Origin: a virus | IMG/VR virus record: IMGVR_UViG_3300032893_001259 | Coordinates: 1 to 40,693 of that record | Reading direction: 5' to 3' (one strand) | DNA length: 40,693 nt | Part shown: positions 1 to 40,693 of the stretch, one piece after another | Layout of the letters: every line of letters starts with the position of its first letter | Numbering within the stretch: position 1 is the first letter of the stretch | The notes under the pieces: generated by a model | Told to the model about the DNA's origin: nothing | The model's database searches: none | What the model saw: the letters and a program-made list of their open reading frames with translations, nothing else | Made by a program: the position numbers and the translations under genes

Positions 1-955
1 GAGGGACGCCACGGAGGCCGCCACGAGGGTCGCCACGTGGGACGCCACGGAGGCCGCCACGGAGGCCGCCACGGAGGCCGCCACGGAGGACGCCACGTGG
101 GACGCCACGGAGGACGCCACGGAGGCCGCCACGGAGGCCGCCACGTGGGCCGCCACGTGGGCCGCCACGTGGGCCGCCACGAGGGACGCCACGTGGGACG
201 CCACGGAGGACGCCACGTGGGACGCCACGTGGGACGCCACGAGGGACGCCACGAGGGACGCCACGGAGGCCGCCACGAGGGTCGCCACGTGGGACGCCAC
301 GGAGGCCGCCACGGAGGCCGCCACGGAGGTCGCCACGAGGGCCGCCACGAGTGCCGCCGCGAGTGCCGCCACGTGGGACGCCATGAAGGCCGCCACGGAG
401 GCCGCCACGAGGGCCGCCACGAGGGACGCCACGGAGGCCGCCACGAGGGCCGCCACGTGGGATGCCACGTGGGATGCCACGGAGGCCGCCACGGAGGCCG
501 CCGCGTGGGCCGCCACGTGGGACGCCACGTGGGACGCCACGGAGGCCGCCACGGAGGACGCCACGTGGGACGCCACGAGGGACGCCACGTGGGCCGCCAC
601 GAGGGACGCCACGTGGGACGCCACGGAGGACGCCACGAGGGACGCCACGGAGGCCGCCACGACGGACGCCACGAGGGCCGCCACGGAGGCCGCCACGTGG
701 GACGCCACGTGGGACGCCACGTTGGAGGCCACGAGGGACGCCACGGAGGACGCCACGTGGGACGCCACGGAGGACGCCACGTGGGACGCCACGTGGGACG
801 CCACGTTGGAGGCCACGAGGGACGCCACGGCGGACGCCACGTGGGACGCCACGGAGGACGCCACGTGGGACGCCACGGAGGACGCCACGTGGGACGCCAC
901 GTGGGACGCCGCGAGTGCCGCCACGGAGGCCGCCACGAGGGCCGCCACGAGTGAT
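1..955 (+). repeat. 12-bp coding tandem repeat (left part)
   Basis: This is a run of about 79 tandem 12-bp units of the form ACG-NNN-GNC-GCC, read in frame as Thr-X-(Asp/Ala/Val)-Ala. X is mostly gag (Glu), agg (Arg) or tgg (Trp), with a few agt, ttg, acg, gcg or aag. The first and fourth codons are almost invariant. Because the unit is a multiple of three and contains no stop, several frames on both strands are open by chance. The same array fills the last 260 bases of the window, so the two parts are most likely one array. Units containing CACGTG recur often. True copy number may be misjudged by short-read assembly. Confidence 0.97.
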
Positions 956-1774
956 GCGGTACGCCGTCCCGCCAATTGGGGCGAGCAGTGGTACGTTCTG
1001 AACGGGGATCTCAGGCATTGTGCCCACATGCTGGGGGTCGGGAAGGCTGGTCTCCAGTGTGCCGCCGAGGCGTGGCGACTGTGGCAGGGTGGGAACCAGT
1101 GGTCCGGGTGGGATGCGTTCCTGGGTTTCTTTCGGCACGTTGTCAAGTTGGGGGAGAGTCACGGGGTGGACTACCGCGCCTACGATGCCTGGGAGACGCT
1201 GTCCCGCCACTCGGGGCCCCGCATCGTTCACGCCGATTTCTGCATCATCTCAGATCGGCCCGCTGTCCTGACCGTGGATGAGCGCAATCGGCCCCACAAC
1301 GACACGGGCCCCTTCTGCCGGTGGCGGGATGGCTCCGCCCTCTATGCCATCCATGGCGTCCGCGTCCCCGCCTGGGTGATCGAGCAACCCGAGCGCCTGA
1401 CGGCCGAGTTGATCACGGCCGAGGAGAACGTCGAGGTCCGGCGCGTCATGCTGGAGCGCTACGGGGCGGGCCGCTACCTGGAGGACACCAAGGCGGAAGT
1501 GCTGGACGCGAGCGACTACGGCACCCTCTATCGCGCCCAGATCCCGGGCGATGAGCCGCTGGTCATGGTGCGACTGGTCAACTCGACGGCCGAGCCCGAC
1601 GGGTCCTTCAAGGACTACTGGCTCCGCTGCGACCCGGAGTGCCGCCCACTGCTAGGGATGGACGCGAACGGCGAGCGGTTGTTCGGCGAGCCCCAAGAGC
1701 TGCGCGCCCGCAACGCCGTGGCCGCGTCGTTCGGACTGCGGGGGGACGAGTACCAGCCTGTGGTGCAGACGTGA
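2..1774 (+). CDS. DUF6745-like repeat protein, C-terminal part
   Basis: This is the C-terminal 590 codons of a protein whose N-terminus is at 40151. Residues up to about 317 are the Thr-X-Asp/Ala-Ala array. The non-repeat part follows, from the WGEQWYVLNGDL segment to the stop. That part contains GPFCRWRDGSALYAIHGVRV, an AEENVEVRRVMLERYG stretch and LPGDEPL-type and DGSFKDYW-type motifs, which I recognise as typical of the DUF6745 family found in phages and actinobacteria. No catalytic residues or function are known to me. It has no start in this window: the frame is open to base 2. The stop overlaps the ATG of the methyltransferase gene (TGATG), implying translational coupling. Domain assignment is from memory; continuity with 40151 is inferred. 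Confidence 0.8.
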   Translation, partial: RDATEAATRVATWDATEAATEAATEAATEDATWDATEDATEAATEAATWAATWAATWAATRDATWDATEDATWDATWDATRDATRDATEAATRVATWDATEAATEAATEVATRAATSAAASAATWDAMKAATEAATRAATRDATEAATRAATWDATWDATEAATEAAAWAATWDATWDATEAATEDATWDATRDATWAATRDATWDATEDATRDATEAATTDATRAATEAATWDATWDATLEATRDATEDATWDATEDATWDATWDATLEATRDATADATWDATEDATWDATEDATWDATWDAASAATEAATRAATSDAVRRPANWGEQWYVLNGDLRHCAHMLGVGKAGLQCAAEAWRLWQGGNQWSGWDAFLGFFRHVVKLGESHGVDYRAYDAWETLSRHSGPRIVHADFCIISDRPAVLTVDERNRPHNDTGPFCRWRDGSALYAIHGVRVPAWVIEQPERLTAELITAEENVEVRRVMLERYGAGRYLEDTKAEVLDASDYGTLYRAQIPGDEPLVMVRLVNSTAEPDGSFKDYWLRCDPECRPLLGMDANGERLFGEPQELRARNAVAASFGLRGDEYQPVVQT

Positions 1775-2523
1775 TGCTTGTCTTGTCGCTCTTCCCCGGC
1801 ATCGGCCTTCTCGATCGTGGGTTTGAGGAGGAGGGATTCTGCGTCGTCCGGGGGCCGGACCTGCTCTGGGGTAGCGACATTCGTGACTTCCATCCGCCAC
1901 CGGGCCGATTCGACGGGGTAATCGGAGGACCGCCCTGCCAGATCTTCAGCATTCTGAAACGGCTGAACCCCAGAGCCGGTGAAAAGCACGGGAACCTTAT
2001 TCCCGAGTTCGAGCGCGTTGTGCGGGAGGCGGCGCCCGTGTGGTTCTTGATGGAGAACGTAGAGGGGGCGCCAGTGCCGAGCGCGCCGGGCTACTATGTG
2101 CAATCGCAGTTGCTTCGGGATCATTGGGTGGGCGGGGTGACCTCGCGATTGCGTCGCTTCTCGTACGGCAGCACAAATGGAAAGGGACACCCGATTTCCG
2201 TGGCCACATTGGCACTTCACCCATACCCCAAGCCGGCAGCTCTGGCCAGCGGATCGGGCCGCGAGCAACCAGTTCGACTCGGCGGCTCAGGCCGACCCAA
2301 ACGGACGACGAGCGACGGACGCTTGGTGCGGTCAGGCCCGAATCCCGGGGCCCGAGCGACACGCGAAGACATGTGCCGTAAGCAGGGACTTCCGCTTGAC
2401 TTTCTCGCAGACGCGCCCTTTACCGAGAGCGGCAAGCGCAAGATGATTGGCAACGGCGTGCCACTTGCGCTGGGGCGGGCAATCGCCCGAGCGATCAAGA
2501 CGGGCACCGGGGAGTGCGCATAA
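1774..2523 (+). CDS. dcm: C5 cytosine DNA methyltransferase
   Basis: This enzyme transfers a methyl group from S-adenosylmethionine to C5 of cytosine in a short DNA target, here probably to protect phage DNA from host restriction. The 249 residues show the motifs in order: motif I LFPGIGLLDRGF (6-17), motif IV GGPPCQ with the catalytic Cys at 55, motif VI ENVE at 94-97, motif VIII SRLRRF near 124-129, and the C-terminal MIGNGVPLALG (motif X region). It is short, with a small target-recognition region, as usual for phage enzymes. The ATG overlaps the stop of the repeat-protein gene. The long upstream in-frame extension is a shadow of that gene and is excluded. No partner restriction endonuclease is visible, so it looks like an orphan methyltransferase. 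The target cannot be read from sequence. Confidence 0.93.
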   Translation: MLVLSLFPGIGLLDRGFEEEGFCVVRGPDLLWGSDIRDFHPPPGRFDGVIGGPPCQIFSILKRLNPRAGEKHGNLIPEFERVVREAAPVWFLMENVEGAPVPSAPGYYVQSQLLRDHWVGGVTSRLRRFSYGSTNGKGHPISVATLALHPYPKPAALASGSGREQPVRLGGSGRPKRTTSDGRLVRSGPNPGARATREDMCRKQGLPLDFLADAPFTESGKRKMIGNGVPLALGRAIARAIKTGTGECA

Positions 2524-2526
2524 GCG

Positions 2527-2733
2527 ATGATCTGTCAACCTGATCTCATCCGACTGCGGCCGGTGCCTGCCCTCAAGGGTGACGTGCAATTGCTCGGCCG
2601 CACACGCGAGGGCTACCTGAGCACCTTCCAGTGGCCAGCGCGGTGCATGGTCCCCGGCTGTGCCCGCCCGCTACGACCGTCCGATGTCGGCCACTTCGCC
2701 ATCTGCGATCACTGTGAGTTCCCCGATGCCTAA
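2527..2733 (+). CDS. small Cys-rich protein, putative zinc finger
   Basis: A 68-residue protein of unknown function. The second half contains CMVPGCARP and CDHCEF, giving Cys pairs (C-x4-C and C-x2-C) about 18 residues apart that could hold one zinc ion. The first half has no feature I recognise. It starts 3 bases after the methyltransferase stop and its own stop overlaps the next ATG, so it belongs to the same transcript. No strong ribosome binding site is seen directly upstream, and translation may depend on the preceding gene. Confidence 0.6.
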   Translation: MICQPDLIRLRPVPALKGDVQLLGRTREGYLSTFQWPARCMVPGCARPLRPSDVGHFAICDHCEFPDA

Positions 2734-3118
2734 CCCCAACGCGCACGACCCGAAGCAGGAGGTGATGCCCAATGCCACGGAAGATGTCTCAGGAGGAGGC
2801 GCGAGCCAGAGGTCTGATATGACTCCGGCCGGTCGTGAGGTCTCAACAAGTGAGGCGGATGTAGCGGACCTTTCCCGTGACGACCCGACGCGCGACCGGC
2901 TGGCGGAATGGAAGCGATTTGCTCCCAAGCATCTCAGTCTTGGATGGGAGCAGCGTGTGCTCTATCTCAATTGGGTACGCAAGCGGCGGGGCTACGAGGG
3001 AGAGACAGCGTGGGAGAAGCACAATCGCATGAAGACGGTTACTGCCGAGAACGCGCGGCAAATGGGTCGCAGCATAACCGTGGAGCAGCCCCAACCCCGG
3101 AGCGAGGGACATGAGTGA
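2726..3118 (+). CDS. hypothetical protein
   Basis: A 130-residue protein from the ATG at 2726, which overlaps the preceding stop. A second candidate start at 2765 lies right behind an AGGAGG and would give 117 residues, but the spacing is very short. The first 55 residues are polar and low in structure. The rest is basic and helical and includes LAEWKRFAPKHLSLGWEQRV and Trp/Arg-rich stretches. I do not recognise a family. The stop overlaps the next gene by 8 bases in another frame, consistent with tight early-operon packing. Confidence 0.55.
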   Translation: MPNPNAHDPKQEVMPNATEDVSGGGASQRSDMTPAGREVSTSEADVADLSRDDPTRDRLAEWKRFAPKHLSLGWEQRVLYLNWVRKRRGYEGETAWEKHNRMKTVTAENARQMGRSITVEQPQPRSEGHE

Positions 3119-3377
3119 TACGATCGAGATACCGCGCGGACATTGGGCTGAGCCTATCGTCAAAGCGTGGGTGGACCGGGGAACTACGGAGTACTGTCCC
3201 TACATGAGTCGGGGCAAAACCGTCGACGGTAATGAGATGCGCTATCTAAGCCTTCGATTTCGGCTAGATGACGGCAAGTTCCACATGGTTGAAGTGCTCA
3301 TCACTGAGCCGATAAGTGCCGAGAAGCCTGATGGCATTAATGTACTTGACACACCCAACGGCGCGGGGCCAGTTTGA
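3111..3377 (+). CDS. hypothetical protein
   Basis: An 88-residue mixed alpha/beta protein with alternating hydrophobic positions (MRYLSLRFRLDDGKFHMVEV), resembling a small beta sheet. A GAGGGA run stands directly before the ATG and GGAG about 10 bases upstream. It overlaps the end of the preceding gene by 8 bases. Base composition is less GC-extreme than the surroundings. No family recognised. Its last 41 bases overlap the convergent gene proposed on the other strand. Confidence 0.55.
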   Translation: MSDTIEIPRGHWAEPIVKAWVDRGTTEYCPYMSRGKTVDGNEMRYLSLRFRLDDGKFHMVEVLITEPISAEKPDGINVLDTPNGAGPV

Positions 3378-3615
3378 GCCCGCCCGCTGGGTACTCGTTC
3401 ATCGCACACCTAGGCGGGGCGGTCTTTGGTAGCCTTTTATCCTCCTGGAATTGGCATTCCGCGCACCGCATCGTCCGCACGACGGCACCCTTGTTTCCCA
3501 TTGAGCGATGCAGCTTGGATTCGCTAACACGGAACTCAAGCGCGCCGCACTTCGGGCACTCCTCCCCAGGGCAACGCCTGAGCCTGTCTTCAAGCACGGC
3601 AATGCGCGCTTCCAC
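3337..3615 (-). CDS. putative zinc-ribbon protein
   Basis: A 92-residue leftward reading frame with a coiled N-terminus (EARIAVLEDRLRR) followed by CPKC, about 28 residues later CAEC, a typical zinc-ribbon pair. The only start is a GTG at 3615 without a clear ribosome binding site. The frame stays open and protein-like for 26 more codons upstream (including a Thr-Glu-Thr-Pro-Glu-Cys segment) up to a TAG, but with no usual start codon there. It fills a stretch (3378-3683) where the + strand has no convincing gene. The opposite orientation to its neighbours is odd. It may be a remnant that lost its start. Confidence 0.42.
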   Translation of the reverse strand: MEARIAVLEDRLRRCPGEECPKCGALEFRVSESKLHRSMGNKGAVVRTMRCAECQFQEDKRLPKTAPPRCAMNEYPAGGLKLAPRRWVCQVH

Positions 3616-3683
3616 CGCATCGACGCATTCCGGTGTCTCGGTAAACGCGTTTCCATTTCGGCCACTTGCCGAGGAGTGAGAGA

Positions 3684-3908
3684 ATGTTGTCTAGCGTCGA
3701 AGACATGAGCCCTCCGGCTGTGGCGAGCGACCATACGTCGGTCAGCATCGTACGGGTGCACCAAGTATCTAACGGCGTAACGGTTTCTCGCCTCCGGTCC
3801 GGCGCTTTCGCCGTCTCGGTACACGATGGCGACCAGCGCGCGATTGTGGAGATAACCGTTGACCAGCTTCGCGCTTTCGCGACCCAGCTCGCTCGCTTGG
3901 CCGCTTAG
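3684..3908 (+). CDS. hypothetical protein
   Basis: A 74-residue protein. The ATG at 3684 was chosen because a GAGGAG stands 7 bases upstream; an upstream in-frame ATG at 3666 lacks this. The C-terminal half has regular beta/alpha patterning with RSGAFAVSVHDGDQRAIVEI and a helix at the end (DQLRAFATQLARLAA), like a small regulatory or anti-host protein, but no family is recognised. It is separated from the upstream + gene by about 300 bases that hold the leftward zinc-ribbon candidate. Confidence 0.55.
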   Translation: MLSSVEDMSPPAVASDHTSVSIVRVHQVSNGVTVSRLRSGAFAVSVHDGDQRAIVEITVDQLRAFATQLARLAA

Positions 3909-3924
3909 AGCTGGACCCTCCCAA

Positions 3925-4041
3925 ATGACTGAGGAGAAAATGACCGACCGACAGAAGCTGTTCCTCGCCGCCGTCGCGCTGGTCGTCGCCTACGCGCTGC
4001 TCGCCTGGTGGGCGGTGGGCGGCCCACGCGTGGAGTACTGA
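3925..4041 (+). CDS. small single-pass membrane protein
   Basis: Thirty-eight residues from 3925, or 33 from the second ATG at 3940, which follows GAGGAG by only 3 bases. One strong membrane segment (LFLAAVALVVAYALLAWWAV) fills most of it. Its stop overlaps the ATG of the next small gene (TGATG). It is the first of three consecutive tiny membrane or hydrophobic proteins. Function unknown; such clusters in phages often act on the host envelope, but nothing here proves that. Confidence 0.5.
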   Translation: MTEEKMTDRQKLFLAAVALVVAYALLAWWAVGGPRVEY

Positions 4042-4181
4042 TGCTGGCACCGGACACCGTCTACGTTTATCGCGCCTGCCACGCCTTTTACAGCGCCTTC
4101 GTCCCAGAATGGGACTGGGGCCTATGGGCAGGCATCACGGTCTTGTGGGGCGCGATCATGCTGCGCGACAGGCCGCGATGA
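4041..4181 (+). CDS. small hydrophobic protein
   Basis: A 46-residue protein too short for most ORF finders. A Tyr/Trp-rich first half (VYVYRACHAFYSAF) leads into one membrane segment (WGLWAGITVLWGAIML) and a basic C-terminus (RDRPR). It is linked by start/stop overlaps to the genes on both sides, which is the main support that it is real. No family recognised. Confidence 0.45.
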   Translation: MLAPDTVYVYRACHAFYSAFVPEWDWGLWAGITVLWGAIMLRDRPR

Positions 4182-4339
4182 CCGGCCGCTGGCAGCGCCG
4201 TCGCCGTCCCCGGCCCGACTGGCTCTGGCTCTTGGCCATGACCTGCTTCATGGTCTGGCTCCTCCACTGGTTCGCCGCCAATTGCACGACGGCCACCTGC
4301 CTGGCCCCGTTCACCCGCCACACCACGGCGGCCCCATAA
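4178..4339 (+). CDS. small single-pass membrane protein
   Basis: Fifty-three residues: a strongly basic N-terminus (RWQRRRRPRPDW), one membrane segment (LWLLAMTCFMVWLLHWFAA) and a short Cys-containing tail outside. The ATG overlaps the preceding stop (ATGA). The basic start followed by the membrane span suggests the N-terminus stays in the cytoplasm. Third of a trio of tiny membrane genes. Confidence 0.48.
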   Translation: MTGRWQRRRRPRPDWLWLLAMTCFMVWLLHWFAANCTTATCLAPFTRHTTAAP

Positions 4340-4411
4340 GCTGGCCCTAGCGCGCCGGTCCGTCCCGCCGTATCGTCTCAGCCCCCGTCCTGCCCTTCGC
4401 TGAGGTCCCCC

Positions 4412-4813
4412 ATGGATTACGAGAAGATCCTGCACGCGCTCGCCGATTACCCGGGCACCGGCGTCGGCAGCTATCGCACACCCGCAGGCTACTGCGCCCT
4501 CGGGTGGCTGGCCAAGAAGGCCGGAATTGAAGAGCGCGATTTGCGCGAGATGGGCGTCGTCGAAACCTTCCTGTTCGCGGAGTACGGGCTGCAGCATGAG
4601 ACGCAAGTAGCGCTCGCAGCGCACAACGACATGCTCGCCATCAACGGGCTCATCGTGACGCCCGAGCACCGCGCCCGCCGCGTCCGCCAGTTCGTCCAGG
4701 GGCTGCGGGACGGGTTGGTGGCCGACGTCTCGCTCAGCGACGCGCTCGAGCAGGCGTTCCAGGAAGGCGAGACGGAGGCCATCGACCAGCCGATCGGCAC
4801 GGGGGCCCCGTGA
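4412..4813 (+). CDS. hypothetical protein, helical
   Basis: A 133-residue, mainly helical, acidic protein preceded by GAGG 7 bases before the ATG. It contains CALGWLAKKAG and a phrase VALAAHNDMLA. The pattern of a short helical protein beginning with YEKILHALAD and ending in a long amphipathic helix resembles small phage proteins annotated only as hypothetical; I cannot name a family. Its end overlaps the start of the winged-helix gene by 4 bases. Confidence 0.65.
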   Translation: MDYEKILHALADYPGTGVGSYRTPAGYCALGWLAKKAGIEERDLREMGVVETFLFAEYGLQHETQVALAAHNDMLAINGLIVTPEHRARRVRQFVQGLRDGLVADVSLSDALEQAFQEGETEAIDQPIGTGAP

Positions 4814-5133
4814 CCACCCTCGCACAGATCCAGACCCCGCCGCCCTCCGAAGCGGTCGACACGAGCGAGGACGCGGCCGACCAGATCGCCCCCTACGTGC
4901 ACCACTTGCGGGGGGCGGTGCTGCGGCGGTTGCGGTACATCGCGTTGACCGATGACGAGCTAGAGCAGTCCACCGGCTTGAGCCACCAGTGTTGCTCGCC
5001 GCGGCGCCGCGAGCTGGTGCAGGCCGGCCTCGTGGAATGGACCGGCGAGCGGCGCGCCACCAGAAGTGGGCGGACCGCACGGGTCTGGCGGATCACGACC
5101 ACCGGCCTCCGGGCTCTCGAGATGCTGGGATGA
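4810..5133 (+). CDS. winged-helix DNA-binding protein
   Basis: A 107-residue protein with a winged-helix fold. A helix-turn-helix is seen in LTDDELEQSTGLSHQCCSPRRRELVQAGLVEW (about 46-77), followed by a wing with basic residues (GERRATRSGRTARVW) and a final beta strand/helix (RITTTGLRALEML). The first 35 residues are a flexible leader. It lies directly before, and overlaps, the replication initiator gene, so it may act in replication control or as an early regulator. The HTH call is from pattern, not a profile search. Confidence 0.75.
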   Translation: MTTLAQIQTPPPSEAVDTSEDAADQIAPYVHHLRGAVLRRLRYIALTDDELEQSTGLSHQCCSPRRRELVQAGLVEWTGERRATRSGRTARVWRITTTGLRALEMLG

Positions 5134-6143
5134 GAGCCCGGCTGGTCAAACCCGAGTTCTTCCGCGACCGCAAGATGGGCCAACTCGGCCCCGTGGTCGC
5201 GCTGGTCTACCAAGCCCTGTGGGTCAGCGCCGACGATTACGGCACAGCCCGGGCCGATCCCGAGCAGCTCAAGGGCGACATGTTTACGTGGTGGGACAGC
5301 GTGTCCTGCGCAGACATTGCGCAGGCTCTGCAGACCCTTGCGCACTGTAAAAGAGTGACTCGGTACACCGTCGGCGATGAGACCTATGCCCGGATTCTGA
5401 ACTGGGACAAGCATCAGAAAGTCCACATGCCCGGCAAGTTCCGCTATCCCCGCACCGGCACAGCACTTACGCCACCCGCCGACCCCCCACCCTGCGCAGA
5501 CCCTGCGCAGTCCTGCGCAGACACGGCCTCTCCATTTATCCATATATCCAATACTCCTAGTACTACAACAACACCTACAACTGCAACTGCAAAGCTATCG
5601 CTCGCTGGCGCTCGCTCGTCGACCCCGACCGCCAACGGCAACGCGGCAGAGGCAGCCGCACAGGTGCTCCTGCCGGTGGTGCAGGCCACGGATCGGCGCG
5701 ACCGCCGGGACCACCGGGAAGGCTTGGCCGCCAAGCTCGTCTTTGCGTACTGGGCCACGCGGCTGGGCCATCGGCAGGCCAAGGCCGACCTCGTGCGGCT
5801 CCGGCGCATTCGGAGCCGCCTCCGCGAGGCGGGGGGCGACCCGCACGACTTGCTCTACGCCGTCGACGGCGCCGTCCGCGACGACTGGACCATGGGCCGC
5901 GATGCCAAGACCAACGGCAAGCGCTACGATAGCATCGAGACGATTTTCCGCGACCGGGGCAAGGTCGAGGAGCTGGCCGGGCTCTGCCCCGACTGGGTCG
6001 CGGGCACCCCTCACCCCAAGGCGGCCGAGTGGGCCGCCGCACTGGACCAGACCAATGGCGATTTGGGTGCAGATGACGGACCGCTTCGGCCAGCGCTTCA
6101 ACCAGTGGCGACGGGAAACCCGGACGGAGTCTATGCCGGATAA
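5130..6143 (+). CDS. replication initiator / replisome organizer-like protein
   Basis: A 337-residue protein. The N-terminal ~115 residues (RARLVKPEFFRDRKMGQLGP, ALWVSADDYGTARADPEQLK) match the winged-helix start of phage replication proteins that bind the origin and help load helicase. A Ser/Thr/Pro-rich linker (about 120-170) follows, encoded by iterons and an AT-rich stretch. The C-terminal region (LRRIRSRLREAGGDPHDLLY and NGKRYDSIETIFRD) is typical of the helicase-loader-interacting end of such proteins. The ATG overlaps the preceding stop, and the longer upstream extension is a shadow. No helicase, primase or polymerase gene is visible, so the phage probably recruits the host replisome. 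Placement of an origin inside the initiator gene parallels lambda O. Confidence 0.75.
   Translation: MRARLVKPEFFRDRKMGQLGPVVALVYQALWVSADDYGTARADPEQLKGDMFTWWDSVSCADIAQALQTLAHCKRVTRYTVGDETYARILNWDKHQKVHMPGKFRYPRTGTALTPPADPPPCADPAQSCADTASPFIHISNTPSTTTTPTTATAKLSLAGARSSTPTANGNAAEAAAQVLLPVVQATDRRDRRDHREGLAAKLVFAYWATRLGHRQAKADLVRLRRIRSRLREAGGDPHDLLYAVDGAVRDDWTMGRDAKTNGKRYDSIETIFRDRGKVEELAGLCPDWVAGTPHPKAAEWAAALDQTNGDLGADDGPLRPALQPVATGNPDGVYAG
5490..5600 (+). other. candidate replication origin: iterons plus AT-rich tract
   Basis: Three direct copies of a CCTGCGCAG core stand end to end at 5491-5520, at a 10-11 bp spacing. Right after them comes the most A/T-rich stretch seen in this arm (5525-5600, including catttatccatatatcca), an obvious candidate for strand opening. 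Further copies of the TGCGCA core lie upstream at 5306-5347. All of this is inside the initiator gene, between its two domains. Function as origin is inferred from the lambda O arrangement. Confidence 0.55.
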
Positions 6144-6294
6144 CGGGGGCCCCTGCGTCTGCTGCAACGCCGCCGACGGGCTGCACGACTTCGCCATGCA
6201 CGCCGCGTGGCGCACCGCGATCCCTGGCTTGACCGCCGTGCCGGACGGCCCGCTGTCAGCGCCTCGGGCCGTATCCAGCTACCAGGACGACTGA
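6133..6294 (+). CDS. small Cys/His protein
   Basis: Fifty-three residues with GPCVCCNA near the start and LHDFAMHAAW after it, so a Cys/His zinc site is possible. It overlaps the end of the initiator gene by 11 bases and its stop overlaps the next ATG. No family recognised; the evidence for a real gene is the tight start/stop coupling. Confidence 0.45.
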   Translation: MPDNGGPCVCCNAADGLHDFAMHAAWRTAIPGLTAVPDGPLSAPRAVSSYQDD

Positions 6295-6536
6295 TGCCGC
6301 GCTTCCCCGAGCAGGTCGACCGGAACGCCGCCATCCTCGAGGCGAGGCTCCAAGGCGAGTCCCTCCGCGCCATCGCGCAGCGCTACGGCGTCTCCGTCCC
6401 CCGCATCCGGCAGATCCTGGCGCGGGAGATCGCGCGGATGGTCCGGCCGCGCTATGACGGCCCCGGCCATATACCGGCTGAGGCGTGGCAGGCGGCCGAC
6501 GCGCCGCCCGCGGGAGAGCCCCATGCCCAGGACTAA
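6294..6536 (+). CDS. sigma-like helix-turn-helix protein
   Basis: An 80-residue protein dominated by a helix-turn-helix of the sigma-70 region 4 / resolvase type (AILEARLQGESLRAIAQRYG then VSVPRIRQILAREIARM, about 13-45), with a Pro/Ala-rich tail. It could bind DNA or RNA polymerase as an early regulator. The ATG overlaps the preceding stop (TGATG); longer versions upstream are shadows. It overlaps the nuclease gene by 14 bases. Confidence 0.7.
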   Translation: MPRFPEQVDRNAAILEARLQGESLRAIAQRYGVSVPRIRQILAREIARMVRPRYDGPGHIPAEAWQAADAPPAGEPHAQD

Positions 6537-7059
6537 GGCGCAGGTGCGGGCGCTCCTGGCCCCGACCGAGCACGCCGAGCAGCGGGCCGTTGTGGCCTGG
6601 GCCCGGACGATGGAGCCCAAGTGGCCGGAACTGGCGCTGCTGTTCGCCATCCCCAACCAGGGCCGCGCTGGCGGCCGCCAGGGCGCCCGCTGGGGCGCGA
6701 GAATGGCCGAGGAGGGCTTGCGGGCCGGTTTGCCCGATCTGATGCTTCCTGCGGCCCGCCAGAGGCCTTTGCCACAGTCGGGCTCGTTTCACGGGGTGTT
6801 CGTCGAGATGAAACGCTCGGTCGGCGGCCAGTTGAGCCCGGCACAGAAGCAGTGGCTGGGCGCCCTAGAGGCGGCCGGGTACTTCTGCGTGGTCGCACCG
6901 GGCGCGGCCGTCGCGATCCGCGCCCTCGAGTGCTACCTAGCGCTTGGGCCAGCTCCGGGACAGCTCGGCGTAGGCCCAGCCGAGGAGGTAGCCCAGCCCC
7001 GCCAGGAGCCCAGCCCGGGCCACCAGCGTCGAGAGCGGCAGCGGGAGCGGCACGGCTAG
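6523..7059 (+). CDS. VRR-NUC domain nuclease
   Basis: A 178-residue protein of the VRR-NUC family, PD-(D/E)xK-fold nucleases common in phage replication modules. The order of motifs fits: E at AEQRAVVAWAR (first acid), FAIPNQGR, GLRAGLPDLMLP (the PD motif), and VFVEMKRSVGGQLSPAQKQW with the ExK active site, then a C-terminal YFCVVAPGAAVAIRALECYL. Single-domain phage versions probably cut branched or joint DNA; that role is inferred. The family fold ends near residue 140. The last ~38 residues are Gln/Arg/Pro-rich and overlap a leftward gene, so they may be a frame extension. Start at 6523 overlaps the upstream gene. Confidence 0.88.
   Translation: MPRTKAQVRALLAPTEHAEQRAVVAWARTMEPKWPELALLFAIPNQGRAGGRQGARWGARMAEEGLRAGLPDLMLPAARQRPLPQSGSFHGVFVEMKRSVGGQLSPAQKQWLGALEAAGYFCVVAPGAAVAIRALECYLALGPAPGQLGVGPAEEVAQPRQEPSPGHQRRERQRERHG
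6937..7053 (-). CDS. small membrane protein
   Basis: A 38-residue leftward frame starting with GTG two bases after the preceding stop. It contains one hydrophobic segment (STLVARAGLLAGLGYLLGWA) and a short basic end (SRSWPKR). It lies inside the tail of the nuclease gene on the other strand. Support comes from its position directly behind the leftward gene 7056-7397 and the clean membrane segment. It could be a chance frame. Confidence 0.4.
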   Translation of the reverse strand: MPLPLPLSTLVARAGLLAGLGYLLGWAYAELSRSWPKR

Positions 7060-7397
7060 TGCCGCCCCACGACGACGCCCTGGCCCGCCAGATGCGCCAA
7101 GATCGCCAGGCGCTGGCGGGTGAGCCGGCGGTAGCGGGAGCACTCCAAGCGGGCGAGCGCCAGATCCGCCAGAGTGAACCGGCCAACTGCGTGTCCGGTT
7201 TCCCGGCACCAGCGGATGTAGCCCACGACGTCCCGCGCCCGCTGCTGGTACGCGTTCGCCTGGAGCCGGCACTCCTCCGCCGTGCGGGGGCGGAATGCCT
7301 CGTGCTGGGCGACGAGCGAGAGCGGGCCTTGCGGCCCAGTCCCGTCGCTGCTATGCTGGGCCTCAAATGTGCTGCCGACCGCCGCGCTGGGCATCAT
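7056..7397 (-). CDS. hypothetical protein of leftward island
   Basis: A 113-residue basic, helical protein. The start at 7397 (ATGATG, or 7394) was chosen for the AGGAGG placed 4 bases upstream. Longer forms from 7448 would run through the promoter. The C-terminal half reads EECRLQANAYQQRARDVVGY then LADLALARLECSRYRRLTRQ, with Cys/Arg-rich helices that could bind nucleic acid, but no family is recognised. It faces against the early + arm and has its own promoter and operator, so a regulatory role is plausible. It is the only clear leftward transcription unit in the early arm. Confidence 0.62.
   Translation of the reverse strand: MMPSAAVGSTFEAQHSSDGTGPQGPLSLVAQHEAFRPRTAEECRLQANAYQQRARDVVGYIRWCRETGHAVGRFTLADLALARLECSRYRRLTRQRLAILAHLAGQGVVVGRH
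7329..7357 (+). promoter_or_regulatory. possible sigma70 promoter for 7490 gene
   Basis: TTGCGG (7329-7334), a 17-base spacer and TATGCT (7352-7357) point rightward, about 130 bases before the 7490 gene and inside the leftward gene 7056-7397. The -35 is weak, so this is a suggestion only. Confidence 0.3.
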
Positions 7398-7409
7398 CGA
7401 TCCTCCTGT

Positions 7410-7465
7410 GTGAACGAGTGTGAACATCGCGCGTCTACCGTACCGCATCCCGTGAGATTCGTCAA
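7410..7465 (-). promoter_or_regulatory. leftward promoter with GTGAAC operator
   Basis: Reading leftward: TTGACG (7465-7460), a 17-base spacer, TACGGT (7442-7437), then 9 bases later the operator-like site 7427-7410, then AGGAGG and the ATG of the 7056-7397 gene. On the + strand the site is two GTGAAC half-sites at 7410-7415 and 7420-7425, exactly 10 bp apart. The same 18-bp element (17 of 18 identical) lies behind the promoter of the XRE gene at 37467-37484. A protein bound here would sit just past the transcription start and block it. Confidence 0.6.
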
Positions 7466-7489
7466 GGCCCAGATGGGCCCCGTGTCCCG

Positions 7490-7753
7490 ATGACGAGCCT
7501 CGCCGACCGGCGTCACGGCCTCCTGCACCGGATGGCTAACCGCGAGGCCGTGGTGGCCGACGCCACCCGGGCGCTGTATCGGGGGGTGGCGGAGGTTGCC
7601 CGGGCGTGGGACGGGCTCCGGCAGCACCCGACGGACCGGAGCTACGAGGTCGCCCTCCAGGCGCGGGTCCAGGAGATGCTCCAGCCGTACACCCGCTTGG
7701 AGGCCCTCCGCGTGCCCGAGTTGTCCTACCCGGACCCGCTGCTCACCCGATGA
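7490..7753 (+). CDS. hypothetical helical protein
   Basis: An 87-residue, almost fully helical, acidic/basic-mixed protein (LLHRMANREAVVADATRALY, then RSYEVALQARVQEMLQPYTR). The ATG at 7490 follows a 90-base gap that contains the leftward promoter. No good ribosome binding site is evident. It is the first gene of a rightward string 7490-9088 linked by overlaps. No family recognised. Confidence 0.55.
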   Translation: MTSLADRRHGLLHRMANREAVVADATRALYRGVAEVARAWDGLRQHPTDRSYEVALQARVQEMLQPYTRLEALRVPELSYPDPLLTR

Positions 7754-7971
7754 GCGCCAGCATCCAGTGTCGCCGGTGCGGGGTCGACCAGCCGGCCACG
7801 GAGATCCTGAAGCAGTGCGCGTGCGGCTCGCGGTCCTATCGCATCCTGTACAAGCCGGAGACCGCGCGGCATTCCTACGCGGACTCGGCCGGTCATCTCC
7901 AGTTCACCGATGGCGGCGCGCTCCCGCCCGCCCCGATCACCACGCCCGGCGACGCCCATGGCCCCGATTGA
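7750..7971 (+). CDS. small zinc-ribbon protein
   Basis: A 73-residue protein with CRRCGVDQ at residues 8-15 and CACGSRSYRI at about 24-33, two Cys pairs as in a rubredoxin-like zinc ribbon, followed by a flexible Pro/Gly-rich tail. The ATG overlaps the preceding stop (ATGA). Similar tiny ribbons are common in phage early regions; the partner is unknown. Confidence 0.6.
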   Translation: MSASIQCRRCGVDQPATEILKQCACGSRSYRILYKPETARHSYADSAGHLQFTDGGALPPAPITTPGDAHGPD

Positions 7972-8392
7972 TCTGGCCGCCCGGCTCGGCGACCGCTACA
8001 TCTCGAAACGTGAACTGCTCGGGGCGGCGCAGGCGCTGGCGACCGAGTTGCGGGACGTGCAGCGGAGTCTGGCCGGGGCCGTGCTCGTCAACTACGTCAT
8101 GGCGATCCGTGCGGGCGGCGAGCTGCGGCTCACGCACCAGGAGATCCTGGACGCCACCGGCGGCACGGTCCGGGTGAGTCATGCCGCCAACGGCGAGTGG
8201 GTGCTGACGGCGATGGCGGACGCGACCCAGCCGTACGTCCAGGCGATGACCGAGGCGGAGATGGTCGCCTACGAGGCCAAGGTCCAGGCCGAGGAACGGG
8301 CGCAGGCCACGGGCGGTGGCAAGGGGAACGGGAGCCCACCGCCCACGGCGGCACTGGAAGGGGACGACGTGCTGGGCGCGCCCTCGTCGTGA
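7958..8392 (+). CDS. hypothetical protein
   Basis: A 144-residue protein from ATG 7958 (GCCC-ATGG context), overlapping the previous gene by 14 bases. It begins with a short helical segment (DLAARLGDRYISKRELLGAA), has a beta-rich core (ELRLTHQEILDATGGTVRVS and GEWVLTAMAD) and ends with a long Glu/Ala/Gln helix and a Gly/Ser/Pro tail. No family recognised. Confidence 0.6.
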   Translation: MAPIDLAARLGDRYISKRELLGAAQALATELRDVQRSLAGAVLVNYVMAIRAGGELRLTHQEILDATGGTVRVSHAANGEWVLTAMADATQPYVQAMTEAEMVAYEAKVQAEERAQATGGGKGNGSPPPTAALEGDDVLGAPSS

Positions 8393-8649
8393 CGGGTGCC
8401 GTCGAGATCCGGTTCACGATGCCCGCAGAACACGCGGCGGCCTTCCGCGCCGCCATCGAGGAGATCAGCGAGGAGTTGGGCGGCCGACTCCAGGGGAGCC
8501 ACAACTTCATGCGCGACCGGAGCCTCACGCACGCAGTAATCGGCATGAACGCATGCCGGGCCGCTGTGTGCCGCGTGGTGCCCCGCGCCGACCCCAACTA
8601 CCCAACGCGCTGGTTTTTCAGTCGGCGCCCGACGGTCGACGAGGACTAA
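8389..8649 (+). CDS. hypothetical protein
   Basis: An 86-residue protein starting with GTG overlapping the preceding stop (GTGA); an ATG at 8419 is the alternative. It starts with VEIRFTMPAEHAAAFRAAIE, a strand followed by a helix, and has basic, Cys-containing strands later (HAVIGMNACRAAVCRVVPRA). This could be a small ferredoxin-like fold but no family is recognised. Confidence 0.5.
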   Translation: MTGAVEIRFTMPAEHAAAFRAAIEEISEELGGRLQGSHNFMRDRSLTHAVIGMNACRAAVCRVVPRADPNYPTRWFFSRRPTVDED

Positions 8650-8665
8650 TGCCAACGGAGGCGCT

Positions 8666-9088
8666 ATGTGCGCGATGTCCATGATTGGCGATTTCTATAG
8701 CGACAAGTACAAGCACAAGCCGTACATTCAGCCCTGGCCGAGTGTGTCGCCCAGCACGCCGCTGACGCCTATTTTGACCATCCCGGTCGCAGAGCTGGAG
8801 CAACTCAAGCGGGACGTAGCGGACATGAAAGAACTGCTCCGGCGGGCCAAGAAGTACGACCAGGACAACAAGGAGCCGGCGTGCGAGATCGAGGAGAAGG
8901 TCGCCTTGCTCCGCGCCTTGGCCAAACCGGTCGGCGTCGATCTCTCCGATGTGCTGGCTCCCAAGCCGGCGAGCGCCTCACCGCTAGGGAGCGCCGCCCC
9001 GTTCAACCTGGTCCAATCGAACCCCGGGGCCAGTCCGGGGCTCCAGATGGGCGTCGGGGGGGCCCTGACGCCGCCGGCCGGGGCCTGA
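8666..9088 (+). CDS. conserved phage hypothetical protein with acidic helix
   Basis: A 140-residue protein with a well placed GGAGG 4 bases before the ATG. An aromatic N-terminus (FYSDKYKHKPYIQPWP) is followed by a strongly conserved-looking helix (ELEQLKRDVADMKELLRRAK then KYDQDNKEPACEIEEKVALL) and a DLSDVL motif. I recall this same helix-plus-KYDxDN-EPxCE pattern in small proteins of many uncultured phages, with unknown function. The C-terminal 45 residues are a Gly/Pro/Ala linker. The last 105 bases overlap the convergent leftward gene. Last gene of the rightward arm. Confidence 0.72.
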   Translation: MCAMSMIGDFYSDKYKHKPYIQPWPSVSPSTPLTPILTIPVAELEQLKRDVADMKELLRRAKKYDQDNKEPACEIEEKVALLRALAKPVGVDLSDVLAPKPASASPLGSAAPFNLVQSNPGASPGLQMGVGGALTPPAGA

Positions 9089-9280
9089 GTACAGGTTGCC
9101 CATGACCGGCGTCGGTGGCAGGCTCGCCAAGATGCGGACGACGTGGTCCGCCAGCGCGTTGGTGCCGATCGCGACATTGCCGGGGCGAGCCGAGAGGGCC
9201 TGCGCGCGGGCGCTCGTGTAGCGATCCACGTGGGACTGGAGCCAGTGCTCCTGCGGGACCGTCGTCAACGGAGAGGCCAT
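8984..9280 (-). CDS. last gene of late operon, hypothetical
   Basis: A 98-residue leftward frame. The ATG at 9280 was chosen for a GAGG 6 bases upstream; 9295 (ATGATGAGG) is an alternative. The first 60 residues look like a genuine soluble protein (LTTVPQEHWLQSHVDRYTSA, NALADHVVRILASLPPTPVM). The rest overlaps the opposite gene and is Gly/Arg/Pro-rich. It follows the 583-residue ejection-type gene by 50 bases, so it would be the promoter-distal end of the late transcript. Moderately sure that the first half is coding. Confidence 0.5.
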   Translation of the reverse strand: MASPLTTVPQEHWLQSHVDRYTSARAQALSARPGNVAIGTNALADHVVRILASLPPTPVMGNLYSGPGRRRQGPPDAHLEPRTGPGVRLDQVERGGAP

Positions 9281-9330
9281 GTCATTCCTCATCACCTGTA
9301 TTCTGATCGCGATCGCCTGCTGGTGGCATC

Positions 9331-11082
9331 TCAGCGTGGACCGCTGAGCAGTCCGGGAGCCTGCTCACCGAGTTGACCCGCCGCGCCCGCCAGCGGCCCC
9401 TGGACGAGCGCGGGCACGGTCCCCGGCCCGCGGGTCGCCAGCGCCGCGAGCAGCTGGTGGATGGCGTCCGGGCCCTGCTGGCTCAGGATGTCGCCCACGC
9501 GGCCGCCCACGGCCTGGTTGGCCCAGCCGACCGCGCGCGGGATACCGGAGCCGACGAGCCACGCGCCGGCCGCGGCGGGGTGACCGGAGAGGCCTGAGCC
9601 GATCGCCTTGATCACGCCCGCGGTCTGACTCAGAGCGGGCACGTTGATGGCGTCGCGCACCGCGTGCACGAGGGCCAAGGCCGACCCCGCCGCGGGCTCC
9701 GCCGCCGGGGCGGTCGCCGCGGCCCCGCTCTGCATGAGGTAGCGCTCGGCCTCGACCCGCGCGATGACGCCGTCCAGCGCCGCCTTGTCCGGAAAGACGG
9801 ACGCGAGCTTCTTGGTGGTCGCGACCGTCAGTTCCGGCATGTCGCCCGACTCCAGGTCATCGACGATCTTGTTGACCACCGCCGTGCGCGCCGCCTGCTG
9901 ACCTTCGGGCGAGAGACCGCCCATGAGCGTCACGAACTCGTGCGAGCCTTTCTCGCCCCACGCCTTGACTGCTGCGGTGGCTGCTTTGCCCACCGCCTCG
10001 CTGGCCGCACCGCCCTGCCCCTCGGCCAGGTCCAGGCCCGCGGCCGGGGCCGCGCCATACAGTGAGCCGGTCCCGCCGGCCGCGAACGTCTTGACGGCGG
10101 CGGGCGACCAGTTCCGGTTGTCGGCGGCGATGCGGGCCAGGAGGGCCTGCTCCGCCGCCTGCTGCGGCGCCTGGATGGCCGCAGCGACCCGCCCGGGCGC
10201 GCCTGCTGTCCGTTGCGCCACCGCGGCCGCGATGTCCTGGGCCGCGGTCGGGTTGTCCGCGGCCGCACGGGCCGCCGCCTGCCCCATTTGCCCCGAGAGA
10301 TCGAGCGGCATGACGGCCGCGCCGGGCGCGTCGGCCTCGAGCTGCGCCGCCCGTGCCGCGAGCGCCGGCGTGCCGCCCGGCGTGGCCTCCGCGGCGCTGG
10401 CCACGCGGCCCATGGGCAACTGGCTGCTGAGCCACCCGGCCCCGAGCCCGAGCAGCCCACCAAAGCCGCCGCCCACCGTCGCGGCCAGCGCCACCGCTTT
10501 CGCCCGGTCCGCGAGCGGCCCTTCGCTGTGGCCGGCGGCTTGAACCCCTGCTGAGAGCGCGCCCTGGGCCGCGAGCCGACCTGCGGTCTGCGCGACCGTG
10601 GCGCCCTCGCCGGCCCCCGGGATCACATAGTTGACGGGGTTGGCAATGGCGCCGAGCACACTGCCGATGCGCGAGGACCACGGGTTGTCGTGCTCCTGCT
10701 TGGCCATTGCGGCCTGCTGGTTCGCGCGGACCTCGTCGTAGGGCACCCCGTGCACGAGGTGGTAGACGAGTGCCGCTGCCTTGGGGCCCAGGCCAGCCGT
10801 GAACTGGTCCGCAAAATGCACGTTGGCGGACTCGCCCCTGCCCGGCGCATAGCCTGCGGGTAGGTGTGTGTCCGCGGCGGGCGCCGCGAGTGCGGCCACG
10901 TGGGCGTTGGCCAAGTCCGCCAACCCAAGCGCCCCGCCCGACTCCCGACGCGCGTAGGCGTCAAGGTCGGCGTCGCTCAGGGGCGTGCCGGCGGCCTGAC
11001 TGGCTGCGTACGCCCGTTTGACGTTGGCGGCGATGCCCGCGGTGTCGACTGGGGCCTGGCCGCCGCCCGGATCACCGGCCAA
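9331..11082 (-). CDS. putative DNA-ejection (internal virion) protein
   Basis: A 583-residue, Ala/Gly-rich protein, third in a row of large late proteins of the same composition. Hydrophobic Gly/Ala stretches (ALAATVGGGFGGLLGLGAGW, about 205-225) could insert into membrane. Long Ala/Gln helices and a C-terminal AAGAWLVGSGIPRAVGWANQ segment follow. In short-tailed phages, such proteins leave the virion with the DNA and form a conduit through the envelope; the role here comes from size, composition and position downstream of the nozzle and tail genes. The start at 11082 would be TTG and overlaps the preceding gene; a later start cannot be excluded. Confidence 0.65.
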   Translation of the reverse strand: MAGDPGGGQAPVDTAGIAANVKRAYAASQAAGTPLSDADLDAYARRESGGALGLADLANAHVAALAAPAADTHLPAGYAPGRGESANVHFADQFTAGLGPKAAALVYHLVHGVPYDEVRANQQAAMAKQEHDNPWSSRIGSVLGAIANPVNYVIPGAGEGATVAQTAGRLAAQGALSAGVQAAGHSEGPLADRAKAVALAATVGGGFGGLLGLGAGWLSSQLPMGRVASAAEATPGGTPALAARAAQLEADAPGAAVMPLDLSGQMGQAAARAAADNPTAAQDIAAAVAQRTAGAPGRVAAAIQAPQQAAEQALLARIAADNRNWSPAAVKTFAAGGTGSLYGAAPAAGLDLAEGQGGAASEAVGKAATAAVKAWGEKGSHEFVTLMGGLSPEGQQAARTAVVNKIVDDLESGDMPELTVATTKKLASVFPDKAALDGVIARVEAERYLMQSGAAATAPAAEPAAGSALALVHAVRDAINVPALSQTAGVIKAIGSGLSGHPAAAGAWLVGSGIPRAVGWANQAVGGRVGDILSQQGPDAIHQLLAALATRGPGTVPALVQGPLAGAAGQLGEQAPGLLSGPR

Positions 11083-12523
11083 GGAATTGGTCCACGGCTG
11101 ATGCGTTGCCCGGCGTGCCGGGGGCCCCGGTCTTTTGCGTCGGCTTGAGGAACCCGTAGACCGTTGCGGGATCGTACTGGCTCATGTACTTCTGTGCCGA
11201 GGGGCGGGCGCTGTACGACTTGTCGTACAACTGCTGATATTCGGCCTTGTCGTTCTGCGCGACGTACTGGAAGAACTTGTTGAGCATGAGCGCCTGCTTG
11301 GGCGCCGGTTGGCCGAGGATGTACTTGTAGAAATCGGCGCTCGTCTTCCCGGTAAACGACGGATCGACGGTCCCCAGCTTCTCATACAGTAGCGCGCGGA
11401 GCTGCGGCTTCTGCGGCTCCAAGCTGGCGACTGCAGCGGCCACTGAGGAGAGCGCCGCGGTCCGAATATTGGGATCGGACGAGAGGAGTGCGCCGATCGT
11501 GGTGCCAGCCCGTTCGAGCACGGCAGCGCGGTCCAGGTACGGCTTGGCGGCGGCGCTCTTGGCAAATCCGCTCGCGTAGCTCAGATCGGCGTGGTCGGCA
11601 GACGCCGTCGCTCGGGTCGCTGCGTTCGCCGCCGCGGCAGCGGTCCGCTCGGCCACTTCGGCCTTGTGATCCACCGTGTCGGTCTTCTGCAACGTCGTGA
11701 CCCACGCGTCTGGCGCCGTGTCATCGGGCTGGTTCGGATTGCGATACTTGCCCGTCGCCGCGTCGTACTGCGTGAGTGCGCCACCTGTGTTCACGGACTT
11801 GTATTGCCCAGTCCCCATGGCTCCCATGCCACGGAGATACGGGCGCAGCGGCTCGGCCGCCTTGGCCAGCGTCGTGGCCATCTCGAGGTCGCCGTTCCGG
11901 GCCGCGAAGTCGCTGGCCGCTGTGATCCGCATGAGCGCCTGCTGGGGCGTCTCGCCGGGCTGGGGCTGGAACATCTGCGCGGCTTGCGCCCGCACCTGCA
12001 TGATGTGCTGGTTGTAGCGGAACCCGAGGCCCTGCTGCATTTCTTGGAGCCGCTGCTCCTGCGCTTGGTCGTAGGCGCCCAAGCCCTGCTGGAGCCCGAC
12101 GCCCAATGCCTGCGCGGTCCCTAGGGCCGGATGGCCGCCGACGGGCGCGCTGTTGGCCAGCATCGAGAGTCCCGCCGTCAGGAGTCCCCGCCGCCTGGCG
12201 TCCGAGACCTCCTGGGGCGAGAGGAGCCCCTTGTAGCCCTCCCGCGTCGGCATGAGCCGATTGACGACCTTGTCCAGAAAACTCGGGTTCTGGCCGCCCT
12301 GGTCGTAGGAGCCTTCCTGCATACCGACCTGCGGGCTGCCTGCGCCCGCACTGGGCATCGTGGGGCCGCCCGGGATCGAGTAAGTGGGCGCCGCGAGCGG
12401 CGCCGCGCCACCGCTGCCCTGGGCTGCTGCGGCCCGCTGGGCCGCGAGCTGCATGAGGAGGGCCGATAGCGGCCCGGTCCCCGGGTCCGCGGGCGGCGAC
12501 AGGTTGTCCGTCATGAGGCCCAT
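11072..12523 (-). CDS. putative DNA-ejection (internal virion) protein
   Basis: A 483-residue protein. The ATG at 12523 lies one base after the preceding stop, and the longer form is rejected as it overlaps that gene. The start is Pro/Gly-rich and flexible. Then come helices typical of internal virion proteins (LMRITAASDFAARNGDLEMA; AEVAERTAAAAANAATRATA) and a region ending with YDPATVYGFLKP. It sits between two other ejection-type genes. No enzymatic motif such as a lytic transglycosylase is seen. Confidence 0.65.
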   Translation of the reverse strand: MGLMTDNLSPPADPGTGPLSALLMQLAAQRAAAAQGSGGAAPLAAPTYSIPGGPTMPSAGAGSPQVGMQEGSYDQGGQNPSFLDKVVNRLMPTREGYKGLLSPQEVSDARRRGLLTAGLSMLANSAPVGGHPALGTAQALGVGLQQGLGAYDQAQEQRLQEMQQGLGFRYNQHIMQVRAQAAQMFQPQPGETPQQALMRITAASDFAARNGDLEMATTLAKAAEPLRPYLRGMGAMGTGQYKSVNTGGALTQYDAATGKYRNPNQPDDTAPDAWVTTLQKTDTVDHKAEVAERTAAAAANAATRATASADHADLSYASGFAKSAAAKPYLDRAAVLERAGTTIGALLSSDPNIRTAALSSVAAAVASLEPQKPQLRALLYEKLGTVDPSFTGKTSADFYKYILGQPAPKQALMLNKFFQYVAQNDKAEYQQLYDKSYSARPSAQKYMSQYDPATVYGFLKPTQKTGAPGTPGNASAVDQFLGR

Positions 12524-12524
12524 G

Positions 12525-13247
12525 TCAGAGCCCCGCCGTGTCGGCGAGCCCCGCGCCGGCTGCGCCACCGGCCGGGCCGCCGAGGAGCAAGCCCCCCGCA
12601 GTCAGCCCGGCCCCCAGGATCGCGTTCCACGGGCTGCTCGACTGCTGCGTGGTCGAGGTCTGGCCGGCGGGTCCGACGTTGCCGCCCAGGAGGCTCTGCA
12701 GGGCATACTGCTGCTGCTGGAGCTGCACCTGCCGCGCGTACTCGGCCTGGTTCTGCAGCGCGCCCGAGGCGTTGAGGCCCAGGTTGGCGGCGTTGCTCGC
12801 CAGGTTCTGCGCGTTCCCGTAGCCCTGCTGCAGGAGCTGCGCGATCTGCTGCATCTGGCCCTGCCCCAACTGGTTGAGGGCCGACCCTTCGGCGATGCCG
12901 CTCCGCGAGCCGCCAAAGGCGCCCTGCGCCGTGGCTTGCGCGTCGGCGCCCGAGGTCACCTGGCCCGCCAGGTTGCCCCAGTTCTTGTTCATCGCGTCGA
13001 TGACGCTTTGGGTATACGGGTTCATGAAGCTCTGCATGTCGGCGGCGTTCCCCGACAGTGCGCCCATGCCCTGGGCCCCGAGCGCCTGCGCCTGCTGGTA
13101 CCCTTGGGTGGCTTGGCCGGTCAGCGGATTGAGGCCGGGCGCTTGGCCCTGGGCCTGGGCCTGACTCGCGGCGTGGATCGCGGCGATCTGGGACGCGGTG
13201 CCCGGATCGACCATTGTACTCTGGGTCGTTTTGCCCCCTTTGCTCAA
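12525..13247 (-). CDS. putative DNA-ejection protein (gp7/gp14-like)
   Basis: A 240-residue Gln/Ala/Gly-rich protein. A TTG at 13247 is proposed as start because GGGAGGA lies 5 bases upstream and the product then begins SKGGKTTQST, the usual look of this group; ATG 13214 is the alternative. The middle holds FMNPYTQSVIDAMNKNW and AQGAFGGSRSGIAEG, a pairing I know from the small ejection protein of many short-tailed phages (MNPYT...GAFGGSR). A Gln-rich helix and a Gly/Ala hydrophobic C-terminus (ILGAGLTAGGLLLGGPAGGA) suit membrane insertion. First of three ejection genes, right after the inserted HNH gene. Confidence 0.75.
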   Translation of the reverse strand: MSKGGKTTQSTMVDPGTASQIAAIHAASQAQAQGQAPGLNPLTGQATQGYQQAQALGAQGMGALSGNAADMQSFMNPYTQSVIDAMNKNWGNLAGQVTSGADAQATAQGAFGGSRSGIAEGSALNQLGQGQMQQIAQLLQQGYGNAQNLASNAANLGLNASGALQNQAEYARQVQLQQQQYALQSLLGGNVGPAGQTSTTQQSSSPWNAILGAGLTAGGLLLGGPAGGAAGAGLADTAGL

Positions 13248-13300
13248 CTGATCCTCCCTTGCGCAGAGCGCCACGCGTCCTGCATATTCGTCGGCAAATT

Positions 13301-13798
13301 ATGCCGCACAACAGTTTCCCAGATCGGCTGCGCATTGCGTCCGACCATTTGGCCAGCGAATGTTGGCCGTGGCCAGGGCCGACGAGACGGGACGGATATG
13401 CTGGGGTCTGGTGGGCTGATCGGCACATGACAGCGCACCGGGCGGTTTATCAACTGTTGGTCGGCCCGATTCCCTTGGGCTTGCAGATCGACCACCTGTG
13501 CCGCAACCGTGTCTGTGTGAATCCCGCGCACCTGGAAGCCGTCACCCAGCGGGAGAACATTCGGCGCAGCGACCCAGGGAAGCATCACCGGAACAAAACG
13601 CATTGTCCGCACCGGCATCCCTACAGCGGCCGCAACCTGATCGTCAGGAAGCGTACCGGTGCACGGCGCTGCCGGGAGTGCGAGCGACCATTCATGCGGG
13701 CCAGTCTCGAACGCCTCTATGCCCGTCGCCTCGCCGCTGGTCTGACAATGAGAGGCACGCCTCGTCAGCGCATCAAGCGCCGGTGCTCGACCTCGTAG
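13301..13798 (+). CDS. HNH homing-type endonuclease
   Basis: A 165-residue HNH nuclease. It has the phage HNH_3-like layout: CWPWPGPTRRDGYAGVWW, then AHRAVYQLLVGPIP, the core DHLCRNRVCVNPAHLEAVT with catalytic His pairs, RENIRR, then a Cys/His zinc group (HCPHRHPY and CRECER). The ATG 13301 was chosen; the 29 codons upstream would run into the divergent start region. It is the only + strand gene within the leftward late block, between the GNAT-like and ejection genes. That is typical of a free-standing homing endonuclease that inserted between genes. A truncated relative lies at 38329-38589. Confidence 0.88.
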   Translation: MPHNSFPDRLRIASDHLASECWPWPGPTRRDGYAGVWWADRHMTAHRAVYQLLVGPIPLGLQIDHLCRNRVCVNPAHLEAVTQRENIRRSDPGKHHRNKTHCPHRHPYSGRNLIVRKRTGARRCRECERPFMRASLERLYARRLAAGLTMRGTPRQRIKRRCSTS

Positions 13799-13816
13799 CT
13801 TACCGCCTTTGGACAC

Positions 13817-14179
13817 TCACAGTCGAGCCTCGAGCAAGACGATGGGGAGTTGACGCCACCCCATCTCTTTGGTGAGAAAGCTGCGGGACCAGCCGGGGCG
13901 GCCCGTCAAGGTCGCTCGGGTGCAGCCTTGCTCGCGTCCCCATTGCAGCACATGCGGCGTCATGAGGCGCAGCTCGCCAAGGCGGCCACCGGCCAGAAAG
14001 AAGTGCAGGCACCGGCCGGTGGGGTACTGCTCGATCTCGGTGACCATCACCGAATGTGGGCCCGTCCAGCACTGGAACCGACCGGAGGCGATCCCGGCGT
14101 CGATGTCCGTGGTGCGGTGCGTCCCTCCTGCATACCGCAGGGCATTCCCAATATGGCGGCTGCGCTCGGCCAGGTCCAC
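13817..14179 (-). CDS. GNAT-like phage protein
   Basis: A 120-residue protein of a type common in phage late regions. It has an opening DITDIxxG-like segment (TDIDAGIASGRFQCWTG), then VMVTEIEQYPTGRCLHFFLA, GGRLGELRLMTPHVLQWGRE and GCTRATLTGRPGWSRSFL. The strand-helix order and the GxxxLRL...W-x-x-E-x-G-C pattern resemble small GNAT-fold proteins. An acetyl-CoA-binding RxxGxG/A signature is not obvious, so activity is uncertain. It lies at the tail end of the tail module, next to the inserted HNH gene. Confidence 0.65.
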   Translation of the reverse strand: MDLAERSRHIGNALRYAGGTHRTTDIDAGIASGRFQCWTGPHSVMVTEIEQYPTGRCLHFFLAGGRLGELRLMTPHVLQWGREQGCTRATLTGRPGWSRSFLTKEMGWRQLPIVLLEARL

Positions 14180-14182
14180 AGG

Positions 14183-14467
14183 TCAGAGCGCAAAACTGCC
14201 GGTGGCCGGGATGAGCGCCGTCACCGCCGCCTGCACGGTCGCGTCGTTGGGCGTGAGTCCCGGCATGCTGTCGGCGATGCGGAGCCCGACCCGGTAGGCG
14301 ACGTCGGTCAGGTCCCGGGCCAGATACTGGTTGGCGATGGCCGCCACCGTCGGGTCGCTCGACCCGGTCGCCGTCGTGAGCGCGACGCAGAGCGCGATGA
14401 GCACCTGGTTCTGGTATGCCGCCGTCGTGGCCAGCATGTAGGCCGCCGCGTAGGTGGCTTGGGCCAT
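14183..14467 (-). CDS. hypothetical late protein
   Basis: A 94-residue, Ala/Thr-rich, mildly hydrophobic protein (YMLATTAAYQNQVLIALCVA) with one central helix that is borderline for a membrane segment. It lies 4 bases after the glycosyltransferase stop and 3 before the GNAT-like gene. No family recognised. Confidence 0.6.
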   Translation of the reverse strand: MAQATYAAAYMLATTAAYQNQVLIALCVALTTATGSSDPTVAAIANQYLARDLTDVAYRVGLRIADSMPGLTPNDATVQAAVTALIPATGSFAL

Positions 14468-14471
14468 GGGG

Positions 14472-15167
14472 TTACGCGGCCTCGGTCACGAGCGGTTGGA
14501 CCGGGTAGCTGTCGGCCGGCAACGCGTAGGCCCGGCCGGTCGCCGCGTCCCAGTGCAGGCAGAGCACGCCGCCGTGCGCCTTGATCCGGTGGCCGTGCTC
14601 GGCCAGTTTCCGGCAGAAATAGAGGTCGTCCGTCTCTTTCTGCTGGGTCTGCCCCCCGCGCTCCCGGATCGACGGCCCCGGGCAGTCGGCGTCCACGGTC
14701 AGGAACCACGGCTCCGGCAGGTCGCGGAAGACGCGGGTGCGGATCATCATGCATCCCGTGCCCAGGCCCGCACACGGGAACACGTCGCCCGCCTTCCACC
14801 GCCAGTCCACGCCGCCCCCCAGCGTCTGGAACACGATCGGCTCGGGCTCCGCCGCCTTATTGCAGTAGATCCCGCCTACCACCGCCGTCTCCGGGTCCTC
14901 CCGGAGCACCCGGAGGAGCCGCTTGCAGGCGTAACTGGGCGGGGCCGTGTCGTCGTCGATGAACCACAGGAACTCGGCGCCCTGGTCCAGCGCGTGCTGC
15001 GCGATTTGGTTCCGCGCAACGCCGACCTCGAGGCCCTTGAGGCTCATGTAGGTGACATTGAGCCCCATCGGCCAGTCCTGCGTGGCGAGCGCGAGCGCCC
15101 ACTCCGGCATGACCGGCCGCCCACACAACGGAATCCCCACGGCGAGCCCCGTGTGAATCCCGCTCAT
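14472..15167 (-). CDS. GT-A fold glycosyltransferase (family 2-like)
   Basis: A 231-residue protein that probably transfers a sugar from a nucleotide-sugar donor. It has VGIPLCGRPVMPEWALALAT at the start, VARNQIAQHALDQGAEFLWF, then the DDD metal-binding motif in FIDDDTAPP, AVVGGIYCNK, a conserved GLGTGCMMIRTRVF segment, and ETDDLYFCRKLAEHGHRIKA with an acidic catalytic pair before a final H-x-D near CLHWD. The start at 15167 overlaps the preceding stop (ATGA). Placed among tail genes, it might modify virion proteins or the host surface; the acceptor cannot be deduced. Confidence 0.82.
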   Translation of the reverse strand: MSGIHTGLAVGIPLCGRPVMPEWALALATQDWPMGLNVTYMSLKGLEVGVARNQIAQHALDQGAEFLWFIDDDTAPPSYACKRLLRVLREDPETAVVGGIYCNKAAEPEPIVFQTLGGGVDWRWKAGDVFPCAGLGTGCMMIRTRVFRDLPEPWFLTVDADCPGPSIRERGGQTQQKETDDLYFCRKLAEHGHRIKAHGGVLCLHWDAATGRAYALPADSYPVQPLVTEAA

Positions 15168-15805
15168 ATGGGCACTTCCATCCACGTCATCGTGACGTGG
15201 CCCGTATCGGCGAGCGTCCCGCAGATCACGATCGTGGACCCGGGCGCGATGATGATCGATCCGCCAAAGTCCAGGGCCTGCGCGATGTTGCTGCCCGGCG
15301 CGCCGGCGAAGGTCGTGCTGGTCACGGCGGCCGAATAGAAGGCCTTGAAGAGCACCGGCGCGACCGGCAGCTGGTAGTTGACGCTGCCCGTGGCGACCGA
15401 GCCGGCGCCGGTCGTGGCCGGGCCCAAGGCGTTGTAGATCGTCGCGCCCGTCGTGTTGGTGATGGCGGTCGCCGAGTACGGCGTCACCATGACCCCGGCC
15501 GTGAAGAGCGTGTTGGTGTTCGCCACGATCCCGGTCAGCAACATCTCGGCCTGGATGGGCACGAGGTTCTTCTTCGACGCCGCCGGGTTCGAGATGGCGA
15601 GGCCCGTGCCCGAGGTCGTGGTCAGGGCTTGCGCCGTGAACGTGACGCTCGTCGCGCTCGCGAAAAAGACGTTGCCGCGGTACGCCTGCTCGTAGTACCG
15701 GGCCTGGAGTTCCGATACGGACATCTCGCCCAACTTGCCCTGTCGGGCCTGGGCGATCGTCCCGTCCGAGAGGACTTGGGGGCCGACCTGTCCTTGTAGC
15801 AGCAT
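15164..15805 (-). CDS. virion surface/tail protein, beta-rich
   Basis: A 213-residue protein, Thr/Ala/Val-rich and predicted to be mostly beta strand. It begins MLLQGQVGPQVLSDG and RYYEQAYRGNVFFA, then repeated short strands (TSVTFTAQALTTTSGTGLAI, GTIYNALGP-like) and ends VICGTLADTGHVTMTWMEVP. The composition is like trimeric receptor-binding or decoration proteins. It is in the tail region between a tail-fibre-associated gene and the glycosyltransferase. Exact role unknown. Confidence 0.65.
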   Translation of the reverse strand: MLLQGQVGPQVLSDGTIAQARQGKLGEMSVSELQARYYEQAYRGNVFFASATSVTFTAQALTTTSGTGLAISNPAASKKNLVPIQAEMLLTGIVANTNTLFTAGVMVTPYSATAITNTTGATIYNALGPATTGAGSVATGSVNYQLPVAPVLFKAFYSAAVTSTTFAGAPGSNIAQALDFGGSIIIAPGSTIVICGTLADTGHVTMTWMEVPI

Positions 15806-15819
15806 TGCGGTCTACTCTC

Positions 15820-16185
15820 CTACCCGTTCGTGGGACTGCTATCGCTCTGCCCGCTCGGGCCGCTCAGAAGTTCGGGCTCGAAGTCGTCGGCTTTGGCCCG
15901 GTTGTCCGCGCAGGCGAGCACGACGAGTGCGAGCCGCATGCTACGGAGTTCACGCAAGATGAGTTGTAGGGTTTCGTTCACGGGCGCGGTCTCTCCAATG
16001 AGGATGGCGCCGCTCCCGACGCCGGGCGTCCCGACAAACAGGTGGCCGGTGTCCTCGGCGAAATACAACTCGCCCCACGCCAGCGGCGTGATCGCGCCGC
16101 CCGTCGTCGGGTCGACGCCCGCCACGAGCGCCGCCAGTTGGCTCTGGGCGCCGCGGAGATGTTGGTGGAGGACCAGCCGCGACAT
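15820..16185 (-). CDS. fibre-tip/tropism-determinant-like protein
   Basis: A 121-residue protein whose middle reads PLAWGELYFAEDTGHLFVGT, the GEL(Y/G)F-x-x-DTG-x-LxxG pattern of the N-terminal domain seen in phage tropism determinants and hyaluronidase-like fibre proteins. The C-terminal helix (LQLILRELRSMRLALVVLAC) could trimerise, and the end is acidic and flexible. It directly follows the fibre gene (4-base gap). Confidence 0.6.
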   Translation of the reverse strand: MSRLVLHQHLRGAQSQLAALVAGVDPTTGGAITPLAWGELYFAEDTGHLFVGTPGVGSGAILIGETAPVNETLQLILRELRSMRLALVVLACADNRAKADDFEPELLSGPSGQSDSSPTNG

Positions 16186-16188
16186 GCG

Positions 16189-17301
16189 TTAATACGCCCC
16201 ATAGGTGCCACAGTCCTCAGCGACGGGCGCCGTGAAGGATTGGAGCGGGATGCGGGCCCAGGCGCCGCCCGTGGTCAGCTCTGTGCCGGTATTGAGATAC
16301 AGGTAATTGCTGTCGTAGGTCAAGTCCGAGCCGACGCCGGTCGTGTCGCCCGCGCCGGAGGGCGTGTACTGCCAGGAGCGGGACAAGGGCTCGAGCGTCG
16401 CCCGCACGCCCGCCCCGCCCCACGACTTGGGTTGCGACTGAAACTGGGCGTAGTTGCCGCTCGAGCTGAAGGTGACGGTGCCCAGGAAGCTGACGCTGCC
16501 CGGGAACTGCTGGCCGGCGGCGAAGTTGACCAGCGCGTAGCCGGGGAAGGTCACCGTCCAGTTGCCGTTGCCCGTGGTCCACACGTCGCACGTGTCGTAG
16601 CCGCGGGCCATGACCTGCTGGCCGCTTCCGGAGATCCCGCAGATCGTGTCCGTGCCGTTGGGCGTGAGCAGCGCCTGGGAGCTATTGGCCTGCCCCCAGG
16701 TGCCCACCGCCCAGCAGAGCTTGAGGTACCGCGGGCTGCTGGCCGCGGGGAGCACGACCGTCGGGTAGGTCGAGGCCGTCGTGATCAGGATGAAGGCGTC
16801 GGCGGGCTGGACGGTATAGCTCGACCCCGCACTGAACACGGTCGGCGTCGGGATGGCCCCCGCATACGGCCACTCTTTATTGACGAAGGCCGTGGTGGCG
16901 ATCTTGGTGCTGTTGTCGCCGGTCGCGGGCGTCGGCGCGGCCGCCGTGGTGGTGAACGTGGGGCTGTCGATCGGCGCCGCGCCCGTCACCTGGGCCACGC
17001 TGTAGTCGCCGGTCTGGGCCGTGACGGCGGCGGTGCGACCGAAGACGGAACTGACCGCCCCGCCGCCCGCGGCCGCGACGGTCGAGGCGCTCGTGATCAC
17101 GCCGTCGGCATTGATCACGAGGACCGGGATGTCGGTGCTGTCGCCGTAGGTCCCGGGCGTGACGCCGCTGGCGGACTGCGCGGCCGCGAGCTGGTTGAGC
17201 TGCGTGAGCGCCGCCTCGATCGAGCGGCGGAGGGCGGCCTCGTTCTCCGGATCGTAGCGGCCAGGGGCCCCGGGGAGTTTGATCGGCGGGAGCGTCGTCA
17301 T
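16189..17301 (-). CDS. tail fibre protein
   Basis: A 370-residue protein. Residues ~10-45 form a coiled helix (YDPENEAALRRSIEAALTQL). A collar-type region SVFGRTAAVTAQTGDYSVAQ follows, and then DNSTKIATTAFV, a phrase found repeatedly in phage tail-fibre shafts. The remainder is Gly/Ser/Thr-rich beta strand, ending in a WARIPLQSFTAPVAEDC tip. It probably forms a trimeric spike used in host recognition. Its start overlaps the nozzle-like gene by 4 bases. Confidence 0.8.
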   Translation of the reverse strand: MTTLPPIKLPGAPGRYDPENEAALRRSIEAALTQLNQLAAAQSASGVTPGTYGDSTDIPVLVINADGVITSASTVAAAGGGAVSSVFGRTAAVTAQTGDYSVAQVTGAAPIDSPTFTTTAAAPTPATGDNSTKIATTAFVNKEWPYAGAIPTPTVFSAGSSYTVQPADAFILITTASTYPTVVLPAASSPRYLKLCWAVGTWGQANSSQALLTPNGTDTICGISGSGQQVMARGYDTCDVWTTGNGNWTVTFPGYALVNFAAGQQFPGSVSFLGTVTFSSSGNYAQFQSQPKSWGGAGVRATLEPLSRSWQYTPSGAGDTTGVGSDLTYDSNYLYLNTGTELTTGGAWARIPLQSFTAPVAEDCGTYGAY

Positions 17302-19100
17302 CGTTTTCCGCCTGGGCGGATGCCGAGCCGCATGGTGCCGAGCCGCCAGTCCTGCATGGTCGTCCCGTTCCCCGGCGTCTTGAACTCGAGTTGCACCTGC
17401 CGGGCCGTGAGCCGCACATCGGTCGGGGTGGTGAGCGTCCCGATGGTGGTGGTCACGGGGCTGGGGTCGTTCGGGTACAGCTTGGTGGTCAGGATGAGCG
17501 TCAGCCCGCCGCCCTGGTTCTGGTCCGGCACGACGCGGTCGATCTTCATGAGTCGCTCGCCGCGCGCCGAGCGGCCCCAGCCCTGCACGTCGCCCGAGCC
17601 GATCTCGATCGGGCCGGTCGTCAGGTAGGGCGTGATCGCGCCCACAACGCCGGTATTGGGCAATTCGTGCTGCTGGATCAGGCCCAGCGTGTCGACCATG
17701 AGCGGGTACTGGATGACGCCGGCCCCGATCCCGCAGGTGCGCGCCAGCCGGCCGGTGGACCAGTGGTGCTCGACCGTGTTGTAGATGACGTAGGAATTGA
17801 TCTCGTTAACGGGGCCCACCGTGCTATTGGGATAGAACCACCAGACCTCGTTGTATTGCGGCACCGCCATCGCCCAGATTTTGGCGCGCTGGATGTCGGT
17901 GATGTTCCCAAATACGGTATCGCTCACATCGCACGGGATCGGCTGGACGTAGCCGTTGTACATGTAGAAATTGCCGCGCCCCATCCAGTAGGCGTTGCCG
18001 TTCAGGATCACCTTGGCGTTGGGCGCGATGAGCCCGCAGTTGTCGCCGCCCTGGATGAACCCGTAGACCAGCGTGCCGCCGACGTAGTACATGCGCCAGA
18101 GGTCGGCGTCGGTCCAGATCAGGGTCTCGCTCTTGGTCGCGGCGCCCGCCAGAATGCGCCCTCTCGTGGTGAGGGGGAAGGACCCGGCGCTATTGGAGAT
18201 CAGGCCGCCCCAGACCGCATAGGTCTCCTGGCTCGCCCACTGCACGGTGCGCGGATCGCCCGCGCCCAAGGCCACCAGGAACTTCTCGGGCGTCACCACG
18301 ACGGCGCGGCACAAGGGGGCCTGGTTGGCCGTGCCGGTGACCGCCGTGCCATTCGTGATCGTGGCGGGGACTGTGGGCAGGATCGACACCGTCACTTGAT
18401 TGCCGGACGCGGTGGCGTTGGCCGTCGCCGTATACTGGGTCCCACTGACAGTGAAGGTCTGGCCCTGGAGCAGCGTGCCGGTCATCGTGGTGGCCCCGAG
18501 CACGATGCTACTGGCGCCGCCCGACGTGCTCCCGACGGTCACGATCGGGCCCGTGGTGGTGAGCGCCCACGTCGGTGTGGCCGCCGGGGTCCCCGTGGCG
18601 GCCGGCCAGACATACAGTTTCTGGTCGCTCGTGCATACGGCCGCCAAGTAGTTCCCGAACGCGTCCATGGTCCACGTATCGGGGTCGATCGTGATGAGGC
18701 CGACCGCACCGACATTGTAGAGCCCGGAGCCATAGGTCGCGCTGCCGTAGGCGCCCGGGACCGTTGTGCCCGCGTCGACCAAGCCCGTCGTAAAGCCCGA
18801 TGGCGTCTCGTCGTAGAGGATCCCGCCAGCGATACAGTAGAGCTTGGACGTCGTACCGAAGGCCATGAGGAGGCTGCCGTCGCTCTGCCGCCACGCTAAG
18901 GCGCCCCGGCCCATCCCGGACAGGGTGGCGAAGTCGGCGCCGTTCGCGTCCGTCGCCTGCGCCCAGCCCTTGACGTTCTGGACGGTGCCCTGGAAGAAGC
19001 GGACGAGTTGGCCCGTGTTCCACCGGCCGGCGGCCTGGTACGTCGTGCCGTTCTGGTACATGCCGGGCGGCAGCGTGATCGGGAAGAGGAGTTCTTCCAT
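17298..19100 (-). CDS. tail nozzle / stabilization-type protein
   Basis: A 600-residue beta-rich protein with the start pattern PITLPPGMYQNGTTYQAAGR, NTGQLVRF and VKGWAQATD, as seen in phage stabilization (P22 gp10-like) and nozzle proteins that close the short tail. The later part has VSDTVFGNITDIQRAKIWAM and PQYNEVWWFYP, also typical. A module at residues about 195-255 (GQTFTVSGTQYTATANATAS and nearby) looks inserted and has relatives in two other virion proteins here. Located between the lysis group and the fibre gene. Confidence 0.78.
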   Translation of the reverse strand: MEELLFPITLPPGMYQNGTTYQAAGRWNTGQLVRFFQGTVQNVKGWAQATDANGADFATLSGMGRGALAWRQSDGSLLMAFGTTSKLYCIAGGILYDETPSGFTTGLVDAGTTVPGAYGSATYGSGLYNVGAVGLITIDPDTWTMDAFGNYLAAVCTSDQKLYVWPAATGTPAATPTWALTTTGPIVTVGSTSGGASSIVLGATTMTGTLLQGQTFTVSGTQYTATANATASGNQVTVSILPTVPATITNGTAVTGTANQAPLCRAVVVTPEKFLVALGAGDPRTVQWASQETYAVWGGLISNSAGSFPLTTRGRILAGAATKSETLIWTDADLWRMYYVGGTLVYGFIQGGDNCGLIAPNAKVILNGNAYWMGRGNFYMYNGYVQPIPCDVSDTVFGNITDIQRAKIWAMAVPQYNEVWWFYPNSTVGPVNEINSYVIYNTVEHHWSTGRLARTCGIGAGVIQYPLMVDTLGLIQQHELPNTGVVGAITPYLTTGPIEIGSGDVQGWGRSARGERLMKIDRVVPDQNQGGGLTLILTTKLYPNDPSPVTTTIGTLTTPTDVRLTARQVQLEFKTPGNGTTMQDWRLGTMRLGIRPGGKR

Positions 19101-19103
19101 GGC

Positions 19104-19586
19104 TTACGCGGCCCCGACGGCCGCCCAGACGGCGGGGAGGCCGCCCGAGGCGTAGAGCGTGCGGGCCTCATCCGAGGGCGACGCACGGCACTTCCCCCAC
19201 TGGAAGTGCGGCATGTCCGGGAAGGTCGTCCAGTCCCCACCCCAGCTGCATCCGGCCGACACGAAGGCGGCCGCGACGGGCGTGTACCACGACGGGTCGC
19301 CGCCCGTGAGGCTGCCGTCACTCTGCCGGGTGGGCCACACGGCCCAGCCCCGCGCCCTGGAGATGACGTCGACTGCGAGGCCGTACCCGTGCCACGAGGA
19401 GAGCACGCTGGCCGCCTTGCTCGCGCCCCGCTCGAAATACAGCGTCTGGAGGGCCTGCGACCGGAGGGACTCATAGACGTAGGCGTCGACCGTGAGGCTC
19501 GACAGGGCCACCAGCACAGCCGCCCGGAACTGGGGCGCCAGGCCGTCCAGCGAGCTGACGACGACGAGATCGCTCGGGCTGCTCAT
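19104..19586 (-). CDS. M15 (VanY-like) peptidase endolysin
   Basis: A 160-residue zinc peptidase that would cut the peptide stems of host peptidoglycan. The M15 signature is complete: Ser-x-His-x6-Asp with His66 and Asp73 (SSWHGYGLAVDV) and the C-terminal DMPHFQW with His127 and Asp124. W-G-G-D-W sits just before. The ATG at 19586 overlaps the stop of the preceding TM-protein gene (ATGA). The longer upstream form is a shadow. Without signal peptide, it should need a holin, and small TM proteins lie immediately upstream. There is no separate cell-wall binding domain. Confidence 0.88.
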   Translation of the reverse strand: MSSPSDLVVVSSLDGLAPQFRAAVLVALSSLTVDAYVYESLRSQALQTLYFERGASKAASVLSSWHGYGLAVDVISRARGWAVWPTRQSDGSLTGGDPSWYTPVAAAFVSAGCSWGGDWTTFPDMPHFQWGKCRASPSDEARTLYASGGLPAVWAAVGAA

Positions 19587-19849
19587 GCGCCCCCCGCGTG
19601 GGCCGACTCTGGCGGCGGCCCGTGGTCCCCGTCGTGCCGCGCGAGCCAGCCCTGGATGGGCGACCCGTCGCGGAGGCCCAGGCATGAGGTCACGAGGCCG
19701 GCCGTGACGCCCAGGACGCCCGCATCCGGGCCCCAGAACATCTTGACGATGAAGGCCAGCGTGAGGGCCAGCGCGCACACCCGGCTCGCGGAGGCGCTGG
19801 CGCCGTCGGCCGAGACCACGGTCGAGGAGACGAAGTGCCAGAGCTTCAT
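19583..19849 (-). CDS. holin-like membrane protein
   Basis: An 88-residue protein from ATG 19849 (overlapping the preceding stop; 19855 also possible). It has two hydrophobic segments (VCALALTLAFIVKMFW and AGVLGVTAGLVTSCLGL) separated by a short loop and a polar, His/Gly-rich tail. The position directly before the endolysin gene makes it the best holin candidate, but the family is not recognised. Confidence 0.6.
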   Translation of the reverse strand: MKLWHFVSSTVVSADGASASASRVCALALTLAFIVKMFWGPDAGVLGVTAGLVTSCLGLRDGSPIQGWLARHDGDHGPPPESAHAGGA

Positions 19850-20088
19850 GGGCACTCGGCCGCTTTGCAGACGTGGGCGCGGAGCAAGTGTACCACGGTA
19901 TCCTGCCGGGCCCCGATCCGCGCCAACTCATGCTCCTGGTGCGTGATCTGGCTCTCCAAGCTGGCCACTGCCTGCCCGAACCGGAAGGCCCCAGCCACGA
20001 GCGTGCCCGCGAGGCCGACCCAGCCGGCCAGCCGGAGGACGGTCGCCTGTGAGATTCGGTAGGACTGCGGGCTGCGCGGCGCGAACAC
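19846..20088 (-). CDS. small TM protein with coiled coil
   Basis: An 80-residue frame with GTG start two bases after the previous stop. It has a basic start, one membrane segment (AGWVGLAGTLVAGAFRF), then a helix that looks coiled (QAVASLESQITHQEHELARI) and a C-terminal part with two Cys. Layout resembles an inner-membrane spanin or another lysis accessory. The overlap with both neighbours supports it. The long upstream frame is a shadow of two other genes. Confidence 0.5.
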   Translation of the reverse strand: MFAPRSPQSYRISQATVLRLAGWVGLAGTLVAGAFRFGQAVASLESQITHQEHELARIGARQDTVVHLLRAHVCKAAECP

Positions 20089-20090
20089 GG

Positions 20091-20405
20091 TCAGGCCCGC
20101 TCGCCCAATGTGGCCTGGATCGCCGCGAGCTGCTTGTCGACGTCCCGCTGCCACTGCATGAGGGTATTGGCCTGCGACCGGGCGCTCTCGATGTAGATGT
20201 CCATGTCGGTCTTGATGCTGCCCACCTGCTCCGCGAGGCCCCGCACCTCTTGGGCGAGGGCCCCACTGGCGCGCACGGCGTTCGCCCCGGTCCGGAGCAC
20301 GGAGAAGATGATCCCGCAGGCGGCGCACCCCGCGGTGAAAATCTGTGCCCACTGCGCGGCCGACCCCGAGCCGATGGCCACCAGCGTTCCCCAGACGGTC
20401 GCCAT
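20091..20405 (-). CDS. membrane-anchored helical protein, lysis group
   Basis: A 104-residue protein with one N-terminal hydrophobic stretch (WAQIFTAGCAACGIIFSVLR) and a long polar helix (LAEQVGSIKTDMDIYIESAR; WQRDVDKQLAAIQATL) that is probably coiled. It may be a holin or a spanin-like part of the lysis set; the order TM then periplasmic coil fits the latter. Directly follows a surface protein gene. Confidence 0.55.
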   Translation of the reverse strand: MATVWGTLVAIGSGSAAQWAQIFTAGCAACGIIFSVLRTGANAVRASGALAQEVRGLAEQVGSIKTDMDIYIESARSQANTLMQWQRDVDKQLAAIQATLGERA

Positions 20406-20825
20406 CTAGCCGCAGTTCCCGTAGTAGGCGCTCCATCCATTCGAGGCCATGGACGAGGTCACCACGCCATCGGCGCGGACGACTTGGAGCGTGTAGGTAT
20501 AGCTGATCAGGTACTCGAGGATGGACTGCTTGTACGGGATCGCGTCCGAGATGAGCGATGTGCTGAGCGGCCCGGACCAGATCGTTGTGGGGCCGACGGG
20601 CGTCCCCGAGATCGTGCCGCTCCGATTCACGCGGAGCGAGTACCCCGTCGTGCCGCCCGGCACCGTCAGACTCCATCCCACGAGCACGGACGCGTCTGCG
20701 ACCAATCGGCCTTGTGAGCACTGGCCGACGCCGCCCTGCTGCGCGGTCACGCTATTGATCGTCGGCGCAGGCGGGAAGGTCGAGGCGGGCGTCCCCGGCG
20801 CCAATAGCATCAGCAAGAGGCTCAT
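20406..20825 (-). CDS. Ig/fibronectin-like surface protein
   Basis: A 139-residue beta protein. A hydrophobic start (SLLLMLLAPGTPAS) could be a signal-like segment. After that comes a fold resembling fibronectin type III/Ig (WSLTVPGGTTGYSLRVNRSG, then YTYTLQVVRADGVVTSS). Two Cys residues are spaced far apart. It is likely a virion appendage or adhesin-like protein, but no named family is recognised. Confidence 0.55.
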   Translation of the reverse strand: MSLLLMLLAPGTPASTFPPAPTINSVTAQQGGVGQCSQGRLVADASVLVGWSLTVPGGTTGYSLRVNRSGTISGTPVGPTTIWSGPLSTSLISDAIPYKQSILEYLISYTYTLQVVRADGVVTSSMASNGWSAYYGNCG

Positions 20826-20971
20826 CTATCCTTCCGGAGCGCCACGAAGAGCCCGACGCCGACGAAGATGGCGCCCATGACGGCCGCCATGATGTCGTCG
20901 GACTGGTGGAAATAGACGAAACTCCCGATGCCGACGAGCACGAAGACGAGGCCCAGTCCGCGTTGCGCCAT
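20822..20971 (-). CDS. tiny two-TM membrane protein
   Basis: A 49-residue protein, shorter than the usual ORF cut-off. It has two hydrophobic segments (GLGLVFVLVGIGSFVYF; AAVMGAIFVGVGLFVAL) joined by a short polar turn, and ends in a basic RKDR. Its ATG lies 3 bases after the stop of the upstream protein and its stop overlaps the next ATG (ATGA). The clean hydrophobic pattern makes chance unlikely. It could be a small holin-type or envelope protein. Confidence 0.6.
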   Translation of the reverse strand: MAQRGLGLVFVLVGIGSFVYFHQSDDIMAAVMGAIFVGVGLFVALRKDR

Positions 20972-20974
20972 GGG

Positions 20975-21499
20975 TCAGCTCACGTTCAGGCTGTAGCCGG
21001 TGCACCGCCACGTGGTGCCGTTGTCGTCGGAGCAGAGGACGGTCATGTCCGTCTTGCCCGACCCGGACCACGTGGGCTGCACCCCGCCCGGCCACTTGAC
21101 CGAGGCGGGCCACGTCAGCGTGATCGCGCCGCCCGCGCCGGAGAGCCGGAACGCGCACACGATGACGTTGCCGCCTGAGGCCGTGGCCGCGGGGACATTG
21201 GTGAAGGTGAACGTCGTCGAGCCCGAGAAGGTGAGCGCGAAGTAGTTGGCGACGGAGAGGTCCAGGTTGGTCGCGCCGGTCACCCCCGTCTGCGTGCTCG
21301 CATCGGCGGTCGCCGTCTTGAGGTCCAGGCGGCCCGAGAGCGTGCCCCCAGCGAGCGGGAGCGCCGCATTGGCCACGCCCGAGACCGCGTAGACGGTCGA
21401 GTCGATCGCGTCCAGGTCGGCGTTGAGGTCGGTGCCCCAGTTGTTGTTGTCGCCCCCAACGGTGGGCTTGGTCCAGCCGTAATTGGTCGTTGTGCTCAT
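20975..21499 (-). CDS. tail appendage protein
   Basis: A 174-residue protein with a typical phage start NYGWTKPTVGGDNNNWGTDL, NADLDAID, a fibre-type phrase LAGGTLSGRLDLKTA, and a beta-rich end with WPASVKWPGG and DDNGTTWRCTGY. That combination is found in short tail-fibre or appendage proteins of many uncultured phages. Its position is after the adaptor gene. Confidence 0.72.
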   Translation of the reverse strand: MSTTTNYGWTKPTVGGDNNNWGTDLNADLDAIDSTVYAVSGVANAALPLAGGTLSGRLDLKTATADASTQTGVTGATNLDLSVANYFALTFSGSTTFTFTNVPAATASGGNVIVCAFRLSGAGGAITLTWPASVKWPGGVQPTWSGSGKTDMTVLCSDDNGTTWRCTGYSLNVS

Positions 21500-21518
21500 G
21501 GGCTCACCTTATCCTTGA

Positions 21519-22187
21519 TCACCACGGTACGGTGAATCCGTTGTAGGGGAGCCGCGGCAGCCGCGTCCCCGCGCCCAACTCTTCGCGTTCCTTCACGATC
21601 TCCAGGTCGTCGAGCGCGTCCTGGAACCGCTGCTGCCAGAGCGGGAGTCGCTCGTCGTGCTCCATGTACGTCTCCATCTCAGCCAGCGTGCCATACAGGT
21701 ACAGGTCCGGCGACTCGGTAAAAATCAGGTTCGTGGTATTGGTGGCCGAGAGCGGCACCAGGAACTGGTAGTAGGTGATGTCGGCGGTGTACGTCGAGTC
21801 GGGCGGGGGCACGAGGATGATGTTGCCCCCGGAGATGACGCTGGCGTAGCGCGGCCGACCCGCGACGTCGGCATACATCGCCCGGTAGTCGGCCAGCGTC
21901 GTCGGCGTGACGATCGTGATGTCGCTGTCGTTGGTCGGGTCGCCCGTGATGAGCCGGATCGAGCGCAACTCTTTACAGTCGCTGGGCAACTGGCACTGCT
22001 CGGCGCCGAGCGTGATCGTGGCCCGCACGGTGACGCGGCGGAGTTTCCGCTGGATCTTGGCCTCGCACAGCGTGATGCCGTCCTGGATCGGATTGGTGGT
22101 GTTCCCGGCCGGGATGGTCAGCAGGTCGCCCCGGTTCATGAACTGGGCGACCGTGGTCTGGAGCGAGGCATAGTCGACGATGGCCAC
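21519..22187 (-). CDS. head-tail adaptor (tail tubular A-like)
   Basis: A 222-residue protein that resembles the adaptor connecting portal and tail in SU10-like phages. It begins IVDYASLQTTVAQFMNRGD, has ITLCEAKIQRKLR, the phrase LPSDCKELRSIRL, a strand ISGGNIILVPPP and the segment YYQFLVPLSATNTTNLI before a helical YLYGTLAEMETYMEHDERL close. It is in the expected place after the capsid. The ATG overlaps the previous gene's last base. Confidence 0.82.
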   Translation of the reverse strand: MAIVDYASLQTTVAQFMNRGDLLTIPAGNTTNPIQDGITLCEAKIQRKLRRVTVRATITLGAEQCQLPSDCKELRSIRLITGDPTNDSDITIVTPTTLADYRAMYADVAGRPRYASVISGGNIILVPPPDSTYTADITYYQFLVPLSATNTTNLIFTESPDLYLYGTLAEMETYMEHDERLPLWQQRFQDALDDLEIVKEREELGAGTRLPRLPYNGFTVPW

Positions 22188-22498
22188 TAGAGGCGCTCCG
22201 TATTGGTCCTGAAGTACCGGTTGTCCGGGTCACGCAGCCATGCGCGGAAGCGTGGCTCGTCGTCCAGGATGCCACGCCGCTTGAGGTCGGTGTAGATGGC
22301 GAGCGGGAGGCTGGCCACGCGGCGGGTCTCGGCCCGGGGCCGATAGGTCTCGGTGTTGGCCAGGTACTTGTTGGCCTCGACCAGCGCCGTGACGTCGGTC
22401 ACCGTCTCGATCGTGGCCTGATCGGTCACGTCGTCGTAGTGAAAGAGCCGCGTGATGCCCATCTCGGGGTTCGAGTCAAACGGACGCGTCGAGATCAT
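22187..22498 (-). CDS. small head-completion or connector protein
   Basis: A 103-residue soluble protein lying between the two-TM gene and the adaptor. It begins with TRPFDSNPEMGITRLFHYDD and ends FRAWLRDPDNRYFRTNTERL. Placement directly before the adaptor is consistent with a structural role. I recall short proteins of similar start in related phages but cannot name the family. Confidence 0.6.
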   Translation of the reverse strand: MISTRPFDSNPEMGITRLFHYDDVTDQATIETVTDVTALVEANKYLANTETYRPRAETRRVASLPLAIYTDLKRRGILDDEPRFRAWLRDPDNRYFRTNTERL

Positions 22499-23016
22499 TT
22501 GAGGCGACTCCCGAGATAGGTGCCGGCCACGGCGGCCAGGAGGGCCACAACGCCCGTGTGGCGCTCAAGGAACGTGGGTTGAAGCCGCGTCAACTGCACG
22601 GCTTTGTCGTTGGCGACGAGCAATTCAGCCCGCAAAGCCGCGGTCTCCTGCGCGCAGTCGCCCAGGGCCCGCTGGCAGGCGTGGATCGCGGTGTCCGCGG
22701 CCTGGACGAACTCTTTGACGGTCACCGTGTCCGTCAGGTGCCGGAGCACCGTGTCGTGCACCGTCTGGTACTGCGTCACCGTGTGGCGGAGCGTCACGGT
22801 ATCGTGCTCGACGACGACGTGGAGCGAGTCGGCGTGGAGTTGGTAGCGATGGATCAGACTGTCGTCGTGGGCGAGCAGGAGCTGCGCCACCGCGTCGGCC
22901 CTGACGTGCTGCGCGACGCGCTGGCCCACGAGCACGACCACGGCGAGCCCCAGCCCGCCGGCCAGCAGCGCGAGGCGCCAGCCGGCGAACCAGGAGGAGG
23001 AACTGCTGACGGTCAC
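22495..23016 (-). CDS. membrane protein with long coiled region
   Basis: A 173-residue protein with a membrane segment near the N-terminus (LALLAGGLGLAVVVLVG), a long His/Val/Thr-rich helix-like central region with regular T-V-T/H-D-T spacing, two Cys (CQRALGDC), and a second hydrophobic segment at the C-terminus (GVVALLAAVAGTYLG). The arrangement of TM-coil-TM is unusual for the head module. It might be a spanin-like or envelope protein; function unknown. It starts 4 bases after the capsid gene. Confidence 0.6.
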   Translation of the reverse strand: MTVSSSSSWFAGWRLALLAGGLGLAVVVLVGQRVAQHVRADAVAQLLLAHDDSLIHRYQLHADSLHVVVEHDTVTLRHTVTQYQTVHDTVLRHLTDTVTVKEFVQAADTAIHACQRALGDCAQETAALRAELLVANDKAVQLTRLQPTFLERHTGVVALLAAVAGTYLGSRLK

Positions 23017-23020
23017 GGAC

Positions 23021-23989
23021 CTAGCTCAGGTCCGCCACCAGCCCGTGCGCGTTCTCCGCCGTGACCTTGAGCGCCCATTCCGCGATGATCAGGCGGTTCT
23101 CGGCGTCTCCGGTCTTGGCCAGCGGCATCTGCTGGAAGGCCCGGAGGTAGGCGATCTTGACGTACTCCCAGTCGATGAGCCACGCGTCCCGGTGCCGCTG
23201 GAAGCGGTTGGGCACGATGGCCAGGGTCCCGAAGTCCGTCACGTACACATCCGCCGCGCCGATGATGGCCGCGGTGACTTCCTGGGTCTGGTAGTAGGTC
23301 TTGGTGGCGATCCCACTGAACCCCGAGACGGTCTGTTTCTGCGGCCCGTCGACCATGAGGGTCTTGGGGTTCCCGCCCGCCGTCCACACGAGCTGCGCGG
23401 CCGACTTGAGCATCGTCTCGGTGAACGCCACCGGGGTGGTGCCGTCGGTCCGGAGGCTGTTCGGGAGCGTGGTGTAGCTCGGGTTGGCGCCGCCGGCCAC
23501 GACGTTGGCCACGTTGGTCTTGATCCAGGCCAGCATGGTCGCGGTCGTGCGCGCGGTGGTGGTGTTCCCGGCCAGCGCGATCTGGTTGGTCCCGATCGCG
23601 GTGGTCTCGATGTCGCGCTTGAGTTCGGCCGACTTCTTCGCGATCTGGTACGCGATTTCCGACTTCCGGCCCGCCTTGTTCACCAGCTCTTCGGTGCCGG
23701 ACACGGAGACCGACTTGCGGCTGATCTGCGCGTAGTTCCCGATGCGGACCGTCGCGGTCACGGCATCGTAGCTGCCGGCCAGATCGTCGCCTTCCAACTG
23801 GGCGTTCGATCCGCTCGCGGCGGCCAGCGAGTCCTGCTGCCACTCGGTGAAGGTGTTGCTCATGTCATCCCGGCCCGCGTTGGAGATGAACGGCGTCTCC
23901 TCGGGCGAGATGTTGTAGATCACATCGGCGAGTTCCTCACGGATGCCCTTGGCGGCGAAGGTCGTGAAGGAATTGGTCAGAATCGTCAC
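23021..23989 (-). CDS. major capsid protein, SU10/DUF5309 type
   Basis: A 322-residue HK97-fold capsid protein of the SU10-like group. Key phrases are present and in order: ELADVIYNISPEETPFISN, a Gly-Arg turn, the TEWQQDSLAAASGSNAQLEG region, VRIGNYAQISRKSVSVSGTE, AYQIAKKSAELKRDIETTAI, and the C-terminal DVYVTDFGTLAIVPNRFQRH with IDWEYVKIAYLRAFQQMPLA. The length is usual for the family. A scaffold gene lies immediately upstream, as in related genomes. Confidence 0.93.
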   Translation of the reverse strand: MTILTNSFTTFAAKGIREELADVIYNISPEETPFISNAGRDDMSNTFTEWQQDSLAAASGSNAQLEGDDLAGSYDAVTATVRIGNYAQISRKSVSVSGTEELVNKAGRKSEIAYQIAKKSAELKRDIETTAIGTNQIALAGNTTTARTTATMLAWIKTNVANVVAGGANPSYTTLPNSLRTDGTTPVAFTETMLKSAAQLVWTAGGNPKTLMVDGPQKQTVSGFSGIATKTYYQTQEVTAAIIGAADVYVTDFGTLAIVPNRFQRHRDAWLIDWEYVKIAYLRAFQQMPLAKTGDAENRLIIAEWALKVTAENAHGLVADLS

Positions 23990-24028
23990 GGGTCATACAG
24001 TCTCGGGCTTGCGTGGGCGCGGACGCTC

Positions 24029-25105
24029 CTAGAGGTCCCCCAGCAATCGGTTGGCGATGAGGCCGGCGGCGTCGTCGAGCTTGCCGGTCTTCTTCAGGCG
24101 GTTGTACAGCCGCTCATCCTGGGTCACCTGTCGCTTGGTCGCCGCGGCGGGGCCGGGCGAGGCGGACTTGATGACCTCGAGCCGAGCCTGCACGGCGGGG
24201 CGGCGTTCCTGCCGCTTGTCCGCCTGCCAGGCCTTGCGGAGGGCCACGATGGCCCGATGATCGTAGAGCGCGTCCAACTCCTCGGCCGTGTACTCGCACT
24301 GCTCGATCGCGAAGCGGCGCATGTCGGCCCGCTCCCGGTCGGCCACGGCCGGGTCCTGCCATTCCGGGATTTTGTCCAGCAGCTTCTTGGCCTCGCTCGA
24401 CCAATACGCCTCCTGCTCGCGGCGGTGGTCGGCGGCGACTTTGGCCTGCGCCTCGCGGGCGCGCTGCTCGAGTGCCGCCACCGTTTTCTTGTGCTCCTGC
24501 CACGCAGCGTGCTCGGCCAAGTACTGCTCCGGTGTCAGCACTTTCTGCCGTTCGACCCAGTTGGGTTCGGCCGGCGTCTGCGCCTTGAGCGCGTCCTCGA
24601 GCTTGGTCAGGTAGATCGCGTAGTGCTCCCGCTCCTTCTTGACGGCCTGGAACTCGGCCTCGGCCTTCCGGCGCTCCTCGGCCAGGGCCTGCGTCTTCCG
24701 CGTGTAGTCGGCCGTGCGCGAGTAGCCTTTGAGCAACTCATCCTCGGCCACCTCCTCGCCGGTCGGCAGCCGGAACCGCCGGACCGGCGGCTCGGACTCC
24801 GCTTCGGTCTCCTCCGCGTCGTCCGCGGCCTCCGCGGCGCGGGGCCGGACGATCGGCTCGGGCTCGTCGGCGGCGCCCTCTGGCTCCTCCGTCTCCGGCT
24901 CGGGCGGTGGTGCGGGCGCTGCGCGCGGCGCGGCCTTGGCCTCAGCCTCGCGCGGGGCCTTCTCCTTCGGTTGGTCGTCCGTGCCGTCCTCTTTCGAGAG
25001 CAGGGCCGCCAACGCATCCTCGGCCGACGCGATGGTCAGCCGGGCGGCCGGGTCCAGTCGGCGGGTGCCGGTGCTGGGCGGGGTGGCCGCACGTGTTCCG
25101 GTCAT
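24029..25105 (-). CDS. scaffolding protein
   Basis: A 358-residue, highly charged protein between portal-linked gene and capsid, the normal scaffold place. Residues 30-120 are Glu/Ala/Pro-rich and disordered. Then come RRFRLPTGEEVAEDELLKGY, SRTADYTRKTQALAEERRKA (a phrase typical of phage scaffolds) and long coiled helices to about 300, ending in a basic, helical C-terminus with RLYNRLKKTGKLDDAAGLIA. It directs capsid assembly and is removed afterwards; there is no protease gene in sight. Confidence 0.85.
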   Translation of the reverse strand: MTGTRAATPPSTGTRRLDPAARLTIASAEDALAALLSKEDGTDDQPKEKAPREAEAKAAPRAAPAPPPEPETEEPEGAADEPEPIVRPRAAEAADDAEETEAESEPPVRRFRLPTGEEVAEDELLKGYSRTADYTRKTQALAEERRKAEAEFQAVKKEREHYAIYLTKLEDALKAQTPAEPNWVERQKVLTPEQYLAEHAAWQEHKKTVAALEQRAREAQAKVAADHRREQEAYWSSEAKKLLDKIPEWQDPAVADRERADMRRFAIEQCEYTAEELDALYDHRAIVALRKAWQADKRQERRPAVQARLEVIKSASPGPAAATKRQVTQDERLYNRLKKTGKLDDAAGLIANRLLGDL

Positions 25106-25148
25106 AACCTACGCTCCGGTACAGGGTTGGAACAACATACGCATTCGC

Positions 25149-25454
25149 CTACCGCGCCGCCAGCGGCCGGTACTTGGCTTCGGCCGATCGCTCGCGCTCC
25201 GCTTTCTTCTGCTGGTCGGCCAGCGTCTGGGCCGCGCGCTCGCCCTGGCCGACCAGGGCCCGCAGCCGCTCCCGCAGCTTCTCGATGCCCTGGGCGATCC
25301 CCCAGATGGCGCGGAGATCGTCGTTGGTCGACTTGGCCTCCTTGAAGCGCGAGAACTGCGCGGCCTCGATGCTGGCCAAGACGGCGGTGACCTGCTCGTC
25401 GTCGAGCAGGCGTTGCGCGGTGCGGCCGTCCAGGACTTCCTGTTCCAAGCTCAT
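25149..25454 (-). CDS. small coiled-coil head protein
   Basis: A 101-residue helical protein between portal and scaffold. It begins LEQEVLDGRTAQRLLDDEQV, followed by AVLASIEAAQFSRFKEAKST and a long basic coil (LADQQKKAERERSAEAKYRP). The ATG overlaps the portal stop. Small helical proteins in this place occur in related phages and are of unknown role, perhaps in scaffold or portal assembly. Confidence 0.65.
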   Translation of the reverse strand: MSLEQEVLDGRTAQRLLDDEQVTAVLASIEAAQFSRFKEAKSTNDDLRAIWGIAQGIEKLRERLRALVGQGERAAQTLADQQKKAERERSAEAKYRPLAAR

Positions 25455-27895
25455 ACGCCACTGACTCCGGGTGCGGGTTGGTCAGATTGGTCCGATCCCT
25501 GCGCGGCCTGCTGGGCCGCCTGTTGCTGCTCGAACTGCTGCTGCTGCTGCGCCAAGGCCTGGTCGTGCGCCTGTTGGTGCATGGCCAGCGCCTGGCCGTG
25601 GGCCTGGTCCTGCGCGGCGAGCCAGCGCTCCTGCGCGCTGGCGTCCGCCTCCATCTGCTGCTCGCTATAGGTCGCCTTGTACTGGGCGTCGATCGCGTAG
25701 CGGCGGAGGGTGAAGTCGTCGGCCGCTTTCTTCAAGGCGATCTCGTTGTCCAAGATGAGCTGCTTCTGCTTGAGTTGCAGCTCGGCCTCCTTGATCGCGA
25801 GCATCCGCTGGGACTTCTCCTTCTCGATGGCCAGCATGCCCTCGGTCTGGATCATCTCCGGCGTCGGGCCCGGCTGCTGGGGTGCCGGCGGCTGCCAGTC
25901 GGGCGGGACCTCCTTGAAGAACTGGGAGGCGTCGGGGAAGCCCTTGAGCATGGCGATTTGCGCCAGCGTGTCCCGGTACTGGGCCACGGTGACCATCGGG
26001 TTGGCCGTGCCGAACTGGGTCAAAATGTCCTTCTGCTCGGCCGCGATGGCGAGGAGGGTCTGGATCTTCTCCTCGGTGAGCCCGTTTCCCAGGCCCACGT
26101 TGACGCGGACGTCCATGTCGGCGTCCCACGCGCGGGGGTCGACGTCGACCCACTTGCCGCGGAGTCGCACGGTGCGTTTCTGGGGCGCGTGCTTGACCAG
26201 GAGCTTCAGGAGCCCGGTGAACAGGTCCCGCATGGTCTCGGCCAGGAAGCGGACCAGCATCTCCTGCTGCGCTTGCGTGGCGTTGATCGCGGCGGTGACC
26301 GCCTCTTTGGTGCTCGACTGGAGCGCGTCGGCGTCCAGGCCGTTCACGCCCGGGCTCTGGCCGGTTCGCTGCTCTTTGACCTCGTCCAGGTACTGGAGCA
26401 CGCCCAGGCCGTCGCGGCCCGTGAAGGGCGTAATGAGCGGCTGGACGGCCTGCTGGATGTTCGACGTGCCGCGGACGCGGATCGGGCCGCCGATCTCGGT
26501 GTTCAGGATGTCGGCGACGCTGACCGCGCCCTCCAGGTACGCCGTGCGCGGGAAGATGGAGGCCGAGAGCGAGTCCAGCACGCCCCGCATGATGTTGGAC
26601 TGCATGGCCTGCAGGTCCATCGTGCGGTCGGCCCAACTCTGCCCCAGGAGCGTATGGGGCTCGGGGTCGGGGCAGAAGATGGCGAAGGGCCGCTCGTCCA
26701 CGGGCTCGTTGGCCACGACGTGGTAGCCCAGCCCCATGGTGCAGACTTTCCGCAGCTCGGCGACGCCGTCGCCGTCGTAGTCGACGTGGACGTAGGCCTC
26801 GCAGTAGAGGATCTCGTCGTTTTCGGGGCCGGTGGGCACGTCCATCGTGGCTCCGGCCTCGATCACTTGGCGGCGGGCGATCTGCTCCAGGTTGTTCCGG
26901 AGGGTGACGTCGTCGGCCTGGTGCTCGGCGATCAGGGCCTCGTCGTAGCCCATGGCGACGAGTTCGCCGCGGCGCTTGTTGGTCCGGTGCGCGATGCAGG
27001 TAGCGTGCGAGAGCGAGCGGGCCTCGCGCGAGAAGACGAACTCTTCGGGCGGGAGCATCCAGACGCGGGGGCGGCCGTCTCGCTCGACGCGCGTGCACTC
27101 GACGGTGTAGAGCGGGACGTGCGGCGCCTGGCCGGGCAGGGACTCGGGCGGCTCGTCGGCGACGTCGTCGGGGACCTCAGGCCTCCGGGGCGTGCCGGGC
27201 GCGATCTCGGGCTCGGCGCCGCTCGCCGGGTCGGTCGGCCCCAGGGGCAGCTTGCCGCCGCTCGCCATCGGGAGCGCGTCGGCCGGCGCCCAGCCGGACT
27301 GGACGACGCGGGTGATCGTGACGTCGTCGTCGTCCTCGAGTTCTTCCAGGCCCGCGTCGTCGACGTTGGTCAGCCGATAGGCCTGCGTGGTCTCGCTGTC
27401 GTCCCACGCCCACTTGTAGACGCCGACTTTGCGGATCAACCCGTCCTTCAAGACGCCGTAGGTCAGCTGAAACCCGCGGTTCTCCTCGACGAAGACGTGC
27501 TGGACGTAGTCGGTGGCCTGCTGGGCCATGGCGACCGCGTCGGGGCGGCGGGGCTCGAATTCGACCACGCGGTCCGAGGAGAAAAAGACCCGCATGATGG
27601 GCGGGATGACGGCCAGGACGCTGTCGCGGACGACGGAGAGGACGACCTGGCTCCGGCCTTCGGTCTCGTTCCCGAAGGGCTCGGCCAGGTAGTACTTGGT
27701 GGCGACGGCCCGACGAGGCGAGAGTTCGCTGTCGGTGAACGTGATGCAGTCGACGAGCATGGCCGAGACGTTGGCCTGCAGCTCCTCGTCGTCCATGAGC
27801 GTGCCCGGCCGGGCGATCCCGGCGCCTTTGGCGGGCCGTCGGTTGCCGGTCTGGGTGCGGAGGTCGCCCGAGCCGGCGCGGAGGGTGGTCGCCAT
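25451..27895 (-). CDS. portal protein
   Basis: An 814-residue portal of the large podovirus/SU10-like type. It has the typical early region with SELSPRRAVATKYYLAEPFG, the long helical-clip part with RVFFSSDRVVEFEPRRPDAV, ATDYVQHVFVEENRGFQLTY and YKWAWDDSE, followed by the crown region with DLQAMQSNIMRGVLDSLSAS and TGQSPGVNGLDADALQSSTK. The C-terminal 130 residues are a Gln-rich coil (barrel helix). It forms the ring through which DNA is packaged, and follows the large terminase by 3 bases. Confidence 0.9.
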   Translation of the reverse strand: MATTLRAGSGDLRTQTGNRRPAKGAGIARPGTLMDDEELQANVSAMLVDCITFTDSELSPRRAVATKYYLAEPFGNETEGRSQVVLSVVRDSVLAVIPPIMRVFFSSDRVVEFEPRRPDAVAMAQQATDYVQHVFVEENRGFQLTYGVLKDGLIRKVGVYKWAWDDSETTQAYRLTNVDDAGLEELEDDDDVTITRVVQSGWAPADALPMASGGKLPLGPTDPASGAEPEIAPGTPRRPEVPDDVADEPPESLPGQAPHVPLYTVECTRVERDGRPRVWMLPPEEFVFSREARSLSHATCIAHRTNKRRGELVAMGYDEALIAEHQADDVTLRNNLEQIARRQVIEAGATMDVPTGPENDEILYCEAYVHVDYDGDGVAELRKVCTMGLGYHVVANEPVDERPFAIFCPDPEPHTLLGQSWADRTMDLQAMQSNIMRGVLDSLSASIFPRTAYLEGAVSVADILNTEIGGPIRVRGTSNIQQAVQPLITPFTGRDGLGVLQYLDEVKEQRTGQSPGVNGLDADALQSSTKEAVTAAINATQAQQEMLVRFLAETMRDLFTGLLKLLVKHAPQKRTVRLRGKWVDVDPRAWDADMDVRVNVGLGNGLTEEKIQTLLAIAAEQKDILTQFGTANPMVTVAQYRDTLAQIAMLKGFPDASQFFKEVPPDWQPPAPQQPGPTPEMIQTEGMLAIEKEKSQRMLAIKEAELQLKQKQLILDNEIALKKAADDFTLRRYAIDAQYKATYSEQQMEADASAQERWLAAQDQAHGQALAMHQQAHDQALAQQQQQFEQQQAAQQAAQGSDQSDQPAPGVSGV

Positions 27896-27898
27896 GGG

Positions 27899-29338
27899 CT
27901 AGACGATCCCCGCGAGGCGGCGGCGGAGGGGTTCCCGCCAACTCGTGCGGGTCCCGCTGGCCTTGTCTGAGCCGAAGGCGGCGGAGACGGCCATCCCGGC
28001 AAAGGTCAGGACGAAGGCGTCGGCCAGGTCGGGCGAGCCGCCGGTGCGCTTCTTCATGTCTTCCTTGCCCTCGACCTGGATCTTGCCGGAGGAGGAATAG
28101 CGGTACTTGACCGCGACCAGTTCCGCGCCCAGCGCGTCGTCCCCGCCCAGGTTGCAGGCGAGGCCGGCGAACCACTCGCGCGCCTCCCACCACAGCTCGG
28201 CCCGGAGGTTCAGGAACCGCTCTTTCAGGGCCGGGGACTCGCTCACATTGATGTCGCGGGCCGGCAGGCCCATCTCGCGGAGCCGGTCGGCCACGCCCGC
28301 ACCGAGCCCGATCGCGTCCACGCAAATCTCTTCCGGCCGCTCGGAGAACCGCGGGATGGCGTCCCACTGGGCTTTGACCAGCCCGCAGACCTCCATCGTG
28401 TCCTTGCCGTGCCAGGACTGGACGGGCTCGAGCAACGTATTGCCCTGCCGTTTGGCGAGCGCGGTGCGATCGCTGCCGAACCGGGCGCAATCCAGGCCCC
28501 AGATCGGGGTGACCGGGGAGGGCCGGACGTCGCGGCGGAGCGCGGCCTCCTTCAACTCGAACGGGATGAGCGTATCGTCATCGGCCTTGGGGAAGAGTCC
28601 CAGGACGCGGACGCGGTAGGCGTTCGAGTCCTGGCCGTAGCGGGTAATGACCTCGCGGATGAAGTCCCGGCTGCAGCGGGGCGAGTCTTCGGCGTTGACG
28701 CGGATGCGGTACCAGTCGGTCAGGACGCCCGGCTTGTTGTGCGTGTCCCAGAAGAGACCGCTCGAGCGGATGCCGTTCCCGGCCAGCACCGTCGTCGCGC
28801 TCTCGCCGGACATGGAGCCGATGGCGGCCTGATAGACCTGTTCCGGGATGCCGGAGGCCTCGTCGCAGATCAAGAGCACATGCTCGGCGTGGACGCCGGC
28901 CAGGGCTTCCGGGGTGTCCGGTCGGCTCGTGCGGAAGGAGGCGAAGCTCTCCTCGGGGGCGGCGCTCAGCTCGATGCGTTCCGCCTTGACGTCGAAGAGG
29001 CCTTTGACGAAGGGCGGGAGGCGGCCGAGCCAGGTTTTGGTCTCGTTGGCGAGCGCGTCGAAGAGTTGCGCCGAGGTGGGCGCGGTGCAGACGCATTTCT
29101 GCGGGAACCGGGTCGCGCACCACCACACGATGGCCCAGGCGAGCCCCGTGGTCTTGCCGACGCCGTGGCCCGAGACGATGGAGATGCGCCGGGTGCCCTT
29201 GGCGATCTCCGTCAGCATCTCCGCCTGGTGCCACTCGGGCTCGGCGCCCAGGACTTCGCGGACGAAGAGGACGGGATCGTCGCGGTAGCGGGCGAGCCAT
29301 TCCTGGAACGGGTTCTCGGGTCGGACGGCGGCGGCCAT
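27899..29338 (-). CDS. terL: terminase large subunit
   Basis: A 479-residue packaging motor. The ATPase has Walker A SGHGVGKT at 56-63 and Walker B VLLICDE at 154-160, with the conserved AGNG coupling motif near 205. The nuclease half has the first acid in GLDCARFGSDRTAL, the second in ICVDAIGLGAGVADRL and a third in GGSPDLADAFVLTF. It cuts concatemers and drives DNA into the head via the portal encoded next. The small subunit is not adjacent but about 4.3 kb upstream, with surface-protein genes between. Confidence 0.95.
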   Translation of the reverse strand: MAAAVRPENPFQEWLARYRDDPVLFVREVLGAEPEWHQAEMLTEIAKGTRRISIVSGHGVGKTTGLAWAIVWWCATRFPQKCVCTAPTSAQLFDALANETKTWLGRLPPFVKGLFDVKAERIELSAAPEESFASFRTSRPDTPEALAGVHAEHVLLICDEASGIPEQVYQAAIGSMSGESATTVLAGNGIRSSGLFWDTHNKPGVLTDWYRIRVNAEDSPRCSRDFIREVITRYGQDSNAYRVRVLGLFPKADDDTLIPFELKEAALRRDVRPSPVTPIWGLDCARFGSDRTALAKRQGNTLLEPVQSWHGKDTMEVCGLVKAQWDAIPRFSERPEEICVDAIGLGAGVADRLREMGLPARDINVSESPALKERFLNLRAELWWEAREWFAGLACNLGGDDALGAELVAVKYRYSSSGKIQVEGKEDMKKRTGGSPDLADAFVLTFAGMAVSAAFGSDKASGTRTSWREPLRRRLAGIV

Positions 29339-29344
29339 GGGGCG

Positions 29345-30559
29345 CTACTGCACGGTCACGGCGCAGGTATCCGACTGGCCGTCGATGGTGCCGGTGATGG
29401 TGGCGGACCCGGCGGCGAGGCCGGTGACGTTCCCGCTGTTATCGACCACGGCGATCGTGGGGGCGGAGCTGCTCCAGTTGGCGAGCTTGCCCGGGATGGG
29501 CTGGCTCGTGTCCGACGTCGCGTACGCCGTGCAGGTCAGGGTCGAGACGGAGGGCGGGGACGCGATCACGGTCAGGGCACAGATCGCGGAGACGCTATTG
29601 TTGGCCGAGTCCTCGACGGTGATGGTGCAGGTGCCGACGCCGACCGCGGTGACGACGCCGGTCGCGTTCACCGTGGCGACCGCGCTGTTGCTCGTGAGCC
29701 AGGTGACCGGTTCGCCGACCATGACGGTCGAGGTCTGGTCGTAGATCGTGCCGGTGAGCTGCAGCGTCTGGATGACGCTGATGGTCTGACTAGTGGGGCT
29801 GCAGGTCGCGGTCGTGGGAACCGAGGCAGCGGCGCCCCAGGGGCCGGTATCGCCGACCCAGGTGGGGTTGGTGAGGACCAGGCCTTGGGACCCGATCAGG
29901 GCCGCGGCGGTCGAGGGCGAGGAGCCCGAGGTGGCGTCCGAGAGGAGCCACGCCGCCACGCCGGTCGCGTCGTTCGAGAGCGGGGCCGAGGTCTTGTTGG
30001 CGGTGTTGTCGGAGAGGATCTCCAGGCCGGCGTAGACCTGCGCGGTCTGGGTCCACGCGCTCCCGTGGCCCGTGCCGGACAGGTCTTTGTTGAGCGTGAC
30101 CATGCCGTTCGAGCCCGGGGCGGGGAAGAAATTGGTGCCCCCGTTGACGGCCGAGCTGCCGGACAAGGCCGAGATGATGGTCCCGTTCGACTGGTAGACG
30201 TTGACGTGCTGGGCGTTGTTGATGATGTCGATTTCGCAGATGAGGTAGTTGCCGTTGGCGGGCAGGTTGGTCTTGGCGCCGTTGGCGCCGCCGTTCGAGC
30301 CCACGCCGGGGACGTACCACCGGAGTTGAATGTTGCCGGACCCATCGGTCTGCCAGCCGACGGCGATTTTGACGTTGGTGCCGGTGCCGTCCTGGTCGAT
30401 CGAGAACACGGCGGCCGAGGCGGAGGAGCCCAGACCGTTCAGGGCGTCCACTTTCTGGCACCACTTGAAGAGGGCCTTGGTCTGGAGGGACGCGACGGCC
30501 GTGATATTGGCCGAGAGGCCCTTGCCGTTGGACGGGAGGGAGAGGGCGCCGGCGCTCAT
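29345..30559 (-). CDS. surface protein with Ig-like (Big_2) C-terminus
   Basis: A 404-residue beta-rich protein. The N-terminal half resembles a concanavalin-like/LamG sandwich (AVFSIDQDGTGTNVKIAVGW; LICEIDIINNAQHVNVYQSN). Two Big_2-type bacterial Ig domains follow at about 250-404, each with the signature VTWLTSNSAVATVNATGVVT or NWSSSAPTIAVVDNSGNVTG and a closing GTCTITV/GSATITG strand. Such domains in virions bind surface sugars or decorate capsids. It starts the block before terL (6-base gap). Confidence 0.78.
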   Translation of the reverse strand: MSAGALSLPSNGKGLSANITAVASLQTKALFKWCQKVDALNGLGSSASAAVFSIDQDGTGTNVKIAVGWQTDGSGNIQLRWYVPGVGSNGGANGAKTNLPANGNYLICEIDIINNAQHVNVYQSNGTIISALSGSSAVNGGTNFFPAPGSNGMVTLNKDLSGTGHGSAWTQTAQVYAGLEILSDNTANKTSAPLSNDATGVAAWLLSDATSGSSPSTAAALIGSQGLVLTNPTWVGDTGPWGAAASVPTTATCSPTSQTISVIQTLQLTGTIYDQTSTVMVGEPVTWLTSNSAVATVNATGVVTAVGVGTCTITVEDSANNSVSAICALTVIASPPSVSTLTCTAYATSDTSQPIPGKLANWSSSAPTIAVVDNSGNVTGLAAGSATITGTIDGQSDTCAVTVQ

Positions 30560-30571
30560 CGGGTGAACTCC

Positions 30572-32113
30572 TTATTTGACACTGACATAGAGCGAGTCGA
30601 AGTCCCAGTAGGTGCCACCGGCGGGCGGGTTGTTGCTGCCGCCGCCATAGGTCGGGTCGAACTCGAGGTAGGACCACTTGGTGGTCTCGCCGCTATTGAA
30701 GAACTGGATGCTCGAGTCGTTGCAGATTTGGACGCCGTCGAGCCAGGCCTGCGCGGTGCCGGTGGCTTGGCCCGCCGTGGCTTCGGCGGTCAGGACCCAT
30801 TCCAGCGTGTGCCACGCGCCGCCGGTGAGCTTCCAGGAGGCCTGCGGGTTGTTGCTGTTCGGGTGGTTGGCGCCGTTCGGGCTCTGGAGGGCCAGCTCGG
30901 CGTAGCAGGTCGTCGGCGGCCCGCCGTCCACGCCGGCGTAGAAGCAGTGGTTTTGCCCACTGCCGACGGAGCGGGGGAAGACGATCTTGCACGAGACGTT
31001 GCCGTTGGTCGTGAACGCGGGATCGTAGCGGATGCGCATCCGGAGGTAGACGACCCCGGTGCCCGCGCTCGAGAACGTGTTGGAACTGAACCGGACGGGC
31101 GAGTAGCCGCCGGTGGTGTTCGGGGCGTAGTAGATCCGGTAGCCGGGTCCGTCCGGGCAGAGGTACAGGTTGCCCATGACCTCGCCGTGCCCGCTGGTGG
31201 CCGGATAGGCGTCGGTGCCCTTGGCGCCGGCCGGGGAGGACCCCGTGAAGGTGCATTGGCCGTTCTGCCACGGGGTATTGGGCGCGGTGGCGGGTGCGAC
31301 GGTCAGGCTCCCGGTATTGATCACCGTGGTCATGCCCGCGGGCTCGTTGGTGCCCGGGGCGGCCTGCACGGTGACGGCGCAGGTGCCGGTGACGCTCGTG
31401 CCGACGATGGTCCCGGTAATCGTGGCCGCGCCCGCGACCCCGACGGTGACCACGCCGGTCGAGGCGCCGACACTGGCCACGGTGGACGCGCTCGAGGCCC
31501 AGGTGACCGTATAGCCGCCGATCGGGTTGTGGTTCTGGTCCTGCATGGCGCCGGTGACCGTGAAGGTCCCGCTGCCGACGTTGACGGTGGTCGAGGACGG
31601 CGTGACCACGAGGTACGTGGGCACGAGGTTGGTCTGGTGGGACAGCGTGAGCGTGTGCGGGGCGACCACCACGTGGTTGGTGCCGCCAGCCGGGATATTG
31701 ACCGTAATGGTCGCCGTGGCGTTGTACTGCGGGCGGCCCGCGACGCTGGCCGTAATGGTATAGGTCCCGTTCCCGGTGCCGGAGACGAGCCCCGCGCTCG
31801 TCACCGTGCAGTTGCTGCCCCCGGTCGAGGCCCAATTCATGGTCGGCTGCTGGGCCATGGGCAGGCTCGAGGCGTCGAGCGCGGTCGCCACGAGTTGCAC
31901 AGTGCCGGACAGCGTCGTGATCGACCCCGACGTGGGGCTCATGACCACGGAGGTCAGGACCTGGCCCCCGTGGGCCAGCGTCAGCGTCTTGGGGCTCATG
32001 ACGACGTGGTTGGCCGCGGGCAGCACCGCGAAGGTCACCCGCCGGCGCGTCAGCCGTTTGGCGATCTCCTGGTCGACCTCGGCCTGGCTGAACAGATCCC
32101 GGAAATCGATCAT
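30572..32113 (-). CDS. surface protein with Big_2 domains and lectin-like sandwich
   Basis: A 513-residue protein. After a short helix (FRDLFSQAEVDQEIAKRLTR) come Ig-like repeats (MSPTSGSITTLSGTVQLVAT; VTPSSTTVNVGSGTFTVTGA; ending GVAGAATITG) to about residue 255. The second half is a concanavalin-type sandwich with VYLRMRIRYDPAFTTNGNVS, WHTLEWVLTAEATAGQATGT and AWLDGVQICND, as in polysaccharide-binding or lyase-like folds. A catalytic triad cannot be picked out. Probably a virion adhesin or decoration protein. Confidence 0.75.
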   Translation of the reverse strand: MIDFRDLFSQAEVDQEIAKRLTRRRVTFAVLPAANHVVMSPKTLTLAHGGQVLTSVVMSPTSGSITTLSGTVQLVATALDASSLPMAQQPTMNWASTGGSNCTVTSAGLVSGTGNGTYTITASVAGRPQYNATATITVNIPAGGTNHVVVAPHTLTLSHQTNLVPTYLVVTPSSTTVNVGSGTFTVTGAMQDQNHNPIGGYTVTWASSASTVASVGASTGVVTVGVAGAATITGTIVGTSVTGTCAVTVQAAPGTNEPAGMTTVINTGSLTVAPATAPNTPWQNGQCTFTGSSPAGAKGTDAYPATSGHGEVMGNLYLCPDGPGYRIYYAPNTTGGYSPVRFSSNTFSSAGTGVVYLRMRIRYDPAFTTNGNVSCKIVFPRSVGSGQNHCFYAGVDGGPPTTCYAELALQSPNGANHPNSNNPQASWKLTGGAWHTLEWVLTAEATAGQATGTAQAWLDGVQICNDSSIQFFNSGETTKWSYLEFDPTYGGGSNNPPAGGTYWDFDSLYVSVK

Positions 32114-32120
32114 GGCGCCC

Positions 32121-32489
32121 TCACGCGGCCGAGTAGGAGACGACGGAGGCGCCCAGGGTGCCCCCGGACTTGACCCGGAGGAGCCCGCCAGGCCAGCTGG
32201 TCAAGGGCACGGTCGCGCTGAACCCGGTCACGGACCAGACATTGGACGACCGGACGTAATTGCCGATATTGGTCGGGTCCACGCCCGGCGTCGGGTCCAG
32301 GAACCACCACTCGACCTGCGCCCCCGTGGTCAGCGTCTGCACGAGCACCGTCAGCGTCTCGATCGCCACGCCCTGGGAGCCTTGGCCCGTCGTGGACGGC
32401 CCGCACATGCCGAAAAAATCGGGCGCGTACTGGCCCGCCGTGACCGGCACCTGGTACGTCAGGGTCCCGCGAAAGAGCGCCCCCGGCAC
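32121..32489 (-). CDS. small beta-rich virion protein (paralogue A)
   Basis: A 122-residue protein starting with GTG. It has LTYQVPVTAGQYAPDFF, then VQTLTTGAQVEWWFLDP and SWPGGLLRVKSGGTLGASVV. The second half matches the C-terminal half of the gene just upstream (32508-33128) in order and spacing, so the two seem to be tandem copies. The function is probably surface decoration; family not recognised. Confidence 0.6.
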   Translation of the reverse strand: MPGALFRGTLTYQVPVTAGQYAPDFFGMCGPSTTGQGSQGVAIETLTVLVQTLTTGAQVEWWFLDPTPGVDPTNIGNYVRSSNVWSVTGFSATVPLTSWPGGLLRVKSGGTLGASVVSYSAA

Positions 32490-32507
32490 GGCTCGCCGCC
32501 CCGGCGG

Positions 32508-33128
32508 TCAGTCGGCCGAGTACATGAAGGTCGTGCCCGGCGTCCCGATCGTGTCCCCGTGCGTCCCGTCCGACTTGCACCGGAGCAGCGCCGCCGGATA
32601 GCTCGCCAACGCCGTCGTCGTCGACCCCAAGGCCGACAACCACGACGCCACCCCCAACTTATAGTTGGTCAGGGTCACGTAATCGGTCGCCGACGGGTCC
32701 CAGAGCCACAGCTCCATGGTCGCCCCCGTCGTCAACGCCGTCACGCACCCCGTGACGCCCAACAGCGACGTGTTCCCAATCCCCACCGATGAGATCGCTG
32801 GCGCCAGAAACACCTGGTCCTGCGCGTACCGCGTCGCCGCGTACCCCGTCGCCGCCGTCCCCGTCGTGATCGTCGACGGCACCTTGGGCGTCACCGGCAC
32901 CGTCACCAAGTTGCTCCCCGTCGCCGTCGACGCCGTACAGGTATACAACGTCCCCGAGATCGTGAACGTGTCGCCGTAGTTGATCCACCCCGTCAACGAC
33001 ACCGTCCCCGTGAGCACAATGCTCGTCGCGTTCTGCGCCGTCGACCCCGACGTCTGCAACGTCCCACTCACCGACAACCCCGGCCCCGGTACCAGGAAAC
33101 TCACCTTCCCCTTGTACTGCGCCGCCAT
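32508..33128 (-). CDS. beta-rich virion protein (paralogue B) with shared module
   Basis: A 206-residue protein; ATG 33128 chosen over the longer Gly/Arg-rich start. Residues ~15-85 hold the reused module GDTFTISGTLYTCTASTATG plus VTVPVTPKVPSTITTGTAAT. The C-terminal half (VTALTTGATMELWLWDPSAT; ALASYPAALLRCKSDGTHGD) parallels the next gene. No signal peptide. Likely a virion surface protein. Confidence 0.65.
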   Translation of the reverse strand: MAAQYKGKVSFLVPGPGLSVSGTLQTSGSTAQNATSIVLTGTVSLTGWINYGDTFTISGTLYTCTASTATGSNLVTVPVTPKVPSTITTGTAATGYAATRYAQDQVFLAPAISSVGIGNTSLLGVTGCVTALTTGATMELWLWDPSATDYVTLTNYKLGVASWLSALGSTTTALASYPAALLRCKSDGTHGDTIGTPGTTFMYSAD

Positions 33129-33676
33129 ACCACCCCCACTCCACCCGTGCCGCGGTCCCCTCCCCACCCCCTCACTGGCGCGATGCTGCCACCAGCCCAG
33201 TCTATTTTACCGTGTTTCTCGGCACCCGCCCCGCCAGTATCACGCCAGCCCTTTGACTTAACCGCGCCTATAGAGGGTCAACGAAACGCCGCTGGCAGTC
33301 CATTGCAACGTCTGTGAAGCGGCCGCCCCCTACCACCCCGGTTGGGTCCTGTGAAGGGGGGGGGTCCGCAATCCTGGCGCGGCGCAACTCGCGAGCTGCG
33401 TTCGACGTCGCTGGCATGTTTCGCTCGATACTCCGTCATCGGATTACTGGCGAGAATGGTAGTTCTCAGCACTAACCACCCCGTTAACCCCCTCTCCTGA
33501 CACTCAACACTGCATACTCCACTGCAGCACCCCGCCACTCAAGGAACGTGCACGCGCGCATCCGCCGCTTCTCTGCCCGGGTCGGCCCATTAACTGCAGA
33601 GTGGGAAGTGGTTGAAGAGGGAGCTGTCGATCGAAAGCGCTCCGATCTGACGCATGCCACTGAGGCCGTATAAAGC
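33129..33676. other. 548-base stretch without a convincing gene
   Basis: This lies between the small-terminase gene and the surface-protein block. Composition is less GC-biased than the flanks. On the leftward strand there are frames up to ~85 codons but none with family features or a good ribosome binding site. The best is a 67-codon frame 33687-33484, which I do not accept as a gene. It contains a run of nine G (33356-33364), an inverted pair TTGAC/GTCAA around 33253-33281 and a leftward TAAAAT near 33215-33210. It may carry a promoter for the surface block. Confidence 0.6.
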
Positions 33677-34297
33677 TCAAGCGCCATAAAGGCGCCCACT
33701 GGTGAGGGGAATTGCGCTCCCCAAGGCGCGGGTACTTCCGGGCCCTGCATCGAACTGGTCTGCGGGCTTGAGTTGGTAGGGCTGCTCGTACGCATTGGCG
33801 GTCTTGACCGCACTGGCCCGCAACGCGTCCAGGTGCAGCAGGTTGGCATTGACAGTGACGGTCACAGCGGGCTTCTGGTCTCCCAACTCTGACGGGTTCC
33901 ATCGCGTGGCCGTCCAATGGCGGACATCGGCGCGGGCTTTTGCACGGGCCACATCTTCCTTCGTGACTAGCCCTTCCCGCTCTTCGAGGCTATCGACGAT
34001 CGCCAGGGCTTCCTCGACCATCGCGTGCGCACCGTCGGGCCGGGCGCCGGCGAGCCGGCGGGACACTTCATCCCGGCCGAAGCGTTGCCACAGCGCGGTC
34101 ATTACCTGGCTGCGCTGCACCTCGGCGCTCGCCGTGGCGTTCAACTCTTTGACCAAGCTAGTCAGCGTGCCACCGCCCGCGACCCAGTCGCAGACATAGT
34201 CCAGCTCGGTTGCCCCGTCGACGCCAGCGGCGCGCATCTCACGCGCCCGTTGCTCCAGCTCGAGCGCGGCCGCGCGCACGCGGGGACGGCCGGCCAT
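33677..34297 (-). CDS. terS: terminase small subunit
   Basis: A 206-residue helical protein that should recognise the phage DNA and hand it to TerL. The first part has an Arg-rich helix and a DNA-binding-type segment (ELDYVCDWVAGGGTLTSLVK ELNATASAEV). The middle has AMVEEALAIVDSLEEREGLV and DVARAKARADVRHWTATRWN then PSELG, a phrase I know from many phage small terminases (ARxDVRxWxAxRWNPxELG), followed by TVTVNANLLHLDALRAS. Its ATG overlaps the tiny upstream gene. It lies 4.3 kb before terL, an unusual separation. Confidence 0.83.
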   Translation of the reverse strand: MAGRPRVRAAALELEQRAREMRAAGVDGATELDYVCDWVAGGGTLTSLVKELNATASAEVQRSQVMTALWQRFGRDEVSRRLAGARPDGAHAMVEEALAIVDSLEEREGLVTKEDVARAKARADVRHWTATRWNPSELGDQKPAVTVTVNANLLHLDALRASAVKTANAYEQPYQLKPADQFDAGPGSTRALGSAIPLTSGRLYGA

Positions 34298-34374
34298 CAG
34301 CGATTCGCCTCACGCGCGTGATAGGCCCCACAGGCCTCGGCGGTCTCCCCGCCGCACGCGACGCACCGCCTCAT
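34297..34374 (-). CDS. 25-residue Cys/His peptide
   Basis: A tiny frame MRRCVACGGETAEACGAYHA plus 5 more residues, with Cys-x2-Cys, a third Cys and a His that could bind zinc. Its start overlaps the stop of the basic protein upstream (ATGA) and its stop overlaps the terS ATG (TGATG). The exact coupling on both sides suggests that it is translated. Function unknown. Confidence 0.42.
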   Translation of the reverse strand: MRRCVACGGETAEACGAYHAREANR

Positions 34375-34520
34375 CGCTTCCCCCGCTTCTTGCCCTTGCC
34401 CTTCCGCTGGACGGCGTAGGCGATGGCCACCGCTCGACGCTGCGGCTTCCCGGCAGCCATCTCCGTCTCCACATTGCGGCTGAACGCCGCGCGGCCCTTC
34501 CCCTTGGCCAGCCGGCTCAT
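34371..34520 (-). CDS. small basic conserved phage protein
   Basis: A 49-residue, very basic protein (SRLAKGKGRAAFSRNVETEM then AAGKPQRRAVAIAYAVQRKG and a Lys/Arg tail). The pattern 'K-G-K ... S-x-N-x-x-x-E-x-x-x-G-K-P-x-x-Q/R-A-V-A-I-A' is frequent in phage late regions, function unknown, perhaps nucleic-acid binding. The ATG overlaps the preceding stop. Confidence 0.7.
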   Translation of the reverse strand: MSRLAKGKGRAAFSRNVETEMAAGKPQRRAVAIAYAVQRKGKGKKRGKR

Positions 34521-35218
34521 CAGAACGCGGCCACTTCGGACAGGTCGTACCCGACGCCCAGCGTCGCCGTGCCGGTCGCCAGCGTCGTGCCCCACAGCAC
34601 CCGAATCCCTTCGTTGGCCTGGAGCGTGAGCGGCGCGCAGTAGAGATTGACGCCGGCGTTGTACAGGTCGCCGACCACGTTGGTCCCGATAATGCCGAGC
34701 GCGACCGACGAGCCCAACGGCATCGCGCCGAACGGCTGGCTGTCCTGCGTGCCCGTGCCGCCCGAGAGCACCGTGGCGGGCGCCGTGGCGTTATAGATCG
34801 AGATCCCGACCCCGATCGAGCCCGAGCCCGTCTTCATGCTGTTCGAGCCTGTGGCCGACAACGTCGCCGCCGTGCCGTTGGTCGTATCGCCGACCGTGAA
34901 GCTCCGGACGACGTAGCAGAGCAGCGGCGTGATCGTCTGGACCGTCACCGCGGTCGTGGTCGTCACGATCGCCCATACGCGGGTCACGACGAGCGTGTTG
35001 GCCCCGGTGTACCGCAAGCTGTTCTGGATGCCGTTGGCGATCGCGCCCGCGGCGTTGCCCGGCGTAAAGACCCGGTAATGCCCCAGCGTCTTGCCGCCCG
35101 TATTGACGTCCAACGGCCGGTGCGCCGTCCGGAGCGCCCAGTACGTGGGATCGATCTGCGCCTGCAGCGTGCCCGCGACCGCGGCGGTCGCTTGGTTGCC
35201 TGATTCAAGTGTCGACAT
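34520..35218 (-). CDS. virion surface/head decoration-like protein
   Basis: A 232-residue beta-rich protein with few charges. The start LESGNQATAAVAGTLQAQID and RTAHRPLDVNTGGKTLGHYR, then a strand-rich domain with TRVWAIVTTTTAVTVQTITP and, at the end, LTLQANEGIRVLWGTTLATG TATL. Resembles virion proteins of many uncultured phages that carry a jelly-roll-like domain. Position upstream of terS suggests an abundant decoration protein. Confidence 0.65.
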   Translation of the reverse strand: MSTLESGNQATAAVAGTLQAQIDPTYWALRTAHRPLDVNTGGKTLGHYRVFTPGNAAGAIANGIQNSLRYTGANTLVVTRVWAIVTTTTAVTVQTITPLLCYVVRSFTVGDTTNGTAATLSATGSNSMKTGSGSIGVGISIYNATAPATVLSGGTGTQDSQPFGAMPLGSSVALGIIGTNVVGDLYNAGVNLYCAPLTLQANEGIRVLWGTTLATGTATLGVGYDLSEVAAF

Positions 35219-35298
35219 GGTCGCTACTTAGACTCCGAAGCCGGTCGAGCGTGAGGAAGAGACGACGGGAACACCGAGAGACGCAATGCCAGGGCGCA

Positions 35299-36096
35299 TC
35301 AGCCGTCGCCCCCGTGACTGTCGAGACACGAGAGCACGACCTGGTCGAAGACCGCCTGCGCCTGGCCCGGGACCAGCCCCACCGCCGTATACGACCCGAA
35401 GACCGTCGTGGCCGGCACCGTCGGGAGCGGCGCGCGCGTCGGGAACGTCACCGCGTTGGCCGCCGCCACCACGAAGGCGTCACAGGTCACCGTGACGTTG
35501 CCCAGCGTGACCGCCGTGGCGTCCGAGTAGGTCGCCGCCAGCTTGGGCGTCACATACACCCGGCAGGTGTTCCCCGACGCATAGGCGATCTGCGTGCAAC
35601 TGTAGGTCTGCGCCGAGACCGTAAACGTCTCGCCCGGCATGATATAGCCGGTCATGCTCGCGGTGCCCTTGAGCAGGATCGACGGGCTGTTGATCGTGTT
35701 GCCGGATCCGCTCGTCTGGATCGACCCCGTGGTCACGAGACTCCAGACCCCGGTCAGGCTGATCGTGTCCCCGGGATTGATCGTCCCCGTACACGTCCCC
35801 GCCCCGATCGTGATCAGCCGGTCGCCCGCCGCGGCCGCCACCGTGACGTTGGGTGACGTCGCGATCGTGAGCCCCGCCGTCGCCACCACCGTGTTGAACG
35901 TCCCCGGCACCCCGGCGTTCGAGGCCACCGAGCTGCGGCTGCTGCTGATGATCTGGAGCACCCGCGCATGCGCCGTCTGCTTCGTGGCCGCACTGGCCTG
36001 CTCCCACGGCAACCCCACCGTCCCCGACAACTGCGTCAACGCCTGCTGCTGCGCCTCATACGCCACCATCGCGATGTTGCGCGGACTCATCTTCAT
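35299..36096 (-). CDS. virion protein with shared beta module
   Basis: A 265-residue protein. The first 60 residues are helical (NIAMVAYEAQQQALTQLSGT; TKQTAHARVLQIISSSRSSV). The remainder is beta-rich with two related segments: GDRLITIGAGTCTGTINPGD TISLTG and ETFTVSAQTYSCTQIAYASG followed by CRVYVTPKLAATYSDATAVT. The latter module recurs in the nozzle-like protein and in the gene at 32508-33128. The end has TTVFGSYTAVGLVPGQAQAV. Probably a structural protein; exact place in the virion unknown. Confidence 0.62.
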   Translation of the reverse strand: MKMSPRNIAMVAYEAQQQALTQLSGTVGLPWEQASAATKQTAHARVLQIISSSRSSVASNAGVPGTFNTVVATAGLTIATSPNVTVAAAAGDRLITIGAGTCTGTINPGDTISLTGVWSLVTTGSIQTSGSGNTINSPSILLKGTASMTGYIMPGETFTVSAQTYSCTQIAYASGNTCRVYVTPKLAATYSDATAVTLGNVTVTCDAFVVAAANAVTFPTRAPLPTVPATTVFGSYTAVGLVPGQAQAVFDQVVLSCLDSHGGDG

Positions 36097-36141
36097 ACGT
36101 CGCTACCTCTCGATGCGTCCAACGGTAGATGGCGCAGCGGG

Positions 36142-36390
36142 TTAGCCCCGCGCCTTGTGCAAATGCTTCTTCGCCGTGGCAGGGAGCGCCGCGGTCAGTC
36201 CTTTGTTCTCCGCTATATGCAGAATGCGGCGGTGGATGTCGCTCACGTTCCCGCCCTTCACCTTCCCCGCCAGGTCCCACGCGGCCTTGACGCTCCGCGC
36301 ATCCGTGATCGGCTCGGACCCGTGCGGCCCGGCATGACTCTCGGGCCGCTTCCGCGCCGCATTCAGCTTGGCCGTCCGCCCCGTGGCCAT
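36142..36390 (-). CDS. conserved small phage protein
   Basis: An 82-residue basic protein. It contains EPITDARSVKAAWDLAGKVK and DIHRRILHIAENKGLTAALP, a motif layout (xPxTDAxSVxxAW...xIxRRIxxIAxxKG) that I know from small phage proteins related to the DUF6582-type group. Function unknown. ATG 36390 is preferred over the TTG at 36396, which overlaps the preceding stop. Confidence 0.65.
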   Translation of the reverse strand: MATGRTAKLNAARKRPESHAGPHGSEPITDARSVKAAWDLAGKVKGGNVSDIHRRILHIAENKGLTAALPATAKKHLHKARG

Positions 36391-36392
36391 GG

Positions 36393-36509
36393 TCAAGGCA
36401 CCTTGTTGGGCACCTGCCCCACCAGCTTGGGGTTCCGCTTGGCCACGTAGAACCCCGTGACAAACCCGGCCACCGCGAAGACCACGGCAATGGTCACATA
36501 CGTCAGCAC
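36393..36509 (-). CDS. tiny single-pass membrane protein
   Basis: Thirty-eight residues with GTG start; GAGG stands 5 bases upstream. One membrane segment (TYVTIAVVFAVAGFVTGFYV) followed by a basic, Pro/Val-rich tail (AKRNPKLVGQVPNKVP). The stop is 2 bases before the next ATG. The good ribosome binding site and the clean N-in or N-out TM helix make it likely. Shorter than usual cut-offs. Confidence 0.58.
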   Translation of the reverse strand: MLTYVTIAVVFAVAGFVTGFYVAKRNPKLVGQVPNKVP

Positions 36510-36594
36510 GTCTGCCTCATGGCTACGAGAATGCCCCGTGCCGGGGCGGAAAGGGCCCCAGGAGCCACGATCGGGCCCTGGACGACGCCCAGCA

Positions 36595-36810
36595 CTAGGA
36601 CGCGGCCGGCGGGGCGCTCAGCGCCCCCAGCGCGGTCGAGGCCGCTTGAATGGCTGAGGTCGCCGAGCCCAGCGCCGTGATGGCGGTCTGGACGTCGGTG
36701 TCCGGCGTACTGGGCACAGCGGCCGGGAGGGCCGCCACAGCGGCCTGTAAGGCCGACACGGCCGCGGCGAGCGCGGCGGTCTGGGCCTCGAGAGACGTGG
36801 TGAGACTCAT
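36595..36810 (-). CDS. Ala-rich helical protein
   Basis: A 71-residue protein, start at ATG 36810 with GAGG 8 bases upstream (GTG 36864 would add 18 residues but coincides with the hairpin end). It is nearly all Ala/Thr/Leu helix with heptad spacing (TTSLEAQTAALAAAVSALQA; LGSATSAIQAASTALGALSA) and a Pro break in the middle, so it likely forms a trimeric or antiparallel coil. Small virion-associated proteins of this style are common in phages; role unknown. Confidence 0.55.
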   Translation of the reverse strand: MSLTTSLEAQTAALAAAVSALQAAVAALPAAVPSTPDTDVQTAITALGSATSAIQAASTALGALSAPPAAS

Positions 36811-36866
36811 GAGCGATGCCTCAAGACGATGGAGCGTGGAGAGAATCTCATGCTCGGAGAACACAA

Positions 36867-36889
36867 CGGCCCCCGAACCGCTGGGGCCG
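36867..36889 (-). terminator. hairpin after first late gene
   Basis: CGGCCCC (36867-36873) can pair with GGGGCCG (36883-36889), leaving a 9-base loop, immediately behind the stop codon of the leftward gene 36890-37258. On the transcript the stem is followed by UUGUGUUCU, a weak U-rich stretch. This may be a partial (attenuating) terminator. Confidence 0.42.
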
Positions 36890-37258
36890 CTAGTGCTTGA
36901 ACGTGGCCGGGATACCCATCCCAGCGCCCTTGGTCGCTTCCTCGCTGACCCGGCGAACGTGGGCCTCGCCCTGGCCCGCACCGATCATCGCCGTCGCCAA
37001 CGCACGCCCCGTCTGGTTGGTCGGGCCCTTCTCGAACTCCCCGTTGCCCCCCTCGCTCGTGTGCGAGATTGGAAAGTCCTTGGTGCGGCTCATGGAGACC
37101 CGGCCCTCCTGGCCCGGCTGGTTCTTCCGGCCCATGCCGCCCGACGGGTGCTCCTTGCCGAACGCGGGACCCGGATGCTTCTCGATCTTGGCGGGCGCGG
37201 ACTGCTTGAGGTGCTCCACCGTGCCGAAGGGGCCGGACTTGTTGCCGAGTTTCGCCAT
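36890..37258 (-). CDS. hypothetical first late gene product
   Basis: A 122-residue basic, Gly/Lys/Pro-rich and probably disordered protein. Start at ATG 37258 with GAGGA 5 bases upstream. It contains KLGNKSGPFGTVEHLKQSAP, repeated KxxPGxxxxKEHPSGG-like parts, and RTKDFPISHTSEGGNGEFEK. The C-terminus GKATKGAGMGIPATF-like segment is also polar. No family recognised. It is the first gene behind the late promoter and is followed by a hairpin. Confidence 0.6.
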   Translation of the reverse strand: MAKLGNKSGPFGTVEHLKQSAPAKIEKHPGPAFGKEHPSGGMGRKNQPGQEGRVSMSRTKDFPISHTSEGGNGEFEKGPTNQTGRALATAMIGAGQGEAHVRRVSEEATKGAGMGIPATFKH

Positions 37259-37327
37259 ACCGTCCTCGAGGACCAGACGAGCGGGTGAACGACCGAGGCG
37301 CAGGCGTGGCCGGCGCCAGACGGCTCT

Positions 37328-37356
37328 ACGATACCACCGGGCCAGCCACGGCGCAA
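37328..37356 (-). promoter_or_regulatory. candidate late leftward promoter
   Basis: Reading leftward: TTGCGC (37356-37351), a 17-base spacer, TATCGT (37333-37328), about 70 bases before the first late ATG (37258). Both boxes match a sigma70 promoter moderately. No other leftward candidate in 37259-37502 is better. Confidence 0.42.
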
Positions 37357-37424
37357 GATGACAGGGCATGGCGTGCGACGGGGGCACCGCTGGCGGCGCG
37401 AGGCGCGCTGGCGCAAATTGGCCC

Positions 37425-37453
37425 TTGACGGATCGCGGGAGCGGCAGTATTCT
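37425..37453 (+). promoter_or_regulatory. early rightward promoter
   Basis: TTGACG (37425-37430), a 17-base spacer and TATTCT (37448-37453) form a good sigma70 promoter, about 50 bases before the ATG of the XRE-type gene. Expected start of transcription is near 37460, just before the GTGAAC operator. Confidence 0.65.
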
Positions 37454-37466
37454 CGTGCTCCGCAAC

Positions 37467-37484
37467 GTGAACGTGTGTGAACAT
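37467..37484 (+). promoter_or_regulatory. GTGAAC-N4-GTGAAC operator
   Basis: Two GTGAAC half-sites (37467-37472 and 37477-37482) one helical turn apart, 13 bases past the -10 box and before the XRE-type gene. The same 18-bp element with one difference occurs at 7410-7427 next to the leftward promoter of the early arm. Likely a repressor site, perhaps for the gene product that follows it; the binding protein is inferred. Confidence 0.58.
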
Positions 37485-37502
37485 TCTGCGAGACGACGCT
37501 GC

Positions 37503-37748
37503 ATGACGCGACTGACGCGCCGCCAATTGTATCAACGCCGGAGCGGCCTGACCCAGCGACAACTGGCCCAGGTGCTGGGTCTCTCCGTCGGTCAGGTGAA
37601 CGGCCTCCTGCAAGGCCACAAAGGCCGCGCGCCCCGGCCCCGCACCCGGCAGGCCATGCGCCGGATGGCGGCGCTGTTGGGCGTGAGTGCGCAGGCGCTG
37701 TGGGGGCCGCAGAGTTTGCGCCCGATCCGCTGGACCGAGTACCCCTAA
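37503..37748 (+). CDS. XRE-family (Cro/CI-like) HTH regulator
   Basis: An 81-residue DNA-binding protein. It has a helix-turn-helix LTQRQLAQVLGLSVGQVNGL at about 20-39 followed by LQGHKGRAPRPRTRQAMRRM and AALLGVSAQALWG, the usual end of this fold. ATG 37503 was chosen because upstream codons would lie over the promoter and operator. It stands first in the rightward arm, under a sigma70 promoter with an operator-like site, so it probably controls its own gene and, through the copy at 7410, the leftward island. There is no dimerisation domain as in CI, so it is closer to Cro in size. Confidence 0.8.
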   Translation: MTRLTRRQLYQRRSGLTQRQLAQVLGLSVGQVNGLLQGHKGRAPRPRTRQAMRRMAALLGVSAQALWGPQSLRPIRWTEYP

Positions 37749-37785
37749 TTTGCTGCACGCGATTGCAGCGCGGAGGACTGACCCG

Positions 37786-38328
37786 ATGGCCGATCCCGTT
37801 GTCGCTCGGACCACCCAGACCTACGCCCCGATCCCCGAGGGCGAGTACCAAGCCGTCTGCGTCGACGTCATCGACCTGGGCCGGCACCTGAACGAGCAGT
37901 ATGCCCAGATCCAGCCCAAAGTCGCGCTCATCTTTCAGCTCGTGGACGAGCACGGCGCGCGGCATGAGCTGGCCGAGTGGTTCACCGTCAGTATGGGCGA
38001 CAAGGCCCGACTGCGGGCCTTCCTCGAGCAGTGGCGGGGGCGGCGCTACACGCCGGAGCAGCTCGCGGCCGGCGTCCCGCTGGACAAGCTGACGGGCCAG
38101 AACGCCTACATCACCGTCCGGCACAATCGGGTCAACGACAAAGTGTTCGCCAACGCGTTCAATATCCGGCCGCTGGGCAAGCGCGACCCGGCGATCACAG
38201 CGACCGGCTACACCCGGGCGCCCTACTGGGAGACCGTCCGCGCCAAAGCGATTCCTGAGGACCCGTCGCCCGAGCCGGATACCGATGACGGGCTGCCGGC
38301 CGAGGACGATTCGGACCTAGCATTCTAA
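37786..38328 (+). CDS. single-stranded-DNA-binding-like protein
   Basis: A 180-residue protein; a GGAGG lies 9 bases before ATG 37786. The N-terminal ~130 residues are beta-rich (EGEYQAVCVDVIDLGRHLNE; QPKVALIFQLVDEHGARHEL; GQNAYITVRHNRVNDKVFAN), in line with an OB-fold as in the phage SSB-like group. The end is very acidic and finishes EDDSDLAF, like the acidic hydrophobic tip used by SSB proteins to recruit replication partners. Its role would be to coat ssDNA in replication or recombination. A decayed HNH reading frame follows in the same frame behind the stop. Confidence 0.72.
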   Translation: MADPVVARTTQTYAPIPEGEYQAVCVDVIDLGRHLNEQYAQIQPKVALIFQLVDEHGARHELAEWFTVSMGDKARLRAFLEQWRGRRYTPEQLAAGVPLDKLTGQNAYITVRHNRVNDKVFANAFNIRPLGKRDPAITATGYTRAPYWETVRAKAIPEDPSPEPDTDDGLPAEDDSDLAF

Positions 38329-38589
38329 TGCGACGCAGCCTACCACTTGTGCGGCAATCGGGCATGCGTCAATCCAGCGCATCTCGAGCCGGTAACGCCC
38401 AGAACCAACGTCCTGCGAGGGGAAGGCTTAACCGCTCGTCTCGCACGCGTGACACATTGCCCAAGGGGCCATGAATACACGGAAGCCAACACGCGCCACT
38501 ATGAAGGCGAGCGGCACTGCCGCGCATGCGCCCGTGAACGTCAACGCAGATTATTTGCGCAACGGCGCATGCGCGCGGGCACCCCGTGA
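38329..38589 (+). pseudogene. truncated HNH endonuclease remnant
   Basis: From the codon after the SSB-like gene's TAA, the same frame reads CDAAYHLCGNRACVNPAHLE, RTNVLRG, then HCPRGHEYTEAN and CRACARER. This is the second half of an HNH nuclease like that at 13301-13798 (there DHLCRNRVCVNPAHLE). The N-terminal half with AHR-type and GPIP segments is missing, Asp before the first His is replaced by Tyr, and no start codon fits except a TTG at 38347. It probably is a remnant left by deletion, not an active enzyme. Confidence 0.75.
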
Positions 38590-38969
38590 GTCCTGACCGC
38601 GTGGTCGCTAAGACAGGCGTGAGCGACTTTGAACCCGATTCTCACGACAGCCTGATCCAATCTTATGCTGAGATCGGGCAGCGGTGGGCACCTCTTTTCG
38701 CCAGGTATGGACCGGGCAACGTCACAGAAAGACTTTTCAAATCCCTTGTCTCTTCTATCGCGGTCGAAATCCGCGACGGCGCAGCCGCGGAGGGCCAGAA
38801 GATCACGGACGGGGCGACCGAGGCGCGGGCGTATGCGGACCCGCGGACCAAGGCGATGCTGGACGAGATTCTGTTCGGCCGCGTGCAGTTCGCGCAGGCC
38901 GAGTGCGATCTCGAGATGGTGAAAGAGAAATTGCGGCGGCTGGACGCCGTGACGCGCAGAGGCATCTAA
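38586..38969 (+). CDS. conserved phage protein, helical
   Basis: A 127-residue protein; the GTG at 38586 overlaps the stop of the HNH remnant (GTGA). The second half is helical: IAVEIRDGAAAEGQKITDGA, TEARAYADPRTKAMLDEILF GR, then AECDLEMVKEKLRRLDAV. The pattern of A-x-A-x-P-R followed by a long coil ending in a basic helix recalls small recombination-associated phage proteins, but I cannot assign a family. Confidence 0.58.
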   Translation: MSPDRVVAKTGVSDFEPDSHDSLIQSYAEIGQRWAPLFARYGPGNVTERLFKSLVSSIAVEIRDGAAAEGQKITDGATEARAYADPRTKAMLDEILFGRVQFAQAECDLEMVKEKLRRLDAVTRRGI

Positions 38970-39011
38970 GAACCAGCAACAGATAGCGCCGTACGAAGCG
39001 GGTGGGCTGAA

Positions 39012-39128
39012 GGGGCATGCGTTATCTTCGGGAGATAAAGTCGCAAGCCTGGCAGGTGCGTGACCACCCGCGACACCGTTGGGAGATGGGCTGATGGGGT
39101 AGTGTTCTCCTTGCATAGACGCTGCCCC
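39012..39128 (+). ncRNA. possible structured RNA segment (tentative)
   Basis: Within the 203-base gap 38970-39172, GGGGCA (39012-39017) plus GCGT (39019-39022) can pair with ACGC (39119-39122) plus TGCCCC (39123-39128), a 10-bp closing stem with one bulged T. Inside are TTATCT/AGATAA (39022-39038, pentaloop; it shares T39022 with the closing stem) and GTCGC/GCGAC (39040-39074). A stem of joined ends with a bulge next to a Ro60-like gene is how Y RNAs look, but no conserved Y-RNA sequence was confirmed. It might be plain intergenic DNA. Confidence 0.28.
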
Positions 39129-39172
39129 GCAAACGTGACCGTTTCCTGTCACCGATCCACTTGGGAGTCGTG

Positions 39173-39500
39173 ATGTCGCAGCATAGTGCACTGGTCGGCC
39201 TCAGCCGGACTGCCACGCCGCAGGCAGAGCCCTTTCCTCCATGCGGCGGCGCAAGGGTTGGCGCTCGATGGGTTTCTACTGTACACGGACAACGAGACGT
39301 GGGCGGGGCAGCAGCATCCGGTCGAAGCACTCCGGGTCTACCGGCGTCAGCGCGCCGCGAAGCTCGTCAACATCGCCTTTACCGCAACGGGTTACAGCGT
39401 CGGCGACCCGGACGACGCTGGGACGCTCAACGTCGTGGGCTTCGATGACGCCGTGCCGCAACTCGCGGCCGACTTCGTGCGCCCCGGCTGGAGCCGCTAA
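39173..39500 (+). pseudogene. Ro60/TROVE (vWA domain) C-terminal remnant, frameshifted
   Basis: From ATG 39173 (GGGAG 5 bases upstream) the frame reads SQHSALVGLSRTATPQAEPF. After one extra base at 39236 the next frame continues LHAAAQGLALDGFLLYTDNE, TWAGQQHPVEALRVYRRQRA, AKLVNIAFTATGYSVGDPDD and AGTLNVVGFDDAVPQLAADF. This is the end of the vWA domain of Ro60/Rsr proteins (YTDNETWAG, HPVEAL, TGYS-xxDPDDAG, VVGFD). The whole RNA-binding TROVE ring and the first MIDAS motif (DxSGS) are missing. It may be a pseudogene, a sequencing indel in a CCCTTTCC run or a +1 shift site. Confidence 0.8.
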
Positions 39501-39501
39501 A

Positions 39502-39798
39502 ATGAGCGCCTACTGGCAACGCCTGCTGATCGGCTTCGACATTTTCGCCAACGTGCTGTTGGGCGGGCAGTTGGACGAGACTATCAGCTCGCGCGTCCAG
39601 CGCATGAGCACGGCGCACCACGGCTGGGCGCGCGTCTGGCGCTGGCCACTGCTGCTCCTGGCCAAACTCGTGCTCGGCGCCCTGGACTGGATTCAGCCCG
39701 GCCATGGCGTCATCGCCGAGATCGACGACGCGGCGCGGGCCCAGGCGCTCGTGCGACTCGAACGAGCGGTCATTCCGCGCACGTCCGCTACATCCTAG
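39502..39798 (+). CDS. conserved phage protein with amphipathic/TM helix
   Basis: A 98-residue protein. It begins SAYWQRLLIGFDIFANVLLG then GGQLDETISSRVQRMSTAHH, followed by Trp/Leu-rich helix (WRWPLLLLAKLVLGALDWIQ). The opening 'W-x-R-x-L-I-G-F-D-x-x-x-N-V-x-L-G-G-x-x-D-E-T-I-S-S-R' is common in phage genomes as a small hypothetical protein, thought to be membrane-associated; function unknown. Starts 1 base after the Ro-like stop, suggesting a shared transcript. Confidence 0.75.
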   Translation: MSAYWQRLLIGFDIFANVLLGGQLDETISSRVQRMSTAHHGWARVWRWPLLLLAKLVLGALDWIQPGHGVIAEIDDAARAQALVRLERAVIPRTSATS

Positions 39799-39827
39799 GT
39801 TTCCTTCCCCCTTTTCTGGAGCACCCC

Positions 39828-40151
39828 ATGCAACAGATCCGGCAAGGCGATGTCCTGATCGTTCCCGTTGAGCAGGTCCCCGCGACTGCGAAGCCCAAGC
39901 CCACGCAGGACCGAGTGGTGCTGGCCTACGGCGAAGTCACTGGCCACCATCATTCCTTCGACGCCAGCGCGGGCGGCGTGGCCCTGCTCGAAGTGCCGGG
40001 CGCGGTCGTCGAGGAAGTGTACGTGACGGTGGACCGACTCTCGGCGTTGGAGCATCAGGAACACGGCACGGTGCTGGTCGAGCCGGGCGTTGGGCGGGTG
40101 ATTCGCCAGCGTCAGTACGCGCCGGCCGAGATCCGATCGGTGGCCGACTGA
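39828..40151 (+). CDS. small beta-rich protein linked to DUF6745
   Basis: A 107-residue soluble protein; a GGAG lies 9 bases before the ATG. It starts RQGDVLIVPVEQVP, then RVVLAYGEVTGHHHSFD, LLEVPG, a segment LEHQEHGTVLVEPG and a final VIRQRQYAPAEIRSVAD. I recognise this order of phrases from a small protein often encoded next to DUF6745 genes in phages and actinobacteria. The HHH-containing loop and further His may bind a metal. Its stop overlaps the ATG of the repeat protein. Confidence 0.75.
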   Translation: MQQIRQGDVLIVPVEQVPATAKPKPTQDRVVLAYGEVTGHHHSFDASAGGVALLEVPGAVVEEVYVTVDRLSALEHQEHGTVLVEPGVGRVIRQRQYAPAEIRSVAD

Positions 40152-40693
40152 TGGCCAGAAAGGAGAAATATGAGTTGCTCCCTGAACATCGGGAGCAGCT
40201 CACCCCCTGGGCCGCGCAGTGGATCGCGAACGCGATGTCGACGGCGCCGATGACCGAGGCCGATCGGGCGGCCTGTCGGGACGCCGTCGTGCGGATGTAC
40301 CAAGCCGCCAAGCTCGTGCCGCCCCCGGCCCACCGGATCGTGTTTGTGCCGTCGCCCTTCGTGGCACGATTCGCTGGCGGCTTCGCAGTGTGGATCTGGC
40401 GCTGCCGCCGTGCGGGGAAGCAGTCCCCTGCGTGGGCCGCCACGGAGGCCGCCGCGAGGGACGCCACGGAGGCCGCCACGAGTGCCGCCACGTGGGACGC
40501 CACGTGGGCCGCCACGTGGGACGCCACGGAGGCCGCCACGTGGGACGCCACGGAGGTCGCCACGAGGGACGCCACGAGTGCCGCCACGGAGGCCGCCACG
40601 TGGGACGCCACGTGGGACGCCACGAGGGACGCCACGTGGGACGCCACGGAGGCCGCCACGTGGGACGCCACGGAGGTCGCCACGAGGGACGCC
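40151..40693 (+). CDS. DUF6745-like repeat protein, N-terminal part
   Basis: This frame runs off the window end after 181 codons. The N-terminal ~93 residues (ELLPEHREQLTPWAAQWIAN, MSTAPMTEADRAACRDAVVR, MYQAAKLVPPPAHRIVFVPS, PFVARFAGGFAVWIWR) look like the start typical of DUF6745 proteins. From about residue 95 the Thr-X-Asp/Ala-Ala array begins. If the last 10 bases are merged with the first 10, the frame continues at base 11 and the full protein is about 768 residues, roughly half of it repeats. The start overlaps the previous gene's stop (TGATGG). Confidence 0.82.
   Translation, partial: MARKEKYELLPEHREQLTPWAAQWIANAMSTAPMTEADRAACRDAVVRMYQAAKLVPPPAHRIVFVPSPFVARFAGGFAVWIWRCRRAGKQSPAWAATEAAARDATEAATSAATWDATWAATWDATEAATWDATEVATRDATSAATEAATWDATWDATRDATWDATEAATWDATEVATRDA
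40430..40693 (+). repeat. 12-bp coding tandem repeat (right part)
   Basis: About 21 further units of the same ACG-NNN-GNC-GCC repeat as at 1-955. The boundary with the preceding unique DNA (around 40430) marks where the array begins. The terminal 10 bases (GAGGGACGCC) equal the first 10 of the window. Confidence 0.95.

Follow-up and report, generated by a model that had tools for sequence, protein, structure and literature searches.

Both ends of a Ro60 gene lie next to each other in the window

The window, that is, the whole stretch of DNA analysed (40,693 bases), is a contig from an uncultivated virus, recorded in IMG/VR. At 39173-39500 it carries both ends of a Ro60 gene, whose middle is absent and whose frame changes between the two parts, and no second Ro60 copy is found in the contig. 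The features of the locus are:

38998-39071, + strand: leader hairpin 1, Y-RNA-like, outer stem GCGGGUGG/CCACCCGC (5'-half matrix; fold z -3.05, hairpin limits chosen after inspection)
39082-39146, + strand: leader hairpin 2, tandem copy of hairpin 1, outer stem GGAGAUGG/CCGUUUCC (repeat; fold z -3.73, limits likewise chosen after inspection)
39163-39167, + strand: Shine-Dalgarno-like GGGAG, 5 nt before ATG 39173 (direct reading)
39173-39238, + strand: Ro60 N-terminus, frame 1, MSQHSALVGLSRTATPQAEPFP (N-terminal HMM of 12 relatives)
39230-39238, + strand: probable deletion joint, CCCTTTCCT (frames and homology limits)
39231-39500, + strand: C-terminal part of Ro60 vWA, frame 2, stop TAA at 39498-39500 (profiles and 2nvo match)

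The frame 39186-39500 (+) belongs to the Ro60 vWA family, as had been proposed from its motifs YTDNETWAG, DPDDAG and VVGFD: it matches positions 80-165 of the 165 positions of PF25045 (vWA_Ro60; E 7.8e-25), PHROG_850 (E 2.9e-11), residues 445-531 of Deinococcus Rsr (2nvo; E 5.9e-19) and also animal Ro60. The segment matching PF25045, codons 39228-39497 (+), is the C-terminal half of the vWA domain and corresponds to positions 443-529 of 530 in a whole-protein profile of the relatives (E 6.5e-32). The preliminary description had extended the match over the last ~105 residues; the match stands but its length is about 87 residues, and the residues encoded by 39186-39227 do not match Ro60. The best matches of this tail among phage Ro60 proteins share 44-57% identity with it, and its closest cellular match, from Nocardia harenae, 62%. 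All the conserved C-terminal residues (TDNETWAGQ..H...AL..YR, later D, L, G and F) are retained, GC3 (0.82) resembles that of adjacent genes, and GC by codon position is gene-like. A complete vWA domain with its MIDAS (DxSxS, T, D) is absent: TDNE is kept, and DxSxS and the TDC segment, which holds the threonine, are missing.

The upstream frame, which starts at ATG 39173 and has, as already described, its own ribosome binding site, is itself the N-terminus of Ro60. Nearly all relatives start with a short leader followed by a motif of the TPQ-x-EP type, and this region of Ro60/Rsr is present in the ATG 39173 frame. When all 887 frames of at least 15 residues in the window were searched with an N-terminal profile of 12 relatives (10 of which reach the stop codon, L013 and L058 being cut by the contig or locus end), this frame ranked first with an E-value of 0.0018, the next one having 3.2. 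The aligned piece, LSRTATPQAEPFP, is short (13 residues). Translation from ATG 39173 would give 22 Ro60 residues and then continue out of frame to a stop at 39446-39448.

An HNH endonuclease C-terminal piece (38329-38589, YHLCGNRACVNPAHLEPVT) begins immediately behind the stop of the gene 37687-38328 and continues its frame; situated 0.6 kb upstream of the broken Ro60, it seems to be a further truncated gene.

The change of frame is best read as the joint of an internal deletion

The N- and C-terminal matches meet within 8 nt, on one strand and in the right order, and are thus both ends of one Ro60 gene whose middle is missing. In agreement with the reported absence of the RNA-binding ring, the TROVE domain (PF05731, the RNA-binding HEAT-repeat ring) has no match anywhere in the contig. 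A single uninterrupted Ro60 frame is not present: the two parts differ by one base at CCC-TTT-C, and the joint can be read as GAG-CCC-TTT-CC from the N-terminal side or as CCT-TTC-CTC from the C-terminal side. In the relatives, 414-465 codons separate the two points, L010 and L012 being set aside because the motif was misparsed.

The gene shares with bacterial and phage Ro60 (Rsr; PF05731, PF25045; PHROG_850) the TPQ-x-EP motif, the C-terminal vWA half and a structured leader upstream, but its central ~420 codons are gone, its frames are disjoint, and it has neither ring nor MIDAS DxSxS. In most relatives, moreover, both end points carry CCGAT (EPI and LPM; GAG-CCG-ATC and CTG-CCG-ATG), so that a short direct repeat is already part of the gene at these positions. 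A deletion between two such repeats, with an offset of one base, would produce an apparent +1 shift without any slip site. The shift had previously been ascribed to an error, to decay or to a real slip site; since the upstream frame encodes the start of Ro60, decay is the most likely of these options, in the form of an internal deletion joint rather than a point indel or a slip site.

The CCC-T context is similar to that of known +1 slip sites. If programmed +1 frameshifting took place at CCC-TTT-C, it could yield a fusion of 22+87 residues that might serve as a decoy or as a dominant-negative partner for host Ro60. This reading would be consistent with the context at the joint, with the good ribosome site and ATG, and with a tail which, according to an AlphaFold model (mean pLDDT 78, TM 0.69 to the same half of 2nvo), could stay compact. 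As the alignment used for the model included full-length Ro60, this fold is expected and is not evidence that the half-domain is stable alone. A slip site does not, however, predict that the joint coincides with both homology limits; the Ro60 gene is in a single frame in all 12 relatives examined, where the slip site is not conserved; and half of the vWA domain is missing together with the MIDAS serines and threonine. Such frameshifting appears extremely improbable. Translation of the C-terminal part alone as a vWA half-domain is hardly credible at all: GTG 39186 opens the frame 39186-39500 and is the only frame-2 start before the joint, but it lies 18 nt from the closest ribosome site (GGGAG), no homology precedes 39228 and there is no internal Met. 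The earlier speculation that a stand-alone vWA remnant might be functional is thus unlikely, because the first half of the vWA domain, which carries DxSxS and the TDC threonine of the MIDAS, is gone, there is no usable start and, among 341 phage records (see below), short forms are not conserved. Even considered together, a programmed frameshift and a functional stand-alone tail have very little probability.

The leader contains two tandem, Y-RNA-like hairpins

Each of the two hairpins has a stable stem with an outer helix of 8 bp and lies directly upstream of Ro60; the two outer helices differ in sequence and both pair. Hairpin 1 carries the 5' signature GGGCTGAAG-N7-CGTTATC at 39004, hairpin 2 has GGGCTGATG on its 5' side and CGTGACC on its 3' side, and a 13-nt direct repeat with a spacing of 84 links them. 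With a Y-RNA 5'-half matrix trained on the relatives only, position 39004 (+) has the highest score among ~81,000 positions of the window (18.9 bits, the next position having 15.8), and 39088 (+) ranks 23rd, both being within the 203-nt leader. In 2,000 Markov shuffles of the leader, no score as high as that of 39004 was obtained. GGGCYGAWG occurs twice in the contig, both times in the leader, this pattern having been loosened after the window was seen and both copies belonging to one repeat. The fold of the whole leader is unexceptional (z -0.34), only the single hairpins standing out.

In the phage set, Ro60 genes mostly have 1 to 3 Y RNAs upstream. A first covariance model, R1, built from nine Y RNAs, finds 23 Y-RNA elements in the relatives, of which nine had served to build it and the two or three with the lowest scores may be chance matches; a second one, R2, finds two or three elements near the Ro60 start in each of six further phage loci, two of which (L063 and L064) are near-identical there. 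Neither model has a significant match in the window: the best leader scores are 3.8 bits for R1 and 10 bits for R2, the latter on hairpin 2 (E about 3 over the window), versus 15-64 bits for the Y RNAs of relatives. An Rfam search, which also included the relatives, gave no match in the window, ARAGORN found no tRNA in the region, and a promoter scan found none.

The leader hairpins resemble YrlA (RF02553) and also the Y RNAs of phage Ro60 loci, which are shorter, by their position, their tandem copies and their outer stem, and share with phage and bacterial Y RNAs the 5' signature GGGC-YGAWG-N7-(N)GTTATC. They differ from them on the 3' side, where they have CGUGA instead of the element ACACCUU/CAC that precedes the outer stem. 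It seems fairly probable that they are diverged or decaying Y RNAs. A quite improbable alternative is that the Ro60 protein has been shed and that two Y-type RNAs with an altered Ro-binding loop work alone, for example as decoys occupying host Ro60.

When inspected by eye, both hairpins have the layout of a kink-turn (3-nt bulge and tandem G-A pairs; 5' GG-GCU-GA, 3' UGA-CC). Tandem Y RNAs were also observed near phage or prophage-like Ro60 at loci L001, L003, L004, L006, L007, L012, L014 and L057, several of them having tRNA-like modules and falling below the Rfam YrlA cut-off or being called tRNA.

Ro60 is rarely truncated in phages, and NoodleTree provides a parallel case

TROVE proteins in phages are already documented (PMC7824862), in genome announcements too, and phage-borne Ro60 is in itself not new. 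Ro60 was found in 341 of 50,697 phage records, 339 of which keep at least 80% of it in one place. Short forms are thus not a conserved class, and the conserved short forms that could have been a sign of function do not exist in these other phages.

One of the two exceptions is the Mycobacterium phage NoodleTree. Its genome is 99.6% identical to that of its sister Shelob, in which the Ro60 gene is intact, up to Ro60 codon ~107, beyond which it has lost the remainder of Ro60 together with several genes. The relic is unannotated (NC_054719.1, 129590-129910; 2492-2812 in our locus L063) and its Y RNAs are intact. NoodleTree is therefore a parallel Ro60 deletion, in an isolated and sequenced phage. 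As is probably the case in the window, Ro60 is truncated by deletion, and the upstream Y RNAs are kept; NoodleTree retains the N-terminal ~107 codons and has lost the C-terminus, whereas the window gene retains both ends.

In the Microbacterium phage SM23 (locus L062; PQ655446.1, 1193-2767), the annotation splits Ro60 into two genes on account of two frame changes, which together restore the frame and are possibly sequencing errors.

The joint could also be a sequencing or assembly artefact or a minority variant, Ro60 being intact in the population and the joint coming from a chimeric read or a rare deletion molecule. The source, an uncultivated virus contig, would be compatible with this, as would the unworn look of the C-terminal part and the fact that no second contig carries the joint. 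Graph assemblers normally join across more than 20 shared bases. Judged from its sequence, the joint offers at most 8, and the same type of deletion is found in NoodleTree, so that this origin, which is the main alternative, appears unlikely.

Sister phages were sought with the terminase, the portal and a neighbouring gene, as well as with exact DNA probes, and none was close: identity reaches 43-44% with the best terminase and portal relatives, and the exact probes matched no other contig. Among the portal and terminase relatives, only one (G020) has a TROVE match, which is weak. The window neighbours of Ro60 were not found beside Ro60 in the relatives, and a search of plasmid DNA gave no match.

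The two ends of the contig (1-1000 and 40430-40693) share one in-frame 12-nt tandem repeat, (ATxx)n, located within an apparent single DUF6745 gene (40151 to the end, then 2-1774) whose joined protein would exceed 770 residues. As both ends fall in the same repeat of one apparent gene, the genome is probably circular, almost complete in this contig and opened within the repeat.

A probable decaying Ro60/Y-RNA module

The best reading of the locus is a decaying Ro60/Y-RNA module, whose gene is, with a probability of about 0.8, a deletion derivative of a full-length phage Ro60. As no close sister phage was found, the intact ancestor has to be inferred. The phage would once have had a full-length Ro60 gene (Rsr-type TROVE-vWA) preceded by tandem Y-RNA-like hairpins. 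About 1.2-1.4 kb (about 414-465 codons) would then have been lost from inside the gene, and with it the ring and the N-terminal half of the vWA domain. The event was probably a recombination, or a slippage during replication, between short direct repeats of the CC(C)TTTCC type. It would have fused codon ~22 to the last ~87 codons with a register offset of one base. The C-terminal part, devoid of a proper start, would have neither the RNA-binding ring nor most of the MIDAS metal site. The Ro60 gene is thus most likely dead, and its decay would be recent, because the C-terminal codons retain the conserved residues.

These results call for caution, as the joint of a large deletion can mimic a frameshift. 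The tandem Y RNAs of the loci listed above could form a new Rfam family, and the pattern of phage Ro60 genes behind tandem Y RNAs, several of which are missed at Rfam cut-offs, may be useful more widely. Finally, the window provides, beside NoodleTree, a second natural case of a phage apparently losing Ro60 by deletion. The two cases suggest that some phages, at least, can do without Ro60, and point to a fast turnover of the gene.
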